64,000 nt of DNA from Nocardia sp. NBC_00565 (GTDB taxonomy: Bacteria; Actinomycetota; Actinomycetes; Mycobacteriales; Mycobacteriaceae), in the NCBI RefSeq assembly GCF_036345915.1, contig NZ_CP107785.1, positions 5,828,001 to 5,892,000 of the forward strand. The letters are read 5' to 3'. The notes under the pieces were generated by a model, which ran no database searches, was not told where the DNA came from, and worked only from the letters and a program-made list of their open reading frames with translations. Of the stretch, positions 1 to 64,000 are shown piece after piece. The position numbers were made by a program, and so were the translations under genes. Positions within the stretch are counted from its first letter, which is position 1; every line of letters begins with the position of its first letter.

Positions 1-39
1 GAACCCAATCCCGCACGGCCGCCGCACCGTTGGATCGCG

Positions 40-189
40 TCATTTGCCGAGCTGACGCTGCCCTGAGATATTCGCTTGCCGGTCCGGTATCCGGCCTCCG
101 CCCCTGAGCGCCGCGATGATCTCCGCGGGCACCGCGACATAAGCGCCGCCGCCGGCGCCGGACTCGATGGTCGCTTCGAATCGCTGCAT
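40..189 (-). pseudogene. DUF1905-like N-terminal remnant at window edge
   Basis: Reading from ATG at 189, the first residues (MQRFEATIES, then AYVAVPAEIIAALRGGGRIP) look like the beginning of a DUF1905 beta-barrel protein, a family of about 90-150 residues. After GGRIP the frame loses the expected pattern and stops at 40-42 after about 49 residues. A short stretch resembling the following family motif (QGSV) appears in another frame, which suggests a small deletion and frameshift. The family assignment is from memory. A chance fragment cannot be excluded. Confidence 0.35.
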
Positions 190-626
190 GAACTGAAGAA
201 TAATCGGGCGCTTGCGGCTGCAACCCGAACCGGGCGGCAAATTAATAGCGAACGGGTCGGCGGGCCCAGAAATCGTGTCACGCGGGTCCGTTCCAGCACC
301 GCGAACGGGCGGAGAATCGGCGGCGAACGACCGCGGCCGAAGTGTTAACAAATGTAAAGCACCCGAGAACCAGCGGTTTCCAAAGTATCACCGGCAAGTC
401 CCCGAAACACCTCCTCGGAGGTGCATTTCGGCCGGTCAGAACAGATCCGCCCTGGTCACATCGATGTCCACATCGTTTCGCGGCAATCGCGCGGTGACCG
501 TCACGTTGCGGCGACCTCACAACGCACAATGGGCCCGCGCGCGCTGTGAGAGGATCGTTTGGACGTGCGTCGTGACCTCCTTACAGTCGGGGCAATAGCC
601 CGATTTCTCAACTCGAAGGGGGCGCC
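190..626. other. Intergenic region upstream of narG
   Basis: No convincing gene is present. On the minus strand 376-391 reads GTGAT-n6-GAAAC, close to one half of a GlnR box (GTnAC-n6-GaAAC), but the second half is not visible. There is a 7-bp hairpin at 408-423 and a GTGAC/GTCAC inverted pair near 495-505. The narG start is preceded by a purine-rich GAAGGGGG at about 615-622. No -10/-35 pair could be chosen with confidence. Confidence 0.4.
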
Positions 627-3600
627 GTGGTTAATTCGCGCACTCAGGCTTCCGCGTCCTCCGATTCGGCCGATCAGCAATCCACCGACCCGGGCGACGC
701 ACTGCTGCGCCTCGGGAAATACTTCCACCGAGGCGAGGTTTCGGCGGATCAGCGCAGCCTGCATCAGGTCGGCGGGCGCAGCGCCGACGAGTTCTACCGG
801 GATCGCTGGTCGCACGACAAGGTGGTGCGATCCACGCACGGGGTCAACTGCACCGGCTCGTGCTCCTGGAAGATCTACGTCAAGGACGGCGTGATCACCT
901 GGGAGTCCCAGCAGACGGACTATCCCTCGGTCGGCGCGGACAAGCCCGAATACGAGCCGCGCGGATGCCCGCGCGGTGCGTCGTTCTCCTGGTACACCTA
1001 CTCCCCTGCGCGGGTGCGTTATCCGTATGTGCGCGGCGTGCTGCTCGAGCTGTACCGGGAGGCGAAGGAGCGGCTCAAGGACCCGGTGCTGGCCTGGGAA
1101 TCGATTGTCGAAGATCCGGCGAAGGCCGAGCGCTACAAGTCTTCTCGCGGCAAAGGCGGGTTCGTGCGCGCGGAGTGGTGGGAGGCCGCCGAGATCGCCG
1201 CCGCCGCACACGTGCACACGATCAAGAAGTACGGGCCCGACCGGGTGGCCGGATTCTCGCCGATCCCAGCCATGTCGATGGTCAGCCATGCCGTTGGGGC
1301 ACGGTTCATTTCGCTGCTCGGCGGCTCGATGCTGTCGTTCTACGACTGGTACGCCGACCTGCCGGTGGCCTCACCGCAGGTCTTCGGCGATCAGACCGAT
1401 GTGCCGGAGTCGGCCGACTGGTTCGACGCGAGCTACCTCATCATGTGGGGCTCGAACGTCCCGGTGACCCGAACCCCGGACGCGCACTACATGACCGAGG
1501 CGCGGTACCGCGGCCAGAAGGTCGTCGTGGTGTCCCCCGACTACGCGGACAACACCAAATTCGCCGATGAATGGGTGCCGGCGCGACCGGGAACCGATGC
1601 GGCCCTTGCCATGTCGATGGGCCACGTGATCCTGAAGGAATTCTTCGTCGACCGCGCCACACCCCGGTTCCTCGACTACGTCAAGCGCTACACCGACCTG
1701 CCGTTCCTGGTGTGCCTCGACGATCCGCAGGGCTGGGACGCCAACGGCCAGTACCACCACGACGGTGCGCTGCCCGGCAAATTCCTCACCGCCGCCGACC
1801 TCGGCCACACCGACGAGACCGCCGAGCACAAGATGGTGCTGCTCGATGCCGCGGGTAATCCGGTGGTGCCCAACGGTTCTCTCGGACACCGCTTCACCGC
1901 GGGCGACGCGGGCAAGTGGAATCTGGACCTCGAGGGCGTCGATCCCCTACTGACGCTGCACGATCGGGCCGACCAACGCCCGGTCGCGGTGCAGCTGCCG
2001 CGATTCGACACCGATGCCGCGGGCGTGCTGGTGCGCGGTGTACCGACCATCACCATCGCGGGCAAACGGGTCACCACGGTCTTCGACCTGCTGCTCGCAC
2101 AGTACGGCGTGGGCCGCGACGGGCTGCCCGGGAACTGGCCGACCGGCTACGACGACGCGTCCGAGCCCTACACCCCGGCCTGGCAGGAGACCATTACCGG
2201 CGTACCCGCCGTGCAGGCGCGACGGATCGCGCGCGAATTCGCCGATAACGCCGATAAATCCGGTGGCCGGTCGATGATCCTGATGGGCGCGGGCACCAAC
2301 CACTGGTTCCACTCCGACCAGATCTACCGCTCCTTCTTCACCCTGACCCTGCTCACCGGCTGCCAAGGCGTGAACGGCGGCGGCTGGGCGCATTACGTGG
2401 GCCAGGAGAAGTGCCGACCGGTAACCGGTTGGTCGACACTGGCTTTCGGGTTGGACTGGCAGCGCCCGCCGCGCCAGATGCAGGGCACCGTGTTCTGGTA
2501 CCTCAGCAACGACCAGTGGCGTTACGACCCGTTCACCGCGCAGTCCTTCGCTTCCCCCCTGGGCAACGGGAACTTCACGGGGCGCACCGCGGCCGACAAT
2601 ATCGCGCTGGCCAGTCGCCTCGGCTGGATGCCGAGTTATCCGACCTTCGACCGCAATCCGCTGGATCTGGCGGACGAGGCCGAGCAGGCGGGCAAGAGCG
2701 CACCCGAGCATGTCGTGGACGGGTTGAAGTCCGGGGACCTGCGTTTCGCCTGTGAGGATCCCGATGCGCCGGAGAACTTTCCGCGCTGCCTGACCGTGTG
2801 GCGGGCCAATCTGCTCGGCTCCTCCGGTAAGGGCAACGAGTACTTCCACAAACATCTGCTCGGCGCGGACTCCAATCTGCAGACCACCGATGTCGCGGGT
2901 GTGCGGCCGCAGGAGCTGGTCTGGCGCGAGGACGCGCCGACCGGGAAGCTGGATCTGCTGCTGTCACTGGACTTCCGGATGACCAGCACCACGCTGTTCT
3001 CCGATATCGTGCTGCCCGCCGCCACCTGGTACGAGAAGCACGATCTGTCCTCCACCGATATGCACCCGTTCGTGCACGCCTTCTCGCCCGCCATCTCCCC
3101 GCCGTGGGAGGCCAAGACCGACTTCGAGGCATTCCACCGGATCGCGCGCGGGTTCTCCTGGATGGCCGAGAAGCATCTCGGCAAGCGCAAGGACATCGTT
3201 GCCGTACCGCTGCAACATGATTCGCCCGATGCGCTGGCGCAGGCGGGCGGCCGGGTGCTCGACTGGAAAGCCGGTGAGTGCGAACCGATTCCGGGCAAGA
3301 CCATGCCGAAGCTGGTCGTGGTGGAGCGGGACTACCCCAAGCTCGCGGAGAAGATGGCCGCGCTCGGACCGCTGATCGAGACGCTCGGCGTCACCACCAA
3401 GGGCGTCACCACCCATCCCGACCAAGAGGTGGCCTATCTCGCCGGGGTGAACGGCACCGTGGTTTCCGGCGTGGCACAGGGACGTCCGTCGCTGGCCAAG
3501 GACACCCATGCGGCCGAGGCGATCCTCGCGCTGTCGGGCACCACCAACGGCAGGCTCGCGGTCCAGGGCTTCGAGGCGCTGGAACGGCGCACCGGCACCA

Positions 3601-4406
3601 AACTCGCCGATCTGGCCGCCGAGCACGAGGGCAAGCGCATCACCTTCGCCGACACCCAGGCCCGGCCGGTACCGGTGATCACCTCACCGGAATGGTCGGG
3701 CAGCGAGACCGGCGGGCGGCGGTATTCGCCGTTCACCATCAATACCGAGCGACTCAAGCCCTGGCACACCCTAACCGGGCGCCAGCACTTCTACCTCGAT
3801 CACGACTGGATGGCCGAACTCGGCGAGCAGCTGCCGATCTTCCGGCCGCCGCTCGATATGAGCGCGCTGTTCAGTGAGCCAGGGGTGGGGTCCGTCGGTG
3901 ACAACGGCGTCACCGTTCGGTACCTGACCCCGCATTCGAAATGGTCGATCCACTCGGCCTACCAGGACAACCTGCACATGTTGACGCTCTCGCGTGGTGG
4001 ACAGTCGATCTGGATGTCGGATAGGGACGCCGCGAAGATCGGTGTGGCGGACAACGATTGGATCGAGGCGGTCAACCGCAACGGTGTCGTCGTCGCACGC
4101 GCCATCGTCAGCCACCGGATGCCCGAGGGCACGGTGTTCATGTACCACGCCCAGGACCGGGCGGTGGATGTGCCGCGTATCGAGGGCGCGCCCGGCGGAT
4201 TCGATTGGGGCGCACCGGATAAGCAGCCCGGCAAGGGTAAGCGCGGCGGTATCCACAACGCGCTTACCCGCATCATGATCAAGCCGTCGCATCTCATCGG
4301 CGGCTACGCGCAGCAGTCCTTCGCACTGAACTACCACGGGCCCACCGGAAATCAGCGCGACGAAGTGACGACGATTCGTCGGCGCTCGCAAGAAGTGGAG
4401 TACTGA
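627..4406 (+). CDS. narG: Respiratory nitrate reductase alpha subunit NarG
   Basis: This is the catalytic Mo-bis-MGD subunit of membrane-bound nitrate reductase, reducing nitrate to nitrite on the cytoplasmic side with electrons from NarH. The 1259-residue length is normal for NarG. The N-terminal Fe-S site with a histidine ligand is visible: H71 and C75 and C79 in HGVNCTGSC, then C114 in RGCPRG. MWGSNVPVTR lies in the expected Mo-cofactor region. The GTG start at 627 is preceded by GAAGGGGG. It is the first gene of narGHJI, with narH 65 bases downstream after an imperfect duplication of the narG 3' end. No TAT-like leader is evident. As in mycobacteria, the enzyme may also feed nitrite to NirBD (inference). 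Confidence 0.97.
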   Translation: MVNSRTQASASSDSADQQSTDPGDALLRLGKYFHRGEVSADQRSLHQVGGRSADEFYRDRWSHDKVVRSTHGVNCTGSCSWKIYVKDGVITWESQQTDYPSVGADKPEYEPRGCPRGASFSWYTYSPARVRYPYVRGVLLELYREAKERLKDPVLAWESIVEDPAKAERYKSSRGKGGFVRAEWWEAAEIAAAAHVHTIKKYGPDRVAGFSPIPAMSMVSHAVGARFISLLGGSMLSFYDWYADLPVASPQVFGDQTDVPESADWFDASYLIMWGSNVPVTRTPDAHYMTEARYRGQKVVVVSPDYADNTKFADEWVPARPGTDAALAMSMGHVILKEFFVDRATPRFLDYVKRYTDLPFLVCLDDPQGWDANGQYHHDGALPGKFLTAADLGHTDETAEHKMVLLDAAGNPVVPNGSLGHRFTAGDAGKWNLDLEGVDPLLTLHDRADQRPVAVQLPRFDTDAAGVLVRGVPTITIAGKRVTTVFDLLLAQYGVGRDGLPGNWPTGYDDASEPYTPAWQETITGVPAVQARRIAREFADNADKSGGRSMILMGAGTNHWFHSDQIYRSFFTLTLLTGCQGVNGGGWAHYVGQEKCRPVTGWSTLAFGLDWQRPPRQMQGTVFWYLSNDQWRYDPFTAQSFASPLGNGNFTGRTAADNIALASRLGWMPSYPTFDRNPLDLADEAEQAGKSAPEHVVDGLKSGDLRFACEDPDAPENFPRCLTVWRANLLGSSGKGNEYFHKHLLGADSNLQTTDVAGVRPQELVWREDAPTGKLDLLLSLDFRMTSTTLFSDIVLPAATWYEKHDLSSTDMHPFVHAFSPAISPPWEAKTDFEAFHRIARGFSWMAEKHLGKRKDIVAVPLQHDSPDALAQAGGRVLDWKAGECEPIPGKTMPKLVVVERDYPKLAEKMAALGPLIETLGVTTKGVTTHPDQEVAYLAGVNGTVVSGVAQGRPSLAKDTHAAEAILALSGTTNGRLAVQGFEALERRTGTKLADLAAEHEGKRITFADTQARPVPVITSPEWSGSETGGRRYSPFTINTERLKPWHTLTGRQHFYLDHDWMAELGEQLPIFRPPLDMSALFSEPGVGSVGDNGVTVRYLTPHSKWSIHSAYQDNLHMLTLSRGGQSIWMSDRDAAKIGVADNDWIEAVNRNGVVVARAIVSHRMPEGTVFMYHAQDRAVDVPRIEGAPGGFDWGAPDKQPGKGKRGGIHNALTRIMIKPSHLIGGYAQQSFALNYHGPTGNQRDEVTTIRRRSQEVEY

Positions 4407-4471
4407 CGTGAGGGCGCGACGAAGTAACACCGTGCCGTTTGGTCGGCGCTCGCAGGAAGTGGAGTACTGAC
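4355..4471 (+). repeat. Imperfect tandem duplication at the narG/narH junction
   Basis: The last bases of narG, including its stop, occur twice. The best-conserved 30 bp (4378-4407 and 4442-4471) differ at one position, and both copies contain GAAGTGGAG followed by TACTGAC. A more divergent left part (GCGCGACGAAGT) recurs at 4355 and 4414. The second copy supplies the GAAGTGGAG ribosome-binding region in front of the narH ATG at 4472. The first copy carries the real narG stop and is followed by a GTG that leads nowhere useful. Confidence 0.85.
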
Positions 4472-6190
4472 ATGCGTGTCATGGCACAGATGGCCATGGT
4501 GATGAACCTGGACAAGTGTATCGGCTGCCACACCTGCAGCGTCACCTGCAAGCAGGCGTGGACCAACCGCGGTGGCACCGAGTACATGTGGTTCAACAAC
4601 GTGGAAACCCGTCCCGGACAAGGCTATCCGCGGCAGTACCAGGACCAGGAGAAGTGGAAGGGTGGCTGGCGGCTGAACAAGCGCGGCAAGCTGACCCTGA
4701 AGTCCGGTTCGCGGCTGAAGCGGCTACTCAATATCTTCGCCAATCCCGACCTGCCGACGATCTCGGACTACTACGAGCCGTGGAGCTACGACTACGACAA
4801 CCTGCTGTCCGCCCCCGCGATGGACACCAGCCCGGTCGCCCGGCCGAAATCATTGATCACCGGCCAGGATACGAAGATCACCTGGGGCGCCAACTGGGAC
4901 GACGACCTCGGTTCCGGGCCCGAGCAGGTCGGCAAGGATCCGGTGCTGGCCAAACTCTCCGATCAGGTGAAGCTGGAGTTCGAACAGACCTTCATGTTCT
5001 ACCTGCCGCGGATCTGCGAGCACTGCCTCAACCCGTCGTGCGTCGCGTCGTGCCCATCGGGTGCGATCTACAAGCGGTCCGAGGACGGCATCGTGCTCGT
5101 CGACCAGGACAAATGCCGCGGCTGGCGGCAATGCGTGAGCGGCTGCCCGTACAAGAAGATCTACTTCAACCACAAGACGGGTAAGGCGGAGAAGTGCACG
5201 TTCTGCTATCCGCGCGTGGAGGTCGGCATCCCGACGGTCTGTTCGGAGACCTGCGTCGGGCGGCTGCGCTACATCGGCGTCATGCTGTACGACGCGGATG
5301 CCGTACAGGCGGCGGCCTCGGTCACCGACACCAAGGATCTGTACCCCTCCCAGCTCGGGGTGTTCCTCAATCCGCATGATCCGCGGGTGATCGCGGAGGC
5401 CGAGCGGGCCGGGATCTCGCCGGAATGGATCGAGGCCGCGCAGAATTCGCCGGTCTACAAGCTGATCGTCGACTACCAGATCGCGCTGCCGCTGCATCCG
5501 GAATACCGCACCATGCCGATGGTTTGGTACGTGCCGCCGCTGTCGCCGGTGGTCGATGTGCTCTCCGAGACCGGGCACGACGCGGAGGACGCCGCGAATC
5601 TGTTCGGCGCGATCGACGCACTGCGCATTCCGATCGAGTACCTGGCCGAACTGTTCACCGCCGGTGAGATCGGACCAGTGCGCGCGTCACTACAACGACT
5701 GGCGGCGATGCGGTCGTTCATGCGGTCGGTGAATCTCGGTATCGAGCCGGATCCTTCGATCGCGCCGTCGGTGCGATTGGAGCCCGAGGAGATCGAGGCG
5801 ATGTACCGGCTGCTCGCCATCGCGAAATACGAACACCGGTACGTGATTCCGCAAGGCGCGACTTCCCAGGCGCACGAACTAGATTCGCTCGCCACCGGGT
5901 GCAGCCTCGATACCGATGGCGGACCCGGTATGACGGCATTCGACACGATGGTCGAGAAGTTTCATCTCACCGATGCCAATGATGCCGCGCCGGAGGAGAA
6001 GTCGACGCGGGTCAACCTGTTGAACTGGGACGGGCGCAGTACCGAAGGTTTGCTGCCCGCCGCCACCAATGGCAATGGGCACGGCTCGAACGGGACCAAT
6101 GGTTCGGCGAAAAACGGTGCGGTCACGAATGGTTCGACAGCGGTGACGAACGGTTCGGCAACACCGACGCCGACCGGAGCAACCCAGTGA
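4472..6190 (+). CDS. narH: Nitrate reductase beta subunit NarH (Fe-S)
   Basis: Electron-transfer subunit carrying one 3Fe-4S and three 4Fe-4S clusters between NarI haem and NarG. All four Cys groups are present: CIGCHTCSVTC (C16, C19, C22, C26), CEHCLNPSCVASC, CRGWRQCVSGC with the Trp typical of the 3Fe-4S site, and CTFC followed by CSETC. ATG at 4472 is chosen over an upstream in-frame start at 4439 because the family begins MRVMAQ and GAAGTGGAG precedes it. The product is 572 residues. The last 45 or so residues are a low-complexity Asn/Gly/Thr/Ser tail (repeated NGS/TNG) beyond the usual NarH end. Confidence 0.97.
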   Translation: MRVMAQMAMVMNLDKCIGCHTCSVTCKQAWTNRGGTEYMWFNNVETRPGQGYPRQYQDQEKWKGGWRLNKRGKLTLKSGSRLKRLLNIFANPDLPTISDYYEPWSYDYDNLLSAPAMDTSPVARPKSLITGQDTKITWGANWDDDLGSGPEQVGKDPVLAKLSDQVKLEFEQTFMFYLPRICEHCLNPSCVASCPSGAIYKRSEDGIVLVDQDKCRGWRQCVSGCPYKKIYFNHKTGKAEKCTFCYPRVEVGIPTVCSETCVGRLRYIGVMLYDADAVQAAASVTDTKDLYPSQLGVFLNPHDPRVIAEAERAGISPEWIEAAQNSPVYKLIVDYQIALPLHPEYRTMPMVWYVPPLSPVVDVLSETGHDAEDAANLFGAIDALRIPIEYLAELFTAGEIGPVRASLQRLAAMRSFMRSVNLGIEPDPSIAPSVRLEPEEIEAMYRLLAIAKYEHRYVIPQGATSQAHELDSLATGCSLDTDGGPGMTAFDTMVEKFHLTDANDAAPEEKSTRVNLLNWDGRSTEGLLPAATNGNGHGSNGTNGSAKNGAVTNGSTAVTNGSATPTPTGATQ

Positions 6191-6218
6191 ACGCCGCCAG
6201 TCCGCTGGGAGGCGAGTG

Positions 6219-6899
6219 ATGGCACTGCTGAAGGTGCGCCGCAGGCCGGAGCCCGTCGCTCGGGTATCCGAGCGGGATTGCCGTCTGGTGTGGCGGATAG
6301 CCGCCCTGCTGCTCGACTATCCGAGCGAGCAGATGCTGGCGACCGTCGACCAGATCGATGATGCCGCAACGCAATTGCCGGACGAGGTGGGTGCGCACCT
6401 GCTGGAATTCGTGCACCATCTGCGCGCCACCCCGCCGATCACGCTGGCCCAGCAGTACGTCGAAACCTTCGATATGCGACGGCGTTCCAGCATGCATCTG
6501 ACGTTCTACGCCTACGGCGACACCCGCAAGCGCGGTATGGCACTGCTGCGTTTCAAACATGCCTACCGCCACGCCGGAGTCGAACTCGGCGACGAGGAGT
6601 TGCCCGACCACCTGCCGGTGCTGCTGGAATTCGCCGCCACGGTCGACCCGATCGGTGGTGAACGACTGCTCGGGGAGCACCTTCCGGTCATCGAACTGCT
6701 GCGACTTTCGTTGGCCGACAACGGTTCCCCGTACTCCGGGGTACTGGCCGCCGTGGTCGCCACCCTGCCCCCGCTGACCACCGCCGACCGCCGCCGGATC
6801 GCCGAACTCGCCGCGCAGGGACCGCCCGATGAGGAGGTCGGCCTCGACCCCTTCACCATGGATCCCGCCCTCCTCGACGGATCGGAAGCCCGCCGATGA
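6219..6899 (+). CDS. narJ: Nitrate reductase assembly chaperone NarJ
   Basis: NarJ/TorD-family chaperone needed to insert the Mo cofactor into NarG; it is not part of the final enzyme. It has 226 residues from ATG 6219; a GTG at 6216 is an alternative. The GGGAGG at 6208-6213 fits the ATG better (5-base spacing). Family features include WRIAALLLDYP near the N terminus and the YVETFD followed by LTFYAYGDTRKRG block. It starts 28 bases after narH and overlaps narI by four bases (ATGA), so the two are translationally coupled. Confidence 0.93.
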   Translation: MALLKVRRRPEPVARVSERDCRLVWRIAALLLDYPSEQMLATVDQIDDAATQLPDEVGAHLLEFVHHLRATPPITLAQQYVETFDMRRRSSMHLTFYAYGDTRKRGMALLRFKHAYRHAGVELGDEELPDHLPVLLEFAATVDPIGGERLLGEHLPVIELLRLSLADNGSPYSGVLAAVVATLPPLTTADRRRIAELAAQGPPDEEVGLDPFTMDPALLDGSEARR

Positions 6900-7636
6900 C
6901 CACCACCTGCTGGATGACCCTGCCGTACGTGGCCTTCACCTCGTTCCTGCTCGGCCACCTCTGGCGCTACCGCAACGACCAATTCGGCTGGACCACAAGG
7001 TCATCCCAGATCTACGAGAGCCGCCTGCTGCGCCTGGGCAGCCCGCTGTTCCACTTCGGCATGCTCGGCGTCATCGGCGGCCATGTCCTCGGCGTACTCA
7101 TCCCGGAATCGTGGACCGATGCCGTCGGCATCTCCGAGCACACCTACCACCTGGTCGCGGTCGCGGCGGGTTCGGTCGCCGGACTCGCGGTCATCCTCGG
7201 CGTCGGCATCCTGCTCTACCGCCGCGTCACCGTCCCCGCCGTCCGCAAGGCCACCACCCGCAACGACCTGCTCATGTACGTACTGCTGGCCGCCGCCTTG
7301 ATCACCGGCCTGCTCAACACCTGGGGCAGCAACCTGCTCTGGGGCACCTACAACTACCGCGAAACCGTATCCCCTTGGTTCCGTAGCCTTTTCACCCTCC
7401 ACCCCCAACCGGACCTGATGGTCGGCACCCCCTGGACCTTCCAAGTCCACGGCCTCGTCGTCCTCACCCTGATCGCACTCTGGCCCTACACCCGCCTGGT
7501 CCATATGTTCAGCGCCCCCATCGGCTACCTGACCCGCCCCTACATCGTCTACCGCGCCAAAGAATCCAACGCCCCCGACAAACGCCGCTACGCGCGCGCC
7601 TGGGAAGCCCCCGTCACGCCCGAAACCTGGCGCTGA
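6896..7636 (+). CDS. narI: Nitrate reductase gamma subunit NarI (cytochrome b)
   Basis: Membrane subunit with two b haems that oxidises menaquinol and passes electrons to NarH. The 246-residue protein shows about five hydrophobic helices. Candidate haem ligands are H53 and H63 (LFHFGMLGVIGGH) and a C-terminal pair in HGLVV and RLVHMFSAP. GSNLLWGTYNYRETVSPWFR lies between helices as in the family. The start overlaps the narJ stop. It is last in the operon and is followed by a strong hairpin. Confidence 0.95.
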   Translation: MTTTCWMTLPYVAFTSFLLGHLWRYRNDQFGWTTRSSQIYESRLLRLGSPLFHFGMLGVIGGHVLGVLIPESWTDAVGISEHTYHLVAVAAGSVAGLAVILGVGILLYRRVTVPAVRKATTRNDLLMYVLLAAALITGLLNTWGSNLLWGTYNYRETVSPWFRSLFTLHPQPDLMVGTPWTFQVHGLVVLTLIALWPYTRLVHMFSAPIGYLTRPYIVYRAKESNAPDKRRYARAWEAPVTPETWR

Positions 7637-7668
7637 CCACCGAGTTCGGGTCCTCTCACCCGAAGCCC

Positions 7669-7698
7669 CACAGCCCCGCCCTCGGAGGCGGGGCTGTG
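7669..7698 (+). terminator. Hairpin terminator after narI
   Basis: A perfect 12-bp stem (CACAGCCCCGCC / GGCGGGGCTGTG) with a 6-base loop lies 32 bases after the narI stop and is followed by TCATTT. It probably ends narGHJI transcription. The T-tract is weak, as is common in actinobacteria. Confidence 0.75.
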
Positions 7699-7770
7699 TC
7701 ATTTCTCGAGAATGCGCTGATGCGGGAGCGACGTTTGCCTACATCAGGGCACGGTGATCGGATATCCGAG

Positions 7771-8223
7771 TCAGGCTTGGTCGTAGGCGTCCTGGAGGGA
7801 TTTGAGGTCGAGTTTGGACATGGTGCGGAGGGTGGTGGCTACAGCGGCGGCTTTGGTGGGGTTTTCGCTGTTCAACAGGGGGAGGAGGGGGGCGGGGACG
7901 ACCTGCCAGGAGAGACCGTGGCGGTCGGTGAGCCAGCCGCAGGGGCCGGGTTCGCCGCCGTCGACGAGGGCGTCCCAGAGCTGGTCGACCTCGGTTTGGG
8001 TGTCGACGATGACCTGGATCGAGGCGGCGTCGGTGAAGGGGTGGCCGGGGCCGCCGTTCATCAGGGTGTAGGGGTGGCCGTCGAGTTCGATGGTGACGAT
8101 GAAGGCCGAGCCGTCGGGGTGGCGATTGATCTCGACGACGCGTGAGTTGGGGATCAGGGCGGTGTAGCGGTTGGCGGCTTCCTCGGCGTCGCTGTCGAAC
8201 CAGAGGAAAGTGTTGACCGACAT
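7771..8223 (-). CDS. VOC-superfamily (PhnB/3-demethylubiquinone-like) protein
   Basis: A 150-residue protein of the vicinal-oxygen-chelate fold. It begins MSVNTFLWFDSDAEEAANRY and contains MNGGPGHPFTDAASIQV and GPCGWLTDRHGLSWQVVP, the signature of the PhnB-like branch. Such proteins are often metal-binding and of unknown substrate. The ATG at 8223 has GGAG-type bases just upstream. It stands alone and is convergent with narGHJI. Nothing in the context indicates a substrate. Confidence 0.85.
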   Translation of the reverse strand: MSVNTFLWFDSDAEEAANRYTALIPNSRVVEINRHPDGSAFIVTIELDGHPYTLMNGGPGHPFTDAASIQVIVDTQTEVDQLWDALVDGGEPGPCGWLTDRHGLSWQVVPAPLLPLLNSENPTKAAAVATTLRTMSKLDLKSLQDAYDQA

Positions 8224-8328
8224 GGTGGGCTCCTTGGGTTGGATGACCTGCTCTCACCCCTAGGTCGGAGCCGATCGGACGCCTCCGACACATCTGCGCG
8301 AATTCTTCAGATTTTTTTCGAGAAGGCG

Positions 8329-8745
8329 TCAGACGCTCGCCAAGGCCACGAAGCGATCCGGGGTGATCGTGATGAGAACACGCACGCGATCCGGCGCACC
8401 GAGGGCTACCCCGCTACCGTACTTCTCCCAAATCCGCTGGGTCCATACACCGTCCGGGTCGATGGCCAGCTCGGCATCGCCCATGACCCGAACCTGCCGA
8501 TTCGGCCGCTGCCCGTCAGCGCGCACGCCGGCCTCCCGATCGATGACCAGCCCAACCCGCGGATTGGCCCGAATCCGCCGCAGATGCGGCCGCCCGGCCC
8601 AACTGGTCAATCGAAACGCACGGTGTTCCCACAGAAACCAGATCGGCGTGACATGCGGATATCCGGCAGCGTCGATCGTCGCCAAGTGCGCGACGGTGTC
8701 GCTGGCCAGCAATCCGGCGATCTCGGCCGGACGTAACGTCCGCAT
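8329..8745 (-). CDS. PPOX-class flavin/F420-binding oxidoreductase-like protein
   Basis: A 138-residue single-domain protein of the pyridoxamine-5'-phosphate-oxidase-like split-barrel fold. AHLATIDAAGYPHVTPIWFLW near the N terminus and RIRANPRVGLVID are typical of actinobacterial PPOX-class proteins, many of which bind F420 or FMN. It lies in the same orientation as the VOC gene but about 105 bases upstream of that gene's start, so a separate transcript is likely. The cofactor and substrate cannot be told from the sequence. Confidence 0.8.
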   Translation of the reverse strand: MRTLRPAEIAGLLASDTVAHLATIDAAGYPHVTPIWFLWEHRAFRLTSWAGRPHLRRIRANPRVGLVIDREAGVRADGQRPNRQVRVMGDAELAIDPDGVWTQRIWEKYGSGVALGAPDRVRVLITITPDRFVALASV

Positions 8746-8853
8746 CCGCCAACCCTTCGGTTCGAACTGATGTTCGATTCTACCTCGAGGGGTGCGGCGC
8801 GTGTCGGACCGATCGGGGATGGGCTGGTGGGATTGTGTGGGCGGCGAGCCGAA

Positions 8854-9303
8854 TCAGCTCGCGCACTCGGGGGCGTCGGCGTCTTCGAACAGTGGCAGGC
8901 CGGTGGGTGGGGCGTACACGACGTCGAGAATGAGGGGATCGGGGCCGAGGTTGCGGCCGATGTGGACGTTCCAGGAGCCCTCGGGCTCGTAGATGAAATC
9001 GCCGGTGCGGTAGACGGGGGCGACGCAGTCCGGGCCGGGGTGGGTGAGGGTGCCGGAGCGGACGAAGCCGAAGACGGGGCCGTCGTGGTAATGCCAGCCG
9101 GTGGAACCGCCTGGAGCGATAGTGATTTCGCGGACGACGAGATCGGTGCCCGCGACGAAGGGCAGCAGTCCAGCGGGGATCTGGGCCTGGGCGAGGGTGA
9201 CGGCGGTGATGTCGGTACCGGGGGTGGCGTTGGCGGTTGCCGCGCCGAAGACCGAACCGCCCACCACGAGCACCGCGGCGGCCCCGCGCGTAAATGGCGT
9301 CAT
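8854..9303 (-). CDS. Secreted cupin-domain protein
   Basis: A 149-residue protein with an N-terminal signal-like segment (MTPFTRGAAAVLVVGGSVFG, then ATANATPG, probable cleavage after ANA). A single cupin follows, with the metal-type motif GSTGWHYHDGPVFGFVRSG and then PEGSWNVHIGRNLGPDPL. The function is unknown; secreted cupins of this kind are common in mycolata. It is divergent from the phosphatase gene at 9420, and the 116 bases between them should hold both promoters. Confidence 0.82.
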   Translation of the reverse strand: MTPFTRGAAAVLVVGGSVFGAATANATPGTDITAVTLAQAQIPAGLLPFVAGTDLVVREITIAPGGSTGWHYHDGPVFGFVRSGTLTHPGPDCVAPVYRTGDFIYEPEGSWNVHIGRNLGPDPLILDVVYAPPTGLPLFEDADAPECAS

Positions 9304-9419
9304 CGCGGCAGCCTAACCAGGATGTCGGCGGCGGAAAAGGGCAGAGTTCATGAAATGTTCGCCCTCGAATCGCGTTGCCGAGTTGCCTGATCCGCCACGG
9401 GCGTACAGCATTTGATGCC

Positions 9420-11120
9420 ATGCCGTCGAAGCCGTTGAACCCTGCGGGCGATCTACCGGATACCGGGATTCCCGCCGCCCTGTCCGCTCAGATGACGATG
9501 GCCGAACAGCATGAGTGGCACCGGAACTATCTACGCCGCCACGCGGTGTCCCGGCGCAATGTCCTGCGCGGTGCGGCGGCGGCCGCGGCGGCCGCGGCCG
9601 TTGGCACCTCCCCCTTCGGCAGGCGCGCCTATGCCGAGGACACTCAGCTCGCGGTCGGAGGTCGGCACGTCGCGTACGGGCCGAATGCGACCAGTCAGCT
9701 GCGCTTCGCTGGTCAACTCTCCCGTCCACCGGCGGGTACGAAGGTCTTCCTCGATCACGGTCCGACGCCCGCACTGGGCGCAACCATCGAGGCCGAGGTG
9801 CGCAATCTGCTGACCCAGGTGCCCGTCGCCGACGGCGGAGTCCTCGCGGCCGAACAGTTCTACGTGCACGCCCCCGTCGACGGCCTGCCCGGTCGACTGC
9901 CGCATTTCTACCGGTGGCGCACTTCCGACGGGTTCACCGGCGATATCCGCAACGCCGCACCCGCGATGCCCAGCGCGCGCACCTCGATCCTGCCGTTCCG
10001 CTTCACCATGATGGGCGACCAGGGCACCGACGACACCCCGGCGCAGCCGCAGGGCACAGTCCCCGGCGACTACGACGACAAGTACTACAAGCCCGACAAC
10101 GATCCGACCGCACCGCACGCGACCAACGTGCTGCGCCAAATCGCCGCCGCCAAACCGGATTTCCACATTCTCGCCGGTGATATCGCCTACGCCGACCCGT
10201 CCGGCGCGGGCAAGCCGAACGAATTCGTCGCACACGACGCGACGCTGGCGACCGGCTTCGACAAGTACAACCCCTACGTCTGGGACGTCTATTTCGGCGC
10301 CATCGAGCTCAGCGCCGCCCAGACACCCTGGATGTTCGCCACCGGCAACCACGATATGGAAGCCACCTACGGCCAGCACGGCTACGGCGGGCATCAGGCA
10401 CGGCTGGACTTTCCCGGCAACGGCCCCGCGGGCTGCCCCTCGGCGTACTCGTTCACCTACGGCAATGTCGCGGTGCTCTCGCTCGATGCCAATGACGTCA
10501 GCTATGAGATCAAGGCCAATACCGGGTATTCCGGTGGGGCACAGACGAGTTGGGTGGAACGGGCGCTCGCCGCCTATCGCGCCGATCCGGATATCGACTT
10601 CCTGGTGTGCTTCTTCCACCACTGTGCGTACTCGACCACCGACGCGCACGCCAGCGACGGCGGCGTGCGCGATGCCTGGGCGGAACTGTTCGACAGGTAT
10701 CAGGTGGATCTGGTGCTGCAAGGCCACAATCACGTCTTCGAACGCACCGATCCGATCCGCGCGGGCGCCGCGACCAAGGTCGCCGGTGACAATTCGATCG
10801 TGTACCCGGCGACCGACGGCACCGTCTACTACACCGTCGGCGGCGGTGGCCGGCCCCGCTACGATTTCCAGCCCGGATCGCAGGAGTCGTTCCGCGGCCG
10901 CGAATTACCGGACACCACGGTCCCGAACAGCTATGTGTGGACCTCCTCCGGCGGCAAGCAGGATGAGGCCGCCCCCTGGTCGCGCGTGCGGTTCCGCAAC
11001 TACTCGTTCCTGCGCGTCGATGTCCGCCCCGGCATCTTCGCCAGCGAAATGGATGTGGTCGCGGTGGACGAATACGGCCGGGAATTCGACAAACTCACGT
11101 TCCGCCGTCTCGCCCGCTGA
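9420..11120 (+). CDS. TAT-exported purple-acid-phosphatase-like metallophosphoesterase
   Basis: A secreted metallophosphoesterase of 566 residues from ATG 9420; a TTG at 9375 would add 15. A TAT signal (SRRNVLRGAAAAAAAAAVG) lies near residues 41-60. An N-terminal Fn3-like domain precedes a calcineurin-like domain with its metal-binding blocks in order: MMGDQG, AGDIAYADPSG, ATGNHDME, CFFHHCAYS and LQGHNHVFER. The likely activity is hydrolysis of phosphomonoesters or diesters outside the membrane. It is monocistronic and convergent with the TfoX-like gene, whose stop lies 7 bases away. Confidence 0.88.
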   Translation: MPSKPLNPAGDLPDTGIPAALSAQMTMAEQHEWHRNYLRRHAVSRRNVLRGAAAAAAAAAVGTSPFGRRAYAEDTQLAVGGRHVAYGPNATSQLRFAGQLSRPPAGTKVFLDHGPTPALGATIEAEVRNLLTQVPVADGGVLAAEQFYVHAPVDGLPGRLPHFYRWRTSDGFTGDIRNAAPAMPSARTSILPFRFTMMGDQGTDDTPAQPQGTVPGDYDDKYYKPDNDPTAPHATNVLRQIAAAKPDFHILAGDIAYADPSGAGKPNEFVAHDATLATGFDKYNPYVWDVYFGAIELSAAQTPWMFATGNHDMEATYGQHGYGGHQARLDFPGNGPAGCPSAYSFTYGNVAVLSLDANDVSYEIKANTGYSGGAQTSWVERALAAYRADPDIDFLVCFFHHCAYSTTDAHASDGGVRDAWAELFDRYQVDLVLQGHNHVFERTDPIRAGAATKVAGDNSIVYPATDGTVYYTVGGGGRPRYDFQPGSQESFRGRELPDTTVPNSYVWTSSGGKQDEAAPWSRVRFRNYSFLRVDVRPGIFASEMDVVAVDEYGREFDKLTFRRLAR

Positions 11121-11127
11121 GCACCGG

Positions 11128-11469
11128 CTACTTCTCGTGCTTCGGCGGGAGCGAGCGCGCGTAGGTCACGCAACGATCGATCCACTCGTGCAGCGCCGCA
11201 TCCTCGGCGATCGCTTCGCCCTCGACGCGCAGCCAGTTGTTCATCTGCCGACCGCCCATCACCATCACCTCGACATAGTCCCGGGCGAGCAGCGCATCGC
11301 TCTCGTCCGGATCGACGCGGGCCAGCAATCCGCCCGTGCGGCTCGCTGCGACTGCCATATTGCCGCCGATCAGGAAGGCCAGACCGCCGAACATCTTCTT
11401 TTCGACCACGCCGGGTTCGGGCTCGATCAGCTCCCGGATCCGATCGGCGAGCTCCGTGTCATATGCCAT
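11128..11469 (-). CDS. TfoX/Sxy N-terminal-domain family protein
   Basis: A 113-residue protein beginning MAYDTELADRIRELIEPEPG and containing KKMFGGLAFLIGGNMAVAAS, the hallmark of the TfoX N-terminal domain. Stand-alone proteins of this type are widespread in actinobacteria and should not be taken as competence regulators. The real role is unknown. Single gene. Confidence 0.88.
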   Translation of the reverse strand: MAYDTELADRIRELIEPEPGVVEKKMFGGLAFLIGGNMAVAASRTGGLLARVDPDESDALLARDYVEVMVMGGRQMNNWLRVEGEAIAEDAALHEWIDRCVTYARSLPPKHEK

Positions 11470-11529
11470 ACCGCATTGTCGACCTGAACACCGACAAGTT
11501 CGTGGCGAACCTCGCCTGCGCCCAAGCGC

Positions 11530-12576
11530 CTACACGCCGAGGGCGGCGGCGAACAGCGGCCAGGACTGGTGGACGTCGTCCTGCCAGTAGGCCCAGGCGT
11601 GGGTGCCCGCCGGGCGGAGATTCACGGTGGCGGGGATGCCGGCGGCGGCCAGTCGTTCGACGAAGGGCCGGGTGCAGCCGCCGATGACGGTCTCCATGAT
11701 GCCGCCGACCAGCATGCGGTCGAGCAGGCGGACCGGGTTGCCGTCGATGCCGGTTTCGCCGAGGGCCTCGTACCGGCCCGGTGCGCCGTTGCCCGCCGAG
11801 ATGTAGAGCGCCACACCCCGCAAACGGTCCACGTGCAGCATCGGATCGTGCTCGGCCCAGGCCGGGTTGTCCGGGGCGCCCCACATGTTGTCGGCGTTCG
11901 CGCCGAAGACCGCCAGCTGGGAGTGCATGTAGGCGTTGGCCGCGGCGTCGCTGGTGCGTGGACAGCCGCTGTAGGCGCCCACCGCCTGATAGAGACCGGG
12001 CGCGCCGATCGCCAGATTCAGTGCCGAGGTCGCCGACATCGACAGGCCCGCAATGGCATTGCGCCCGGTCATGCCGAAACGTGATTCCAGCAGCGGCGGC
12101 AGTTCCTTGGTCAGGAAGGTCGTCCACTTGTTGCGGCCGAGGACCGGATCGTCGCTCAGCCAATCGGTGTAGTAACTCGCGCGCCCACCGATCGGCACGA
12201 TCACATTGACCGGCTTATCGGCGAAGAAGTCCGCGATATCGGTGCGCCGCATCCACGGCCCGCCCTCCTCGCCGCCGTCGACCGCATTGAGCAGATAGAG
12301 CGCGGGCGCACCGGAGCCGGGATGCGACATCCACAGCGTGATGGGCCGATTCATCGCCGCCGAATGAACCACGACCTCGAACTGCCGCCCGCCCAGCGGC
12401 CGAACGTCGAGGATCCGGGAGCCGGGATCGGCTGCGGCGGTGATGGGGATGATCGCGGCGCAGACCGCGAGCAGTAAAACCAGGCATCGGGTGAGGGAGC
12501 GCAGCGAGCGAACCATCGGCACAACGCCCAGCGAGCGTGAGGTAGCCGAGCGAGGCGGGGGCACGAGCCGGTACAT
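11530..12576 (-). CDS. Antigen-85/mycolyltransferase-like secreted esterase
   Basis: An alpha/beta hydrolase of the esterase D/antigen 85 family, 348 residues from ATG 12576. That start has AGGA 8-9 bases upstream; an internal ATG at 12516 would leave a shorter standard signal peptide. A hydrophobic export segment (CLVLLLAVCAAIIPITAAA) is followed by LPPLLESRFG, the nucleophile elbow GLSMSATSALNLA and the C-terminal histidine motif GTHAWAYW. It probably acts on cell-envelope trehalose mycolates. The N-terminal coding region overlaps GAGCG-rich repeat DNA at 12494-12555. Confidence 0.87.
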   Translation of the reverse strand: MYRLVPPPRSATSRSLGVVPMVRSLRSLTRCLVLLLAVCAAIIPITAAADPGSRILDVRPLGGRQFEVVVHSAAMNRPITLWMSHPGSGAPALYLLNAVDGGEEGGPWMRRTDIADFFADKPVNVIVPIGGRASYYTDWLSDDPVLGRNKWTTFLTKELPPLLESRFGMTGRNAIAGLSMSATSALNLAIGAPGLYQAVGAYSGCPRTSDAAANAYMHSQLAVFGANADNMWGAPDNPAWAEHDPMLHVDRLRGVALYISAGNGAPGRYEALGETGIDGNPVRLLDRMLVGGIMETVIGGCTRPFVERLAAAGIPATVNLRPAGTHAWAYWQDDVHQSWPLFAAALGV

Positions 12577-12736
12577 GGGTGGATTCCTATCACGAGCCAG
12601 CGTGCGCCCTGGGGATTCGACAGGCGTGTTCGGCGGGCGATCAAACCGTCGTGGCTGATCGGGCACGGTATCGGCAAATTCGCGGCCGCTGCGGTGGGCG
12701 GGTGTTCGGCCTTGACGACATGTGCACGCCTGGCAC

Positions 12737-13648
12737 TCAGGACGACGAAATCACCTCCGCGAACACATCGTCGAGCGCACTGGCCGATAGGCCGAAGGTC
12801 TCCCGGGTCGCCGAATCGTCGACGGTGAACTTCCGGTGCGACATGTGCTGGGTCTCGAACAACTCGGCCCAGAACGGATCGGTGAGGCCGAGCAGGGTCA
12901 ACTCACGGTCGGTCATCACGTCGAGGCGTGGCGCCGGCGCGTCGGCCACGGTGGCGAATCGCTCGGCGGCCTCGCGCAGTGTGCTGGTGATCGTCGGGGC
13001 GAGCCAGGCTCGTCCCCAGGCGTTTTCGGCACGGGCGAGCGCGACCAATGCGGCGGCCGCGTCGCCGATCGCGGTGTAGGCATGCGGCAGGTCGAGATCC
13101 TGCGGGACCAGAGCGAGTTGGCCCGCAACGACTTTCGGCTGCACCAGCAGCGAGAACATCGATATCGCACCGGCACCGAGGAACTGGCCGGCCCTGACTT
13201 CGGTGACACGCACCCGGCCCGCGTCGTGCGCGGCCTTGGCATCGAGCCACATCTGCGCGCGCACCCGCCCCTTGGGGCCGGTGGCCGCCAACGGGGTGTC
13301 CGCGGTGAGCAACCCGTCCACCGGGCCGTAGCCGTACAGGTTGCCGAGCATCACGTAGTTCGCGCCGGACTGCGCCGCGGCCGACAGTATCGCCCCGAAC
13401 AATGGCGGCACCGCCTCCGGCCAGGTGTGATAGGCGGGCATGGCCGCATTGAAGATGGTGTCGGCGCCCTCGACAAGTTCGGTGAGCGCGGGCGCGTCGA
13501 CGGCATCGGCGGCGATCCGCTCGATATTCGGGTGCACCGGACCCGCGCCGCTGCGGCTGATCATCCGGACCTGATCGCCGGATTCGGCCAGCAGGACAGC
13601 GGTTGCCGAGGCGGTGCCGCCCCGGCCGACGATGACATGCGAAGGCAT
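12737..13648 (-). CDS. NAD(P)-dependent epimerase/dehydratase-like protein
   Basis: An SDR-fold protein of 303 residues starting at ATG 13648, which has AGAAGGGA upstream. The dinucleotide-binding loop appears as VIVGRGGTASATAVLLAESG (variant GxGGTAS), with NAAMPAYHTWPEAVPPLF and NYVMLGNLYGYGP in the core. It resembles actinobacterial NAD-dependent epimerases of unknown substrate. It is divergent from the GlxA-type regulator at 13778, which could control it (inference from position only). Confidence 0.82.
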   Translation of the reverse strand: MPSHVIVGRGGTASATAVLLAESGDQVRMISRSGAGPVHPNIERIAADAVDAPALTELVEGADTIFNAAMPAYHTWPEAVPPLFGAILSAAAQSGANYVMLGNLYGYGPVDGLLTADTPLAATGPKGRVRAQMWLDAKAAHDAGRVRVTEVRAGQFLGAGAISMFSLLVQPKVVAGQLALVPQDLDLPHAYTAIGDAAAALVALARAENAWGRAWLAPTITSTLREAAERFATVADAPAPRLDVMTDRELTLLGLTDPFWAELFETQHMSHRKFTVDDSATRETFGLSASALDDVFAEVISSS

Positions 13649-13777
13649 GCGAGTTCCCTTCTGAGACAAGGTAATCCAGACGATCGGAGGTTGTTGCCGA
13701 TCGCGTGCCATCAACATTGCCGGGCGGGCGGGCGCTACACTAGTGGCCGGTTAGCCATCTATCCCAAGGATCAAGCC

Positions 13778-14728
13778 ATGAAGACTGTGGCCGTTGTCGC
13801 CGTCGCGCCGGTGAAGCCCTTCGAACTCGCCATGCCCGGGACCATGCTCGGCACGGTGACGGTGGACGGTGAGCCGTGTTACCGGATGGTGGTGTGCACC
13901 GCCGAACCCGGCGTTGTTCCCGGTGCGCTGGGCGGCTTCGATGTCGTGGTGCCGCGCGGACTGGATGCGCTCGACGAGGCGGATACCGTCATAGTGCCGA
14001 GCACCGGCAGTCGAGGCACCGCCGATGCGGCCACTATCGCCGCACTGCGCCGAGCCGTCGATCAAGGCAAGCGCGTCACCTCGATCTGCAGCGGCGCATT
14101 CGTATTGGCCCAGGCCGGGCTGCTATCCGGTCGCACCGCGACCACGCACTGGGGACTGGCAGACGAACTCGCCGAGATGTTCCCGGAGGTGACAGTGCGC
14201 ACCGACGCACTGTTCATCGAGGACGGACCGGTAACCACCGCCGCCGGTGCCGCCGCCGGAATCGACCTGTGCCTGCACCTGATTCGCACCGACTACGGCG
14301 CAACCATTGCCAATGCCGCGGCCCGCGCCGCCGTCGTAACCCCGGTACGCCCCGGCGGCCAAGCCCAATTCGTCGACTCACCACTGCCGCCCGAGAACGG
14401 GCTGACGCTCTCGGCCACCCGCACCTGGGCCCTGGAACGCCTCGACACTCCCCTATCCCTGGGCGATCTGGCCACCCACGCCCGCACCAGCGTGCGCACC
14501 CTCACCCGCCGCTTCCACGAGGAAACCGGCCTCAGCCCCCAGAAATGGCTACTGCACCAACGCATTCAGCGCGCCCGCGAACTCCTCGAATCCACCACCC
14601 TGCCGATGGACCAGGTGGCCCGCCACAGCGGCATCGGCTCCGCGGAATCCCTGCGCCAGCACATGATCCGCCACGTCGGCCTACCCCCGAGCGCCTACCG
14701 CGCCTCCTTCACCCGCAACCCGCACTGA
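13778..14728 (+). CDS. GlxA-type AraC regulator (DJ-1/PfpI plus HTH)
   Basis: A 316-residue transcription regulator. The N-terminal DJ-1/PfpI-like domain contains the cysteine elbow TSICSGAFVLAQAGLL. The C-terminal AraC domain has two HTH units (LSLGDLATHARTSVRTLTRR and MDQVARHSGIGSAESLRQHM). ATG 13778 has AAGGA at 13766-13770. The ligand is unknown. It is divergent from the epimerase gene. Its last 50 codons recur at 15462-15614 beyond vapBC. Confidence 0.9.
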   Translation: MKTVAVVAVAPVKPFELAMPGTMLGTVTVDGEPCYRMVVCTAEPGVVPGALGGFDVVVPRGLDALDEADTVIVPSTGSRGTADAATIAALRRAVDQGKRVTSICSGAFVLAQAGLLSGRTATTHWGLADELAEMFPEVTVRTDALFIEDGPVTTAAGAAAGIDLCLHLIRTDYGATIANAAARAAVVTPVRPGGQAQFVDSPLPPENGLTLSATRTWALERLDTPLSLGDLATHARTSVRTLTRRFHEETGLSPQKWLLHQRIQRARELLESTTLPMDQVARHSGIGSAESLRQHMIRHVGLPPSAYRASFTRNPH

Positions 14729-14758
14729 GCCGCCTGAGCAAACCTCGGGGCGGCCCGG

Positions 14759-15148
14759 CTACACCTGAATAACAGTCAACTCCGGCACGACGGAAGGAAA
14801 CCCGGTGTCCTGAGTGGCTACCGGCCATCCGTGTGCCATCGCAGTCGCCGCAATCCACGAATCGTTGATCTCCATCTTCGTCCCGGCCGCCTTCAGCCGC
14901 TGTCGCAGCAGCGCCCACGCCGCCACCACACGCTCATCGATGGGAATCGGTTGCAAGCGTTGCGCTGCCATCAGCGTATCCAGCCTGTGGGAACGGGACT
15001 CGTCATCGACGGACATCAGCACACCCCACCGCAATTCAGCGAAGGTGACCACGCTGACCGCCGATTCCTCCGGAAGCAGGTCGATGTCGATGCGCCGGTT
15101 GCTTTCGCGCGCGATAAATACCGATGTATCGAGCAGGCCGATGCTCAT
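14759..15148 (-). CDS. VapC-family PIN-domain toxin
   Basis: A putative PIN-domain ribonuclease toxin of 129 residues from ATG 15148; GTG 15166 would add six. Acidic active-site positions are present: LLDTSVF near the start, FAELRWG in the middle and DSWIAATAMAHGWPVATQD at the C terminus. It lies directly downstream of a Phd/VapB-like antitoxin (8-base gap from this start, overlap from the GTG). It is antisense to the flanking glxA copies. Confidence 0.87.
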   Translation of the reverse strand: MSIGLLDTSVFIARESNRRIDIDLLPEESAVSVVTFAELRWGVLMSVDDESRSHRLDTLMAAQRLQPIPIDERVVAAWALLRQRLKAAGTKMEINDSWIAATAMAHGWPVATQDTGFPSVVPELTVIQV

Positions 15149-15156
15149 ACGCTCGC

Positions 15157-15420
15157 TCACCGCCACGGACCTACGGTGTCGTCCGTGGTCTCGGTCAACT
15201 CATCCGCAAGCTGATCACGCAGGCCGGGATCGGCGAGCGGCAGATCAGCGAAGAATGCCCGCGTCGCCACAGTGGCTGGCCGCTCGCGGCGAGGCACCAA
15301 CAGGGCGACCGGACGCTCGTTCACGGTGACTTCGAGGGTCTCACCCGCCTCGACTCGCCGCAGCACCTCACTGACGTGATTGCGCAGTTCACGCACCGAA
15401 ACCCGCTCAGGATGAGACAT
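15157..15420 (-). CDS. Phd/VapB-type antitoxin
   Basis: An 87-residue prevent-host-death family protein. The N-terminal DNA-binding and dimerisation domain is clear (VSVRELRNHVSEVLRRVEAG, ETLEVTVNERPVALLVP), followed by an acidic toxin-binding tail (DQLADELTETTDD). It is first in the vapBC pair and is probably autoregulatory. The AT-rich GTAGCGTTTTTGCTAC inverted repeat just upstream (15430-15445) is a good operator candidate. Confidence 0.88.
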   Translation of the reverse strand: MSHPERVSVRELRNHVSEVLRRVEAGETLEVTVNERPVALLVPRRERPATVATRAFFADLPLADPGLRDQLADELTETTDDTVGPWR

Positions 15421-15429
15421 GAATTCAGT

Positions 15430-15445
15430 GTAGCGTTTTTGCTAC
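15430..15445. promoter_or_regulatory. Inverted repeat upstream of vapBC, possible operator
   Basis: GTAGC-GTTTTT-GCTAC forms a short inverted repeat 10 bases upstream of the antitoxin ATG at 15420. A further GCTAC follows at about 15451. Phd-type antitoxins usually bind such repeats to repress their own operon. Placement and symmetry support an operator; there is no other evidence. Confidence 0.4.
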
Positions 15446-15461
15446 GGTGTGCTACGGCTTA

Positions 15462-15614
15462 CTCGAATCCACCTTACTACCCATGGACCAAGTAGCCAGA
15501 CACAGCGGCATCGGCAGCGCGGAATCCCTGCGCCAGCACATGATCTGCCACGTCGGCCTACCCCCGAGCGCTTACCGCGCTTCCTTCACCCGCAACCCGC
15601 ACTGAGCCGCCTGA
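15462..15614 (+). pseudogene. Truncated second copy of the glxA 3' end
   Basis: This 153-bp segment matches 14585-14737 without a gap, with about 14 mismatches. It encodes the last 50 residues of the GlxA-type regulator and its stop. By codon, ten differ and eight of those are synonymous; the two amino-acid changes are Thr to Leu and Arg to Cys. It has no start of its own and nothing upstream resembling the rest of the gene. The pattern suggests it came from a functional homologue rather than from long neutral decay. Confidence 0.85.
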
Positions 15615-15632
15615 CCTTCACACCCAACCTCA

Positions 15633-15655
15633 TCATCCCGGCGAACGCTGGATGA
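15633..15655. repeat. Dispersed short hairpin repeat
   Basis: TCATCCCGGCG-AA-CGCTGGATGA is a near-perfect hairpin with a two-base loop and a one-base bulge. The left arm, loop and start of the right arm recur at 43808-43832. It matches a type of small dispersed intergenic repeat known in many GC-rich genomes. Confidence 0.6.
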
Positions 15656-15681
15656 CGAGCGAAAGGGCCCGAGCGCGTCGT

Positions 15682-15987
15682 CTACGTCGCGGACCTTAGT
15701 CGTCGTGAGGTTCGAGCGATGGCCTTTGTATCAGTCAGAGCGAGGTCGCCACCATCAGGAGGCGGATCACACTTCGCCCACCCATCGCCGTGGATCTCGG
15801 GCCGTACGATCGTCGGCTTGGAGAAGGTGAACCCAATATCACAAAGTTGCTTCTTCGCCTCTGCGACCCACAGCCCGCCGAGACTGGCGTTCACGACAGC
15901 CCCGCTTGTGCCGGAGATCAGCAGCGCGGAGCGCGGCCACGGTGACGGACAGTCGAGAAATGTTGTAGCGCAATGGATTGCCCCCAT
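15682..15987 (-). pseudogene. Decayed small secreted protein gene
   Basis: The frame starting at 15987 encodes 101 residues whose middle (ALLISGTSGAVVNA, QLCDIGFTFSKPTIVRPEI, GWAKCDPPPD) looks like the signal-peptide end and first half of a small two-cysteine secreted protein. The beginning of a signal peptide (RLSVTVAALRA) appears in a different frame at about 15925-15960, so a frameshift splits the leader. The C-terminal part past CDPPPD no longer resembles a domain. The family assignment is uncertain. Confidence 0.4.
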
Positions 15988-16034
15988 TCTTCCTGCCTGA
16001 GCAGCCGATATCGCCCAGTACTCTCATGGCGTGA

Positions 16035-16202
16035 TCAGTTCACTTCGTTGTCGACAACGCTGACAGGCGTGATCGTGAGGGCGTCGGCTTTGTCCAGGTC
16101 GGCGTCTGATTCGGAGACCCATCAGTCCTCGTCAACCTGCATCAGCGAGCCGTCCGCACCCAGAAATATCGGACGACTATCGAAGGGGGCACGGTCGAGT
16201 TT
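16035..16202 (-). pseudogene. Unidentified coding remnant with internal stop
   Basis: The minus-strand frame between stops at 16203-16205 and 16035-16037 reads like protein (KLDRAPFDSRPIFLGADGSL, WVSESDADLDKADALTITPV). It is interrupted by TGA at 16122-16124 and has no start codon. I do not recognise the family. The acidic composition and regular codon use suggest a former gene; a chance frame remains possible. Confidence 0.3.
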
Positions 16203-16270
16203 CTAGCGAGTGTCCTCGTGGGAAGACCGCGAGCAGCGCCCGCACCGATGGAGCGACATACATTCGGGCG

Positions 16271-16453
16271 GTGTGCAATTCGAACACGACCGCCGCCCTT
16301 GCACTACTCGACAAGTCGGAGCGCACCGCATCCGAAACGATCCGATACAACGGACATGCCCGCGAGATGTTGCACGCCTTGGCAAAACGCCCTCCGCCGG
16401 GAATGCGAGACTACGTCCGGCAGCTTTGTGAGCGCGTCGGCGTCGCCGTCTAG
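16271..16453 (+). CDS. Possible small hypothetical protein or gene 3' end
   Basis: A 60-codon frame from GTG 16271 (ALALLDKSERTASETIRYNG, MRDYVRQLCERVGVAV). It is open further upstream in frame, so it may be the 3' end of a longer lost gene. No ribosome-binding site or recognised domain is visible. It lies in a stretch of broken genes, and its status is doubtful. Confidence 0.25.
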   Translation: MCNSNTTAALALLDKSERTASETIRYNGHAREMLHALAKRPPPGMRDYVRQLCERVGVAV

Positions 16454-16504
16454 ACACCGACCGCCCAGGTGCGCATTCTCGGTGAATGACTCTGCATTCG
16501 TTGC

Positions 16505-16783
16505 CTATTCCCGATCAGTTGTGGAGCGTTCGATCCATTCGGTGTAGGTGTCGATGCACCATTCGACCGGGGTTGCGGTCACTTCCGGGCTGTCCCACGG
16601 ATGCAACTCGGCAACACGAGCTGCAAGTCGGTCACGAACAGCTGCTGAGGCGCGGAGCCTGACCCGCCATTCATTGCCTCCGCCGAGTTTGCCGAGGTGC
16701 CAGAAGACCGATGCCGCTGGGCCGGTGATCTCGGCACCGGCCGCGAGTCACTCGGCGACGGCAGTCCGCGCGATGACCGAGCG
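16505..16783 (-). pseudogene. cutA remnant with premature stop
   Basis: The minus strand encodes the bulk of a CutA-like divalent-cation-tolerance protein: ARTAVAE, a stop, LAAGAEITGPAASVFWHLGK, EWRVRLRASAAVRDRL, HPWDSPEVTATPVEWCID, TYTEWIE. The stop at 16748-16750 is TGA where the family has Arg, consistent with a CGA-to-TGA change. Another in-frame TGA (16784-16786) and the absence of an N-terminal strand show the 5' end is lost as well. CutA is normally about 100-110 residues. The gene is inactive unless read through. Confidence 0.7.
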
Positions 16784-16921
16784 TCACTTTCGGTTGGTGT
16801 TGTGGAGAAAGCGGACTATACCTGTGCCGTTGTCATGCAGCCACACTAGGACGCGCGCTCATCTCATTTCCAAGACTGCGGCGATCGGCCGCAGTGCATA
16901 AAAAGCCTCGGCGGCAGGTTG

Positions 16922-17761
16922 CTACGAAGTAGAGGGCGATGACGACAGAATCTGTGCCTTGGGCGCTAGATCGCGGACGGCGGTGCGGTAGCGATCGGCG
17001 ATCAGGCGGACGACTGCGGGATGCACGCCGATCGGTTCGGCCACACCGTCCGCACCCGCTTCGTGCAGGCGCTGTTGGAACAGTCCGTGTGCGAGCAGGT
17101 ACGAAGCGATGAAGACGCGTTTTTCGCCTGACTCACGTAGTGCGGCAACAACTTCCGAGATACGCGGCGCTCCGGTGGCGACGTAGCCGATTCGGACCGG
17201 TGTATCCAGGCGCTCGGCCAGCATGGCCGCCGCGCGCCGAACGTCCTGGCGGGCACGGGCATCCGAGGATCCAGCGGCTGCGAAGATCACCGCGTCACCC
17301 CGTCGCCATCCGGCGGCACGTAGGCGCATGGCCATGATTCGGGTCAGCGCAGGGTCCGGTCCCATCGCGGGCGTCACCGCGACCGAGGGATGTCCGCTTG
17401 CGGCCACCTCGCGCGGCACATCCTGGTACACGTGGTATCCGGACGCGAGGAATGCCGGAACCACCACGGCGGGAATGGATTCGCCTGCGGCGTCGGTCAG
17501 ATCGCGCAGCACCTCCGACGGCGACGGACCGAGCACGTCCACGAAAGCCGTACGCACCCAAGGCTGCCCGGTACTCTCCGGCTCGCGAACGACGCCGCTA
17601 CAGTCGCTAACCTGAGCCGATACGGCGGAGATATCGGCGTCGCGCCCCGAAAACGCGGCGCCGAGCTCCCGTGCCACCGCCTCGGCCAGCGCGGCGATCA
17701 TCTGCACACCCCGGGTGCTCCTGGTGCCGTGTGCCACCAGGACCAGGGCCGGAGCCGTCAC
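16922..17761 (-). CDS. CbiX/SirB-type sirohydrochlorin chelatase
   Basis: A 279-residue two-repeat chelatase of the CbiX family. LVLVAHGTRSTRG at the N terminus carries the metal-site histidine; YVATGAPRISEVVAAL and FIASYLLAHGLFQQRL belong to the second half. The likely reaction is insertion of Fe into sirohydrochlorin to give siroheme, the NirB prosthetic group; a cobalt role is possible. Its ATG overlaps the stop of the upstream HemD-like gene. It is last in the narK-nirBD operon, matching the M. tuberculosis Rv0259c-Rv0260c pairing (from memory). Confidence 0.85.
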   Translation of the reverse strand: MTAPALVLVAHGTRSTRGVQMIAALAEAVARELGAAFSGRDADISAVSAQVSDCSGVVREPESTGQPWVRTAFVDVLGPSPSEVLRDLTDAAGESIPAVVVPAFLASGYHVYQDVPREVAASGHPSVAVTPAMGPDPALTRIMAMRLRAAGWRRGDAVIFAAAGSSDARARQDVRRAAAMLAERLDTPVRIGYVATGAPRISEVVAALRESGEKRVFIASYLLAHGLFQQRLHEAGADGVAEPIGVHPAVVRLIADRYRTAVRDLAPKAQILSSSPSTS

Positions 17762-18987
17762 CAGCTCCCCGCAGTCTGCACATACCTCGGCGCGCGCGCC
17801 GGAGTACCGATGCCGGATGCCGGCGCAACGGTACGCGGATAGTCATCGGCGCATTCCGCGGCGTCCAGCGCCAGTCGGTAACCCCGTTTGACCACGGTCT
17901 GAATGGCTTTCGGCGTGCCGAGCCCGGCGCGCAGCCGCGCGATCGCGGTCTCCACGGCGTGGGTGTCGTCACCGCCGCCGGGCAGCGCCGCGAGCAGATC
18001 CTCGCGAGATACCACCCGCCCCGGCTGACGTGCCAGCGAGCGCATCAACGCCATTGGCGCCGGCGCGAGCTGCCGCACCGAACCGTCGACCACCACACAG
18101 GCCCCACGCACGCTGATCGCATGCCCGGCGGCCTGAATTCGATTGGCGCGCCTCGGCAATTCCTCGGCGACGTGCCGCGCCAGCGCACCGAGCCGGGCCC
18201 GACCCGGCATCGACGTAGCCACCCCCAGCTCCTCCAGCGGAGCCGCGGTGATCGGTCCGACGCAAGCGGGCAGCACCCGGCCGCGCAGAGCGTGCAGCAC
18301 ACCTTCCAACAGCCCGGTTTCCTTGGCGCGCATCAACAGTGACGCCACGGCGGGCGCGCTGGTGAAGGTCACACAGTCCAGGCTGGAGGTGACGATGGCC
18401 TCGATGAGCTGATCCATCGGCCCCTGATCATCCGGCGGCACCCAGCGATACACCGGCACCGGAATGACATCGGCGCCCGCACAACGCAATACCTCACAGA
18501 AATCGGGAACCGGTTCCCATTCCGTTGTCGCACCGTGCAATTGGACCGCGATCCGCACGCCCTCCACGCCCTCGGCGAGCAGATGGTCGAGCACCTCGGC
18601 GGAGGATTCCGACGCCGGGGACCATTCCTCGCGCAGTTCGGCGGCGCGAATGGCGCCCTTGGCCTTCGGCCCGCGCGCCAGCATCCTGGTCTCGGCCAGG
18701 GTCACCCGCAGGTCTTCGGCGATGCCCCAGCCCTCGGCCGCCTCCATCCAGCCGCGGAAGCCGATGCCGGTGGTGGCGACCACGAGCTGCGGCGGATCCG
18801 CGACGATCTCGCGGGTCACCCGCTCCAGCTCGTTGTCGTCGGCCAGCGGGATGATCCGAATGGCCGGGGCCGAGACGATACCGGCGCCCCGGCGCCTGAG
18901 CAGCGTGGCGAACTCGTCGGCCCGCCTGGCCGCCGTGACCCCGACCGTGAAACCGGCCAGACAGGCGCCCGTATCGATTGTCGTCAT
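17758..18987 (-). CDS. Uroporphyrinogen-III synthase-like protein with winged-helix domain
   Basis: A 409-residue fusion. Residues 1 to about 255 resemble HemD (LAGFTVGVTAARRADEFATL, TGIGFRGWMEAAEGWG, VTFTSAPAVASLLMRA). The last 110 or so are an OmpR-type winged helix (SLARQPGRVVSREDLLAALP, AVETAIARLRAGLG, QTVVKRGYRLALD). It may make uroporphyrinogen III for siroheme, regulate the operon, or both; the Rv0260c family carries the same fusion. It overlaps nirD and the chelatase gene by four bases each. Confidence 0.85.
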   Translation of the reverse strand: MTTIDTGACLAGFTVGVTAARRADEFATLLRRRGAGIVSAPAIRIIPLADDNELERVTREIVADPPQLVVATTGIGFRGWMEAAEGWGIAEDLRVTLAETRMLARGPKAKGAIRAAELREEWSPASESSAEVLDHLLAEGVEGVRIAVQLHGATTEWEPVPDFCEVLRCAGADVIPVPVYRWVPPDDQGPMDQLIEAIVTSSLDCVTFTSAPAVASLLMRAKETGLLEGVLHALRGRVLPACVGPITAAPLEELGVATSMPGRARLGALARHVAEELPRRANRIQAAGHAISVRGACVVVDGSVRQLAPAPMALMRSLARQPGRVVSREDLLAALPGGGDDTHAVETAIARLRAGLGTPKAIQTVVKRGYRLALDAAECADDYPRTVAPASGIGTPARAPRYVQTAGSW

Positions 18988-19391
18988 GCCGATCCACCGT
19001 CCGTGGCGAGCTCGGCCGCGACCGGCTCATTGGAAACCGAAACGATGCCGTCGTCGACACGCACCGCGTATACCGGCAGCGCTGCCGAATCATCATCCAG
19101 GCAACGTCCGTCCAGCAACGAGAACGCCTGCTTCAGCAGCGGCGACGCCACGACGGGAATGCCGCCGCGATCACCGACGATCCCGCGCGACATCACGGCC
19201 GCGCGGCCGAACGGATCAATATTGCCCACGGCGTAGAGCATCCCGTCGGGCAATACGAACAGGGCGGCCTGACGGCCACCTTTCAGCAACACCGCAACGC
19301 CGCGGCCGGGGATCAGGTAGTCGAGTCGGCACGCCTGCGTCCACCCAATGGTGGTAGCTGCGGCGATGCCGGGGGTATCGATCACGGTCAT
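18984..19391 (-). CDS. nirD: Nitrite reductase small subunit NirD
   Basis: A Rieske-fold small subunit of the assimilatory NAD(P)H nitrite reductase, 135 residues. It contains RGVAVLLKGGRQAALFVLPD, YAVGNIDPFGRAAVMSRGIV and SPLLKQAFSLLDGRCLDD. As in many NirD proteins, the Rieske Cys/His ligands are absent. ATG 19391 is preferred because GGAGG sits 9 bases upstream; the ATG at 19400 directly abuts GGAGG. It follows nirB by 64 bases and overlaps the HemD-like gene. Confidence 0.93.
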   Translation of the reverse strand: MTVIDTPGIAAATTIGWTQACRLDYLIPGRGVAVLLKGGRQAALFVLPDGMLYAVGNIDPFGRAAVMSRGIVGDRGGIPVVASPLLKQAFSLLDGRCLDDDSAALPVYAVRVDDGIVSVSNEPVAAELATDGGSA

Positions 19392-19455
19392 CGGTGTCAT
19401 CCTCCAAACGCCTTACCCATTGGTACCGGCGCCCTGTTTCTTGGGGGTTAAGCGG

Positions 19456-22005
19456 CTATTGCCCGCGTGTGGCGACCGGGACTTCCGGCATCCCGAGCAA
19501 CACCGGCACCTTCCGTTCGCCGGTTTCGTCGAACGAAATGGTCGGATCGGACTCCTCCGGGGCATTGACAAACGACACGAAGCGCGAAAGCTTCTCCTCG
19601 TCGTCGAGCACCGCGGCCCACTCGTCGCGGTAGCCCGCGACATGCTGGGCCATGGCCGCCTCCAGATCCTCGGCGATGCCGAGGCTGTCCTCGCAGATGA
19701 CCTGCTTGAGGTAATCGATGCCGCCCTCGAGGGCCTCCTGCCAGGGCGCGGTGCGCTGCAGCCGGTCGGCGGTGCGGACGTAGAACATCAGGTACCGGTC
19801 GATGTAGCGGATCAGCGTCTCGTCGTCGAGATCACCGGCCAGCAGCACCGCGTGCTTCGGCACGAGACCGCCGTTACCGCCGACGTACAGGTTCCAGCCG
19901 TGCTCGGTGGCGATGACGCCGACGTCCTTGCCGCGCGCCTCGGCGCATTCGCGGGCGCAACCGGAGACGGCCAGCTTCAGCTTGTGCGGCGAACGCAGTC
20001 CGCGGTATCGCTTCTCGAGCAGCACGGCCATGCCGACCGAATCCTGCTGGCCGTACCGGCACCAGGTGGATCCGACGCAGCTCTTCACGGTCCGCAGCGA
20101 CTTGCCGTAGGCGTGCCCGGATTCCATGCCGACATCGACCAGGCGCTTCCAGATCAGCGGCAACTGTTCGACGCGCGCGCCGAACAGATCGATGCGCTGA
20201 CCACCGGTGACCTTGACATATAGGTCGAATTCCTTGGCGATCTGGCCGATGGTGATCAGCTGATCGGGGGTGACCTCACCGCCGGGCATCCGCGGCACCA
20301 CCGAGTAGGTGCCGTTCTTCTGCATATTGGCCAGGAAGTGGTCGTTGGTGTCCTGCAGCGCGGCCTGCTCGCCGTCGAGGATGTGCTCGCTCGAGGTCGA
20401 GGCCAGGATGGAGGCGACCGTCGGCTTGCAGATATCGCAGCCGGTGCCCTGGCCGTGCTTGGCGATCAGGCCGGAGAACGTGCGGATACCGGTGGCCTGG
20501 ACGATCTGGAACAGCTCGGCGCGCGACTGGGCGAAGTGCTCGCAGAGCGCCTTGGACATCTCGACGCCGGACTGTTCCAACAGCTTCTTGAGCATGGGAA
20601 CGCAACCGCCGCAGGATGTTCCGGCGGAGGTGCACTTCTTGATGCCCGGGACATCGCAGGCGCCGTCCGCGATGGCCCCGCAGATCGCACCCTTGGAAAC
20701 GTTGTTGCAGGAACAGATCTGGGCGTCATCGGGTAGCGAGTCGGCGCCGAGTTCGGCGCCGGCCGGGGAGATCAGCGCGGCGGGTTCGGCGGGCAGCGGA
20801 CGTCCGACCAGCGGACGCAGCGCCGAATACGCGGTCGCGTCGCCGACCAGGATGCCGCCGAGCAGGATCTGCGCGTCATCGGAGACAACGAGTTTCGCGT
20901 AGGTGCCCTTGGCCGCATCGTGCAGCACCACCGACAGCGCGCCCTCGGTGGTGCCGTGTGCGTCACCGAAGCTGGCCACATCGACACCGAGCAGCTTGAG
21001 CTTGGTCGACATATCCGCGCCCGGGAATTCGCCCGCGCCACCGAGCAATCGGTCCGCGACGATCTCGGCGGTGGTGTAGCCGGGTGCGACCAGGCCGTAG
21101 CAGGTGCCCTCGACGGCGGCGCATTCGCCGATCGCGAAGATATTCGGATCGGAGGTCCGCAGGCCTAGGTCGGTGATGATGCCACCGCGCGGGCCGACCT
21201 CGATGCCGCTGTCGCGGGCAATCTGGTCGCGCGGGCGGACACCGGCGGAGAAGACCACCAGACCGGCCTCGATCACCGACTCATCGGACAGCGTAATCCG
21301 CAGGCGCTCAGATGTTTTCGTATCCGCGACGGTCTCGATCGACGCGGTGCCGACACCGGTGTGCACCTGCAGTCCGAGGTCGGTGACCAGCTTCTCCAGG
21401 ATCGCGCCACCGCCCTCGTCGATCTGGGCGGGCATCAGGCGGGCGTTGTACTCCACCACATGCGGTGTCATGCCGAGCAGTCGCAGCGCGTTGGCCGCCT
21501 CCAGGCCGAGCAGACCACCGCCGACGACCACACCGGCCGCGCCGGGCCCGGCCGCCTCGGCCGCCGCCCGGATGCTGTCCAGGTCGTCGATGGTCCGGTA
21601 GACGAAGCACTCCGGCAGATCATGCCCGGGAACCGGCGGCACGAAGGGGTACGACCCGGTCGCCAGCACCAGCGCGTCGTAGGCGATGGTGTCCCCCGCC
21701 GACGTGGTGACCTTGCGGGCCTCCCGGTCGATGGTCTGCGCGGCCTGGCCGAGCCGCAGCTCGACCAGTTCGTCACCGGCGTACTCGTTACCGGGCAGCG
21801 CGAGCGCGCCCGCATCCCAGGTGCCGACGTACGACGAGAGTCCGACCCGGTCGTAGGCGGGCAGCTGCTCCTCGCTGAGGATGACCACCTGCCACTGACC
21901 GGCCTCGTCCCGGGACCGCAGCGCCTCCACGAACCGGTGTCCGACCATGCCGTGGCCGACGACCACGGCGGTCTTGCGGTGGGTGGGGTCGACTGTCGAG
22001 TTCAT
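19456..22005 (-). CDS. nirB: Nitrite reductase large subunit NirB
   Basis: Assimilatory NAD(P)H-dependent nitrite reductase large subunit (nitrite to ammonium), 849 residues. Domains in order: FAD/NAD(P)H module (VVVGHGMVGHRFVEAL, VVVGGGLLGLEAANAL), a BFD-like 2Fe-2S region (ICSCNNVSKGAICGAI, CTSAGTSCGGCVPML), and the sulfite/nitrite reductase core with siroheme/4Fe-4S cysteines in KSCVGSTWCRYG and AVSGCARECAEARG. ATG 22005 is fixed by GGAGG 7 bases upstream. It lies 26 bases after narK. The open frame continues upstream only as the shadow of narK. Confidence 0.96.
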   Translation of the reverse strand: MNSTVDPTHRKTAVVVGHGMVGHRFVEALRSRDEAGQWQVVILSEEQLPAYDRVGLSSYVGTWDAGALALPGNEYAGDELVELRLGQAAQTIDREARKVTTSAGDTIAYDALVLATGSYPFVPPVPGHDLPECFVYRTIDDLDSIRAAAEAAGPGAAGVVVGGGLLGLEAANALRLLGMTPHVVEYNARLMPAQIDEGGGAILEKLVTDLGLQVHTGVGTASIETVADTKTSERLRITLSDESVIEAGLVVFSAGVRPRDQIARDSGIEVGPRGGIITDLGLRTSDPNIFAIGECAAVEGTCYGLVAPGYTTAEIVADRLLGGAGEFPGADMSTKLKLLGVDVASFGDAHGTTEGALSVVLHDAAKGTYAKLVVSDDAQILLGGILVGDATAYSALRPLVGRPLPAEPAALISPAGAELGADSLPDDAQICSCNNVSKGAICGAIADGACDVPGIKKCTSAGTSCGGCVPMLKKLLEQSGVEMSKALCEHFAQSRAELFQIVQATGIRTFSGLIAKHGQGTGCDICKPTVASILASTSSEHILDGEQAALQDTNDHFLANMQKNGTYSVVPRMPGGEVTPDQLITIGQIAKEFDLYVKVTGGQRIDLFGARVEQLPLIWKRLVDVGMESGHAYGKSLRTVKSCVGSTWCRYGQQDSVGMAVLLEKRYRGLRSPHKLKLAVSGCARECAEARGKDVGVIATEHGWNLYVGGNGGLVPKHAVLLAGDLDDETLIRYIDRYLMFYVRTADRLQRTAPWQEALEGGIDYLKQVICEDSLGIAEDLEAAMAQHVAGYRDEWAAVLDDEEKLSRFVSFVNAPEESDPTISFDETGERKVPVLLGMPEVPVATRGQ

Positions 22006-22031
22006 GACTGTCCTCCGTTGATGGTTCGGCG

Positions 22032-23507
22032 TCAGGCTCGGGCCGACGTACTGGCGGACTGGGATTCGGTGCCCGCGGTCTCGGCCTCGAGCACCAGGGC
22101 TTCGGCCTCGACCACGACCACGGAGTCGGTGCTGCCGACCGAGCGCAAGCCGGGACGGCGCAGGAAGACCGCCCAGGTCACCACCGCGCAGACGACGTAG
22201 AAGGCCATGAAGACCCAGAATGCGGTGGTCGCCGATTTGGTCGAGGCGTAGGAGGAGCGCAGCACCAGGTTGATCGCGACGCCGCCGAGTGCACCGATCG
22301 CGCCGACGAAGCCGATGAGCGCACCGGAAGTGTTCTGCGACCAGGCCGCCTGGGTGGCCGGACTGGCGTCCAGGCTCTTGGACTTGGCGTCGAAGACCGA
22401 CGGGATGATCTTGGTGACCGCGCCGTTGCCGATGCCCGACACGATGAACAGCCCGATGAACCCGACCACCAGCGCGACCATCGCCGCGCCACTGGGCACG
22501 CCGCCGCTGCGGTCGCCCGCGGTGCTCGCCACCGCGACCAGCACCGCGGCCGCGGTCATCGCGCCGAAGGTGTACATGGCGACTCGGCTGCCGCCGATCC
22601 GGTCGGCCCACTTGCCGCCGTAGGGCCGGGCCAGCGAGCCGAGCAGCGGACCGATGAACGCGATCTGCGCGGCGTGCAGCGTGGCATGCGCGACGGTGTC
22701 GCCACCGGCCTTGAAGCTGATCTGCAGCACCTGACCGAAGGCGAAGCTGTAGCCGATGAACGAACCGAAGGTGCCGATGTACAGGAAGGCGATCGCCCAG
22801 GACTGCGGCACCTTGAGCGCCGTGATCATGTAGGACAGATCAGCCTTCTGGTTCTTCAGGTTGTCCATGTACAGCGCCGCGCCGACACCGGCCAGTGCGA
22901 CTAGCACGAGGTAGATCGCGCAGATCACCGAGGCGTAGCCGTTGCCGAGGGTCGCGATGACCAGCAAGCCGACCAGCTGGATGACGGGCACGCCGATATT
23001 GCCGCCGCCCGCGTTCAAACCGAGCGCCCAACCCTTCAGCCGCTGCGGGTAGAACGCATTGATATTGGTCATCGAGGAGGCGAAGTTGCCGCCGCCGAAA
23101 CCGGCGAATGCCGCGACGATCAGGAAGGTCGTGTACGAGGTGCCCGGCTGGTTGATGAAGTACAGCGTGAGCAGCGTCGGAATGAGCAGCAGCGCCGCAC
23201 TGAAGATGGTCCAGTTACGGCCGCCGAAGCGGGCCGTCGCGACGGTGTACGGAATCCGCAGAATCGCACCGACCAGAGTCGGCATGGCGACCAGGAAGAA
23301 CTTGCCCGCCGGATCGATCCCGAACTTGTCGGTGGGCATGAACAGCACCATGACCGACCAGATGGACCACACCGAGAACCCGACGTGCTCGGCGAAGACC
23401 GACCAGATCAGATTCCGCTTGGCGACGTCTTTGCCACCGGCCTCCCAGGCCGCGACATCTTCGGCATCCCAATGCTCGATGTTGTGGTTACGCGTCAGCG
23501 TGCTCAA
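22032..23507 (-). CDS. narK: NarK-type nitrate/nitrite MFS transporter (first copy)
   Basis: A 12-helix nitrate/nitrite porter of about 491 residues. The TTG at 23507 is preferred because GGGAGG lies 6 bases upstream; a GTG at 23537 is open but has no ribosome-binding site. Family blocks include NLIWSVFAEHVGFSVWSIWS, FAGFGGGNFASSMTNINAFY and ALGLNAGGGNIGVPV, the glycine-rich nitrate signatures. It leads the operon into nirB, nirD, hemD-like and cbiX. It is a paralogue of the transporter at 25966. Confidence 0.93.
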   Translation of the reverse strand: MSTLTRNHNIEHWDAEDVAAWEAGGKDVAKRNLIWSVFAEHVGFSVWSIWSVMVLFMPTDKFGIDPAGKFFLVAMPTLVGAILRIPYTVATARFGGRNWTIFSAALLLIPTLLTLYFINQPGTSYTTFLIVAAFAGFGGGNFASSMTNINAFYPQRLKGWALGLNAGGGNIGVPVIQLVGLLVIATLGNGYASVICAIYLVLVALAGVGAALYMDNLKNQKADLSYMITALKVPQSWAIAFLYIGTFGSFIGYSFAFGQVLQISFKAGGDTVAHATLHAAQIAFIGPLLGSLARPYGGKWADRIGGSRVAMYTFGAMTAAAVLVAVASTAGDRSGGVPSGAAMVALVVGFIGLFIVSGIGNGAVTKIIPSVFDAKSKSLDASPATQAAWSQNTSGALIGFVGAIGALGGVAINLVLRSSYASTKSATTAFWVFMAFYVVCAVVTWAVFLRRPGLRSVGSTDSVVVVEAEALVLEAETAGTESQSASTSARA

Positions 23508-23634
23508 CAGGGGCCTCCCAAAATCGGTTAGCCCCACGGTAGGAAACGGGTATTGCCGAAATGCTGCCCCAAATGACCGTCAAATCAACGGTTGCTCACG
23601 ATTCCCCAAGATCCGGGGTGAGTTTCAATGGAAT

Positions 23635-23671
23635 GTTTCGCGCATGTGACACAACGGTTTCCGCGCGTCAC
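23635..23671 (-). promoter_or_regulatory. GlnR-like box upstream of narK-nirBD
   Basis: On the minus strand the site reads GTGAC-n5-GAAAC-n6-GTCAC-n6-GAAAC, two consecutive a/b half-site pairs matching the actinobacterial GlnR consensus (GTnAC-n6-GaAAC). Only the first spacer is off, by one base. It lies 128 bases upstream of the narK TTG. This suggests nitrogen-limitation control of nitrite assimilation, as known for nirBD in mycobacteria and streptomycetes. Confidence 0.75.
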
Positions 23672-23767
23672 AAACAGCCGACTTGTCAATCAGCAGTCGG
23701 TGAGATGTGACGCGCACAGCATGCTCGACCCCGCACACCCGCGCAACTCGAGCGGTGAGATTTCGAG

Positions 23768-25054
23768 CTATTTATTCCAGGTGTCCTCGAGCATGCGCGG
23801 CTTGCATGCCTGCCAGGCCCCCGCCAGCATCACCAGGACGGCGACGACGAGCATCGCGAACGGCGCGGCCCAGCCGTCGGTGACGGAGTGCAGCATGCCG
23901 AACAGCAGCGGACCGGCACAGGCGACCGCGTACCCGACACCCTGCGCGAAGCCTGACAGCGCGGCCGAGCCATGCGGAGTCCTGGTACGCAAATTGATCA
24001 GCGTGAGCGCCATCGGGAAGGTGCTCGGACCGAGGCCGAGTAGCACCACCCACAGCAGCGGCGCGCTCATCGGCGCGATCAGCAGTCCGGCGAACGCGGT
24101 GAAATAGAAGACGGCGCAACCGACCACGAACGGAAAAGGATTGCGAAAGCGCGCGACGACCGTCGGTGCGGTAAACGCCGACACCAGCCCGACCAGCGCG
24201 AACAGACCGACCATCGTGCCACCGAAGGCGGCGCTCGCGCCCGCCTCGGACAGGATCTTCGGCAGCCAGGTGAATATCGCGTAGGTGGTCAGCGAGGTCA
24301 TGCCGAACATGCCGGCCATGCCCCAGGCCATCGGCGAACGCCACACCTTGCCCTCGGGCTCCGCGCTCTTCGCGGGCAGGCCGGTAGTGTCCACCCGATC
24401 GCGGCCCCGCCGGTCCCGCAGCACACCGAACCACGGCAGCGCCGCGGCGAAGCCGAGCACCGCCCACAGGCCCAGCGAGATCCGCCACCCGTGCGCCTGC
24501 GCGACCGGCACCGCGATGAGCGCGGGCACCACGGTGCCGAGCTGGACCATGGTGATGTACAGCGAGCTGACCACCGCCAGCCGGTCCGGGAAGTACCGCT
24601 TGACCAGCGGCGGGATCACCACATTGCCGATGCCCATACCGCCGAGGGCCAGCGCGGAGAAGATGAGCAGCTCACCCGTGCCGCCGACCACGGCGCGGAT
24701 CAGCATGCCGAGCCCGGCCAGCAACATCGCGACCAGCGCCGTGCGTTCCAGTCCGAGCCTGCGGACGAACAGCGGGGTGAGTAGACCCGAGACCGCGAAC
24801 ATGGCGGTCGGGATCATGCCGAAGACGCCGACAACAGCCGTCGAGTAACCGATATCGGCGCCGATGCGCTCGGCCAGCGGAGAGAACGCGGTGACAGCGA
24901 CCCGGAGGGTGAGCGCGGACATCACAATGGCGGCGAGGACGAGCAGTCGCCCTTCGGCCAGCGCGCGTTTACGCCGCTCGACCCGGACATATTCCGGACG
25001 AGTCGTGGTTTCCGGGAGAGTTGCAGTCACCGCGAAATCATAGGATGACCCCAT
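23768..25054 (-). CDS. MFS transporter, CynX/NimT type
   Basis: A 428-residue 12-helix transporter (ATG 25054; a TTG four codons upstream is also open). The start of the core, LTLRVAVTAFSPLAERIGAD, and SGLLTPLFVRRLGLERTALV are typical of the CynX/NimT branch, which moves cyanate, 2-nitroimidazole and similar compounds. It is divergent from a GntR/FCD regulator 42 bases away, a frequent pairing. Whether the substrate is nitrogen-related is unknown, though it lies between two narK genes. Confidence 0.85.
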   Translation of the reverse strand: MGSSYDFAVTATLPETTTRPEYVRVERRKRALAEGRLLVLAAIVMSALTLRVAVTAFSPLAERIGADIGYSTAVVGVFGMIPTAMFAVSGLLTPLFVRRLGLERTALVAMLLAGLGMLIRAVVGGTGELLIFSALALGGMGIGNVVIPPLVKRYFPDRLAVVSSLYITMVQLGTVVPALIAVPVAQAHGWRISLGLWAVLGFAAALPWFGVLRDRRGRDRVDTTGLPAKSAEPEGKVWRSPMAWGMAGMFGMTSLTTYAIFTWLPKILSEAGASAAFGGTMVGLFALVGLVSAFTAPTVVARFRNPFPFVVGCAVFYFTAFAGLLIAPMSAPLLWVVLLGLGPSTFPMALTLINLRTRTPHGSAALSGFAQGVGYAVACAGPLLFGMLHSVTDGWAAPFAMLVVAVLVMLAGAWQACKPRMLEDTWNK

Positions 25055-25095
25055 GATAGGAGGCAAGGATTTGTGATGGGCGGTACTCTGTTGCC

Positions 25096-25767
25096 GTGCA
25101 ACCCGTCCGGCGGACCAGCCTCATTGCCCAGGTGACCGAGCAGCTGCGTGCCGAAATTCGTTCAGGCCGTTGGCCGATCGGCTCGCGCATCCCCACCGAA
25201 CCGGAGCTCACCGAGCTGACCGGAACCGGTCGAAATACGGTTCGCGAGGCAGTCCAAGCCCTCGTCCACGCCGGGATGCTGGAACGTCGCCAAGGCTCGG
25301 GTACCTATGTCATCGCCGCCTCGGAGGTCGGCGGCACCCTCGCGAAGTACTTCGCCGACGCGGAGGAACGCGATGTGCTCGAGCTCCGAATGGCGTTGGA
25401 CGCCACCGCCGCCGGACTCGCCGCGCGCCGCCGCGACGAGAGCGATATCGCGAACCTGCGCCGGCTGCTCGAGCAACGCAGTCAGCAGCCGTGGGACCAA
25501 TCCAATATCGCGGCCATCGAGGCCGACGTCGAACTGCATCGCGCCATCGTGGTGGCCAGCCACAATGCGGTGTACCTCGAGTTCTACGATTCCCTGCTGC
25601 CCGCCATCGAGCAGGTGATCCGCGCACGGACCGCGAAGTCCGACGACGCCTACGACGCCGAGCACAACGAAATGGTGCAGGCCGTCATCGATGGCGACTC
25701 GGACCGGGCATCACAAGCCGCGCGATGCTTCCTCAGTTCGCTGATCGCGGAATATCCTGACAGATAG
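25096..25767 (+). CDS. GntR-family regulator (FadR/FCD type)
   Basis: A 223-residue repressor-like protein. The N-terminal winged HTH is clear (IAQVTEQLRAEIRSGRWPIG, TGRNTVREAVQALVHAGMLE, RRQGSGTYV), followed by a helical FCD ligand domain (VLELRMALDATAAGLAARR, EADVELHRAIVVASHN). The start is GTG 25096. It most likely controls the divergent MFS gene. The ligand is unknown. Confidence 0.9.
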   Translation: MQPVRRTSLIAQVTEQLRAEIRSGRWPIGSRIPTEPELTELTGTGRNTVREAVQALVHAGMLERRQGSGTYVIAASEVGGTLAKYFADAEERDVLELRMALDATAAGLAARRRDESDIANLRRLLEQRSQQPWDQSNIAAIEADVELHRAIVVASHNAVYLEFYDSLLPAIEQVIRARTAKSDDAYDAEHNEMVQAVIDGDSDRASQAARCFLSSLIAEYPDR

Positions 25768-25817
25768 CGGAGTTACAGCCTCCGATTGTTCCGACCGGCC
25801 GCCGAGCCGAGCGCCAG

Positions 25818-25833
25818 GTAACCAACAGGTCAC
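25818..25833 (+). promoter_or_regulatory. Weak GlnR-like site upstream of second narK
   Basis: GTAAC-n6-GTCAC occurs 133 bases upstream of the second narK start. Spacing and the GTnAC halves fit a GlnR a-site pair, but the expected GAAAC b-site is lacking. It is much weaker than the box at 23635. Confidence 0.3.
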
Positions 25834-25965
25834 CAACCCTCGCCCGGCCGTGTGAGTCGGATTTGCCGGGAACGTCACGGAGCGCCATTCACTCGCAACA
25901 ACCGACTTCTACCTTTGTCTCGACCGCAGCTCGGCAACCCACCGAGCCAGATCGAGAGGAAGCCG

Positions 25966-27450
25966 ATGACTGCCGTAGCAGCTGCCACCGGCCAGCAGTC
26001 GGAACCCACAGCATTCGAGCATCGCAAGCGCGGACGCTGGTTGGATCATTGGGAGCCGGACAACACCGAATTCTGGGAATCCGGCGGCAAATTCACCGCC
26101 CGCAAGAATCTGATCTTCTCCGTCTTCGCCGAGAATCTCGGCTTCAGCATCTGGGTCATCTGGGGCACCGTGGTGACCAGCATGGGCCTGGCGGGTTTCG
26201 ACTTTCTCGCCGGACTCGGCAAGGGCAACCCCACCGCGGTGAGCAACGCCCTGCTGCTGACCTCGACCCCGACCCTCGTCGGTGCCGCACTGCGCATTCC
26301 GTACACCTTCGCCATCCCGAAGTTCGGCGGGCGCGCCTTCACCGTGTTCAGCGCGGCGATGCTGCTCATCCCGACGCTGGGCCTGGCGTACTTCGTCAAC
26401 CAGCCGGGCACGCCCATGTGGGTATTCATGGTCCTGGCCGCCCTCGCCGGTTTCGGCGGCGGTAACTTCTCGTCCTCGATGGCCAACATCTCGTTCTTCT
26501 TCCCGGAAGGGAAAAAGGGCGCGGCCCTCGGCATCAACGCCGCGGGTGGCAACCTCGGCGTCGCGCAGACCCAACTGGTGCTGCCGCTGCTGATCACCCT
26601 CGGCACCCACATCATGGCCAAGGATGCGGCGGGCTACCGCTTCGGCATCACCCTGTCGGTGCTGGTCTGGGTGCCGTTCATCCTGGTCGCGTGCTTCGGC
26701 GCGCTGCGGTACATGGACAGCATCAGCTCGGCCAAGGCCGACGGCAAGTCCTACAAACTGGCGCTGACCAATAAGCACACCTGGGTGATGTCGTTCCTCT
26801 ACATCGGCACCTTCGGCTCGTTCATCGGGTTCTCCTTCGCCTTCCCGACCCTGATCAAGGCCAACTTCCCCGATCTGGCCAAGATCGGCTGGATCACCAC
26901 GCTCGGCAACCTCGCCTTCCTCGGCGCGCTGGTCGGTTCGTTCAGCCGTCCGTTCGGCGGCTGGGTCTCCGATAAGGTCGGCGGCGCCAAGATCACGGTG
27001 TACGTCTTCGGCGGTATGGCGATCGCCTGCGTGCTGATCATGGCCGGACTGCAGGCCAAGAGCTTCCCGCTGTACCTGATCGCCTTCCTGCTGCTGTTCG
27101 TGCTGACCGGCATCGGCAACGGCTCGACCTACCGGATGATTCCGTCGATCTTCAACGCCGAAGCCAAGAAGTACGCCGCCGAGCACGGCCTCGACATCAC
27201 CGACGCCGCCGCATCGGCCCGACGCCAAGCCGGCGCCGCGATCGGTGTCATCGGTGCGATCGGCGCCTCCGGCGGCTACCTGCTCCAGCAGGCACTTCGC
27301 TTGTCCAACATCAACTTCCACAGCATGAACCCCGCATTCTGGGGGTACTGCGGCGCTTTCCTCGTGATGGCCGCGGTCACCTGGTTCTTCTACCTGCGGT
27401 CCTCGTTCGCCGTCGCCCGCGTCTCCTCGCTGGCCTACGCCAACGTGTAA
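25966..27450 (+). CDS. narK: NarK-type nitrate/nitrite MFS transporter (second copy)
   Basis: A second nitrate/nitrite porter of 494 residues. ATG 25966 has GAGAGGA 6 bases upstream. It shares KNLIFSVFAENLGFSIWVIW, LAGFGGGNFSSSMANISFFF and ALGINAAGGNLGVAQTQLV with the first copy, but the paralogues clearly differ in loops and C terminus. One copy may serve nitrate uptake or nitrite export for NarGHJI and the other assimilation (inference). It is monocistronic and followed by a strong hairpin. Confidence 0.93.
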   Translation: MTAVAAATGQQSEPTAFEHRKRGRWLDHWEPDNTEFWESGGKFTARKNLIFSVFAENLGFSIWVIWGTVVTSMGLAGFDFLAGLGKGNPTAVSNALLLTSTPTLVGAALRIPYTFAIPKFGGRAFTVFSAAMLLIPTLGLAYFVNQPGTPMWVFMVLAALAGFGGGNFSSSMANISFFFPEGKKGAALGINAAGGNLGVAQTQLVLPLLITLGTHIMAKDAAGYRFGITLSVLVWVPFILVACFGALRYMDSISSAKADGKSYKLALTNKHTWVMSFLYIGTFGSFIGFSFAFPTLIKANFPDLAKIGWITTLGNLAFLGALVGSFSRPFGGWVSDKVGGAKITVYVFGGMAIACVLIMAGLQAKSFPLYLIAFLLLFVLTGIGNGSTYRMIPSIFNAEAKKYAAEHGLDITDAAASARRQAGAAIGVIGAIGASGGYLLQQALRLSNINFHSMNPAFWGYCGAFLVMAAVTWFFYLRSSFAVARVSSLAYANV

Positions 27451-27553
27451 CCGCCTGCGCTGCCTGCCATTCGGTCCGAACCCCCGAACGACAGGCCCGG
27501 CACGGTTGCCCCCGACCCCCCTCCGGGCAAGCAACCGCGCCACCCGATAAACC

Positions 27554-27592
27554 CGAATGCCGCGCTGGACGAGGTCCCCAGCGCGGCATTCG
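27554..27592 (+). terminator. Hairpin terminator after second narK
   Basis: A 15-bp perfect stem (CGAATGCCGCGCTGG with its complement) encloses a 9-base loop about 100 bases after the narK stop. No T-tract follows. It separates narK from the SCO2524-like cassette. The remaining sequence between 27593 and 27698 shows nothing recognisable. Confidence 0.7.
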
Positions 27593-27698
27593 GCTGTCGC
27601 GCACCCGGCACCCGCACGGCGGAGCCGAGCCGATCCGAACCTCATCACCGCACAACCATTTACGCTGAAAGCCAGTCTCGCCCCAGGAGAGGTGAGCG

Positions 27699-27902
27699 GT
27701 GGACATCGGATGGGGCCGGGCTCACCGAGATCGAACGAACCGTTACCGCCTAATCGGAAGCGCTTGCTGCACAAGCTATTTCGCCGCAATCTTTCGACCT
27801 CGCTCATTCCGTGGACTGGCGAACCTTGCCGAGGCACACTTTGTGTACAACGACGTTCGGCGCCGGTGGCCGAACGCGGGGGCGAGGGCAGGGACAGTAT
27901 GA
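27699..27902 (+). CDS. Possible small leader ORF ahead of the SCO2524-like gene
   Basis: A 67-codon frame from GTG 27699 with a good ribosome-binding site (AGGAGAGG, 6-base spacing). It ends in TGA that overlaps the ATG of the next gene (ATGA at 27899-27902), which would couple translation. The peptide (MDIGWGRAHRDR, NLAEAHFVYNDVRRRWPN) is Arg-rich and matches no family I know. Its third-position GC is lower than that of the neighbours. It may be a translated leader rather than a functional protein. Confidence 0.4.
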   Translation: MDIGWGRAHRDRTNRYRLIGSACCTSYFAAIFRPRSFRGLANLAEAHFVYNDVRRRWPNAGARAGTV

Positions 27903-29773
27903 GAATTCGGCCGCGGCAGCAGCTGCTCGACCTGTGGCGAGCCGTGCTCGCCTACTCCTATCGGGACGAGAAGTGGATCTGGGGCGGGCGCGACGGCGCC
28001 AACTCGATCAGCGACGCCGAACAGCTGCTGTGTCTGCTGTATCCGGCGACGGAGATCGATGCTTTCGCGCTGCACCAGCCCGACGAGATGGCCGCCGACG
28101 CGAAGACAGCCCTCGCCCTGTTCGGGGAGGAGACCCGTATCGGTCGGGTCCTGGTGGATCTGCTCGACGACTACCTCGATCGCTACGCGGGCGCCGACGG
28201 CCGGCCGATCTTCGCCGCAGGCAGCTACCTGCATTCCGTCGACGAAAAACCGCCCAGCGAAGCACAATTGGCGCTGGAAGTCGTCGACTCCTATTCGATG
28301 TCGCTGAGCCTGTGCATCGCATCGATGCGCTTCCTGCGCGGCTTCGACCGATTCGTCCGCGGTGAGGTGCGGATGGAGGCCAGGAAGCTGCGTGAGCGGA
28401 TCCCCCTCGTGATCGACAAAGTCAGCACTCGGCTCACCGCCGCGATGGCGGGCCTGGTGCGCAGCTTCGTGATTCACACCCCGGAGTCGAAAATGGCTAC
28501 GGGGCAGGAGATCCTGAACATGATCAATCAGAGCCGCGCACCGGCCGACGATGCCCTCGCGCGGCTGTCGGCTCGGCTGGAGCAGCTGCGGGTCAGGGCC
28601 GCCAGCGAGGTCAGGCTCGGTCAGCCTGCCGAGAGCGACATCGCCGACGACAAGCGGATCGACATCGCCGACGACAAGCGGCTGTTCGAATGCGGGTGGG
28701 GCTGGGGCATCGTCCACACCGCCGAGCCGATCGACTTCGTACCCGGCCACGTGGGCACTGCGACCGGCCTCGCGGAGCCCCGCCCCTACCTGTACTTCAC
28801 CGCCGTGGCCCTGGACGGCATCATCGACCTGGCGTCTCAGCGCATCCGGGAACTGGACCTGCTCACCGACGAGCAGCGCAAGCTCGCCGACGCGTTGGCA
28901 CTGCGTTTCGAACTCACCCGCAACTACTGGTCGACCGTGGCCCGCTTCGGCAGCGGCCGTTGGCCATTGGAGGACATCCCCTGGCGCACCTCCGACGGCG
29001 AGGAGTCGGACTACTTCAGCCTCGCGGTCAGCGCCATGCTCATTCAGGACCTGGTCTACCGCGACAGCACCGAGGATCTGGCACGCACGGTGGCGGTGTT
29101 CGATCAGCTGGCCCGCCGCGGCCGGATCACCAGTCGGCTCACCTCCGGCGACCCGGCCGCAACCCTGCACTATCCCGGCGTGCGGATGCGCTTGGCCGGT
29201 AGCGAGCACATCGGCGGTGGGCCCCAATTGGAGTGGTACGTACCGGATTTCGTGACGATGATGCTCAAGCGCTGTCTGCAGGCCGCACGCCTGCGCACCG
29301 AGGTCGACACCCGCGACCAGCTGATGGCGCTGGCCGAATCGGCCATGGACCACATCGACAGTCGCATGCTGCGAGACAGCCCCGCCCGGGGACTGTGGGA
29401 CGACCCCGGCTGGCTGTTCGACACCGCGAAACCCATCGCCGAAGGCCCATCCTGGTTCGTCACCGAGCGGGTGATGGAATGCCTGGTAATCGCGCACGAC
29501 ACCTTCAGCAGACCACCGCTGGCACCGAAGTCCATGGTCTCCCGCGCGGTGGATCTACTCAGCGAGGCCGAACACCTGCTCAACCAGGAGGAGCTCGAGG
29601 TCGAAGGCGATGATGTGTCCCCGAGGCAAGTGGCGGTCAACCGGATTCGGCAATCACTCGACCGCGCCCGCCGTGTGCTGAACGAGCGCCCCGGAACCGC
29701 CTACGGCCTGGCCACTCAGGCACTGACCCAGCTCGACGAACTGGCGTACGCGCGCCATGACGCGACGCGGTAA
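27899..29773 (+). CDS. SCO2524-like protein, cassette A
   Basis: A 624-residue protein of unknown function resembling the Streptomyces SCO2524 family (recognised from memory). No catalytic motif is visible. Conserved blocks shared with the second copy at 34781 are MRIRPRQQ, GANSISDAEQLLCLLYPATE, EDIPWRTSDGEESDYFSLAV and ATQALTQLDELAYARHDATR. It is soluble, largely helical, without a signal or membrane segment. ATG 27899 is supported by the same start in the paralogue. It is first of four tightly packed genes (9-, 0- and 1-base gaps) that surely form one transcript. Confidence 0.8.
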   Translation: MRIRPRQQLLDLWRAVLAYSYRDEKWIWGGRDGANSISDAEQLLCLLYPATEIDAFALHQPDEMAADAKTALALFGEETRIGRVLVDLLDDYLDRYAGADGRPIFAAGSYLHSVDEKPPSEAQLALEVVDSYSMSLSLCIASMRFLRGFDRFVRGEVRMEARKLRERIPLVIDKVSTRLTAAMAGLVRSFVIHTPESKMATGQEILNMINQSRAPADDALARLSARLEQLRVRAASEVRLGQPAESDIADDKRIDIADDKRLFECGWGWGIVHTAEPIDFVPGHVGTATGLAEPRPYLYFTAVALDGIIDLASQRIRELDLLTDEQRKLADALALRFELTRNYWSTVARFGSGRWPLEDIPWRTSDGEESDYFSLAVSAMLIQDLVYRDSTEDLARTVAVFDQLARRGRITSRLTSGDPAATLHYPGVRMRLAGSEHIGGGPQLEWYVPDFVTMMLKRCLQAARLRTEVDTRDQLMALAESAMDHIDSRMLRDSPARGLWDDPGWLFDTAKPIAEGPSWFVTERVMECLVIAHDTFSRPPLAPKSMVSRAVDLLSEAEHLLNQEELEVEGDDVSPRQVAVNRIRQSLDRARRVLNERPGTAYGLATQALTQLDELAYARHDATR

Positions 29774-29782
29774 GGCGGCATT

Positions 29783-30697
29783 GTGCTGGTGTTCTCCACC
29801 TCCGACAAGGGCGGCACCGGACGCTCGGTGACCAGCTGCAACATCGCGTACCGGCTGTGTCTTTCCGGGCACAATGTCGCCTATGTCGATTTCGATTTCG
29901 GCTCGCCTACCGCTGGCGCACTATTCGAAATCAGCGCTATGGAGCGCGGTACGTCGCTCGGCGGCACGCATTCCTATCTGCTCGGCGAGCAGGGCACCGT
30001 CGACCGTGTCGACATCGGCACGGCCACAGACCGGACCGAACTCAAGCGCGTCGGTCCCCGCTCCGGCCGACTGGTCCTGTTTCCCGGCGACGAGGGGGGC
30101 GCCGAATTCCTCACCTGTGACGACGAAATGGTGCAGCGCTGCGTGGAGTTACTGGCGACGCTGGAGCAGGAATTCCCAGTGGTGGTTGTCGATCTCAGCG
30201 CGGGTCGGTCGATCGCGCTCGAAATCACCCTGAAGGCAACGGCTCTGCCGCAATTGCGGCGGCACACCGCGCGCTGGCTGATCTTCCACCGCTGGACCCG
30301 CCAGCATATTCTGGCCGCCTCCGGATTGGTGTACGGCCAGAACGGGCTGCTGCAGAGCGGTACCTTGTACGGCCACGACCAAGACGAACTGCTCGGCTCG
30401 CTGCGCTATGTGCGCACGGCCGTACCCGACACCAACTCCCACCTCAGCGCCCAGCGTGCCGCCCAAGCGGCGTGGCTGCAGGAGCAGGACGCCGCGCTGC
30501 GGCGCCTTGCCACCGCCAACCGTCTCGGCACAACCGCGGTCCTCGGAGCCACCCCCATAGAGCCGGTGCTTCAGTGCCGCGAACAGCTCATTCTCGACAG
30601 CGACGTCAATGCCCACATCGCCAACAACGAGACCGCGCAGGCATACATCGAACTCGCCCGCAGCCTGGTCGACAACGCAACCTGGGAGAGACTCTAG
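29783..30697 (+). CDS. SCO2523-like variant P-loop (ParA/MinD-type) protein
   Basis: A 304-residue protein with a ParA/MinD-like start: VFSTSDKGGTGRSVTSCNIA carries a deviant Walker A with KGGTGRS, where active members have KGGxGKS/T. VAYVDFDFGSPTAG stands where the Walker-A-prime/switch segment lies, and FPVVVVDLSAGRS resembles Walker B. The replaced lysine casts doubt on normal ATP hydrolysis, though the deviant N-terminal Lys is kept. The start is GTG 29783 after AAGGCGG. It is second gene of the cassette. Confidence 0.8.
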   Translation: MLVFSTSDKGGTGRSVTSCNIAYRLCLSGHNVAYVDFDFGSPTAGALFEISAMERGTSLGGTHSYLLGEQGTVDRVDIGTATDRTELKRVGPRSGRLVLFPGDEGGAEFLTCDDEMVQRCVELLATLEQEFPVVVVDLSAGRSIALEITLKATALPQLRRHTARWLIFHRWTRQHILAASGLVYGQNGLLQSGTLYGHDQDELLGSLRYVRTAVPDTNSHLSAQRAAQAAWLQEQDAALRRLATANRLGTTAVLGATPIEPVLQCREQLILDSDVNAHIANNETAQAYIELARSLVDNATWERL

Positions 30698-31705
30698 ATG
30701 CGTGGAACGCGAGGATACAGCGAGGCGACCGATCGGCCGCAGATCGCGCGGGTTCCATTGTCGCACTTGTCGATCGAGGTCGGGCACTTCTATCCCAACG
30801 ACATCACCGGCGACATCGACCGGGTGAAGGCGGAGTTCCGCCGCATCGTCCCGCTGGTGTCGGCATTCGTCGAATCGGCGCGGGTACAGTTCGGCCCCGA
30901 AGCACGAGTCAGCACCTGCTACCTGATCGACGACTACTTCCAGCCCGACACAGACCCCGCCGAAATCCTCGGAAAGCTGCTGGCGGCTGCCGACGAAACC
31001 GGTTTGACCATCGACTATCTGGCGCGCGAGTCCGGCTGCTGGCAGACCTCACCGTTCGCCGACGGTGTGCCGTCGGGCGAGCCGATTCCGGTGGCGGAGA
31101 TGGTGGCCGCACGCATCATCGCCGAGCCCGCGCCGCCGGACACCGGCCGCCGCCCACCCACGGCCCAATCGGGCTGGTTGTGCAACGGCCGCCGATCCTC
31201 GGAGCACGAATCTGCGCAGGCCATGCGCGGACGGCCCTACGAGCCGCCGGAGGAGTTCGGTCGCCGCGAACACTCCATCTTCCTCGATGTGCAACTGTGG
31301 CGCACGCGGATCGACGAGGGGGTCACCGAGACCAGATGGTCGTGCTCGTTCCTGGCCGCCGTCTGGCACCTGATGCGACTGGGGATGCTGCGCTATCACG
31401 GTGAGCCCGTGGTGGATCCGCAACCCTGGCGCGGCGAACCGTGGCCGCGTCGCTGGCACGAGGTACCGCCCGTGGTGCAGGTCAATCCGGCTGCCCAGCC
31501 GTTCGCGGCCTACCGGACGCTGTCGATGCTGCCCAAGCTCTACATCGGCATAGAGCACTCGGTCCGACTGGTGCTCGATCATCTGGATCTGGACGACGAC
31601 GTGGTCAACCAGATCATCGACTGCGGGGCCAACGACCAAGTACCTGTGACGGTGTCACGCAAAATCAGCGACCGGTTGTCCCACCTGCTCCTCGACGGGT
31701 CTTGA
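30698..31705 (+). CDS. SCO2522-like protein
   Basis: A 335-residue protein of unknown function, third in the cassette. Its ATG directly follows the stop of the P-loop gene. Recognisable blocks are ARVPLSHLSIEVGHFYPNDI near the N terminus, VSTCYLIDDYFQPDTDPAEI and the C-terminal AAYRTLSMLPKLYIGIEHSV. It is soluble, with no enzyme motif seen. The family name is from memory of Streptomyces SCO2522; the position and the 2523 neighbour support it. Confidence 0.75.
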   Translation: MRGTRGYSEATDRPQIARVPLSHLSIEVGHFYPNDITGDIDRVKAEFRRIVPLVSAFVESARVQFGPEARVSTCYLIDDYFQPDTDPAEILGKLLAAADETGLTIDYLARESGCWQTSPFADGVPSGEPIPVAEMVAARIIAEPAPPDTGRRPPTAQSGWLCNGRRSSEHESAQAMRGRPYEPPEEFGRREHSIFLDVQLWRTRIDEGVTETRWSCSFLAAVWHLMRLGMLRYHGEPVVDPQPWRGEPWPRRWHEVPPVVQVNPAAQPFAAYRTLSMLPKLYIGIEHSVRLVLDHLDLDDDVVNQIIDCGANDQVPVTVSRKISDRLSHLLLDGS

Positions 31706-31706
31706 G

Positions 31707-32693
31707 ATGGCCGTCCCCTTAGTGATGCTCGGCGAGGTTCGTACCTGCCTGCTACCATCGGCGGCCGCACTCACCCGAGCAGAGGCCGGTGAGTTGCTGG
31801 CGCTGATGCCCGGCTGCGCGGTGCGCTGGCGGGAGCGGCCGGGCAAACTCGCCATTTCGCCCACCGTCGCGGTCGGCGTCGACTGCAACCTGCCGCTGGG
31901 CGAGCAGGTTGCGCATGTCGTCGGCACCGTGGCGACCAGCATCGTGCTGGCGGGTGGGCGTGTGCTGCAATCCTCGGCCAGCACCCGGGTGGTGCGGGCC
32001 TCCGAGAAGCGGCGGCAGACGTGGTCGCACTACGTCAGCCAGAAGGGCGTGACGGAGGTCATCAGCCGTATCCCCGAAAGAGCGACGGCCGGAATCGCTT
32101 TGGCCGAGGGGTACCTCACCGGCCCGGTCGGCGGCGACATCTTGGACCTGGCCTCGATCAGTGAGCGCCTGCTGTCGCGAATCCGCGCCGATGTCGGGCT
32201 GGACCATGATCCACCCGTGCGGGCGCGTACCACCCGGCTGCGCTGGACCGCGCGTATCGGCGGCACTGCCGGGCCCACAGCGGAGCTGCATCTCGACGAC
32301 GACAGTGTCCGCTCGATCCGGCTGATCGTGCGCGCGGAGTCAGATCTCGATGCGGCGCAACGGTTCTGCGAGGATCTGGCCGCGCACGACTGGCTGCTGA
32401 CCGTACTTGCCGACGCCCTCGACGAGGCGGACCGATTCCCTTCGCACAGCCGTGAGCGGATGAACACCCTTGCGCCGGCGCTCGAACACCTGACGGGATT
32501 GTGGATGCCGGGCGGACACACTCCCGCCGAGTTGCGTGCGCTATGGAAGGAGTTGCAGACCGAGCCAGGCTTCTCTCGCCAGTGGACGACGCTGGTCGCC
32601 AGGCTGCGGGACAATATCGCGGTGGCAACGCTGGCGGCCTTGCGGCACAAGGTTTTCGACTCCGATTCGCAGTCGGAACCAGTTTCGCACTAG
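31707..32693 (+). CDS. SCO2521-like protein
   Basis: A 328-residue protein, last in the cassette, starting one base after the stop of the SCO2522-like gene. Characteristic blocks are VMLGEVRTCLLPSAAALTRA, VGVDCNLPLGEQVAHVVGTV, GGRVLQSSASTRVVR and WSHYVSQKGVTEVI. The C-terminal segment QWTTLVARLRDNIAVATLAAL is the part preserved in the collapsed second cassette. No known activity. Confidence 0.75.
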   Translation: MAVPLVMLGEVRTCLLPSAAALTRAEAGELLALMPGCAVRWRERPGKLAISPTVAVGVDCNLPLGEQVAHVVGTVATSIVLAGGRVLQSSASTRVVRASEKRRQTWSHYVSQKGVTEVISRIPERATAGIALAEGYLTGPVGGDILDLASISERLLSRIRADVGLDHDPPVRARTTRLRWTARIGGTAGPTAELHLDDDSVRSIRLIVRAESDLDAAQRFCEDLAAHDWLLTVLADALDEADRFPSHSRERMNTLAPALEHLTGLWMPGGHTPAELRALWKELQTEPGFSRQWTTLVARLRDNIAVATLAALRHKVFDSDSQSEPVSH

Positions 32694-32813
32694 CCGCGGT
32701 AAGCGCACCGACACCGATGAGAAATCGCTTCGACGTGGGTGGTGAACATTTCCGGCGGCGACTGTGCGGGGTGCGCCGCCGATCTACATCCGTAGCGGAC
32801 TGTGCTGCGCGCC

Positions 32814-33338
32814 TTACGACCCGTTTCGAGCCGACGCAACGAACGAGGGAATCTCGTTCAGGATCGCGAGTTCAGTCTCCGGGAACAAGCGGTATTCGAG
32901 TACATCGCGTGGCTCACCCTCTCCGAAGTACCGATTATCTTGTTCGACGAGTTCGAACCCGGCCTGCTTGAACAGGTTGCTCGCCGCATGATTGTCCGGT
33001 CGCACGGTCAGGTACATCACTTTGGTGCCCAGTTCTCCGCACGCCCGCAGGGCGCGGTCCAATAGGCCCCGGCCATAGCCGCACCCCTGATACTGTTTGG
33101 CCACGGCAAAGGTGAACAGCAGGGCGCGGCCGGACTTCTCCAGCGTCAGCGCGTACCCGATCACCGCGCCGCCCAATTCGGCGACCAGCCACTCGGATCC
33201 GTGCAGCTCGAACAGCTGCCGCAGCATCAGGTACAGGTACGGCTCATCGAAGACATCGGCCTCGATGGCCGCGAGATCCTCGAGGTCGGCGAAGCAGGCC
33301 CGGCGATATTCCGGCTGCGGCGCCTCAGCGATGTCCAT
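32814..33338 (-). CDS. GNAT-family N-acetyltransferase
   Basis: A 174-residue acetyltransferase (ATG 33338, with AGGGAG close upstream; further in-frame ATGs at 33371 and 33407). The acetyl-CoA loop is FAVAKQYQGCGYGRGLLDRA, followed by VMYLTVRPDNHAASNLFKQAGF, as in the RimI-like branch. The substrate is unknown. It lies between the two SCO252x cassettes, convergent with the first. Confidence 0.85.
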   Translation of the reverse strand: MDIAEAPQPEYRRACFADLEDLAAIEADVFDEPYLYLMLRQLFELHGSEWLVAELGGAVIGYALTLEKSGRALLFTFAVAKQYQGCGYGRGLLDRALRACGELGTKVMYLTVRPDNHAASNLFKQAGFELVEQDNRYFGEGEPRDVLEYRLFPETELAILNEIPSFVASARNGS

Positions 33339-33724
33339 GTGCTCCCTAATGCCAGAGTATAAGCCGTCCATTTCCAGCCTAGAACTTTCTTTCGTCAACC
33401 GCGTCATTGTAGAGGTCCTGGAATGGTCCTGTGATACGACGGGGCGTTGGGCACTGAAAATACCAACCAGTCGGGCTATCGGGCGAAGTGTCCGGGCAAG
33501 AAGTCAACGCCCGAGTCGCCGGACACGACAACACTTATTTCAGCGCCGACGAGCCGCGCGATAACTTGTCGCGACAGATCGTATACCCCACCCAGACCAT
33601 CCCCGATCCGAAACGACCTGCCCTTGATCAAGGGCCGTCGCCGACCCCGGCTGGTAGCCCAATCACATTGCTATGGTGGATATCACGCGTCCAGAATGCG
33701 TGGGCGATCCGGGGGAGATACGGG
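33339..33724. other. Intergenic region between GNAT and channel-like genes
   Basis: Divergent promoter region of 386 bases. No gene is supported. An open frame continues upstream of the channel-like gene to 33488, but the family-like sequence and a ribosome-binding site (GGGGAGA at about 33713) point to ATG 33725. No operator could be identified. Confidence 0.5.
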
Positions 33725-34582
33725 ATGACCGAATACGAGGGACAGCTGGGGCTCTCCGACTTCGTCCGGTCCATGACCACACGCATCGACCGGCACGGCG
33801 AGGCGTACGCCGCGGAGGTCACGGAATTTCGCGAGGAACCGCATACCGGTCAGGATGATTCGGCCGAACGGGAGCTACTGGATTCCTTCAATATCCATGT
33901 GGAGAACGTGGTCGCCCACTACAACCCGCCGGAGACGCGACGGCGCGGAGACAGCCTGGTCTTCGCCCATATCTACGTGGCTGTGGGCCGCAGCGCCGAC
34001 GAAGACGAGGGTGTCCGCAGGACCTTGCTGACCGCGCTGCTGGCCGCGGAGGTCGAATTGCGCGGGCCGCTGCGGCTCAGCCCGACCCAGAACATGCACT
34101 TGGCCGGGATCTACGAACGGATCGGCACCGATCTCACGGCGCACGGGCTGCCCGCGCACGCGGTACTCTCGCTGCGCCGCGCCGCAAGCCTGCACGGCCA
34201 GAACGAGGATGTCGACGCCCAGGACCGCTGCGGGTTGGCCATGGCGCGGGCCCGGCGGCAGGCGCGCTCTCCCGCTTGGCGCCGGATACCCGGTTGGGCC
34301 GCAGATCTGCTCTGCGGCTACGGCTATCGCCCGTTCCGGCTGCTGCCATGGATCGCGCTGCTCCTGGTGACGTTCACCATCGGGCTACGGGCGAGCGCCG
34401 AGGTGTCGATCACGACCGCGTTTCACATCTGCCTGGTCAACTTCCTGAACCCGATCGGTCTCGGCGACCTCGACCGCGTGCACCAGATCGGCCGCGGCCT
34501 GCTGATAATCGAATCCTACGTGGGGATCATCTCCACCTCGGTCTTCTTTGCGCTGCTGGTGCGGCGGTGGTTCCGGCTGTGA
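33725..34582 (+). CDS. Membrane protein with two-helix ion-channel-like C terminus
   Basis: A 285-residue protein. Residues 1 to about 195 are soluble and helical, possibly TPR-like (MHLAGIYERIGTDLTAHGLP, AVLSLRRAASLHGQ). The end has two membrane helices (LLPWIALLLVTFTIGLRAS and LLIIESYVGIISTSVFFALL) flanking a pore-like segment FHICLVNFLNPIGLGDLDRV. The layout resembles 2TM potassium-channel modules, but the filter TVGYGD is replaced by NPIGLGD, so ion selectivity is doubtful. It sits between the two cassettes and is convergent with the second. Confidence 0.7.
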   Translation: MTEYEGQLGLSDFVRSMTTRIDRHGEAYAAEVTEFREEPHTGQDDSAERELLDSFNIHVENVVAHYNPPETRRRGDSLVFAHIYVAVGRSADEDEGVRRTLLTALLAAEVELRGPLRLSPTQNMHLAGIYERIGTDLTAHGLPAHAVLSLRRAASLHGQNEDVDAQDRCGLAMARARRQARSPAWRRIPGWAADLLCGYGYRPFRLLPWIALLLVTFTIGLRASAEVSITTAFHICLVNFLNPIGLGDLDRVHQIGRGLLIIESYVGIISTSVFFALLVRRWFRL

Positions 34583-34587
34583 GGCGG

Positions 34588-34776
34588 CTACCAGTCCGTG
34601 CTGCTGATCTTGGTCTGGCGCAATGCCGCCAGGGTCGCGACGGTCATCCGATCACGTAGCTGACCGACCCGGGCGGTCCACTGCGCGGCGCCCGCTATGC
34701 ACACCCGATAGGCGATATTGCAACTGGTCACCGAGCGGCCGGTGCCGCCCTTGTCCGAGGTAACGAAGACGATCAT
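34588..34776 (-). pseudogene. Collapsed 2523::2521 fusion remnant, cassette B
   Basis: A 62-codon open frame. Residues 1-29 are the start of a SCO2523-like P-loop protein (IVFVTSDKGGTGRSVTSCNI). Residues 30-62 are the end of a SCO2521-like protein (AAQWTARVGQLRDRMTVATL), aligning with the C terminus of the gene at 31707. Compared with cassette A, roughly 2.7 kb (the rest of 2523, all of 2522, most of 2521) is missing, and the junction is in frame. It starts 4 bases after the SCO2524-like stop, so the original gene order is kept. Probably non-functional, but it is still open. Confidence 0.8.
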
Positions 34777-34780
34777 CCGA

Positions 34781-36634
34781 TCACAACACCCTCGTTGCGT
34801 CGCGGCGGGCATGTGTCAGCTTGTTCAATTCGACTAACGCCACCGACGCGAGACTGAACGCGGTGCCGGGCTGCTCGTCCACCAGCTTCCTGGCACGGGT
34901 CAGGTACTCCTCGACGTCGGCGAGCATACGCCGGTTGTCAGAGATGTCCTCGACACTGACGCCCAGCATGCCCTGATTGAACAAATGATCTGCCTCGTTG
35001 AGCAATTCGACCGTCCGCACGACCATCGCGGATGCCCGCAACGGCTCCTCCCGGAAGGTACGGTCGGCGGCGACCAGACATTCGATTATCCGCTCGGTCA
35101 GGTACCAGGACGGCTCGATCTCGGGATCCGCGCCGTTACCGCCGAATACGCGCGTCGGATCGTCCCAGAGCCCGGCAGCGGGACCGACCCGCAGCATTCG
35201 TCGATCGAGATGCTCCATCGACAGTTCGGCCAATTGCATCAGCCGGTCGCGGGCCGCGACATTGCCGGACAGCCGGGCCGCCTGCAGGGTGCGCTCGAGC
35301 AATACCGCGGCGAAATCCGATACCTGCCACTCCAATCGCGGTCCCCGGTCCACCTCCTCGGTACCGACCAGCATGAGCCGCACGCCGGGGGTGTGCAGAC
35401 GCACCGCCGGGTCGTCCCTGGCGGGTCTGCGGGTGATCCGGCCGCGCCGCGCCAGCTCGTCGAAAATGGCTACGGCCCTGGTCAAGTCGTCGTCGGAGGC
35501 AGTCCGGCTGACCAGATCCTGAATCAGCACCGCGGAGACGATGAGACTGTAGTAGTCCGACTCGTCGCCGTCGGAGGTGCGCCAGGGAATATCCTCCAGC
35601 GGCCATGCGGCGGGTCCGAAGCGGGCGATGGTCGACCAATAGCGCTGGGTCAGGTCCCAGCGGATTCGCAATGCCTCGGCCAGGCGATACTGCTGTTCGC
35701 TGAGCAGGTCCAGTTCGCGGGTGCGTTGCGATATGAGGTCATTGATGCCGTCGAGCGCGACGACGGTGAAGTACAGATACGGTCGGGGATCGGCGATTCC
35801 GGGCTGTTCCGCGATGGCGGCGTCGACGAATCCAACGGCGGCGGCATCCTTGGCCACACCCCAGGTCCAGCCGCATTCGAAGAGCAACCCGTCGTCGTCG
35901 AGCTGAGTATCCGGGGTCTGGCCGAGCGTGATGTCGTTGCGCAGCCGGGCCCGGACGCGTTCGAGGGCGTCGCACACCTCGCGCAGCACCGTCTCCTCGC
36001 GCCGGTCGCCCTGATTGAGTATGCTCAAAATCACCTGTCCCGCAGGCGATTTCGGTGCCACCGTATTGACGACGAAACTGCGCACCAGACCCGTCATCGC
36101 GGCGGTTAGCCGGTCGCTGAGCTTGGCGGCGAGGGTATCGATCCGGTCGACGGGTTCGCGATGCGCCTTGCTGCGCAGCGAACCCTTGTACCCCCTCAGG
36201 AAGCGCATTCCGGCGAGGCATACGGTCAGCGACATCGAGTATGCGGCGACGACCTCGATATCGCGCTGTTCGGCGGTGGGTTTCCGGTGATCCGAGGATC
36301 GCAAGTAGCTGCCCGCAGCGAAGTTCGGCCGGCCTTCCGCGCCCGTGTTCCGCTCGATGTACTGCTCCAGCAAGCACACTACGAAGCCGCCGATCTGCAT
36401 CGGACCCCTGAGCGGCTCTAGGGCCGCAATGACGTCGTCCTCCATGCGATCCGGGACATCCAGCGCGAAGATATCGATCTCGGTGGCCGGATACAGCAGG
36501 CATAGAATCTGCTCGGAATCGCTGATGGAGTTGGCGCCCCCTTTCCCGCCCCAGCGCCAGTCTCGACCATCCCAGCATGTGGTCATCATCGCGCGCCACA
36601 CATCCAGAATCTGTTGCCTAGGTCGGATTCTCAC
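34781..36634 (-). CDS. SCO2524-like protein, cassette B
   Basis: An intact paralogue of the gene at 27899, 617 residues from GTG 36634. It shares MRIRPRQQ, GANSISDSEQILCLLYPATE, EDIPWRTSDGDESDYYSLIV and VALVELNKLTHARRDATR. No frameshift or internal stop is present, although its partner genes are lost. It has no domain of known function and no membrane segment. Retention of an open frame suggests it is still used, possibly with the partner proteins of cassette A (inference). Confidence 0.8.
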   Translation of the reverse strand: MRIRPRQQILDVWRAMMTTCWDGRDWRWGGKGGANSISDSEQILCLLYPATEIDIFALDVPDRMEDDVIAALEPLRGPMQIGGFVVCLLEQYIERNTGAEGRPNFAAGSYLRSSDHRKPTAEQRDIEVVAAYSMSLTVCLAGMRFLRGYKGSLRSKAHREPVDRIDTLAAKLSDRLTAAMTGLVRSFVVNTVAPKSPAGQVILSILNQGDRREETVLREVCDALERVRARLRNDITLGQTPDTQLDDDGLLFECGWTWGVAKDAAAVGFVDAAIAEQPGIADPRPYLYFTVVALDGINDLISQRTRELDLLSEQQYRLAEALRIRWDLTQRYWSTIARFGPAAWPLEDIPWRTSDGDESDYYSLIVSAVLIQDLVSRTASDDDLTRAVAIFDELARRGRITRRPARDDPAVRLHTPGVRLMLVGTEEVDRGPRLEWQVSDFAAVLLERTLQAARLSGNVAARDRLMQLAELSMEHLDRRMLRVGPAAGLWDDPTRVFGGNGADPEIEPSWYLTERIIECLVAADRTFREEPLRASAMVVRTVELLNEADHLFNQGMLGVSVEDISDNRRMLADVEEYLTRARKLVDEQPGTAFSLASVALVELNKLTHARRDATRVL

Positions 36635-36937
36635 CAGCCGCCGTCCTCACCCCATACCGCAGAAGATGCTCATCGACACCACAGCCCGCGAACATCAAAT
36701 TTAGCACGACGCAGCACACTCACACCGAGCCGCGGGCGGGGCCGAAGCTTCCCTTCCGTCATCCCCAGAGCAGACCGCAGAGTCGTTGGAACACGGCCCA
36801 CCGCACAGCATTCGACAGCCGTGGAACCGAATAGCGTAACCACCACAGCGCGCGGCGATCGTCGGGCATGAGGTCGACTACAACGGCGCTCTCGCTCTAT
36901 CGGGACCGTGCCCGCTGTCGGCAGCGGAAAGGGTATC
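36635..36937. other. Intergenic region upstream of cassette B
   Basis: No gene, repeat or clear promoter was recognised in these 303 bases. The minus-strand sequence just before the GTG at 36634 contains GAGGA at suitable distance. The first 140 bases are less GC-rich than the surroundings and may hold the cassette B promoter. Confidence 0.4.
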
Positions 36938-37789
36938 TCAGAGCATGAGTCGGACCATGTCCGCCGTACGCGCCAAGCCGGGGAAAGCTTCGGGCGTCGA
37001 CCGCGGATGCAATGCGTGCACAGCAAGCCGAAACATGACCGCGCGCAACAACATTTGCGGCCACTCGGGAAGGTCGGACCAGCGCACGAGCAGACCGTCG
37101 TCGGCCCCACCCCACGCGAGTGCGTCGATGACGATAACGCCGGCCGCCCATGGCGCGGGACGCCAATAGGGTGTGATATCGGTGAGGCCGGGTGTAAAGA
37201 CCCCTTCGAAAAGTACTGTGCCGAACAGATCTCCATGCACCAATTGCGCTGGTGTTTGGACCGGTTTGCGAAGAGTGGCCAGTTGGCCGATCAATTCCAT
37301 GCTGCGCACACCGTCCGGCGAGGTGGTCGGCGGTGTCCCACCCGCGCGCAGACTGCGCAGCGGCACTGCCTCCCACGCGGCGCGGTCGGCGGCGACGAAG
37401 ACGTCGACATCCACCCATGGCGCGACGGGCGGCTGCACGAGGAATCGCGGTCGTTCGAGGTGTGTGGTCGCCTGATGTAGTCGAAGCGATACCGAAACCA
37501 CCTCGTCGTGGCGTGGTTCCGGAACCCCCTCCAGGAAAGTGTCCGCGCGCCAACCGGATACGACGTAGCGGCCGTCGGTGGCCCGCACCGGGCGGGCCAA
37601 ACGTAGGCCGTCGACCTTGAGTGTCTCGCGAACCTTCGCCGACCATGCCGCCCTGGCATGGTCGGCGACCGGGCTCAGCACCACATCACCGAGACGCCAA
37701 CCGCCGTCCCAATCTCCCAGCGAAACCGGGGTCACTTCGCGCAGACCGAACGTGGCGCGCACGTGCTCGGGGGGTTCCACAGAAGTCAC
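36938..37789 (-). CDS. TIGR02569-type actinobacterial kinase-like protein
   Basis: A 283-residue protein of the actinobacterium-specific TIGR02569 family, distantly related to aminoglycoside phosphotransferases. VRATFGLREVTPVSLGDWDG begins the protein and AQLVHGDLFGTVLFEGVFTP carries the HGD-like catalytic block; VIVIDALAWGGAD follows. The position beside moeZ matches M. tuberculosis Rv3205c (from memory). Activity is unproven. Confidence 0.83.
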   Translation of the reverse strand: MTSVEPPEHVRATFGLREVTPVSLGDWDGGWRLGDVVLSPVADHARAAWSAKVRETLKVDGLRLARPVRATDGRYVVSGWRADTFLEGVPEPRHDEVVSVSLRLHQATTHLERPRFLVQPPVAPWVDVDVFVAADRAAWEAVPLRSLRAGGTPPTTSPDGVRSMELIGQLATLRKPVQTPAQLVHGDLFGTVLFEGVFTPGLTDITPYWRPAPWAAGVIVIDALAWGGADDGLLVRWSDLPEWPQMLLRAVMFRLAVHALHPRSTPEAFPGLARTADMVRLML

Positions 37790-37843
37790 GGCCGTACCGT
37801 ACTCCCGGGATCCGGCAGGGTTGAGGATGCCGCGCCGTGGGCG

Positions 37844-39028
37844 TCAGTACACCGGCAGCGACTTGTCGACCTGGTTTGCCCAGGCGACGATGCCGCCCTG
37901 GACGTGCGTCGCGTCGGCGAAACCGGCGTTCTTGAGCACGGCCAAGACCTCGGCCGAGCGGATGCCGGTCTTGCAGTGCAACACGATCGGACGGTTCTGC
38001 GGCAGCTGCGACAGCGCCTCACCGGAGAGGAAGCGATCCTTCGGGATCAGCTTCGCACCCTCGATGTGCACGATGTCCCATTCGACCGGTTCGCGGACAT
38101 CGATCAGCTCGATCTCCTTGCCCGCGTCGATCAGCTCCTTGAGCTCGCGCGCGGTGATCGTGGAACCGGCCGCGGCGGCTTGCCCCTCATCGGAGACCAC
38201 ACCGCAGAAAGCCTCGTAATCGATCAGTTCGGTGATCGGCTGACGCTCCGGATCGCGGCGCAGCTTGATGGTCCGGTAGTTCATGTCCAGTGCGTCGTAC
38301 ACCATCAGACGGCCGAGCAGCGGTTCACCGATGCCGGTGATCAGCTTGATCGCCTCGGTGACCATGACCGAACCGATCGAGGCGCACAGCACGCCGAGCA
38401 CGCCGCCCTCGGCGCAGGAGGGCACCATGCCGGGCGGCGGGGCCTCCGGGTACAGATCGCGGTAGTTGATGCCGCGACCGTCGGGCGCGTCCTCCCAGAA
38501 GACCGAGACCTGGCCCTCGAAGCGATAGATGGAGCCCCACACGTACGGCTTGCCCGCCAGCACCGCCGCGTCGTTGACCAGGTAGCGGGTGGCGAAGTTG
38601 TCGGTGCCGTCGACGATCAGGTCGTATTCGGCGAACAGTTCGACCGCGTTCTCCGGCTCCAACCGGATCTTGTGCAGCCCGACATTGATTCCGGAATTGA
38701 TCTCCAGGATCGAATCGCGCGCGCTGTCGGCCTTCGGGCGGCCGATATCGGATTCACCGTGGATGATCTGGCGCTGCAGGTTGGACGCGTCGACCTCATC
38801 GAATTCGACGATGCCGAGCGTGCCGACACCGGCGGCCGCCAGATACAGCAGTGCGGGCGAACCGAGCCCACCGGCGCCGATCACCAGCACCTTGGCGTTC
38901 TTCAGCCGTTTCTGCCCGTCCACACCCAGGTCGGGGATGATCAGATGACGGCTGTAGCGGGCGATCTCGTCCTTGGTCAGCTCCGCGGCCGGTTCGACCA
39001 GCGGCGGCAGGGACTTCGGTGATGACAC
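37844..39028 (-). CDS. moeZ: Adenylyltransferase/sulfurtransferase MoeZ
   Basis: A two-domain enzyme of 394 residues. The N-terminal ThiF/MoeB-like adenylation domain has LVIGAGGLGSPALLYLAAAG and DGTDNFATRYLVNDAAV. The C-terminal rhodanese domain has the active-site cysteine in VLHCKTGIRSAEVL. It activates sulfur-carrier proteins for molybdopterin, thiamine and cysteine pathways, and thus supports the NarG cofactor. GTG 39028 is chosen because GAGGAG lies 8 bases upstream and known MoeZ proteins begin near SPKSLPPLVEPA. It is preceded by DUF3152 as in mycobacteria. Confidence 0.92.
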   Translation of the reverse strand: MSSPKSLPPLVEPAAELTKDEIARYSRHLIIPDLGVDGQKRLKNAKVLVIGAGGLGSPALLYLAAAGVGTLGIVEFDEVDASNLQRQIIHGESDIGRPKADSARDSILEINSGINVGLHKIRLEPENAVELFAEYDLIVDGTDNFATRYLVNDAAVLAGKPYVWGSIYRFEGQVSVFWEDAPDGRGINYRDLYPEAPPPGMVPSCAEGGVLGVLCASIGSVMVTEAIKLITGIGEPLLGRLMVYDALDMNYRTIKLRRDPERQPITELIDYEAFCGVVSDEGQAAAAGSTITARELKELIDAGKEIELIDVREPVEWDIVHIEGAKLIPKDRFLSGEALSQLPQNRPIVLHCKTGIRSAEVLAVLKNAGFADATHVQGGIVAWANQVDKSLPVY

Positions 39029-39170
39029 GTCCAGGGCTCCTCGAATCAATTGGCCGATCGCTATGCGGTGGCTCAGCGCCTAATAGGTAAACACCGACAA
39101 CCGGGCCGTTCTTCCCGTCCATATTCTCGCACCCGGCGTTCGCCGAATCGACGGGGTCGCGGGGGTGTAC

Positions 39171-40322
39171 TCATCCGCGTGGATAAGGCCAGGGATTGAA
39201 GCGACAGCGCTTGCCGTCCATCGGGACCACCCCGTCCGGATCGAGCGCGGCGATGTCGTTGTTCCTGGTGCCGAAGGTCTGCTGCATCATCACCGGCGCG
39301 AGTCCGCCGTCGGTCTCACACGGCTGATGCTGGTGGTAGCCGATCGCATGGCCGACCTCGTGGTTGACCTGGTACTGCCGGTAGGAGCCGATATCGCCCT
39401 CGAAGGCCAGCGCGCCGCGCACCCAGCGCACCTCGGAGAGCACCACCCGGCGTAGGTCGGCGTTGAAGCAGGAGGAGTCGATCGGAATATCGAAACCGCA
39501 TGCCTTGCGCGAGGATTCGCGGGAGGCGAGGGAGATGCGGAAGTCGGGCTCCCCCTTGTCGATGCGCCGGAAGGCGAATTTGGTGTCGTGCGCCCAGCTC
39601 TTGGGATTGCCCAACGTGCTGTCGACCAGCTTGGCCACGGATTCGTCCCCGCCGAATCCGGAAGTGTCGACGCCGTCCTCGATTTCGACGGTGTACTTGA
39701 AATGGAACTCCGCACCGGTGCCCACCGGTCCGGTGGTCCCGGGCACCACATGCCATGTGCCCGTACCGGTTTCGGTGAACAGTCCGCCGTCGGGCAGCGC
39801 GCCGGTCGGCAGATTCGTCGGGAAGTGACCGTCGCCGGGCGGTGCGCCGATGATGCCCGCGGACGCCGCGCGCGGACTCAGTCGCCCGAATCCCGGCGCC
39901 CCGCCGGCCATCTTCGCGGGATCGGTGCCACTGCGCACCGCGTCCACGATCACCAGCACGGTGATCACGAACAGCACGGGTAAGGCGTAGGCGCGCCAAC
40001 CATAGGTCGAGACGAAGCGACCGATCGCACTCTGTTTCTTGGCCTCGCGCTCGGGTCTCGGTGCGCGCGAATGATTCTCATCGACGGCGGTGGGATCCCA
40101 CTGGGCCCGCAACGGCTGATAGGAGCGATCCACCGGTGGTTCGTACAGGCCGAGTGGGTCATAGAGCTCGAGGCCGTTCTTATCCAGCTGCGGCCCTTCC
40201 ACAGAGCCCGAGACTACGGAACCGGACGCGGTGGAGCCAGCGGTCCGGCGCGCTTCTCGCCCGCCGGACGCGTTCGGTGGGCCGGAATCGTGTGCCTGAG
40301 GCCCGTTCGCGCGCAGGTTCAC
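39171..40322 (-). CDS. DUF3152 membrane-anchored zinc-metalloprotease-like protein
   Basis: A 383-residue protein from GTG 40322; the start is uncertain because the open frame reaches further, into the TetR promoter region. A long polar N terminus is followed by one membrane helix (AYALPVLFVITVLVIVDAV) and an extracytoplasmic DUF3152 domain. That domain holds the metzincin-like motif YQVNHEVGHAIGYHQH (HExxHxxGxxH). It corresponds to M. tuberculosis Rv3207c. Divergent from the TetR gene. Confidence 0.85.
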   Translation of the reverse strand: MNLRANGPQAHDSGPPNASGGREARRTAGSTASGSVVSGSVEGPQLDKNGLELYDPLGLYEPPVDRSYQPLRAQWDPTAVDENHSRAPRPEREAKKQSAIGRFVSTYGWRAYALPVLFVITVLVIVDAVRSGTDPAKMAGGAPGFGRLSPRAASAGIIGAPPGDGHFPTNLPTGALPDGGLFTETGTGTWHVVPGTTGPVGTGAEFHFKYTVEIEDGVDTSGFGGDESVAKLVDSTLGNPKSWAHDTKFAFRRIDKGEPDFRISLASRESSRKACGFDIPIDSSCFNADLRRVVLSEVRWVRGALAFEGDIGSYRQYQVNHEVGHAIGYHQHQPCETDGGLAPVMMQQTFGTRNNDIAALDPDGVVPMDGKRCRFNPWPYPRG

Positions 40323-40431
40323 GCCAACCAGAGTCTCACAGCACGCAATACCCTCGAACCGAGAACGGGGCCGGTCAGCTGCGAGATATCTCACCGAGTG
40401 GGCTTGATCTCCGGCCCCGATCCGCAAGTGA

Positions 40432-41172
<741 letters not shown>

Positions 41173-41188
41173 AATAGCTTCGAACGGC

Positions 41189-41222
41189 AGAGCCCCCGCA
41201 CTCGATCGAGTGCGGGGGCTCT
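41189..41222. terminator. Bidirectional palindromic terminator
   Basis: A perfect 34-base palindrome with arms AGAGCCCCCGCACTCGA lies between the convergent TetR and DUF3107 genes. It can fold on either strand and presumably ends both transcripts. Confidence 0.85.
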
Positions 41223-41244
41223 CGTCTGGGTGACGAGGTTCGGC

Positions 41245-41478
41245 TCAGACCGCGGCGAAGCCGACGCGACCGCCGGTGGCGGCGCCGATCTCGACGTAGG
41301 CGACCTTCGAGGCCTGGATCAGGAACTTGCGGCCCTTCTCGTCGGTGAGCGCGACGACGCCGCCCTCGCCGCTCAGCGCACCGGACACCAGCGCCTCGAC
41401 CTCTTCCGGGGTCTGCCCGCTGTTGATCACGAGCTCGCGCGGGCTATCCGAAATACCGATCTTGACCTCCACGGCCAA
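41245..41478 (-). CDS. DUF3107 family small protein
   Basis: A 77-residue acidic protein beginning MAVEVKIGISDSPRELVINS and containing GEGGVVALTDEKGRKFLIQA. It matches the actinobacterial DUF3107 family (Rv3208A/TB9.4 in M. tuberculosis, from memory). The function is unknown. Strong conservation of size and position next to the TetR gene makes the call secure. Confidence 0.9.
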   Translation of the reverse strand: MAVEVKIGISDSPRELVINSGQTPEEVEALVSGALSGEGGVVALTDEKGRKFLIQASKVAYVEIGAATGGRVGFAAV

Positions 41479-41573
41479 CCTCCGAACCTAGAGTCCTGTG
41501 TGCTGTCGAATCAAGGCTAATGCAGCACCCCGACGCCAGTACCATGCCCACCTGCGCTCAGAGCGAACAAATG

Positions 41574-42122
41574 CTACTTGGGCTCGATCAGCTGGATTTC
41601 GAGCTCGACCTTGACCGTATCGCTGAGCATGCCGGGCAGCGGGCCGCCGACGCCGAAGTCGGTGCGCTTGATGCTGCCGGTCGCGGAGAAGCCCGCGTGC
41701 CGGTCGCCGGTCCCGGCGAAGACCTGGACACCGCCCCACTCCACGTCGAGGGTCACCGGCTTGGTGATCCCGCCTAGCGTGGCCTCGCCCTCGACCTCGA
41801 ACGATTCGGTGACCTGGACCGGCTCGACGGCACGGAAGGACAGGGTGGGCCGGTTGGCGACATCGAGGAAGTCGGCGGTGCGGACGTGGTTGTCCCGATC
41901 CGGATTGCCGGTATCGAAGGAATCGAGGTAGATGGTGGCGCCGAGGGTGGCGAGTCCGGCGTCGTCGACGACGAATTCGGTCTCGAACTTGTTGAAGCGA
42001 CCCCGGACCTTGGAGATACCGAGGTGGCGAACCGTGAACTCGACCTGCGAGTGCGCGGCATCGAGTGCCCAGGAACCCGGGGTAAGTGACGTAGCGGTGG
42101 TGGACTCAGCAGAAGATGTCAT
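41574..42122 (-). CDS. YceI-family protein
   Basis: A 182-residue lipocalin-like YceI protein, probably binding an isoprenoid or other amphipathic molecule. LTPGSWALDAAHSQVEFTVR near the start, GRFNKFETEFVVDDA and DHPNR-like NPDRDNHVRTADFLDVANRP are family motifs. There is no signal peptide. ATG 42122 is chosen from the family start; an in-frame ATG lies a few codons upstream. Divergent from an XRE regulator. Confidence 0.88.
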   Translation of the reverse strand: MTSSAESTTATSLTPGSWALDAAHSQVEFTVRHLGISKVRGRFNKFETEFVVDDAGLATLGATIYLDSFDTGNPDRDNHVRTADFLDVANRPTLSFRAVEPVQVTESFEVEGEATLGGITKPVTLDVEWGGVQVFAGTGDRHAGFSATGSIKRTDFGVGGPLPGMLSDTVKVELEIQLIEPK

Positions 42123-42215
42123 GCCATAGACCATGACCGGACCGTGGTCCGTTAACCAGACCGCCGTTATCCTGGACTCGACAGGGCGGGGATAACCATC
42201 CCAGGACAGGGCACG

Positions 42216-43055
42216 ATGAAACGCATGGCACCGAACCCCTTTGCGGAATACCTCGTCGCACGCCGCGCCCAACTGCGGCCCGCCGACGTCGGTCTGCCCG
42301 AGGGCGGCCGCCGCCGGACCCCGGGTCTGCGCCGCGAAGAGGTCGCCGTGCGTGCCGGCGTGAGCGCCGACTATCTGGCCCGGCTGGAGCAGGGCCGCGA
42401 CACCAACCCGTCAGCGGCGGTCATCGACGCGCTCGCGCAGGCACTGCTGATCGAGGGCAAGGACCGCAACCACTTCGGCTGGCTCGCCGTCACCACGACC
42501 AACGAATCTCGCTGCCCCACCACCGAATCCGTCGAGGAGCACCCGACGCCCGCGATCGAGACCATCCTGCGCGCACTGCATCCCACCCCGGCGTTCGTGA
42601 TCGGGCGACGACTGAATGTGCTCGGCTGGAATCCAGCGTGGGCGGATATCGTGAAACCCCTTGGGCTGCTCGATAATCCGGAGGCGGTGAATCTGGCCTG
42701 GTTCACCTTCACACATCCGCGCGCCACCCAGGTGCTGCGCAATTGGGACGAGATGGCCAACAGCTTCTCGGCCGCACTGCGCAGCGCGACCATGCGCTGG
42801 CCGGGCGAGGACCGACTACTCGAACTGATCGCCGCGCTGCGCGAACACCCCGAGTTCGAAAGCCGTTGGCAGCCACAGCATATCGACGAGCTCGTCGCTG
42901 GCACGATGCGGTTGGACCACCCCGAGCACGGCCATCTCGATATCCCGTTCGAAACCCTGAACGCCGACCGCGATCAGGGCATCGTCGTCTGGCTCACCGA
43001 GCAGGCGCAGGCACAGTCCCCAGGCCTGCGACTGGTCCGCGCCGTCAACGAGTGA
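42216..43055 (+). CDS. XRE-family regulator with MmyB-like ligand domain
   Basis: A 279-residue regulator (ATG 42216; ATG 42225 also possible). The N-terminal HTH is RRTPGLRREEVAVRAGVSAD, YLARLEQGRDTNPSAAVID. The C-terminal MmyB-like ligand-binding domain contains RRLNVLGWNPAWADIV and LRNWDEMANSFSAALRS. This type often regulates a divergent gene, here yceI-like. Its TGA is followed immediately by the convergent stop of the ferritin-like gene. Confidence 0.9.
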   Translation: MKRMAPNPFAEYLVARRAQLRPADVGLPEGGRRRTPGLRREEVAVRAGVSADYLARLEQGRDTNPSAAVIDALAQALLIEGKDRNHFGWLAVTTTNESRCPTTESVEEHPTPAIETILRALHPTPAFVIGRRLNVLGWNPAWADIVKPLGLLDNPEAVNLAWFTFTHPRATQVLRNWDEMANSFSAALRSATMRWPGEDRLLELIAALREHPEFESRWQPQHIDELVAGTMRLDHPEHGHLDIPFETLNADRDQGIVVWLTEQAQAQSPGLRLVRAVNE

Positions 43056-43748
43056 TCAGATACCGAGCACGGCCATGCGCTCGGCATGGCTGGCCTGCAT
43101 GCGCTCGAACAGCGCGGCGATGCCGTTCAGGTCACCGGTCGCGGTGAGCACCAGATCGGTGAGTTCGTCGCGCTGGGCCATCACGTACTGCGCCTGGGTG
43201 ATCGCCTCACCGAGCAGCCGCCGCCCCCAGAGGGTGAGCCGGTCACGCTCGGAGCGGCTGGTCGCGACCGCCCGGCGCACTTCCTCCACCACGAATTCCG
43301 AGTGGCTGGTCTCGGCGAGCACATCCCGGACCACGGCGGTGACTTCGGGAGTCAGCGCACCCGCGATCTCGGTGTAGAAATCGGCGGCGATGCCGTCGCC
43401 GACGTAGAACTTCACCATCGACTCGAGCCAGGTCGAGGGGTCGGTGGAATCGTGGTAGGCATCCAGGGCGCGCACGAACGGTGCCATCGCATCGAAGATG
43501 TCCACACCGCGTTCGGCGAGCGCGGACTCCAGGGTTTCGAAGTGCCGCATCTCGGCGGCGGCCATCTTCGCGACAGCCACCCTGCCGCGCAGCGTCGGGG
43601 ACAGCTTCGCCTCCTCGGCCAGCCGGTAGAACGCGGAGATCTCACCGTAGGCGAGCACCGCGAACAGGTCGGTCACGCCGGAATCCTCGGCGGCGAACCG
43701 CGAGTCGGTCGTCGAAACTCCTAGTGCTGCGGATGACTGTGCTCCCAT
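43056..43748 (-). CDS. Ferritin-like protein (Rv3210c/MiaE-like)
   Basis: A 230-residue four-helix-bundle protein with diiron-type residues: LAYGEISAFYRLAEEAKLSP, AKMAAAEMRHFETLESAL (ExxxH-like), DFYTEIAGALTPEV and ETSHSEFVVEEVRRAV. The ATG at 43748 starts the family-like sequence; the open frame upstream contains only dispersed repeat DNA. The substrate is unknown; MiaE-like tRNA hydroxylases are the nearest described group. Confidence 0.83.
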   Translation of the reverse strand: MGAQSSAALGVSTTDSRFAAEDSGVTDLFAVLAYGEISAFYRLAEEAKLSPTLRGRVAVAKMAAAEMRHFETLESALAERGVDIFDAMAPFVRALDAYHDSTDPSTWLESMVKFYVGDGIAADFYTEIAGALTPEVTAVVRDVLAETSHSEFVVEEVRRAVATSRSERDRLTLWGRRLLGEAITQAQYVMAQRDELTDLVLTATGDLNGIAALFERMQASHAERMAVLGI

Positions 43749-43807
43749 ACCGAGACAGCGTAGTCCCGGTCCGTTACGCGGCACCGTCATCCCGTTACAT
43801 GTCGGCG

Positions 43808-43832
43808 TCATCCCGGCGAACGCTGGTATGGA
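43808..43832. repeat. Second copy of dispersed short hairpin repeat
   Basis: TCATCCCGGCG-AA-CGCTGG, then TATGGA, matches the element at 15633-15655 through the loop and into the right arm. A related GTCATCCCG fragment lies 20 bases upstream. It sits at the 3' edge of the alpha/beta hydrolase gene. Confidence 0.55.
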
Positions 43833-43833
43833 C

Positions 43834-44889
43834 TCAGGCCAACTCGGACAGGAACTTGTCGAGATAGGTCCACGTGGTGTCCCTGGCGGTGTCGCCGGTG
43901 AGTATGCCGAGGTGGCTGCCGGGGGCGGTTTCGTAACGCACCGACCGCGCGCCGGTGAGGGTGCCGATGCCCGCCTCGACGGCGGCGGCCGGCGTGATGA
44001 CATCGGTGGGCCCGCCGACCAGCAGCACCGGCGCGGTCACCTCGGCCAGCTCGATCCGGCGCCTGCCCAGTTGGACGACGCCGCGGCCGATGTCGTTGTT
44101 CAGGATCAGCCGGCCCCACAGCTGGCCGTAGAAACGGCCGGGATAGCCGGGCATCTCGGCCATGAAACGGTCGATGGACTCCATCTTGGCCAGGCTTTCG
44201 GTGCGGGCGATATTGCTCGCGACGAACCAGGGGCGGGTGAGTTCGCGGTCCCATGCGGTGACCCGGTAGGCGATCCTGGTCAGCGGCGCCGGAATGCCGC
44301 CCGCCGCGCGCACCGCGGTCGAGGTCGCGATGCCGCCGGTCAGCTTGGCGACCGCGCGCACCTGCGGGATGCCGGTCATCTTGTCGTAGTCCAGCGGCGA
44401 GCCGACCGCGGTGATGGAGCGGATCGGCAGTTCAGCGTGCGCGGCCGCGGTCAGCAGCGCCAAGGTACCGCCGATGGACCAGCCGACCAGATCGACGGGC
44501 CGACCGTCACGATCGGCGCAGGTGCGCAGGATCGCCTCGGGCAGGATGTCGTCGATCCAGGTCTCGAAACCCATCCGCCGGTCGGCGAAGGTGATCTCGC
44601 CGTAGTCGACGACATAGGGCGAGCGGCCCGTCTCGAGCAGAAACCGGGCCAGGCTCTGGTCCGGCCGCAGGTCGAAGCAGCTGGTCGGCGCGGCCAGCGG
44701 CGGCACCAGCAGTACCGCCGAATCCATTGCGGCGTCGGCGGATTCGGCGCCCTCGAAGCGGCGCAGCTGCCGATGCGGTTCGTCCCAGAGCACCGTCGAC
44801 GGGGCGGGATCCGGTGTCTCGACGCCTTGGCCGAAGGTCAGCGCCCAGGCATTGCGCGCGGCGGTGGTGACGGTGTCGGTGAAACTCAC
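43834..44889 (-). CDS. PHA-synthase-like alpha/beta hydrolase
   Basis: A 351-residue alpha/beta hydrolase. The nucleophile elbow is VDLVGWSIGGTLALLTAAAH (GWSIG), with VLLVGGPTDVITPAAAVEAG containing the likely Asp and ETAPGSHLGILTG the His. It resembles poly-3-hydroxyalkanoate synthase class III-like proteins common in mycolata, but the usual synthase Cys is Ser here, so hydrolase or acyltransferase activity is more likely. Single gene, start ATG 44889. Confidence 0.83.
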   Translation of the reverse strand: MSFTDTVTTAARNAWALTFGQGVETPDPAPSTVLWDEPHRQLRRFEGAESADAAMDSAVLLVPPLAAPTSCFDLRPDQSLARFLLETGRSPYVVDYGEITFADRRMGFETWIDDILPEAILRTCADRDGRPVDLVGWSIGGTLALLTAAAHAELPIRSITAVGSPLDYDKMTGIPQVRAVAKLTGGIATSTAVRAAGGIPAPLTRIAYRVTAWDRELTRPWFVASNIARTESLAKMESIDRFMAEMPGYPGRFYGQLWGRLILNNDIGRGVVQLGRRRIELAEVTAPVLLVGGPTDVITPAAAVEAGIGTLTGARSVRYETAPGSHLGILTGDTARDTTWTYLDKFLSELA

Positions 44890-44959
44890 AGCACAGAATC
44901 TCTCATATCTCGTTACCGACGGTAACAGGCAACTCCGGTTCGGACCGATCGGACACGGC

Positions 44960-45245
44960 TCAGCTCTGCCCCATGCCGACCGGGTTGATCGGCGGCACCA
45001 CGCTCTCCTGCACCCGTTTCACCAACCGCCTTGCCTACCGTCGCGGGGTGGAATCCGGCGAAGGTCGCCGACACGGTGCCCGCGCTCACCGCGCCCATCG
45101 GAGCGGCCCGGAACGCGAAGTAGGTCTGCCAGAATCCGCGCAGTCCGAGCGCCACTCCGGCCTCCTTGACACCCGCGCCGAAATACACCACATCATGCAG
45201 CGGTTCGAGGGTGGTCCAGATTCGACGCGCCAGATGAATTGCCAT
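44960..45245 (-). pseudogene. SCO6745-like gene with large internal deletion
   Basis: From ATG 45245 about 74 residues match the start of SCO6745-family proteins (HLARRIWTTLEPLHDVVYFG, GLRGFWQTYFAFRAAPMGAV). At about 45022 the reading shifts by one base to a tail, LVKRVQESVVPPINPVGMGQ, ending at 44960-44962, which resembles the C terminus of the same family. Some 190 residues between them are missing. The continuous frame from the start instead runs into unrelated sequence. Inactive. The family name is from memory. Confidence 0.6.
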
Positions 45246-45306
45246 GTGGCGCAGCGTACGTCGAGGGGCCGACCCGGAGAAACCAGACTTTTGTCCCGAA
45301 ATTACG

Positions 45307-45446
45307 GCTGACCTTTTCGAGCGACCTGCAAGCAGTCGCAAGCTGACCCTTTCGAGCGACCTGCAAGCAGTCGCAAGCTGACCCTTTCGAGCGACCTGCA
45401 AGCAGTCGCAAGCTGACCTTTTCGAGCGACCTGCAAGCAGTCGCAA
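45307..45446. repeat. Four tandem 35-bp hairpin repeats
   Basis: Four nearly identical 35-bp units start at 45307, 45342, 45377 and 45412. Each contains TTTCGAGCGACCTGC-AA-GCAGTCGC; the last 19 bases form a hairpin with a two-base loop and one bulged C. Units differ only by CCTTT versus CCCTT. A related pair, reversed, lies at 54898-54969. There are no spacers, so this is a minisatellite-like array, not CRISPR. Confidence 0.92.
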
Positions 45447-45775
45447 GCGGTGCTAATTCGAGCCGTGCACAATATCACGCTACAATCACTGCGGACAACG
45501 AAAATTTTCGTCCCATCGAGTCGCCGGATCGTACGGTCGCCCGGGTTGCGGGAGGCGAGATTTTCGAAGTTCAGGAATATGTGCGCGCACCAGATCCGCA
45601 TCACCCTTGCGCCGCGCCGATGTCTCCCGAGGTGGCCGTCGAAACGACGAGCTCCCGCCGACATCGCCGACAGTGGCCGAGGTGAGTATCACAGGCGGAT
45701 ACGTGGTCGTCGCGGGCCGACCGGTCCGCCCCACGCCTCGTGCGCGCGTGACGCGATAACGAGGAAGGCACGAAC
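45447..45775. other. Intergenic/leader region upstream of rhlE
   Basis: No gene is supported in these 329 bases. The first part is relatively AT-rich for this genome (ACAATATCACGCTACAATCA at about 45468, GGACAACGAAAATTTTCG at about 45493) and probably contains the rhlE promoter, which would leave a long untranslated leader of the kind seen for RNA-helicase genes. The segment ends in GAGGAAGG at 45761-45768. Confidence 0.45.
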
Positions 45776-47518
45776 CTGAGCAAGATCACTATCGATCAGG
45801 AACCGGGGCTGGCGGATACGCTGCTGACCGCCGAACTGGACGAAACCCACACCGCGCCGACATTCGCCGAATTGGGGGTTCGCGACGAAATCGTGCGAGC
45901 GCTCGGCGAGATCGGAATCGAACGCACTTTCGCAATTCAGGAACTGACCCTGCCGTTGGCACTCGCCGGTGAAGACCTCATCGGTCAGGCCCGTACGGGT
46001 ATGGGAAAGACCTTCGGATTCGGCGTGCCGCTGCTGCACCGAATCGCCACCGCCGACACCGGGACCACTCCGCTGGACGGCACCCCGCGGGCACTGATCA
46101 TCGTGCCGACCCGTGAACTCTGCATCCAGGTCACCCAGGATCTGGAGAACGCGGCCAAGCACCTGAAGAACCACCAGGGTCCGCTGCGCGTGCTCTCGAT
46201 CTACGGTGGTCGCCCCTACGAGTCCCAGATCGCCGCGCTGCGCTCCGGCGTGGACGTTGTGGTCGGCACCCCCGGCCGACTGATGGACCTGGCCGATCAG
46301 GGCCACCTGATTCTCGGCAAGATCGGCGTGCTGGTCCTGGACGAGGCCGACGAAATGCTGGATCTGGGCTTCCTACCCGATATCGAGCGCATCCTCGGCA
46401 TGGTCCCCACGCAGCGCCAGACCATGCTGTTCTCGGCCACCATGCCGGGCCCGATCATCACCCTGGCCCGCACGTTCCTGACCCAGCCGACGCATATCCG
46501 CGCCGAGGAGCCGCACGACTCCGCCATACACGACCGCACCGCGCAGTTCGTCTACCGGGCGCACGCGCTGGACAAGAGCGAACTGGTCGCCAAGGTGCTG
46601 CAGGCCGAAAGCCGCGGCGCCACCATGATCTTCACCCGAACCAAGCGCACCGCGCAGAAGGTCGCCGACGATCTGGCCGAGCGCGGATTCTCGGTCGGGG
46701 CCGTGCACGGCGACCTCGGGCAGATCGCCAGGGAGAAGGCACTCGGCAAGTTCCGCAAGGGCGCCATCGATGTGCTGGTGGCGACCGACGTCGCGGCACG
46801 CGGCATCGATATCGACGACGTCACCCACGTCATCAACTACCAGTGCCCCGAGGACGAGAAGACCTACGTGCACCGGATCGGGCGCACCGGTCGGGCCGGG
46901 CGTACCGGTGTCGCGGTGACGCTGATCGACTGGGACGAGCTGAACCGCTGGGCTGGTATCGACAAGGCACTGAGCCTCGGCATCCCGGAACCGGTCGAGA
47001 CGTATTCGCGTTCCCCGCACCTGTTCTCGGATCTCGGCATCCCCGAGGGCGTCACCGGCACGGTCCGCAAGGCCAAGCCGGCGCGCGACGAGGACGCCGA
47101 AGTGGTCGAACGCCCCGCCCGCGCCCCCCGCAAGCGCAGCCGCAGGCGCACCCGCGCCGGTCAGCCGATGGATGGCGAGCTCAACGGCACCGAAACGGCC
47201 GACGGTACCGAAACCGATACCGCCACAGCCCCACTCGACCCCGTCACCAACGGCGACACCGACGAGACCGGCGACAAGCCGGCCCGCCGACGCCGCCGCA
47301 GGCGCAAGCCCGCCGGTGACATCGAGGGTGCCGCCGACAACGGCACCGAGCCGAACGGCAACGGGGACAACGGCAACGGCGCGGCCCAGCCGACCTCGGC
47401 GGACAACGACGTCGCCGACGCCGACGACCAGCCCGCCCGCCGTCGCCGCCGCCGTCGCAAGCCCGCGGGCGAGACGGCCGCCGAAACCGCCCCCGAGGCG
47501 GCCACCGCATCGGTGTAA
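45776..47518 (+). CDS. rhlE: DEAD-box RNA helicase RhlE, apparent CTG start
   Basis: ATP-dependent RNA helicase of 580 residues. Motifs are in order: FAELGV and FAIQELTLPLAL (Q motif), ARTGMGKT (I), PTRELC (Ia), VLDEADE (II), SATMP (III), VATDVAARGIDI (V) and HRIGRTGRAGRTG (VI). The C-terminal 150 residues are a basic/acidic low-complexity tail with repeated RRRRRRKPAG-like blocks. The only in-frame ATG/GTG/TTG near the front is TTG 45872, inside the conserved FAELGV. GAGGAAGG lies 7 bases before CTG 45776, and the frame is closed at 45749-45751, so CTG is the likely start. Confidence 0.88.
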   Translation: MSKITIDQEPGLADTLLTAELDETHTAPTFAELGVRDEIVRALGEIGIERTFAIQELTLPLALAGEDLIGQARTGMGKTFGFGVPLLHRIATADTGTTPLDGTPRALIIVPTRELCIQVTQDLENAAKHLKNHQGPLRVLSIYGGRPYESQIAALRSGVDVVVGTPGRLMDLADQGHLILGKIGVLVLDEADEMLDLGFLPDIERILGMVPTQRQTMLFSATMPGPIITLARTFLTQPTHIRAEEPHDSAIHDRTAQFVYRAHALDKSELVAKVLQAESRGATMIFTRTKRTAQKVADDLAERGFSVGAVHGDLGQIAREKALGKFRKGAIDVLVATDVAARGIDIDDVTHVINYQCPEDEKTYVHRIGRTGRAGRTGVAVTLIDWDELNRWAGIDKALSLGIPEPVETYSRSPHLFSDLGIPEGVTGTVRKAKPARDEDAEVVERPARAPRKRSRRRTRAGQPMDGELNGTETADGTETDTATAPLDPVTNGDTDETGDKPARRRRRRRKPAGDIEGAADNGTEPNGNGDNGNGAAQPTSADNDVADADDQPARRRRRRRKPAGETAAETAPEAATASV

Positions 47519-47529
47519 TAACCGCGAAC

Positions 47530-47585
47530 GCGGCCAGTCCGCGACGGAAGGAAGCATCAGCGAACCTTCGTCGCGGACTGGCCGC
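47530..47585 (+). terminator. Long hairpin after rhlE
   Basis: GCGGCCAGTCCGCGACG pairs with its complement over about 21 positions, with one bulged base and a loop of about a dozen bases, 12 bases after the rhlE stop. It is unusually long for a terminator. There is no T-tract. Confidence 0.75.
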
Positions 47586-47906
47586 TGGTTCGTGCCGACA
47601 TGCCACAGGGTGGCCGGTGGAATGCTGCCGGGGCTGTGCGGCACAGATGGTTGCAGTTCTGCTCGGCCCCCACGGCTGAGCAGCAAATCCTGCCGTCATG
47701 CCACGCCCGCGCCGCACGATTCGTATTCGATCATTGCGCCGATGGGGCCGATGGGAAGGCGCTGACCCGCATATCCGTGCGGGTGAAACCGTCCCGCACG
47801 ACACGGAAACCAACACTCACGCTGCATCGGCGTGAGTCCAGGACGCCCGAGAACGGCGGTGTCTCCCGATCTCACCGCAGCGGAGACACGTTGTAGTCTC
47901 GCAAGC
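47586..47906. other. Intergenic region upstream of beta-propeller gene
   Basis: No gene is supported. A 7-bp hairpin (ACCCGCA / TGCGGGT) lies at 47764-47783. The GTG at 47907 has no strong ribosome-binding site, and the promoter could not be located. Confidence 0.4.
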
Positions 47907-49133
47907 GTGCTCGTACCAGAGCGGCGAACGCGCGCCGACATCATCTCCGCAGTCGCGATCGCTGTGCTCGTAGTGGTCGCGGGGGTCGTGGTGTGGGCGC
48001 GCAGTGATGCGAAGAGCACGGAGTCGGTGACGGCGGAACATCCGTTGTCGACGCCGTCGGCGGCGGATCAGGTGCCCGCGAATCTGCTTGAACTCTGGCA
48101 TGCGCCGGATCCCGCGTCGAATCGCGCGCTGGTGGCCGCGGGCTCGGTGGTCACCGGAGACGGTGGCACGGTCACCGGTCACGATCCGCGTACCGGTGCG
48201 GATCTGTGGCATTACCGGCGCGATCTACCCCTATGCGGCGTGGAGTCGCAGTTCGGCACGGTGGTGGCGGCGTACAAGGATCAGCGCGGCTGCAGTCAGG
48301 CCACGCTGCTGGCCGGTGAGGACGGTTCCCGGCGGACCGCGCGCAGCAGCTATATGGATCCGACCGTGCAGCTATCCGTCGACGGCACCTATGTGCTGGC
48401 CCAGGGGCCGCGGCGGCTGGAGATGTGGCGCTCGGATCTGGTGCGCACGCTCGAGTACGGCTACGTGGACGCACCGGTGAACGTGAAGACCCAGCCGCGC
48501 AAGGGGTGCAAGCTGCTCTCGTCGAGTTCGAGCTCCACCCGGCTCGCCGTACTGGAACGCTGCCCCGAGGACACCACCGATCGGCTGACCGTCCTCAATC
48601 CGGCGCCGAAGGACAATACGGTGCCCGAGGAGTACGGCTCGCGTGTGCTCACCGGCCCCGGCGCGGACTCCCCCGACGCGCGCGTCATCGCGGTCTCCGA
48701 TAACCGAATCGTGCTGTACCTGCCCGGTGTGGCGGGGACCGAAGCGACCTCGCCGCGACTCGAGGTCTACGACGGCAGCGGCAACGCCCTTGTGGTGCAC
48801 CAGCTCTCGGCACCGCTGAGCGATAGGACGACCACCACCCGGATCAGCTCGCTGCTCCTGGTGTTCACCGGCAACAGCCTGATCGCGTTGAACGCCAGCA
48901 CCTTCGATCCGATCTGGGCCGCCCCCGCAGCCCTCGGCAGCCCGGCCTTCATGGCGGGCCGACTACTCATGCCGGTGGACGGCGCGATCGCCGTCCTCGA
49001 CCCCACCTCGGGCGCCGAACTGTCCCGCATTCCGGTCGCCCGCCCAGGCTACGACGGCTCGCCCATCTCGCTCGCGGTCCTCGGGACGACAGTCCTCGAA
49101 AAGCGCGGCACCGAGATGTTCGCCCTCGGCTAG
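47907..49133 (+). CDS. Membrane-anchored PQQ-like beta-propeller protein (Rv3212-like)
   Basis: A 408-residue protein. A single membrane helix near the start (IISAVAIAVLVVVAGVVVWA) anchors an extracytoplasmic beta-propeller with repeats such as VVTGDGGTVTGHDPRTGADL, VIAVSDNRIVLYLPG and LLMPVDGAIAVLDPTSGAEL. The start is GTG 47907. It corresponds by position to M. tuberculosis Rv3212 beside rhlE. The function is unknown; a scaffold or envelope role is likely. Confidence 0.83.
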   Translation: MLVPERRTRADIISAVAIAVLVVVAGVVVWARSDAKSTESVTAEHPLSTPSAADQVPANLLELWHAPDPASNRALVAAGSVVTGDGGTVTGHDPRTGADLWHYRRDLPLCGVESQFGTVVAAYKDQRGCSQATLLAGEDGSRRTARSSYMDPTVQLSVDGTYVLAQGPRRLEMWRSDLVRTLEYGYVDAPVNVKTQPRKGCKLLSSSSSSTRLAVLERCPEDTTDRLTVLNPAPKDNTVPEEYGSRVLTGPGADSPDARVIAVSDNRIVLYLPGVAGTEATSPRLEVYDGSGNALVVHQLSAPLSDRTTTTRISSLLLVFTGNSLIALNASTFDPIWAAPAALGSPAFMAGRLLMPVDGAIAVLDPTSGAELSRIPVARPGYDGSPISLAVLGTTVLEKRGTEMFALG

Positions 49134-49283
49134 GCGACTGATTTCGCAAGCACATGGGTAACTCGTCGGGTACGCCCAGAGATCTGCCGCATCCAGACCG
49201 TCGGCCCGCGACGCGACTATCGAGGCACCGACGACCGGCAAAAGATTCGGGGAGGCGGGGGAGCGCTGTCGGACCCGTGCTCC

Positions 49284-49907
49284 ATGATGGAAGTCATGTC
49301 CGCACTCGACGACGCCCGGCTGGTCCTACTCCGGCACGGTGAAACCACCTGGTCGAACCAGCGGCGCCACACCGGCCGCACCGACGTGCCGCTCACCGAG
49401 CGCGGCCAGGAGCAGGCCCGCGCCGCGGGCGGTCTGCTGAGCGAGCTGAAGCTGCGCGACCCGCTGGTACTCACCAGTCCGCGCGAGCGAGCGGTACGCA
49501 CCGCGGCGCTCGCCGGGCTGACCGACACCATCGTCGACGACGATCTGGCCGAGTGGGACTACGGCGAATACGAGGGCCTGACCTCGGTCGAGATCCGCGA
49601 AAACGCTCCGGGCTGGACCATCTGGACCGGCGCGGTACCGGGCGGCGAGACCGCCGCACAGGTCCGCGCCCGCGCCGATCGGGTGTTGGCTTCGGTCGAA
49701 CCCGCGCTGCCCGACCGGGATATCGTGCTGGTCGGGCACGGTCACTTCTCCCGGGCGCTGATCGCCCGCTGGGCCGAGCTCGACATCACCGAGGGGCGTC
49801 GCTTCACCATGTCGACTGCCGCGATCACGGTGCTCGGTTTCGAGCACGAGGACCGAACCATCCTGGCGCACAACCTAGTTCCCACCGATCATGGAGCCGC
49901 ACTATGA
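49284..49907 (+). CDS. Phosphoglycerate-mutase-like acid phosphatase (Rv3214/Gpm2-like)
   Basis: A 207-residue histidine-phosphatase-superfamily enzyme (ATG 49284; in-frame ATGs at 49287 and 49296). The RHG motif is LVLLRHGETTWSNQRRHTGR and the second His lies in IVLVGHGHFSRAL. EWDYGEYEGLTSVEIR also fits. Despite the name, orthologues in this position (Rv3214) behave as acid phosphatases. The stop overlaps the GNAT start (ATGA). Confidence 0.9.
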   Translation: MMEVMSALDDARLVLLRHGETTWSNQRRHTGRTDVPLTERGQEQARAAGGLLSELKLRDPLVLTSPRERAVRTAALAGLTDTIVDDDLAEWDYGEYEGLTSVEIRENAPGWTIWTGAVPGGETAAQVRARADRVLASVEPALPDRDIVLVGHGHFSRALIARWAELDITEGRRFTMSTAAITVLGFEHEDRTILAHNLVPTDHGAAL

Positions 49908-50395
49908 CTCGCCCCGGCCAGATCCGCCGCGCCACCCCCGCCGACGTACCCGCGCTGGTCGGCCTGGTCGAAGACCTCGCCGAGTACGAGCGGGCCCGCG
50001 AGGAGTGCACGCTCACCGCCGAGCAACTGCACGCCGCCCTGTTCGCACCCGCGCCCGCGGTCTTCGCCCACGTCGTCGAGGACGAGAACGGTGTGGTCGG
50101 CTGCGCGATCTGGTTCCTGAACTACTCCACTTGGACCGGCACGCACGGCATCTACCTGGAGGACCTGTACGTCAAACCGGAGACGCGCGGTAGGGGCTAT
50201 GGCAAAGCGCTGCTCGCCGCACTCGCCGCCGAGGCCGCCGCGAACGGCTACAGCCGGGTCGACTGGTCCGTGCTGACCTGGAATACGCCCTCCATCGAGT
50301 TCTACAAGTCCATCGGCGCCAACCCGCAGGACGAATGGGTCGGCTACCGCCTCACCGGCGAGGCCATCGACAAGCTGGCCGCCCAAGCCTGGTGA
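49904..50395 (+). CDS. GNAT-family N-acetyltransferase (Rv3216-like)
   Basis: A 163-residue acetyltransferase similar to diamine acetyltransferase-type GNATs. QIRRATPADVPALVGLVEDL opens the protein; YLEDLYVKPETRGRGYGKAL is the acetyl-CoA loop; WSVLTWNTPSIEFYKSIGA follows. It overlaps the upstream phosphatase gene by four bases. In M. tuberculosis entC lies between the two; here it is absent. Confidence 0.9.
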   Translation: MTRPGQIRRATPADVPALVGLVEDLAEYERAREECTLTAEQLHAALFAPAPAVFAHVVEDENGVVGCAIWFLNYSTWTGTHGIYLEDLYVKPETRGRGYGKALLAALAAEAAANGYSRVDWSVLTWNTPSIEFYKSIGANPQDEWVGYRLTGEAIDKLAAQAW

Positions 50396-50402
50396 GCGCC
50401 GC

Positions 50403-50831
50403 GTGGCCGACCACCGCGGACGAGGCCGTGGCGGTCCAGGATCCGTTGCGTCCGTTGGTAATCGCGGCCATCTGCTGATCTGCGACGGACAGGGACTGGC
50501 CCACCCGCGCCGTTTCGGGTTGGCCTGCCATCTCGGAATCCTCAGCGGCACACCGACGATCGGCGTCGCCAAGACTCCATGGGGCGATTATCCGGAGCCG
50601 GGCCCGGAACGCGGTGCGGCCAGCGACATCACGATGGCGGGCGAGGTCGTCGGGCGCGCCCTGCGCACTCGGCGCGGCATCAAACCGGTGTTCGTCTCGG
50701 TCGGGCATCTCATCGACCTCGACACCGCATGCGCCCAGGTGCTCGCACTCACTCCGCGCTACCGGCAGCCCGAGACCACCAGGCAGGCGGATCACCTGTG
50801 CCGTCAGGCGTTGCGCGCCGCGACCTCCTGA
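50403..50831 (+). pseudogene. Endonuclease V (nfi) truncated at its 5' half
   Basis: The 142-codon frame from GTG 50403 encodes the C-terminal half of endonuclease V: LLICDGQGLAHPRRFGLACH, VAKTPWGDYPEPGPERG, IKPVFVSVGHLIDLDTACAQ, LTPRYRQPETTRQADHLCRQ. The N-terminal half with the first catalytic Asp and the Glu is missing; full proteins are about 220-230 residues. The remaining sequence starts just after the GNAT stop, so the 5' half was removed when these genes were joined. Deaminated-base cleavage is not expected. Confidence 0.75.
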
Positions 50832-50840
50832 ACCAGGGGA

Positions 50841-51281
50841 CTACTTCGATTCGGGCGCGTCCGAGTCGATCCCGTACAACTCGGCCATCCAGCGATTCGA
50901 CGCGGGCGCGAACAACAGCACCAGCGCGGCGATCACGACCACACCCAGCAGCCCCCCGAGCACCGGCTGATGCGAATCGGTCAACAGCGACCAGGTCACC
51001 GGAAGCAGCAGCACCTGCGCGATCACCGCGATGGCCCGCCCCCACCGATGCCCGAGGAACAGCCCGATCCCGGCCGCCAGCACCGCCCCACCGAGAATGC
51101 CGAACCACGCGGCGGTGCCGTATCCGCTGGCGGCACTCTGATCGTGCCCGAGCAGTCCGCGCACGATCAACACGATCGCCACGCCCACCGCGACCGCACC
51201 CTCCAGTGCGACCAACCCGCCCGCGCCCCGCACCGTCGCGGGCACACCCGCCGAAACCTCGTCTTTGCCGCTGTCCGCCAC
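50841..51281 (-). CDS. Integral membrane protein (Rv3217c-like)
   Basis: A 146-residue protein with four predicted membrane helices (GGLVALEGAVAVGVAIVLIV, AWFGILGGAVLAAGIGLFL, AIAVIAQVLLLPVTW, VLGGLLGVVVIAALVLLFA). There is no known domain. Position between the phosphatase/GNAT pair and the lipid kinase matches Rv3217c. Divergent from the DAG-kinase-like gene. Confidence 0.83.
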   Translation of the reverse strand: MADSGKDEVSAGVPATVRGAGGLVALEGAVAVGVAIVLIVRGLLGHDQSAASGYGTAAWFGILGGAVLAAGIGLFLGHRWGRAIAVIAQVLLLPVTWSLLTDSHQPVLGGLLGVVVIAALVLLFAPASNRWMAELYGIDSDAPESK

Positions 51282-51347
51282 GGGGCAAGCCTAGAACGCA
51301 CTCGGCGGCTTTTCGGACCGGGCTGTACGCCGATTAGGCTTCCCAAC

Positions 51348-52292
51348 GTGCGGACGCTGCTGATCGTGAATCCGAATGCCACCTCCACCACGCCGGCGAC
51401 CCGGGATCTGCTGGCGCACGCGTTGGAGAGTCGGACTCAGCTGACCGTCGCGCATACCCAGCATCGCGGCCACGCGGCGGAACTGGCGCAGTGGGCTTCG
51501 ACCAACGAGATGGATCTGATCGTGGTGCACGGTGGCGATGGGACGGTCAACGAGACCGTCAACGGCTTCCTGCCGCTGCCTCAGGTGAACGATGGGCAGG
51601 CCTGGCTGCCGCGCCTCGGCGTGATCCCCGGCGGCTCGGCGAATGTGTTCGCGCGCGCACTGGGCATCTCCCCGGATCCGGTCACCGCGACCAACCAACT
51701 GATCGACCTGCTCACCCTCGACCGAGACCGCAAGATCGGGCTCGGCCTGGCCGATGATCGCTGGTTCGGCTTCAGCGCGGGCGTCGGCCTGGACGCCGAT
51801 GTCTGCGAGGCGATCGACAACAGCCGCGCCGATGGCCATGCCGCCACTCCGGGACGCTATGTTCGAACAACTGTGCGACAATTCTTCAAGGTCAAAGGCA
51901 AGGAGCCGAGCGTCCGGATCCAGATCCCGGGACACGAGCCAGTCGGTGAGGTCCATTACGCATTCGTAACGAACACCAGTCCCTGGACCTACCTGAACTC
52001 GACTCCGGTGCACACCAACCCGGGGACGGCCTTCGAAACGGGTCTCGGTGTGTTTGCCGTGCGGTCGATGTCGGTGGTCTCCACGCTGCTACTGGCCCGC
52101 CAGCTGCTCGCCGCCAACGGAAATCCCAAGTCCCGCAATCTATTTCGTGAGGACGATGTGCCGTCGGTGCGGATCGAGTCGGCCGAGCCGATCGGGCTGC
52201 AAATCGATGGCGACTTTATCGGAAAACGCAACATGGTGGATTTCACAGCCGTGCCGAACGTGCTCGATGTCGTGGCTCCGCGCCCCGAGTAG
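51348..52292 (+). CDS. Diacylglycerol/lipid kinase family protein (Rv3218-like)
   Basis: A 314-residue DagK-like lipid kinase. RTLLIVNPNATSTTPATRDL, then the nucleotide-binding GGDGT in VVHGGDGTVNETVNGF, then VIPGGSANVFARALGI, are the family landmarks; IGLQIDGDFIG lies near the end. GTG 51348 fits the family start. It probably phosphorylates a lipid at the inner membrane. It precedes whiB1 as in M. tuberculosis. Confidence 0.88.
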   Translation: MRTLLIVNPNATSTTPATRDLLAHALESRTQLTVAHTQHRGHAAELAQWASTNEMDLIVVHGGDGTVNETVNGFLPLPQVNDGQAWLPRLGVIPGGSANVFARALGISPDPVTATNQLIDLLTLDRDRKIGLGLADDRWFGFSAGVGLDADVCEAIDNSRADGHAATPGRYVRTTVRQFFKVKGKEPSVRIQIPGHEPVGEVHYAFVTNTSPWTYLNSTPVHTNPGTAFETGLGVFAVRSMSVVSTLLLARQLLAANGNPKSRNLFREDDVPSVRIESAEPIGLQIDGDFIGKRNMVDFTAVPNVLDVVAPRPE

Positions 52293-52388
52293 GCGCGAAA
52301 CGCGCGAAGAATCTCGGTGTTGCGCTGCGAAAACCGGGTAGAGCGAGTACAAAGGACCGGGCAGGTTCCCCATGGGGGACCTTGACAG

Positions 52389-52404
52389 CGTGAGCTTCCC
52401 CACG
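52389..52404 (+). promoter_or_regulatory. CRP-like site 1 upstream of whiB1
   Basis: CGTGAGCTTCCCCACG resembles the lower-affinity Crp/Cmr site reported upstream of M. tuberculosis whiB1 (core GTGAG-n6-CCCACG, from memory). It lies 139 bases upstream of the whiB1 ATG. It is recognised mainly because a stronger site follows. Confidence 0.45.
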
Positions 52405-52437
52405 GTGCACCAGATGCCTATTGACATCTACGGTGTT

Positions 52438-52453
52438 CGTGAAAGCATTCACA
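52438..52453 (+). promoter_or_regulatory. CRP-like site 2 upstream of whiB1
   Basis: CGTGA-AAGCAT-TCACA matches the CRP consensus TGTGA-n6-TCACA at nine of ten arm positions, 90 bases before the whiB1 ATG. A TTGACA sits just upstream at 52421-52426. This suggests cAMP-CRP control of whiB1, as in mycobacteria. Confidence 0.65.
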
Positions 52454-52542
52454 AGCAACCGTGCGGAAACATTCAGGTCGCACAAGTAAACGATCCACAA
52501 ACCATAGGCGCCCTTTGCGGCGCGCAGCAAAGGAGCAGAGGA

Positions 52543-52797
52543 ATGGACTGGCGCCACAAGGCCATCTGTCGCGATGAGGACCCCGAGCTGTTCTTCCCGG
52601 TGGGTAACAGTGGTCCTGCGCTCGCGCAGATTGCCGATGCCAAGCTGGTCTGCGCTCGCTGCCCCGTCACCGCCGATTGCCTGTCCTGGGCCCTGAAGTC
52701 CGGACAGGATGCGGGCGTGTGGGGTGGAATGAGTGAGGACGAGCGTCGGGCGCTCAAACGCCGCAACGCTCGTACGCGGACCCGCACTGTCGTCTAA
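52543..52797 (+). CDS. whiB1: Iron-sulfur transcription factor WhiB1
   Basis: An 84-residue WhiB protein carrying a redox- and NO-sensitive 4Fe-4S cluster. The cluster cysteines are in AICRDEDPE, LVCARCPVTADC (C, CxxC, C), followed by the WhiB turn GVWGGMSEDER and a basic tail KRRNARTRTRT that contacts DNA. Known WhiB1 binds the SigA C-terminal domain and is essential. ATG 52543 has AAGGAG upstream. A long upstream region carries the CRP-like sites; hairpins follow the stop. Confidence 0.95.
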   Translation: MDWRHKAICRDEDPELFFPVGNSGPALAQIADAKLVCARCPVTADCLSWALKSGQDAGVWGGMSEDERRALKRRNARTRTRTVV

Positions 52798-52810
52798 CCA
52801 GACGACTGGC

Positions 52811-52878
52811 GTTACCGGACCTATCAGCCCGGCCCGGTAACGCAGTTAAGGCCCGGCACTTAGGTGCCGGGCTATTTT
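52811..52878 (+). terminator. Two hairpins ending whiB1
   Basis: GTTACCGG (52811) pairs with CCGGTAAC (52833-52840). A second, stronger stem GCCCGGCAC/GTGCCGGGC (52851-52872, loop of four) is followed by TATTTTGT, a classical intrinsic terminator. Confidence 0.88.
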
Positions 52879-52969
52879 GTGCCCGTATCTATTTGCCTAC
52901 TCGATCTCGCTTCGCTCGAAAGTCGTTGATTACCAATGGGATCAGCAGGGATGTGACCTCGCGAGCCAA

Positions 52970-54484
52970 CTATCGACCAGAGCGACGTCCCAGCGGCACC
53001 CGCAACACCGCATCCGTGCCGATATCGGCACCTGGGTGTAAACCGATCGAGCCGCCCAGTTCCGCCGTCACCAGGGTGCGCACGATCTGCAGGCCGAGGC
53101 GGTCGGAGGATTCCAGGCTGAAACCCGGCGGCAGGCCGCGACCATCGTCGCTGATGATCACGTCCAGCCAGCGCGCCGAGCGCTCGGAACGGATTGTCAC
53201 CGTGCCGTTTTCGCCGGAATCGAAGGCGTGCTCGATGGCGTTCTGCACCAGTTCGGTCAGCACCATCACCAGCGGGGTGGCGCGTTCGGCGGAGAAGACG
53301 CCGAGCGAACCGGCCCGGCGGACTTTGATTCTGGCGGTGTGCACGGTCGCGACATCGGCCATGATCGGCAGCAGCCGGTCCACCACCTCGTCGAGATCGA
53401 CCTCTTCGTCCACCGACATGGACAGCATTTCGTGCACCGAGGCGATGGAGGTGACCCGGCGCACCGATTCGGTCAGCGCGACCTGCGCCTCCTCGTTCTC
53501 GGTGCGGCGCGCCTGTAACCGCAGCAGCGCGGCCACCGTCTGCAGATTGTTCTTCACCCGGTGGTGGATCTCCCGGATGGTCGCGTCCTTGCTGAGCAGC
53601 GCGCGGTCGCGGCGCTTGACCTCGGTGACATCGCGGACCAGCACCGCCGCCCCGGCCAGTTCGCCGTGTGGCCGCAGCACCAGGGTGCGCAGCAGCACGG
53701 TGGCACCGCGTGCCTCGACCTCCATGCGCCGCCCGGTGCGACCGGCCAGCGCGGCCTGGATATCCCCGACGACTTCCTGGGCGTCGAACGGGTCGGTGAT
53801 CAGCGACCGGGTGGTGACGGCCAGATCCTGGCCGGCCAGATCAGCCTGCAGACCCATCCGGTGATATGCCGACAGCGCGTTCGGGCTGGCGTAGACGACG
53901 ATGCCCTCGGTATCGAGCCGGATGAAACCATCGCCCGCGCGCGGGCTGGAGTGCGTCGCGGCGCGGTCTTCGGTGGTCGGGAAGGTGCCGTCGGCGATCA
54001 TCTGGCACAGATCGTCGGCACAGGCGACGTAGGCGATCTCCAGCGTGCTGCGCACCCGCGAACGCTGCAGATCGGTATCGCGACTGAGCACCGCGATGAC
54101 ATCATCGCCGCAGCGCACCGGTATGGCCTCGCGGACCGCGTGCACCGGATGCGGGTGGTAGACGCCCTCGGCCTCGATATCGCTGTCCGCGCGCACGATC
54201 TTGCCGGTCATCAGCGCGTCGAAGACCTGCGGGTAATCGGCATGCGAAGCCGCACCGCTCACCCGATCCTCCGGATGCACGGTGGGCGCGGTCGTCGGGC
54301 GGCATTGCGCGACACAGACGATATCCGCGCCGTCGGTGATCGGTCCCGCACCGACCCACAGCAGCAGATCCGCGAAGGACAGATCGGCGAGTAGCTGCCA
54401 ATCGCCGACAACCCGCTGCAGATGGTCCACGGCGACGCCGGGGAGGTCGGTGTGTTCGGCCAGTAGCTCGCTCAGTGTCGCCAT
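52970..54484 (-). CDS. pdtaS: Sensor histidine kinase PdtaS
   Basis: A soluble two-component sensor kinase of 504 residues that phosphorylates the RNA-binding antiterminator PdtaR. An N-terminal GAF-like region (LLADLSFADLLLWVGAGP) is followed by a PAS domain (GFIRLDTEGIVVYASPNALS). The HisKA_2 phosphoacceptor box is IREIHHRVKNNLQTVAALLR, and the HATPase has VLTELVQNAIEHAF and DDGRGLPPGF. No membrane segment. The neighbour order (whiB1, then the biotinyl protein) fits Rv3220c. Confidence 0.92.
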   Translation of the reverse strand: MATLSELLAEHTDLPGVAVDHLQRVVGDWQLLADLSFADLLLWVGAGPITDGADIVCVAQCRPTTAPTVHPEDRVSGAASHADYPQVFDALMTGKIVRADSDIEAEGVYHPHPVHAVREAIPVRCGDDVIAVLSRDTDLQRSRVRSTLEIAYVACADDLCQMIADGTFPTTEDRAATHSSPRAGDGFIRLDTEGIVVYASPNALSAYHRMGLQADLAGQDLAVTTRSLITDPFDAQEVVGDIQAALAGRTGRRMEVEARGATVLLRTLVLRPHGELAGAAVLVRDVTEVKRRDRALLSKDATIREIHHRVKNNLQTVAALLRLQARRTENEEAQVALTESVRRVTSIASVHEMLSMSVDEEVDLDEVVDRLLPIMADVATVHTARIKVRRAGSLGVFSAERATPLVMVLTELVQNAIEHAFDSGENGTVTIRSERSARWLDVIISDDGRGLPPGFSLESSDRLGLQIVRTLVTAELGGSIGLHPGADIGTDAVLRVPLGRRSGR

Positions 54485-54507
54485 ATTCGGTCTACCCGTT
54501 TCAAAAA

Positions 54508-54723
54508 CTAAGAGATGACGGCGATTAGATGCCCGGCCTTGATCGCATCGCCCTCTTTGACGCCGATCGAGCTCACTGTGCCCGCACTCTCGGCCAGCAC
54601 CGGAATCTCCATCTTCATGGACTCGAGAATCACCAGCGTGTCGCCCTCGTGCACCTCGTCCCCCTCGGCGACAACGACCTGCTGCACGACCGACACCAGC
54701 TCCGAGAGCACTTCCTCAGCCAT
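54508..54723 (-). CDS. Small biotinyl/lipoyl-domain protein (Rv3221c-like)
   Basis: A 71-residue stand-alone biotinyl domain. The attachment motif is LVILESMKMEIPVLAESAGT (MKM lysine). SVVQQVVVAEGDEVHEGDTL precedes it. It corresponds to the 7-kDa biotinylated protein TB7.3 of M. tuberculosis. The partner enzyme is unknown. ATG 54723 gives the family length. Confidence 0.9.
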   Translation of the reverse strand: MAEEVLSELVSVVQQVVVAEGDEVHEGDTLVILESMKMEIPVLAESAGTVSSIGVKEGDAIKAGHLIAVIS

Positions 54724-54814
54724 GACACCCCATTCACTCGTTCGGCCCGTATCCGCTGAAGCTACAGCCAACCACACATGAAACAATGGCCTTCAATCAG
54801 AAGGGAGACTACCT

Positions 54815-54889
54815 ATGGGTAAGCGTGGTCGTAAGAAGCGCAGCCGCAAGGGAAACGCGGCCAACCACGGCAAGCGTCCTAACGCCTGA
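54815..54889 (+). CDS. Ribosomal protein bL37 (24 residues)
   Basis: The peptide MGKRGRKKRSRKGNAANHGK plus four more residues (RPNA) matches the tiny actinobacterial ribosomal protein bL37 first seen in mycobacterial ribosome structures (MAKRGRKKR-type start and ANHGKRPNA end, from memory). AAGGGAG lies 7 bases before ATG 54815. Nearly all residues are basic. It is followed by two 36-bp repeats and a strong terminator. The same gene sits at this position (near rshA/sigH) in mycobacteria. Confidence 0.9.
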   Translation: MGKRGRKKRSRKGNAANHGKRPNA

Positions 54890-54897
54890 GCCGTAAC

Positions 54898-54969
54898 GTA
54901 GCGACTGCTTGCAGGTCGCTCGAAAGGATCAGCGTAGCGACTGCTTGCAGGTCGCTCGAAAAGATCAGC
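54898..54969. repeat. Two tandem 36-bp hairpin repeats, reversed copy of the 45-kb array
   Basis: Two adjacent units (54898-54933, 54934-54969) each contain GCGACTGC-TT-GCAGGTCGC followed by TCGAAARGATCAGC. This is the reverse complement of the 35-bp units at 45307, with small changes (GATC for GACC, one extra base). They lie in the bL37 3' untranslated region, before its terminator. Confidence 0.9.
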
Positions 54970-54975
54970 GAGACG

Positions 54976-55020
54976 AAAAACACCGAGGGCCAACAACAGT
55001 GCCGCTCGGTGTTTTTCTTT
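54976..55020 (+). terminator. Intrinsic terminator of bL37
   Basis: AAAAACACCGAG pairs with CTCGGTGTTTTT (54976-54987 with 55005-55016), and the right arm runs into TTTTTCTTT. The A-tract/T-tract symmetry lets it act in both directions and may also end the convergent rsrA transcript. Confidence 0.88.
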
Positions 55021-55051
55021 GTTCAGTGGTCCCGACCTGCGCCGGGACGGA

Positions 55052-55333
55052 TTACTCGGAGGTCTCGACCCGGGTGACCGTGACCGACCGCCGGATCTCC
55101 AGGCTCAGCCGGTCGCGCAGCGAATCCGGCGCCCGGTCGCCGCCGCATTTGCGGCTCAGCAGACCCTTGATCTTCTCCTCGATGCCGAAGGCCTCGATAC
55201 ACGGCGAGCAGTGGTCCATGTGGTGCTGCAGCCGTTCGCGAGTGGCCTGGTCACACTCGTTGTCGAGCAGCAGCCAGACATCGGCGATGACAGCCGTGCA
55301 GTCCAGCTCCATATCAGGGTCACGCTCGGTCAC
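55052..55333 (-). CDS. rsrA: Mycothiol-system anti-sigma factor RsrA/RshA
   Basis: A 93-residue zinc-binding, redox-sensitive anti-sigma factor for SigR/SigH. The ZAS motif is HHMDHCSPCIEAF (HxxxCxxC), preceded by WLLLDNECDQATRERLQ. GLLSRKCGGDRAPDSLRDRL carries a further cysteine, as in mycobacterial RshA. Disulfide stress releases the sigma factor. GTG 55333 is used; ATG 55312 is possible. It follows sigR by about 73 bases filled with GAGCG-rich DNA. Confidence 0.92.
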   Translation of the reverse strand: MTERDPDMELDCTAVIADVWLLLDNECDQATRERLQHHMDHCSPCIEAFGIEEKIKGLLSRKCGGDRAPDSLRDRLSLEIRRSVTVTRVETSE

Positions 55334-55410
55334 GACTGCACCTCGCTGGCGCTCGGTTCCGTCGCACCGGAAGGTGCCGCACCTTCGATTCGCTCGCTGC
55401 GCTCGCTCAT
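55330..55410 (-). other. 26-codon ORF bridging sigR and rsrA
   Basis: From ATG 55410 a short frame ([20 protein letters not shown] and six more residues) overlaps the sigR stop and ends at the rsrA start. Similar MSERSER peptides arise in many actinobacteria from GAGCGCAGCGAGCG repeat DNA, also present here at 12500-12550. It may only couple translation between the two genes. Protein function is unlikely. Confidence 0.3.
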
Positions 55411-56150
55411 GCCTGCTTGACCTCCTGGCGTTCCGCGCCGTTGCGGTTGAAACCTCGTTCGCGCGCCACGTCGGCGAGCAATCCCTTCAGCTGCTTGCGA
55501 CCGCGATGCAGCCGGGACATAACGGTACCGATCGGAGTGCCCATGATGTCGGCGATTTCCTTGTACGGGAAGCCCTCGACATCGGCGTAGTAGACCGCCA
55601 TCCGGAACTCCTCCGGCAGCTCCTGCAGCGCGGCCTTGATGTCGTCGTCCGGCAGTGCGTCCAGCGCCTCGACCTCGGCCGAACGCAGACCGGTCGAGGT
55701 GTGCTCGGCGGTGGCCGCGAGCTGCCAGTCGGTGATCTCGTCGGTCGGGTACTGCGCGGGCTGGCGCTGCTTCTTGCGGTAGGAGTTGATGTAGGTGTTG
55801 GTCAGGATCCGGTAGAGCCAGGCACGCAGATTGGTGCCCTCCTTGAAGGATTTGAAGCCCTGGAACGCCTTGATGTAGGTCTCCTGCACCAGGTCCTCGG
55901 CATCGGCCGGATTCCGGGTCATGCGCAGCGCGGCACCGTAGAGCTGGTCGAGCAGCGGGAGCGCATCGCGCTCGAACCGCCGCGCCAGCTCGGTATCGTC
56001 GACCGCGGCGCCGACCGCACCGTCGGTCACCACGTGATCGTCGCTCGTCACACCAATCCCTTCGATCGCCGTACCTGCCAAATCTACAGGCGTGGTCAGA
56101 TCGAGTGGGAACCGAGACTCCGTCGGACGTTCTTCGAGCAGAACGGGCAC
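55407..56150 (-). CDS. sigR: ECF sigma factor SigR/SigH (disulfide and heat stress)
   Basis: A group 4 sigma factor of 247 residues controlling the thiol-oxidative stress regulon. Region 2: [53 protein letters not shown]. Region 4: [43 protein letters not shown] 56150 is chosen because AAGGAG lies 6 bases upstream; the N-terminal 35 or so residues before the conserved [14 protein letters not shown] are variable. It is followed by its anti-sigma gene and preceded by a SigR-type promoter. Confidence 0.92.
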
Positions 56151-56200
56151 CGACCTCTCCTTCACGTCGTACAGCGGTGGAGCTTTCTGTATTCGCATGC

Positions 56201-56227
56201 AACATGTCCGCGCCCGACTGTGTTCCC
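56201..56227 (-). promoter_or_regulatory. SigR-type autoregulatory promoter of sigR
   Basis: On the minus strand GGGAAC (56227-56222), an 18-base spacer and GTT (56203-56201) match the SigR/SigH consensus (GGGAAY-n17-19-GTT). It lies 50 bases upstream of the sigR GTG. Autoregulation through such a promoter is known for sigR and sigH. Confidence 0.7.
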
Positions 56228-56315
56228 ACAGCGAATTCTCCGCACCGAAAGCGGCGGCCGCGCAGGTGAGAAATCCAGTGCCGACCGGGGGTCTACCGCC
56301 ATTAAGGTGGCCCGC

Positions 56316-56810
56316 ATGGCAGGAGCCTCGACACCGGCGATCCGCGCACTGGCCAAGGCCGGGGTGGCCCATCGCGTGCACGCCTATAAACACGATCCGC
56401 GCGCCGACTCCTACGGCGCCGAGGCCGTCGACGCGCTCGCCGCCGAGGTCGGCGTGACGGCGGCGCAGATCTTCAAGACGCTGGTGATCGAATTGTCGAG
56501 CGGTGTGCTCGCGGTCGCGGTACTACCGGTGCCGAATACCTTGTCGCTCAAGGCCGCCGCTGCGGCACTCGGCGCGCCCAAGGCGGTGATGGCCGATAAG
56601 GCGAAGGCCGAGCGAATCACCGGTTACGTACTCGGCGGCATCTCACCGCTCGGCCAGCGCAGGCTGCTGCCGACCGTGGTGGACGCCTCGGCGCTGGCCT
56701 GGGATCGGCTGTTGTGCAGCGCGGGACGGCGTGGGCTGGAAATCGAATTGGCGCCCGCAGACCTCGTCCGACTCACCGAAGCGGTTACCGCCGAGGTGGC
56801 ATCCGGGTAA
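56316..56810 (+). CDS. YbaK/EbsC-type Cys-tRNA(Pro) deacylase
   Basis: A 164-residue trans-editing enzyme that hydrolyses Cys-tRNA(Pro). The core has [20 protein letters not shown] with the catalytic Lys, [40 protein letters not shown]. The ATG at 56316 fits the family start ([20 protein letters not shown]). Divergent from sigR, 88 bases from its promoter. Confidence 0.92.
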
Positions 56811-56894
56811 TTTCACACGATTTCAGCAACATCTGTGCGTTACTGGACAAGATCAAGATCGCCCGATTGGTCCGACTCGAGGATGTGATGCGAA

Positions 56895-57251
56895 ATGTCC
56901 ACGCGCCAGCGTTTGCGCACCATGATCGTCGCCCTGCTCGGAGTTCTCCTGCTCGCCCTCGCCCCCGTGGCGCTGCTCGCGCCGACGGCAGCCGCCAACC
57001 CGGGCGGACCGGGGGTGACCGAAGTCGGCGACTTCCCGTTCGACGGGCAGCCCATCGACGACGCACCGAAGCAGAACGGCACCCCGAAGAAGGATGAAAG
57101 GGCCGATAAGGCCGAGAAGTTGGGCGGCGGTGTCGCGGGCAAGGTCATCGACCTGGGCGGCGGCGTCGCGCGCAAGGTCATCGACCTGGGCGGCAGTATC
57201 GCCAAGTGCGCGCTCAATATCGTGACACCCAGCGTGAAGTGCCAGCTCTGA
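56895..57251 (+). CDS. Small secreted protein with tandem VIDLGGG repeats
   Basis: A 118-residue secreted protein. The signal peptide is MIVALLGVLLLALAPVALLA, then TAAA (probable cleavage after AAA). The mature part has a Pro/Asp/Lys-rich linker (DDAPKQNGTPKKDERADKAE) and three related repeats (GGGVAGKVIDL, GGGVARKVIDL, GGSIAKCALNI), ending with two cysteines likely bonded. I do not recognise the family. Confidence 0.75.
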   Translation: MSTRQRLRTMIVALLGVLLLALAPVALLAPTAAANPGGPGVTEVGDFPFDGQPIDDAPKQNGTPKKDERADKAEKLGGGVAGKVIDLGGGVARKVIDLGGSIAKCALNIVTPSVKCQL

Positions 57252-57275
57252 GTCGACCAACGGCGGGCCGGGCGA

Positions 57276-58073
57276 TCAGAGCAAGCTGATCTGCCCGGCC
57301 TTTTCCGTATCCGACTGGATGTCCAACGGCGCCAATAGCTCCGGGCCGTTATTGCGCACGCTGTTGACCAGCGACGAGACCGGCCGCGCCACGATGCCCG
57401 CCACGGACTCGGCGCTCGGGGTTTCCAAGAGGGTGGCCGGAGCCGGATGATCCGGGTCCAGCCACGCGTCCCAGTGCTCGCGCGGCATCGGCAGCGGCAT
57501 CCGGTCGTGGATGCGGGTGAGATCGCCGACGGCGTCGGTGGTCAGGATGGTGCAGGACAGCAGCGGCTCGCTCTCCTGTTGCGAACGGTCCCGCCATACC
57601 GACCACAATCCGGCCATGTACAGCCGCGATCGGTCGGCATTCGCCATGAAGTACGGATGTTTGGCCACCTTGCCCTTGACCCCGGCCACCGCATCTGGTT
57701 CGACCAGCCACTCGTACCAGCCGTCCATCGGCACCAAGCAGCGGCGGTACTTCACCGCATCGCGGAATGATGGCGTGGTCGCGGCCTTATCGGCGCGCGC
57801 GTTGAACAGCGGCTTGCCCTTCGCCGGCACACCGGGTTCGGCGGCCTTGGTCCAGACCGGGATCAGTCCCCAGCGCATCCGCCGGATGCGCAGCTCGGGG
57901 TCGTCGTCCGGATGGCCGTGCTCGTGTCGCTCCACCACGGTGAGCACCTGGGTGGTCGGCGCGACGTTGTAGTTGGTGAACCCGCCGTTGCCAGCGGCCG
58001 GGGTCTCGTCGATGGCGTCCAGCTCGACGGCGAGCCGACCGGGATCGGTAGTTGTCGCATATCTGCCACACAT
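57276..58073 (-). CDS. SRAP-domain protein (YedK/HMCES type)
   Basis: A 265-residue SOS-response-associated peptidase-fold protein that covalently protects abasic sites in single-stranded DNA. MCGRYATTTDP provides the catalytic Cys2; MRWGLIPVW, FNARADKAATTPSFRDAVKY, RRCLVPMDGWYEWL and IHDRMPLPMPREHWDAWLDP complete the active site. Rv3226c is at the same place in M. tuberculosis. Divergent from the aldehyde dehydrogenase. Confidence 0.93.
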   Translation of the reverse strand: MCGRYATTTDPGRLAVELDAIDETPAAGNGGFTNYNVAPTTQVLTVVERHEHGHPDDDPELRIRRMRWGLIPVWTKAAEPGVPAKGKPLFNARADKAATTPSFRDAVKYRRCLVPMDGWYEWLVEPDAVAGVKGKVAKHPYFMANADRSRLYMAGLWSVWRDRSQQESEPLLSCTILTTDAVGDLTRIHDRMPLPMPREHWDAWLDPDHPAPATLLETPSAESVAGIVARPVSSLVNSVRNNGPELLAPLDIQSDTEKAGQISLL

Positions 58074-58248
58074 ATCTCGATACTTCCACTAGGCGCCGAC
58101 GGACTCGGGAAGAATTGATAGTAGGTGGTGACCCGGTGAGAGTTTTGGCATAGCATCATCTCAGGGAATGACGGTTAACTTATATCGCGATCCATCCCGC
58201 ACATGCGCACCGACCGGCCATCGCAGACGGCAAGAGGAGATACCCACC

Positions 58249-59757
58249 GTGACAACCATCGAGACCACCCCAGCGGCGCCGGAAACGGCGCTGCAATCGG
58301 TCGACCCGGCCACCGGAGAGGTCATCGCCACCCACGCCATCGCCGATGCGGACGCGGTGCGCGCTGCCGTGGCCAAGGCCCGCACCGCCGCCCCCGTCTG
58401 GGGCGGACTCGGCTTCGACGAGCGGCGCAAACATCTGCTGCGCTGGTCGAGCCAGCTGGTCGCGGACGCCGATGAGTTCACCGCGCTGATCCACCAGGAG
58501 AACGGCAAGCCGCTCGACGACGCGTTCCTGGAGTTGATGCTCGCGCTCGAACACATCGCCTGGGCCGCCAAGCACGCCAAGAAGATCCTGTCGCCGAAGA
58601 AGATCTTCCCCGGGGCGCTGATGTCGAACTTCTCCGCGCGCCTCGAGCAGCGCCCGCTCGGCGTCATCGGCGTGATCGGACCGTGGAACTACCCGGTCTA
58701 TACCCCGAACGGCTCCATCGCCTACGCGCTGGCCGCCGGCAACGTCGTGGTCTTCAAGCCGAGCGAATACTCCACCAGCATCGGCAATTTCCTCGCCACG
58801 GCGTTCAAGAAGGCCAATCCGGAACTGCCGGAAGGGGTCTTCGAGACCATCAACGGCTATGGCGCGACGGGTGCCGCGCTGGTCGACTCCGGCGTGGACA
58901 AGATCGCGTTCACCGGTTCCACCGCGACCGGCAAGCGGATCATGGCCGCGGCCGCCGACTCGCTGACCCCAGTGCTGCTGGAATGCGGCGGTAAGGATGC
59001 GGTGATCGTCGCGGGCGACGCCGATATCAAGGCCGCCGCCGACGCGGTCGCCTGGGGCGCGACCGCCAACAGCGGCCAGACCTGCGCCGGTGTGGAGCGG
59101 GTGTACGTGGACCGCTCGGTGCGTGACGAATTCGTCGCCGAGGTCAAGCGCATCCTGAAGGACATCAAACCGGGCTCGGGCGCCGGCGCGGCCTACGGTC
59201 CGATGACCATGCCCAGCCAGATCGATATCGTGCGCCGCCACATCGACGACGCGCTGAAGAACGGCGGCACCGCGGTGCTCGGCGGTCCGGAGTCGGTGAA
59301 GGGCCCGTTCATCGAGCCGGTCGTGCTGGTCGATGTGGACGAGAACTCCGAGGCCGTCGCCGAGGAGACCTTCGGCCCGACCGTCACCATCCGCACGGTG
59401 AACGGTGTGGACGAGGCCGTGGAACTGGCCAATAAGTCCAAGTACGGCCTGTCCTCGGCGGTCTACTCGAAGAAGAACGGCCTGGAGATCGCGCGTCGGC
59501 TGCGCGTCGGCGCCACCTCGGTGAATTCGGTGCTGGCCTTCGCCGCCATCGCGGGCCTGCCCTTCGGCGGTGTCGGCGAGTCCGGTATCGGCCGCATCCA
59601 CGGCGAGCCCGGCCTGCGCGAATTCTCCCGCCCGCATTCGATTGCGATGCAGCGCTTCACGATTCCCGGCATGGCGCTGCTCAGCTACTCGCGCACCCAG
59701 TCCACGATGAAGCTGCTCCGCCGCCTGGTCCCGATCCTGCACGGACGCCACAAGTAA
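58249..59757 (+). CDS. Aldehyde dehydrogenase (succinate-semialdehyde dehydrogenase-like)
   Basis: A 502-residue NAD(P)-dependent aldehyde dehydrogenase. [20 protein letters not shown] (cofactor), ITFTGS-like [14 protein letters not shown], the general base in [12 protein letters not shown] and the catalytic Cys in [15 protein letters not shown] are all present. GTG 58249 has AGAGGAG upstream. It resembles GabD2-type enzymes of actinobacteria; the true substrate is unproven. It sits between the SRAP gene and aroA, which are close neighbours in mycobacteria, so it appears to be an insertion here. Confidence 0.9.
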
Positions 59758-59766
59758 ACCGCCGGA

Positions 59767-59796
59767 CGCCGCATCGGTCGCCGCGACCGGTGCGGC
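59767..59796 (+). terminator. Hairpin terminator after aldehyde dehydrogenase
   Basis: CGCCGCATCGGTCG pairs with CGACCGGTGCGGCG (one mismatch) 10 bases after the stop. It separates this gene from aroA. Confidence 0.72.
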
Positions 59797-59881
59797 GGCT
59801 GTGGCCCGTGGTACGGACGATTTTGCTGAGAGTTCGGCAACCGCCCGTGTGTCCGGGTTGGCGATGGGCGAAGATAGACAG

Positions 59882-61174
59882 GTGAGTTTCTGGCCAGCGC
59901 CCCATGTCGATGTACCCGTGCACGCGACCGTGACCCTGCCCGGATCGAAATCGATCACGAACCGGGCATTGATTCTGGCCGCGTTGGCCGACGGCCCGTC
60001 GACCCTCTCCGGCGCGCTGCGCAGCCGCGATACCGACCTGATGATCAATGCCCTGCGCGCGCTCGGTGCGCGGATCGAGGGCGACGGTGACACGCTGACC
60101 GTGACGCCCGCCCCGCTGCACGGCGGCACCGTCGACTGCGGACTGGCGGGCACCGTGATGCGCTTCCTGCCGCCGGTCGCGACCCTGGCCACCGGTGCTG
60201 TCGCCTTCGATGGCGACGAACAGGCCAGGGTCCGCCCGCTCGGCACCATCCTGGACGCACTGCGCCGCATAGGCGCCGATATCGACGGCGACGGTCTGCC
60301 GTTCACCGTGCACGGCAAGGGCGCGCTGCGCGGCGGCGCGGTCACCATCGATGCCTCCGGTTCCTCCCAGTTCGTCTCCGGTCTGCTGCTGTCGGCGGCC
60401 CGCTTCGACGAGGGTGTGGTGGTGCACCACAGCGGTAAGGCACTGCCCTCGATGCCGCATATCGAGATGACGGTGGAGATGCTGCGGCGAGCCGATGTCG
60501 CGGTCGAGGCCCCCTCCGACAGTCGCAAGGCCCAGACCTGGACCGTGGCGCCGGGCCCGATCCGCGCGGTGGACTGGGATGTGGAGCCCGACCTGTCCAA
60601 TGCCACGCCGTTCCTGGCCGCCGCCGCCATCACCGGCGGTGAGGTCCGCATCCCGCACTGGCCACAGATCACCACGCAACCCGGCGATGTGATCCGGGAG
60701 ATCCTGGTGCGCATGGGCGCCGAGGTGCGCCGCTTCGACGGTGTGCTGACCGTGCGCGGCCCCGAGCGACTCGCCGGTATCGATATCGATCTGCACGATG
60801 TGGGCGAGCTGACCCCGACCGTGGCCGCCCTTGCGGCGCTCGCGGATTCGCCGTCCTGGCTGCGCGGCATCGCGCATCTGCGCGGACACGAGACCGACCG
60901 GCTCGCGGCGCTGTCCACCGAGATCAACCGGCTCGGCGGCAATGTCACCGAGACCGAGGACGGGCTGGAGATCACTCCCGCCCCGCTGCACGGTGGCACC
61001 TGGCATTCCTACGCCGACCACCGAATGGCAACGGCCGGTACGATTCTCGGACTGAAGGTGCCGGGCGTGTCGATCGAGGACATCGGGACCACGGCCAAGA
61101 CATTGCCCGGATTCGTCGGTTTGTGGCAGCGAATGCTGGATCCCACGCTCTCGGATCAAGGAGCGGCGCGCTGA
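59882..61174 (+). CDS. aroA: 3-phosphoshikimate 1-carboxyvinyltransferase AroA
   Basis: EPSP synthase of the shikimate pathway, 430 residues. [20 protein letters not shown] binds substrate; [39 protein letters not shown] and [19 protein letters not shown] are conserved blocks. The start is GTG 59882 with only a weak upstream purine run. Its TGA overlaps the apparent CTG start of rsgA. Confidence 0.95.
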
Positions 61175-62157
61175 GGAAGCGCGAGTACGACGAGTCGGAT
61201 GTCCGGGTGCGCCCGGGCAAGTCGTCTCGTCCGCGCACGAAAACCCGTCCGCAGCACAATGACGCGGAGTCGGCCATGGTCGTTTCGGTGGACCGCGGCC
61301 GCTGGGGTTGTGTGCTCGGTGGCGATCCGGACAGGTTGATCGTCGCCATGCGGGCCAGGGAACTCGGCCGCACGCCGATCGTGGTCGGCGATCAGGTCGA
61401 CGTGGTCGGCGACACCTCCGGAAAAACCGACACCCTCGCCCGCATCGTCCGCGTCGCCGAACGCCGGACAGTGTTGCGCCGCACGGCCGATGACACCGAC
61501 CCCTTCGAACGGATCGTGGTCGGCAACGCCGAACAACTGTTCATCGTGGTCGCGCTCGCCGACCCGCCGCCGCGTACCGGATTCGTCGAACGCTGCATGG
61601 TCGCCGCGTATGCCGGTGGGCTGCAACCGATTCTGTGCCTGACCAAACACGATCTGGCCGCCGAATCCGAATTCGCCGCCGCCTTCGATGATCTCGAGCT
61701 CACCATCATCTACGGCGGCATCGACGACTCCTTCGAACCGGTCCTCGAACTACTCACCGATCGCCTCACCGCCTTCATCGGCCACTCCGGTGTCGGCAAG
61801 TCGACATTGGTGAATCGCCTTGTGCCGGACGCGGATCGAGCCGTCGGCGAGGTCTCCGGCGTCGGCAAGGGCAAACACACCTCCACCCAATCCGTCGCCC
61901 TGCCCCTGCCCGACGGCGGCTGGGTCATCGACACCCCCGGCGTTCGGTCCTTCGGCCTGGCGCACATCACCCCCGACGATGTCATCGCCGCCTTCACCGA
62001 CCTGGCCGCTGCCATCGAGGACTGTCCGCGCGGCTGTACCCATCTCGGTCCGCCCGCCGACCCCGAATGCGCCCTGGATACGTTGCCCGGCAAGGAACGT
62101 CGCGTCGCCGCCATCCGCCTGCTGCTAGCAGCCCTGAGCTCTAACGATCCCTGGTAA
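61171..62157 (+). CDS. rsgA: Ribosome-assembly GTPase RsgA, apparent CTG start
   Basis: Circularly permuted GTPase acting late in 30S assembly, 328 residues. G4 is [10 protein letters not shown]1 is [18 protein letters not shown]3 is [12 protein letters not shown]; a C-terminal zinc site is [16 protein letters not shown]. Conserved sequence begins at [13 protein letters not shown]. The first in-frame ATG (61276) lies well inside it, and the only upstream alternative is GTG 61123 within aroA. AAGGAG (61158-61163) stands 7 bases before CTG 61171, which overlaps the aroA stop (CTGA). Confidence 0.88.
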
Positions 62158-62173
62158 TTGAGCGTCGACTGCC

Positions 62174-62332
62174 GCATACCGACGCGACGGGGTAGACGTC
62201 AAGGCTCTTGCCGGCCGCCCAGGATTCCGACTACGCGTCGGCAACTACCGCCTGGTTTACGAAGTCGATGACGGCAAGCTGATCATCCTCGTCATTACCG
62301 CCGGGCACCGTCGCGATTTTTACGAGCGCTAG
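62174..62332 (+). pseudogene. RelE/ParE-type toxin C-terminal remnant
   Basis: The plus-strand frame ending at TAG 62330-62332 encodes about 52 residues of a RelE-fold toxin (YRRDGVDVKALAGRPGFRLR, VGNYRLVYEVDDGKLIILVI, TAGHRRDFYER). There is no start codon; the frame is closed at 62159-62161. The N-terminal third and any antitoxin are absent. Clearly a leftover of a toxin-antitoxin pair beside rsgA. Confidence 0.75.
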
Positions 62333-62350
62333 ACACCTGAGCCAGAGACG

Positions 62351-62391
62351 ACGAAGGCGCCCTTGGACTCCGAGCCCAAGTGCGCCTTCGT
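62351..62391 (-). terminator. Hairpin terminator of secA1
   Basis: ACGAAGGCGC (62351-62360) pairs with GCGCCTTCGT (62382-62391) around a 21-base loop that can pair further (CTTGG/CCAAG-like). It lies 10 bases beyond the secA1 stop on the minus strand. Confidence 0.72.
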
Positions 62392-62401
62392 GGTTCGAGC
62401 G

Positions 62402-64000
62402 TCAGTGCCGACGACGCGTCTTCGGCGCCCGCTTCGGCTTGGCCTGCGCGCGGGCCGCCTCGCGGCGCTCGCGGCGGGTGGAGCCGTCGCCGTACTCCTC
62501 GACGTCGCTATGGGTCGCGGCGTGGCCGCCCTCGTCCGGCCCCGAGTAGCTGAAGCCGTTATTCGGGCGGGTGTCGCCGATGCCCTTGGCGCGCAGGGCC
62601 GCCGGCGCGCCATTGACGACCGGGGCCTCCTGGGTCGGCAGCGGACGCGGGGCCGCACCGACCGGGGAACGCAGGCCCGGATCGATCGCGACGCCCTCGG
62701 GCTCCGGCTGCTGCACCTCGACCTGCAGGTTGAACAGGAAGCCGACCGACTCCTCCTTCAGGCCCTCGAGCATCGCGGCGAACATGTCGAAGCCCTCGCG
62801 CTGGTACTCGACCAGCGGATCACGCTGCGCCATGGCACGCAGGCCGATGCCCTCCTTGAGGTAGTCCATCTCGTAGAGGTGTTCGCGCCACTTGCGGTCC
62901 AGCACCGAAAGCAGCACCTGGCGTTCGAGATTGCGCATCGAGCCGTCACCGGCCAGACCGTCGATCTGCTGCTCGCGCTTGTCGTAGGCGTCGTGTGCGT
63001 CATCGAGCAGCGCCTCGACCAGCTCTTCCTTGGTCAGGTCGCCCGCTTCGCCGACACCGGTCTCGCCGGTCAGCTCCTTGTCGTCCACGTTCACCGGGTA
63101 CAGCGTCTTCAGCGCGGTCCACAGCTTGTCCAGATCCCAGTCCTCGACGTAGCCCTCCGCGGTGGCGCCGTTGACATAGGCGATGACCACGTCGGTGATC
63201 ATCTCCTGGACCTGGCCCTCCATATCCTCGCCGCGCAGGATCCGGTTGCGCTCGCCGTAGATGACGGTGCGCTGCTGGTTCATCACCTCGTCGTACTTGA
63301 GCACGTTCTTGCGGATCTCGAAGTTCTGCTGCTCGACCTGGGTCTGCGCGCTCTTGATGGCCTTGGAGACCATCTTCGCCTCGATCGGCACATCATCGGG
63401 CAGGTTCAGCCTGGTCATGATGGCCTCGAGCGCCGCACCATTGAAGCGCCGCATCAGCTCGTCGCCCAGCGACAGGTAGAACCGGGACTCACCGGGGTCA
63501 CCCTGGCGACCGGAACGACCGCGCAGCTGGTTGTCGATACGCCGCGACTCGTGCCGCTCGGTGCCGAGTACGTACAGACCGCCCGCCTCGCGCACCAGAT
63601 CGGCGTCCTCGGCGGTCTGCTCCTTGACCCGCTCCAGCGTCGGCAACCATGCGGCCTGGTACTCGTCCGGCGTCTCCACCGGATCCAGACCCTCCTTGCG
63701 CAGGATGATGTCGGTGATGATGTCCGGGTTGCCGCCGAGTACGACGTCGGTACCACGACCGGCCATATTCGTCGCGACCGTGACCGCGCCGGGCCGACCG
63801 GCCTCGGCGATGATCTCGGCTTCCTTCTCGTGGAACTTCGCGTTGAGCACGTTGTGCGCTATGCCGCGCTTGGTGAACTGCTTGGACAGATACTCCGAGC
63901 GCTCGACGCTGGTGGTACCGATCAGCACCGGCTGTCCCTTTTCGTGCCGCTCGGTGACGTCGTCGACCACGGCCGCGAACTTGGCCTCTTCGGTCTTGTA
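62402..64000 (-). CDS. secA: Preprotein translocase ATPase SecA1 (C-terminal part)
   Basis: The window holds the last 530 or so residues of SecA; the start lies beyond 64000. The second nucleotide-binding fold has [37 protein letters not shown] and [20 protein letters not shown]. The helical scaffold follows ([36 protein letters not shown]). The extreme C terminus is basic ([16 protein letters not shown]) and lacks the zinc-binding SEC-C motif, as expected of actinobacterial SecA1. It drives export through SecYEG. Confidence 0.95.

What the first reader, a model, noticed from the sequence alone, without database searches (positions are those of the whole stretch)
27899..36634. Two inverted SCO2521-2524-like cassettes, one collapsed
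Cassette A (27899-32693, plus strand) has four tightly packed genes: an unknown 624-residue protein, a deviant P-loop ParA/MinD-like protein and two more proteins of unknown function. A second copy on the minus strand keeps an intact SCO2524-like gene, and next to it only a 62-codon scar of the others. A GNAT protein and a channel-like membrane protein lie between. Loss of three partners with retention of the first gene suggests the SCO2524-like protein has a role of its own or exchanges partners with cassette A. No function for this four-gene set is known to me.
Basis: partly seen in the sequence, partly recalled or inferred. Interest (0 to 1): 0.85.

Follow-up and report, generated by a model that had tools for sequence, protein, structure and literature searches.

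The report
Two merging copies of pore-linked module
A Nocardia-like chromosome carries two related copies of an uncharacterised gene module that belongs with an acetyltransferase and a pore-like membrane protein, and the copies have shrunk to one shared set plus a spare first gene; a relative of the pore protein is fused to a cell-death-type protease elsewhere in the same genome, a first hint of what the module may control.

Summary
Cassette A (27899-32693) is a four-gene SCO2524-2523-2522-2521 operon. The minus-strand copy keeps an intact 617-residue SCO2524 protein, then a 62-codon in-frame fusion of the 2523 start to the 2521 end.

The reading changes. The GNAT and the channel-like protein (CHAN) between the cassettes are module members: CHAN occurs in 102 of 107 congeneric genomes with 2523 and in 0 of 41 without. 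A and B are not a local duplication; they fall in different clades and use one exchange site, and one congener has both in this layout with B complete. The window's CHAN is B-type and its GNAT A-type, so two cassettes have collapsed into one shared set. Of 11 genomes with two full 2524 genes, 9 keep one CHAN at the cassettes. In 148 genomes no other full 2524 lacks a 2523 beside it (one 2523, G119, is split), so a separate role for 2524 gains no support.

New leads: a CHAN relative in this genome is fused to an EACC1-type caspase; 2524 models as an (alpha/alpha)6 barrel, 2522 as a class I aminoacyl-tRNA synthetase core without HIGH/KMSKS. Best mechanism, inferred and unproven (about 0.25): the proteins control a pore that stops the cell.

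The parts
27899..29773 (+). 2524A: SCO2524-family protein, 624 aa
   Evidence: NF040567 752 bits; 53% to 2524B over the length
29783..30697 (+). 2523A: variant P-loop (ParA/MinD/Mrp-like) protein, 304 aa, KGGTGRS loop
   Evidence: NF040564 468 bits; K9-S15 invariant in 22 rows
30698..31705 (+). 2522A: SCO2522-family protein, 335 aa; model resembles a class I aminoacyl-tRNA synthetase core
31707..32693 (+). 2521A: SCO2521-family protein, 328 aa, fold not predicted here
   Evidence: NF040565 385 bits
32814..33407 (-). GNAT (RimI-like acetyltransferase), member of the module, closest to GNATs of A cassettes
   Evidence: Acetyltransf_1 2.1e-17; TIGR01575 75.7 bits, below its 86.4 cut-off; 75-79% to four GNATs (L034, L036, L037, L212), next 63% (L208), the rest 59% or less; no supported clade in the GNAT tree
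33725..34582 (+). CHAN: 285 aa, helical N-terminal part and two C-terminal hydrophobic segments; belongs to cassette B
   Evidence: 17-row set at 99 SH-like support, the other 16 rows from loci with B cassettes; hydrophobic windows about 203-225 and 258-279; 24-row alignment
34588..34776 (-). deletion scar: 62-codon in-frame fusion of the 2523B start to the 2521B end
34781..36634 (-). 2524B: intact SCO2524-family protein, 617 aa
   Evidence: NF040567 789 bits; codon-position differences like those between intact relatives; model pLDDT 91.5

Best explanation
History (by comparison): two old, diverged versions of one module met, in opposite orientation, at an exchange site between an MFS transporter gene and a TIGR02569 gene. 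Redundancy then pruned them: cassette A lost its CHAN, cassette B lost its GNAT and, by one in-frame deletion, 2523-2521. What remains is one complete shared module (2524A, 2523A, 2522A, 2521A, an A-like GNAT, CHAN-B) plus a second 2524. Mechanism (inferred): CHAN is the membrane output, a small two-helix pore held shut by its helical N-terminal part; 2523 is a nucleotide-dependent switch; 2524, an (alpha/alpha)6 barrel, is the binding platform that meets CHAN; 2522 (synthetase-like core), 2521 and the acetyltransferase (an SCO2525-type methyltransferase in relatives) make, modify or read an aminoacyl-type ligand that sets the switch. When triggered, the pore opens and growth stops, as proposed for programmed-arrest systems of filamentous actinomycetes. 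2524B is a spare that may still serve CHAN-B.
For: History: G063 (L033) has the same layout with B complete: MFS gene, A operon, two GNATs, one CHAN, full B operon, TIGR02569 gene. A and B 2524 sit in different supported clades, and the window's CHAN in the B set. Nine of 22 cassettes in two-copy genomes lack their own CHAN against 5 of 96 in the other 2523-positive genomes (Fisher 6e-5); one cassette with GNAT only and the other with CHAN only occurs in G000, G087 and G094. Membership: CHAN in 102 of 107 genomes with 2523, 0 of 41 without (Fisher 2e-31); of 70 cassette 3' ends in named Nocardia loci 58 have convergent CHAN, 59 convergent GNAT, 56 both, against 9 (GNAT) and 7 (CHAN) of 189 upstream windows. 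Mechanism: a CHAN homologue in the same genome (39% over 279 aa) is the C-terminal part of an EACC1-type caspase (NF047832 E 6e-66), the position in which PMC7159879 (section 33 read) proposes effectors; model folds of 2522 and 2524; RimI-like GNAT; NNMT-like methyltransferase in 7 of 9 non-Nocardia loci (Pfam run on 2 of them).
Against: No experiment links CHAN to the cassette proteins and no pore activity is shown; its Ion_trans_2 scores (14.0 and 17.1 bits) are below the 22.5 cut-off. All 3 Streptomyces-like loci seen lack CHAN and have a membrane protein with a DUF6879 match in its place. SCO2525 is described as necessary for normal growth, which suits metabolism or development as well as arrest (PMC11472566 passage). 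PADLOC gives only weak partial matches, for 2523 and GNAT. No plasmid or phage match for 2524B. Sequence profiles give no support for 2522 as a synthetase relative, and Foldseek gave no E below 0.001 for either model. Five 2523-positive genomes lack CHAN. The GNAT beside the A operon of G063 is only 49% identical to the window's, and the GNAT tree has no supported clade for it.
Confidence: 0.5

Rival explanations
1. Neutral decay: B is a redundant second copy caught part-way through loss. A chance deletion removed three genes; 2524B is intact only because too little time has passed, and the in-frame join is a one-in-three accident.
For: Decayed sets in other genomes keep differing subsets: 2522+2521 with 39 residues of 2524, 2523 with a 2524 tail, 2523+2522+2521, a 2521 tail only. 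The scar halves are about as similar to relatives as intact genes are, so the deletion may be recent. Extra 2522 genes at the orphan locus drift faster (89-93% identity) than the main copies of the same species group (98-99%).
Against: 2524B shows no sign of relaxed constraint by codon position (pos2/pos3 0.36-0.51 to B relatives; 0.21-0.56 among intact B genes). Its end branch, 0.33, is above the tree median of 0.13 but within the range of its clade; with no close relative both tests are weak.
Confidence: 0.4
2. Biosynthesis: the module makes a small aminoacyl conjugate, on the plan of mycothiol (MshC, a synthetase-like ligase, then the acetyltransferase MshD; pathway recalled), and CHAN moves or senses the product.
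Against: No HIGH or KMSKS motif in 2522; no ligase or export gene recurs in the loci as far as I looked; it does not explain the caspase fusion of CHAN.
Confidence: 0.25
3. Second 2524 as a cognate partner: 2524B was kept because CHAN-B needs its own 2524, while 2523-2521 of A serve both.
For: 2524B and CHAN-B are the two B genes that survive; in G036 and G112 the opposite set (2522, 2521, GNAT) survives without 2524, 2523 and CHAN.
Against: Seen once in 148 genomes. In G040 and G017 one CHAN stands for two full cassettes.
Confidence: 0.25

Closest known systems
SCO2521-2524 NCBIfam set (NF040564-NF040567) with SCO2525 (NF040568)
   Same: All four cassette A proteins and 2524B pass the curated cut-offs; same gene order as in the Streptomyces-like loci.
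   Different: The family names give no function; here GNAT and CHAN are added as members, no SCO2525-type gene was found in the 71 named Nocardia loci, and copy B is cut down.
EACC1-caspase two-gene conflict systems (PMC7159879, section 33 read)
   Same: The CHAN domain stands at the C-terminal end of an EACC1-type caspase in this genome and P0242 matches that protein over its full length at 53%.
   Different: No caspase among the cassette genes; the ORF before the caspase-CHAN gene has no NCBIfam match.
Class I aminoacyl-tRNA synthetase core proteins without anticodon domain (MshC type, GluQRS)
   Different: No canonical HIGH or KMSKS in the sequence; no profile similarity to CysRS.
(alpha/alpha)6-barrel AGE-type epimerases and isomerases
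   Different: 6-12% identity in the rows; catalytic residues not mapped; the last 80 or so residues lie outside the matches.
ParA/MinD/Mrp P-loop ATPases
   Same: 2523 matches CbiA (1.3e-5) and MipZ (1.1e-4) just over their cut-offs and 2ph1 by profile (2e-5).
   Different: The second Walker A lysine is arginine in all 22 aligned members.

Membership tests
SCO2524 family (NF040567) | score over the curated cut-off, full length | tested here: met
   752 and 789 bits against 300; residues 1-623 and 1-614
SCO2521-2524 four-gene set (cassette A) | all four genes side by side on one strand | tested here: met
SCO2521-2524 four-gene set (copy B) | all four genes side by side on one strand | tested here: not met
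   only 2524B and a 62-codon scar; NF040565 and NF040564 have one match each in the genome
SCO2525-containing operon | SCO2525-family methyltransferase in the genome | tested here: inconclusive
   NF040568 had no match in this genome, but rang in no control genome either
Class I aminoacyl-tRNA synthetase | catalytic core fold | tested here: met
Class I aminoacyl-tRNA synthetase | HIGH and KMSKS motifs (recalled) | tested here: not met
   by reading the window sequence and the 64-row consensus: E-V-G-H only, no KMSKS; equivalent positions were not mapped
Class I aminoacyl-tRNA synthetase | profile similarity to a member | tested here: not met
   hhalign against 9 CysRS cores: probability 9.9%, 39 columns in an unrelated register; the score, 29.4, was above 20 shuffled controls (up to 24.8) but in the wrong place
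AGE-type (alpha/alpha)6 enzymes | barrel fold | tested here: met
AGE-type (alpha/alpha)6 enzymes | catalytic residues in place | not tested
   no residue mapping was available
Two-TM ion channel (Ion_trans_2) | Pfam gathering score | tested here: not met
   14.0 bits (window) and 17.1 bits (L131) against 22.5; two other CHANs had no match
EACC1-caspase conflict system | caspase in the locus | tested here: not met
   none among the cassette genes; the caspase-CHAN gene lies about 5.4 Mb away along the contig
Canonical ParA/MinD ATPase | Walker A with the second lysine | tested here: not met
   KGGTGRS, R14 invariant in 22 rows

The most novel reading that the evidence does not exclude
SCO2521-2524 with GNAT and CHAN (SCO2525 in relatives) is an undescribed regulated-arrest or conflict system of filamentous actinomycetes: a synthetase-like protein, an acetyltransferase and a methyltransferase write or read an aminoacyl-type signal, a variant P-loop protein and an (alpha/alpha)6 barrel decide, and a two-helix pore, borrowed also by caspase systems, executes. 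Cassettes of different type share or swap outputs, so the window shows two systems fusing into one.
Probability: 0.25. Interest if true: 0.85.

Novelty: new variant of a known kind. Interest (0 to 1): 0.6.

Why it matters
Four families without a function, found in 107 to 111 of 148 congeneric genomes, gain two constant partners, model folds for two members and a testable output. If CHAN is a pore, the module would be a growth-arrest or cell-death switch shared by Nocardia, Pseudonocardiaceae and Catenulispora, with a variant in Streptomyces where S. coelicolor can be tested directly. The two-copy genomes are natural experiments that show which parts can be shared between versions.

Tried and rejected
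Local duplication of A and B: rejected by the 2524 tree (FastTree, SH-like support only). GNAT and CHAN as bystanders: rejected. Scar as recombination with cassette A: the halves align better with two B cassettes than with window A, though not with the B cassette of G063. In-frame TAG listed for 2523 of five congeners: checked in two of them (L056, L089), it is the ordinary end of the gene. Defence annotation by PADLOC: nothing for 2524A, 2524B, 2522, 2521 and CHAN; weak partial matches for 2523 (9e-6) and GNAT (1e-5). Solved structures by sequence: no useful hit for 2524, 2522, 2521 or CHAN; the weak ones had E 0.029 or more. Profile comparison of 2522 with CysRS: no support; an ArgRS set was sought, but only 2 of 31 genomes passed the limit and it was dropped. 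An early idea, in my note, that E-V-G-H of 2522 is the HIGH motif was dropped: the spacing after the first strand looks too short and no residue map was at hand. The VIA lists do not exclude other folds. Literature: two searches with the locus tags found the same 3 papers; a search for synthetase-GNAT neighbourhoods found none; a search for caspase-channel papers listed nothing on the point among the 8 of 13 shown. ORF before the caspase-CHAN gene as EACC1: no NCBIfam match. Left out of the count of 11 genomes with two full 2524 genes: second matches that are fragments or contig splits (G039, G053, G066, G117, G123).
Full report
What is there. The window lies in a single-contig genome of 9,711,624 bases. 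The genus is Nocardia by inference: contigs of its congeners in the unnamed set have the lengths and gene orders of named Nocardia records (for example G117:C246 and NZ_BAGN01000184.1, both 57,385 bases). Cassette A is four packed genes that pass the NCBIfam cut-offs for SCO2524, SCO2523, SCO2522 and SCO2521. Copy B on the other strand has an intact SCO2524 gene and a 62-codon open frame. That frame starts as 2523 starts, a few bases after the 2524 stop, and ends as 2521 ends.

A six-gene unit. The GNAT and the channel-like protein (CHAN) recur, mostly convergent with the operon. Of 70 cassette 3' ends with enough downstream sequence in the named Nocardia loci, 58 have a convergent CHAN, 59 a convergent GNAT and 56 both; of 189 upstream control windows 9 had a GNAT and 7 a CHAN, several of these being cassette partners in other layouts. 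Across 148 congeneric genomes CHAN is found in 102 of 107 with 2523 and in none of 41 without; for G022 the match is a fragment. Three CHAN matches lie off the cassettes (G000, G098, G130). Outside Nocardia 9 loci were seen: the 5 Pseudonocardiales loci and the Catenulispora locus have CHAN; the 3 Streptomyces-like loci have another membrane protein after 2521, with a DUF6879 match in the one I ran. An SCO2525-type methyltransferase is in 7 of 9, a GNAT in 5 of 9, at least one of the two in each.

How the window came about. In a FastTree of 76 SCO2524 proteins, 2524A and 2524B lie in different supported clades within Nocardia. Both types occur at the site between an MFS transporter gene and a TIGR02569 gene: A-clade alone in L041 and L049, B alone in L053, L057, L059 and others. 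G063 (L033) has A and B in the window's own arrangement with B complete, two GNATs and one CHAN between the operons. The window's CHAN falls in a 17-row set at 99 SH-like support whose other 16 rows are CHANs of B cassettes, that of G063 among them. The window's GNAT is 75-79% identical to four GNATs (three beside A-clade operons, the fourth, L212, beside a 2521 79% identical to the window's), 63% to one orphan GNAT and at most 59% to the rest; the GNAT tree gives it no supported place, and the GNAT next to the A operon of G063 is only 49% identical. So A has lost its CHAN, and B its GNAT and, by one deletion, 2523 to 2521.

Is sharing general? Eleven of 148 genomes have two full-length 2524 genes. 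All 11 keep a CHAN at a cassette, 9 of them just one; 10 of 11 keep a GNAT in the fetched flanks (none seen for G142). In G000, G087 and G094 one cassette has only the GNAT and the other only CHAN. Cassettes lack their own CHAN in 9 of 22 cases there, against 5 of 96 in the other 2523-positive genomes (Fisher 6e-5; genomes counted as independent, which they are not fully). CHAN and 2524 types are also mixed in single cassettes: L066 and L070 pair a third-clade 2524 with an A-like CHAN, L042 and L044 an A-clade 2524 with a CHAN among B-like rows. Both facts favour sharing and exchange.

Does 2524 act alone? Other remnants give it no special status. They include 2522+2521 with 39 residues of 2524 (G041), 2523 with a 2524 tail (G053), 2523 with 78 residues of 2524 (G117), 2523+2522+2521 (G080), 2524+2523 (second set of G142), and 2522+2521+GNAT (G036 and G112, which have no 2524, 2523 or CHAN; G048 as an extra set). 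A syntenic orphan locus in six genomes shows stepwise loss: 2522+2521+GNAT in G112 and G048, 2521 broken in G066, 2521 not found in G008, G059 and G041. In G048, G066, G008 and G059 its GNAT is 97-99% identical while its 2522 is 89-93%; the main-cassette 2522 of three of them is 98-99%. Those four genomes lack CHAN, and the main cassettes seen with flanks (L065, L068) have no GNAT beside them, so the orphan GNAT may serve the main cassette. The window's 2524B shows no relaxed constraint by codon position, but without a close relative that test is weak.

A clue to output. The second CHAN in this genome (L218) is the C-terminal part of a 538-residue frame whose N-terminal part is an EACC1-associated caspase (NF047832 222 bits, cut-off 140; Pfam C14 1.9e-10). 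A second protein, P0242, matches it at 53% over the full length. Kaur and colleagues (PMC7159879, section 33 read in full, passages elsewhere) propose that domains in that position are effectors deployed by auto-proteolysis. Two other CHAN relatives (L219, L220) have a different N-terminal part without a Pfam match, which to my eye resembles a helix-turn-helix. This is the only evidence that ties CHAN to arrest or conflict, and it concerns paralogues. Of PMC8195603 I saw passages only.

Literature. Three papers in the library name these loci. [quoted passage not shown] PMC3017869 and PMC6344877 mention SCO2525. Gehring 2004 was not held.

Verdict. Observation confirmed. The history part I hold at about 0.85, the pore-switch mechanism at about 0.25.

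Noticed in passing
G000:C1 about 500444-502060 (L218:8445-10061), outside the window: A 538-residue frame fusing an EACC1-type caspase to a CHAN domain, in the same genome as the window.
   Followed up: partly
L219:7876-9273 (+) and L220:8667-10073 (-): CHAN domains with a different, HTH-looking N-terminal part and no Pfam match.
   Followed up: partly
L209, L210, L215, L253, L254, L255; L208 elsewhere: Orphan 2522(+2521)+GNAT sets without 2524, 2523 or CHAN beside them; one syntenic locus in six genomes shows stepwise loss of 2521.
   Followed up: yes
L207 (Catenulispora): Two strongly diverged four-gene cassettes side by side in opposite orientation, each with GNAT and CHAN hits beside it.
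   Followed up: no
L128, L129, L130 (Streptomyces-like): A membrane protein with a DUF6879 match (tested in L128) follows 2521 where other genera have CHAN.
   Followed up: no
L217:7587-8499 (G119): The 2523 of an otherwise complete B cassette is split over two frames, by a frameshift or a sequencing error.
   Followed up: no
L087:7970-9353 (G128): A gap of about 1.4 kb between 2523 and 2522 splits the operon, and CHAN is truncated; a weak GNAT hit lies in the same gap in L138.
   Followed up: no
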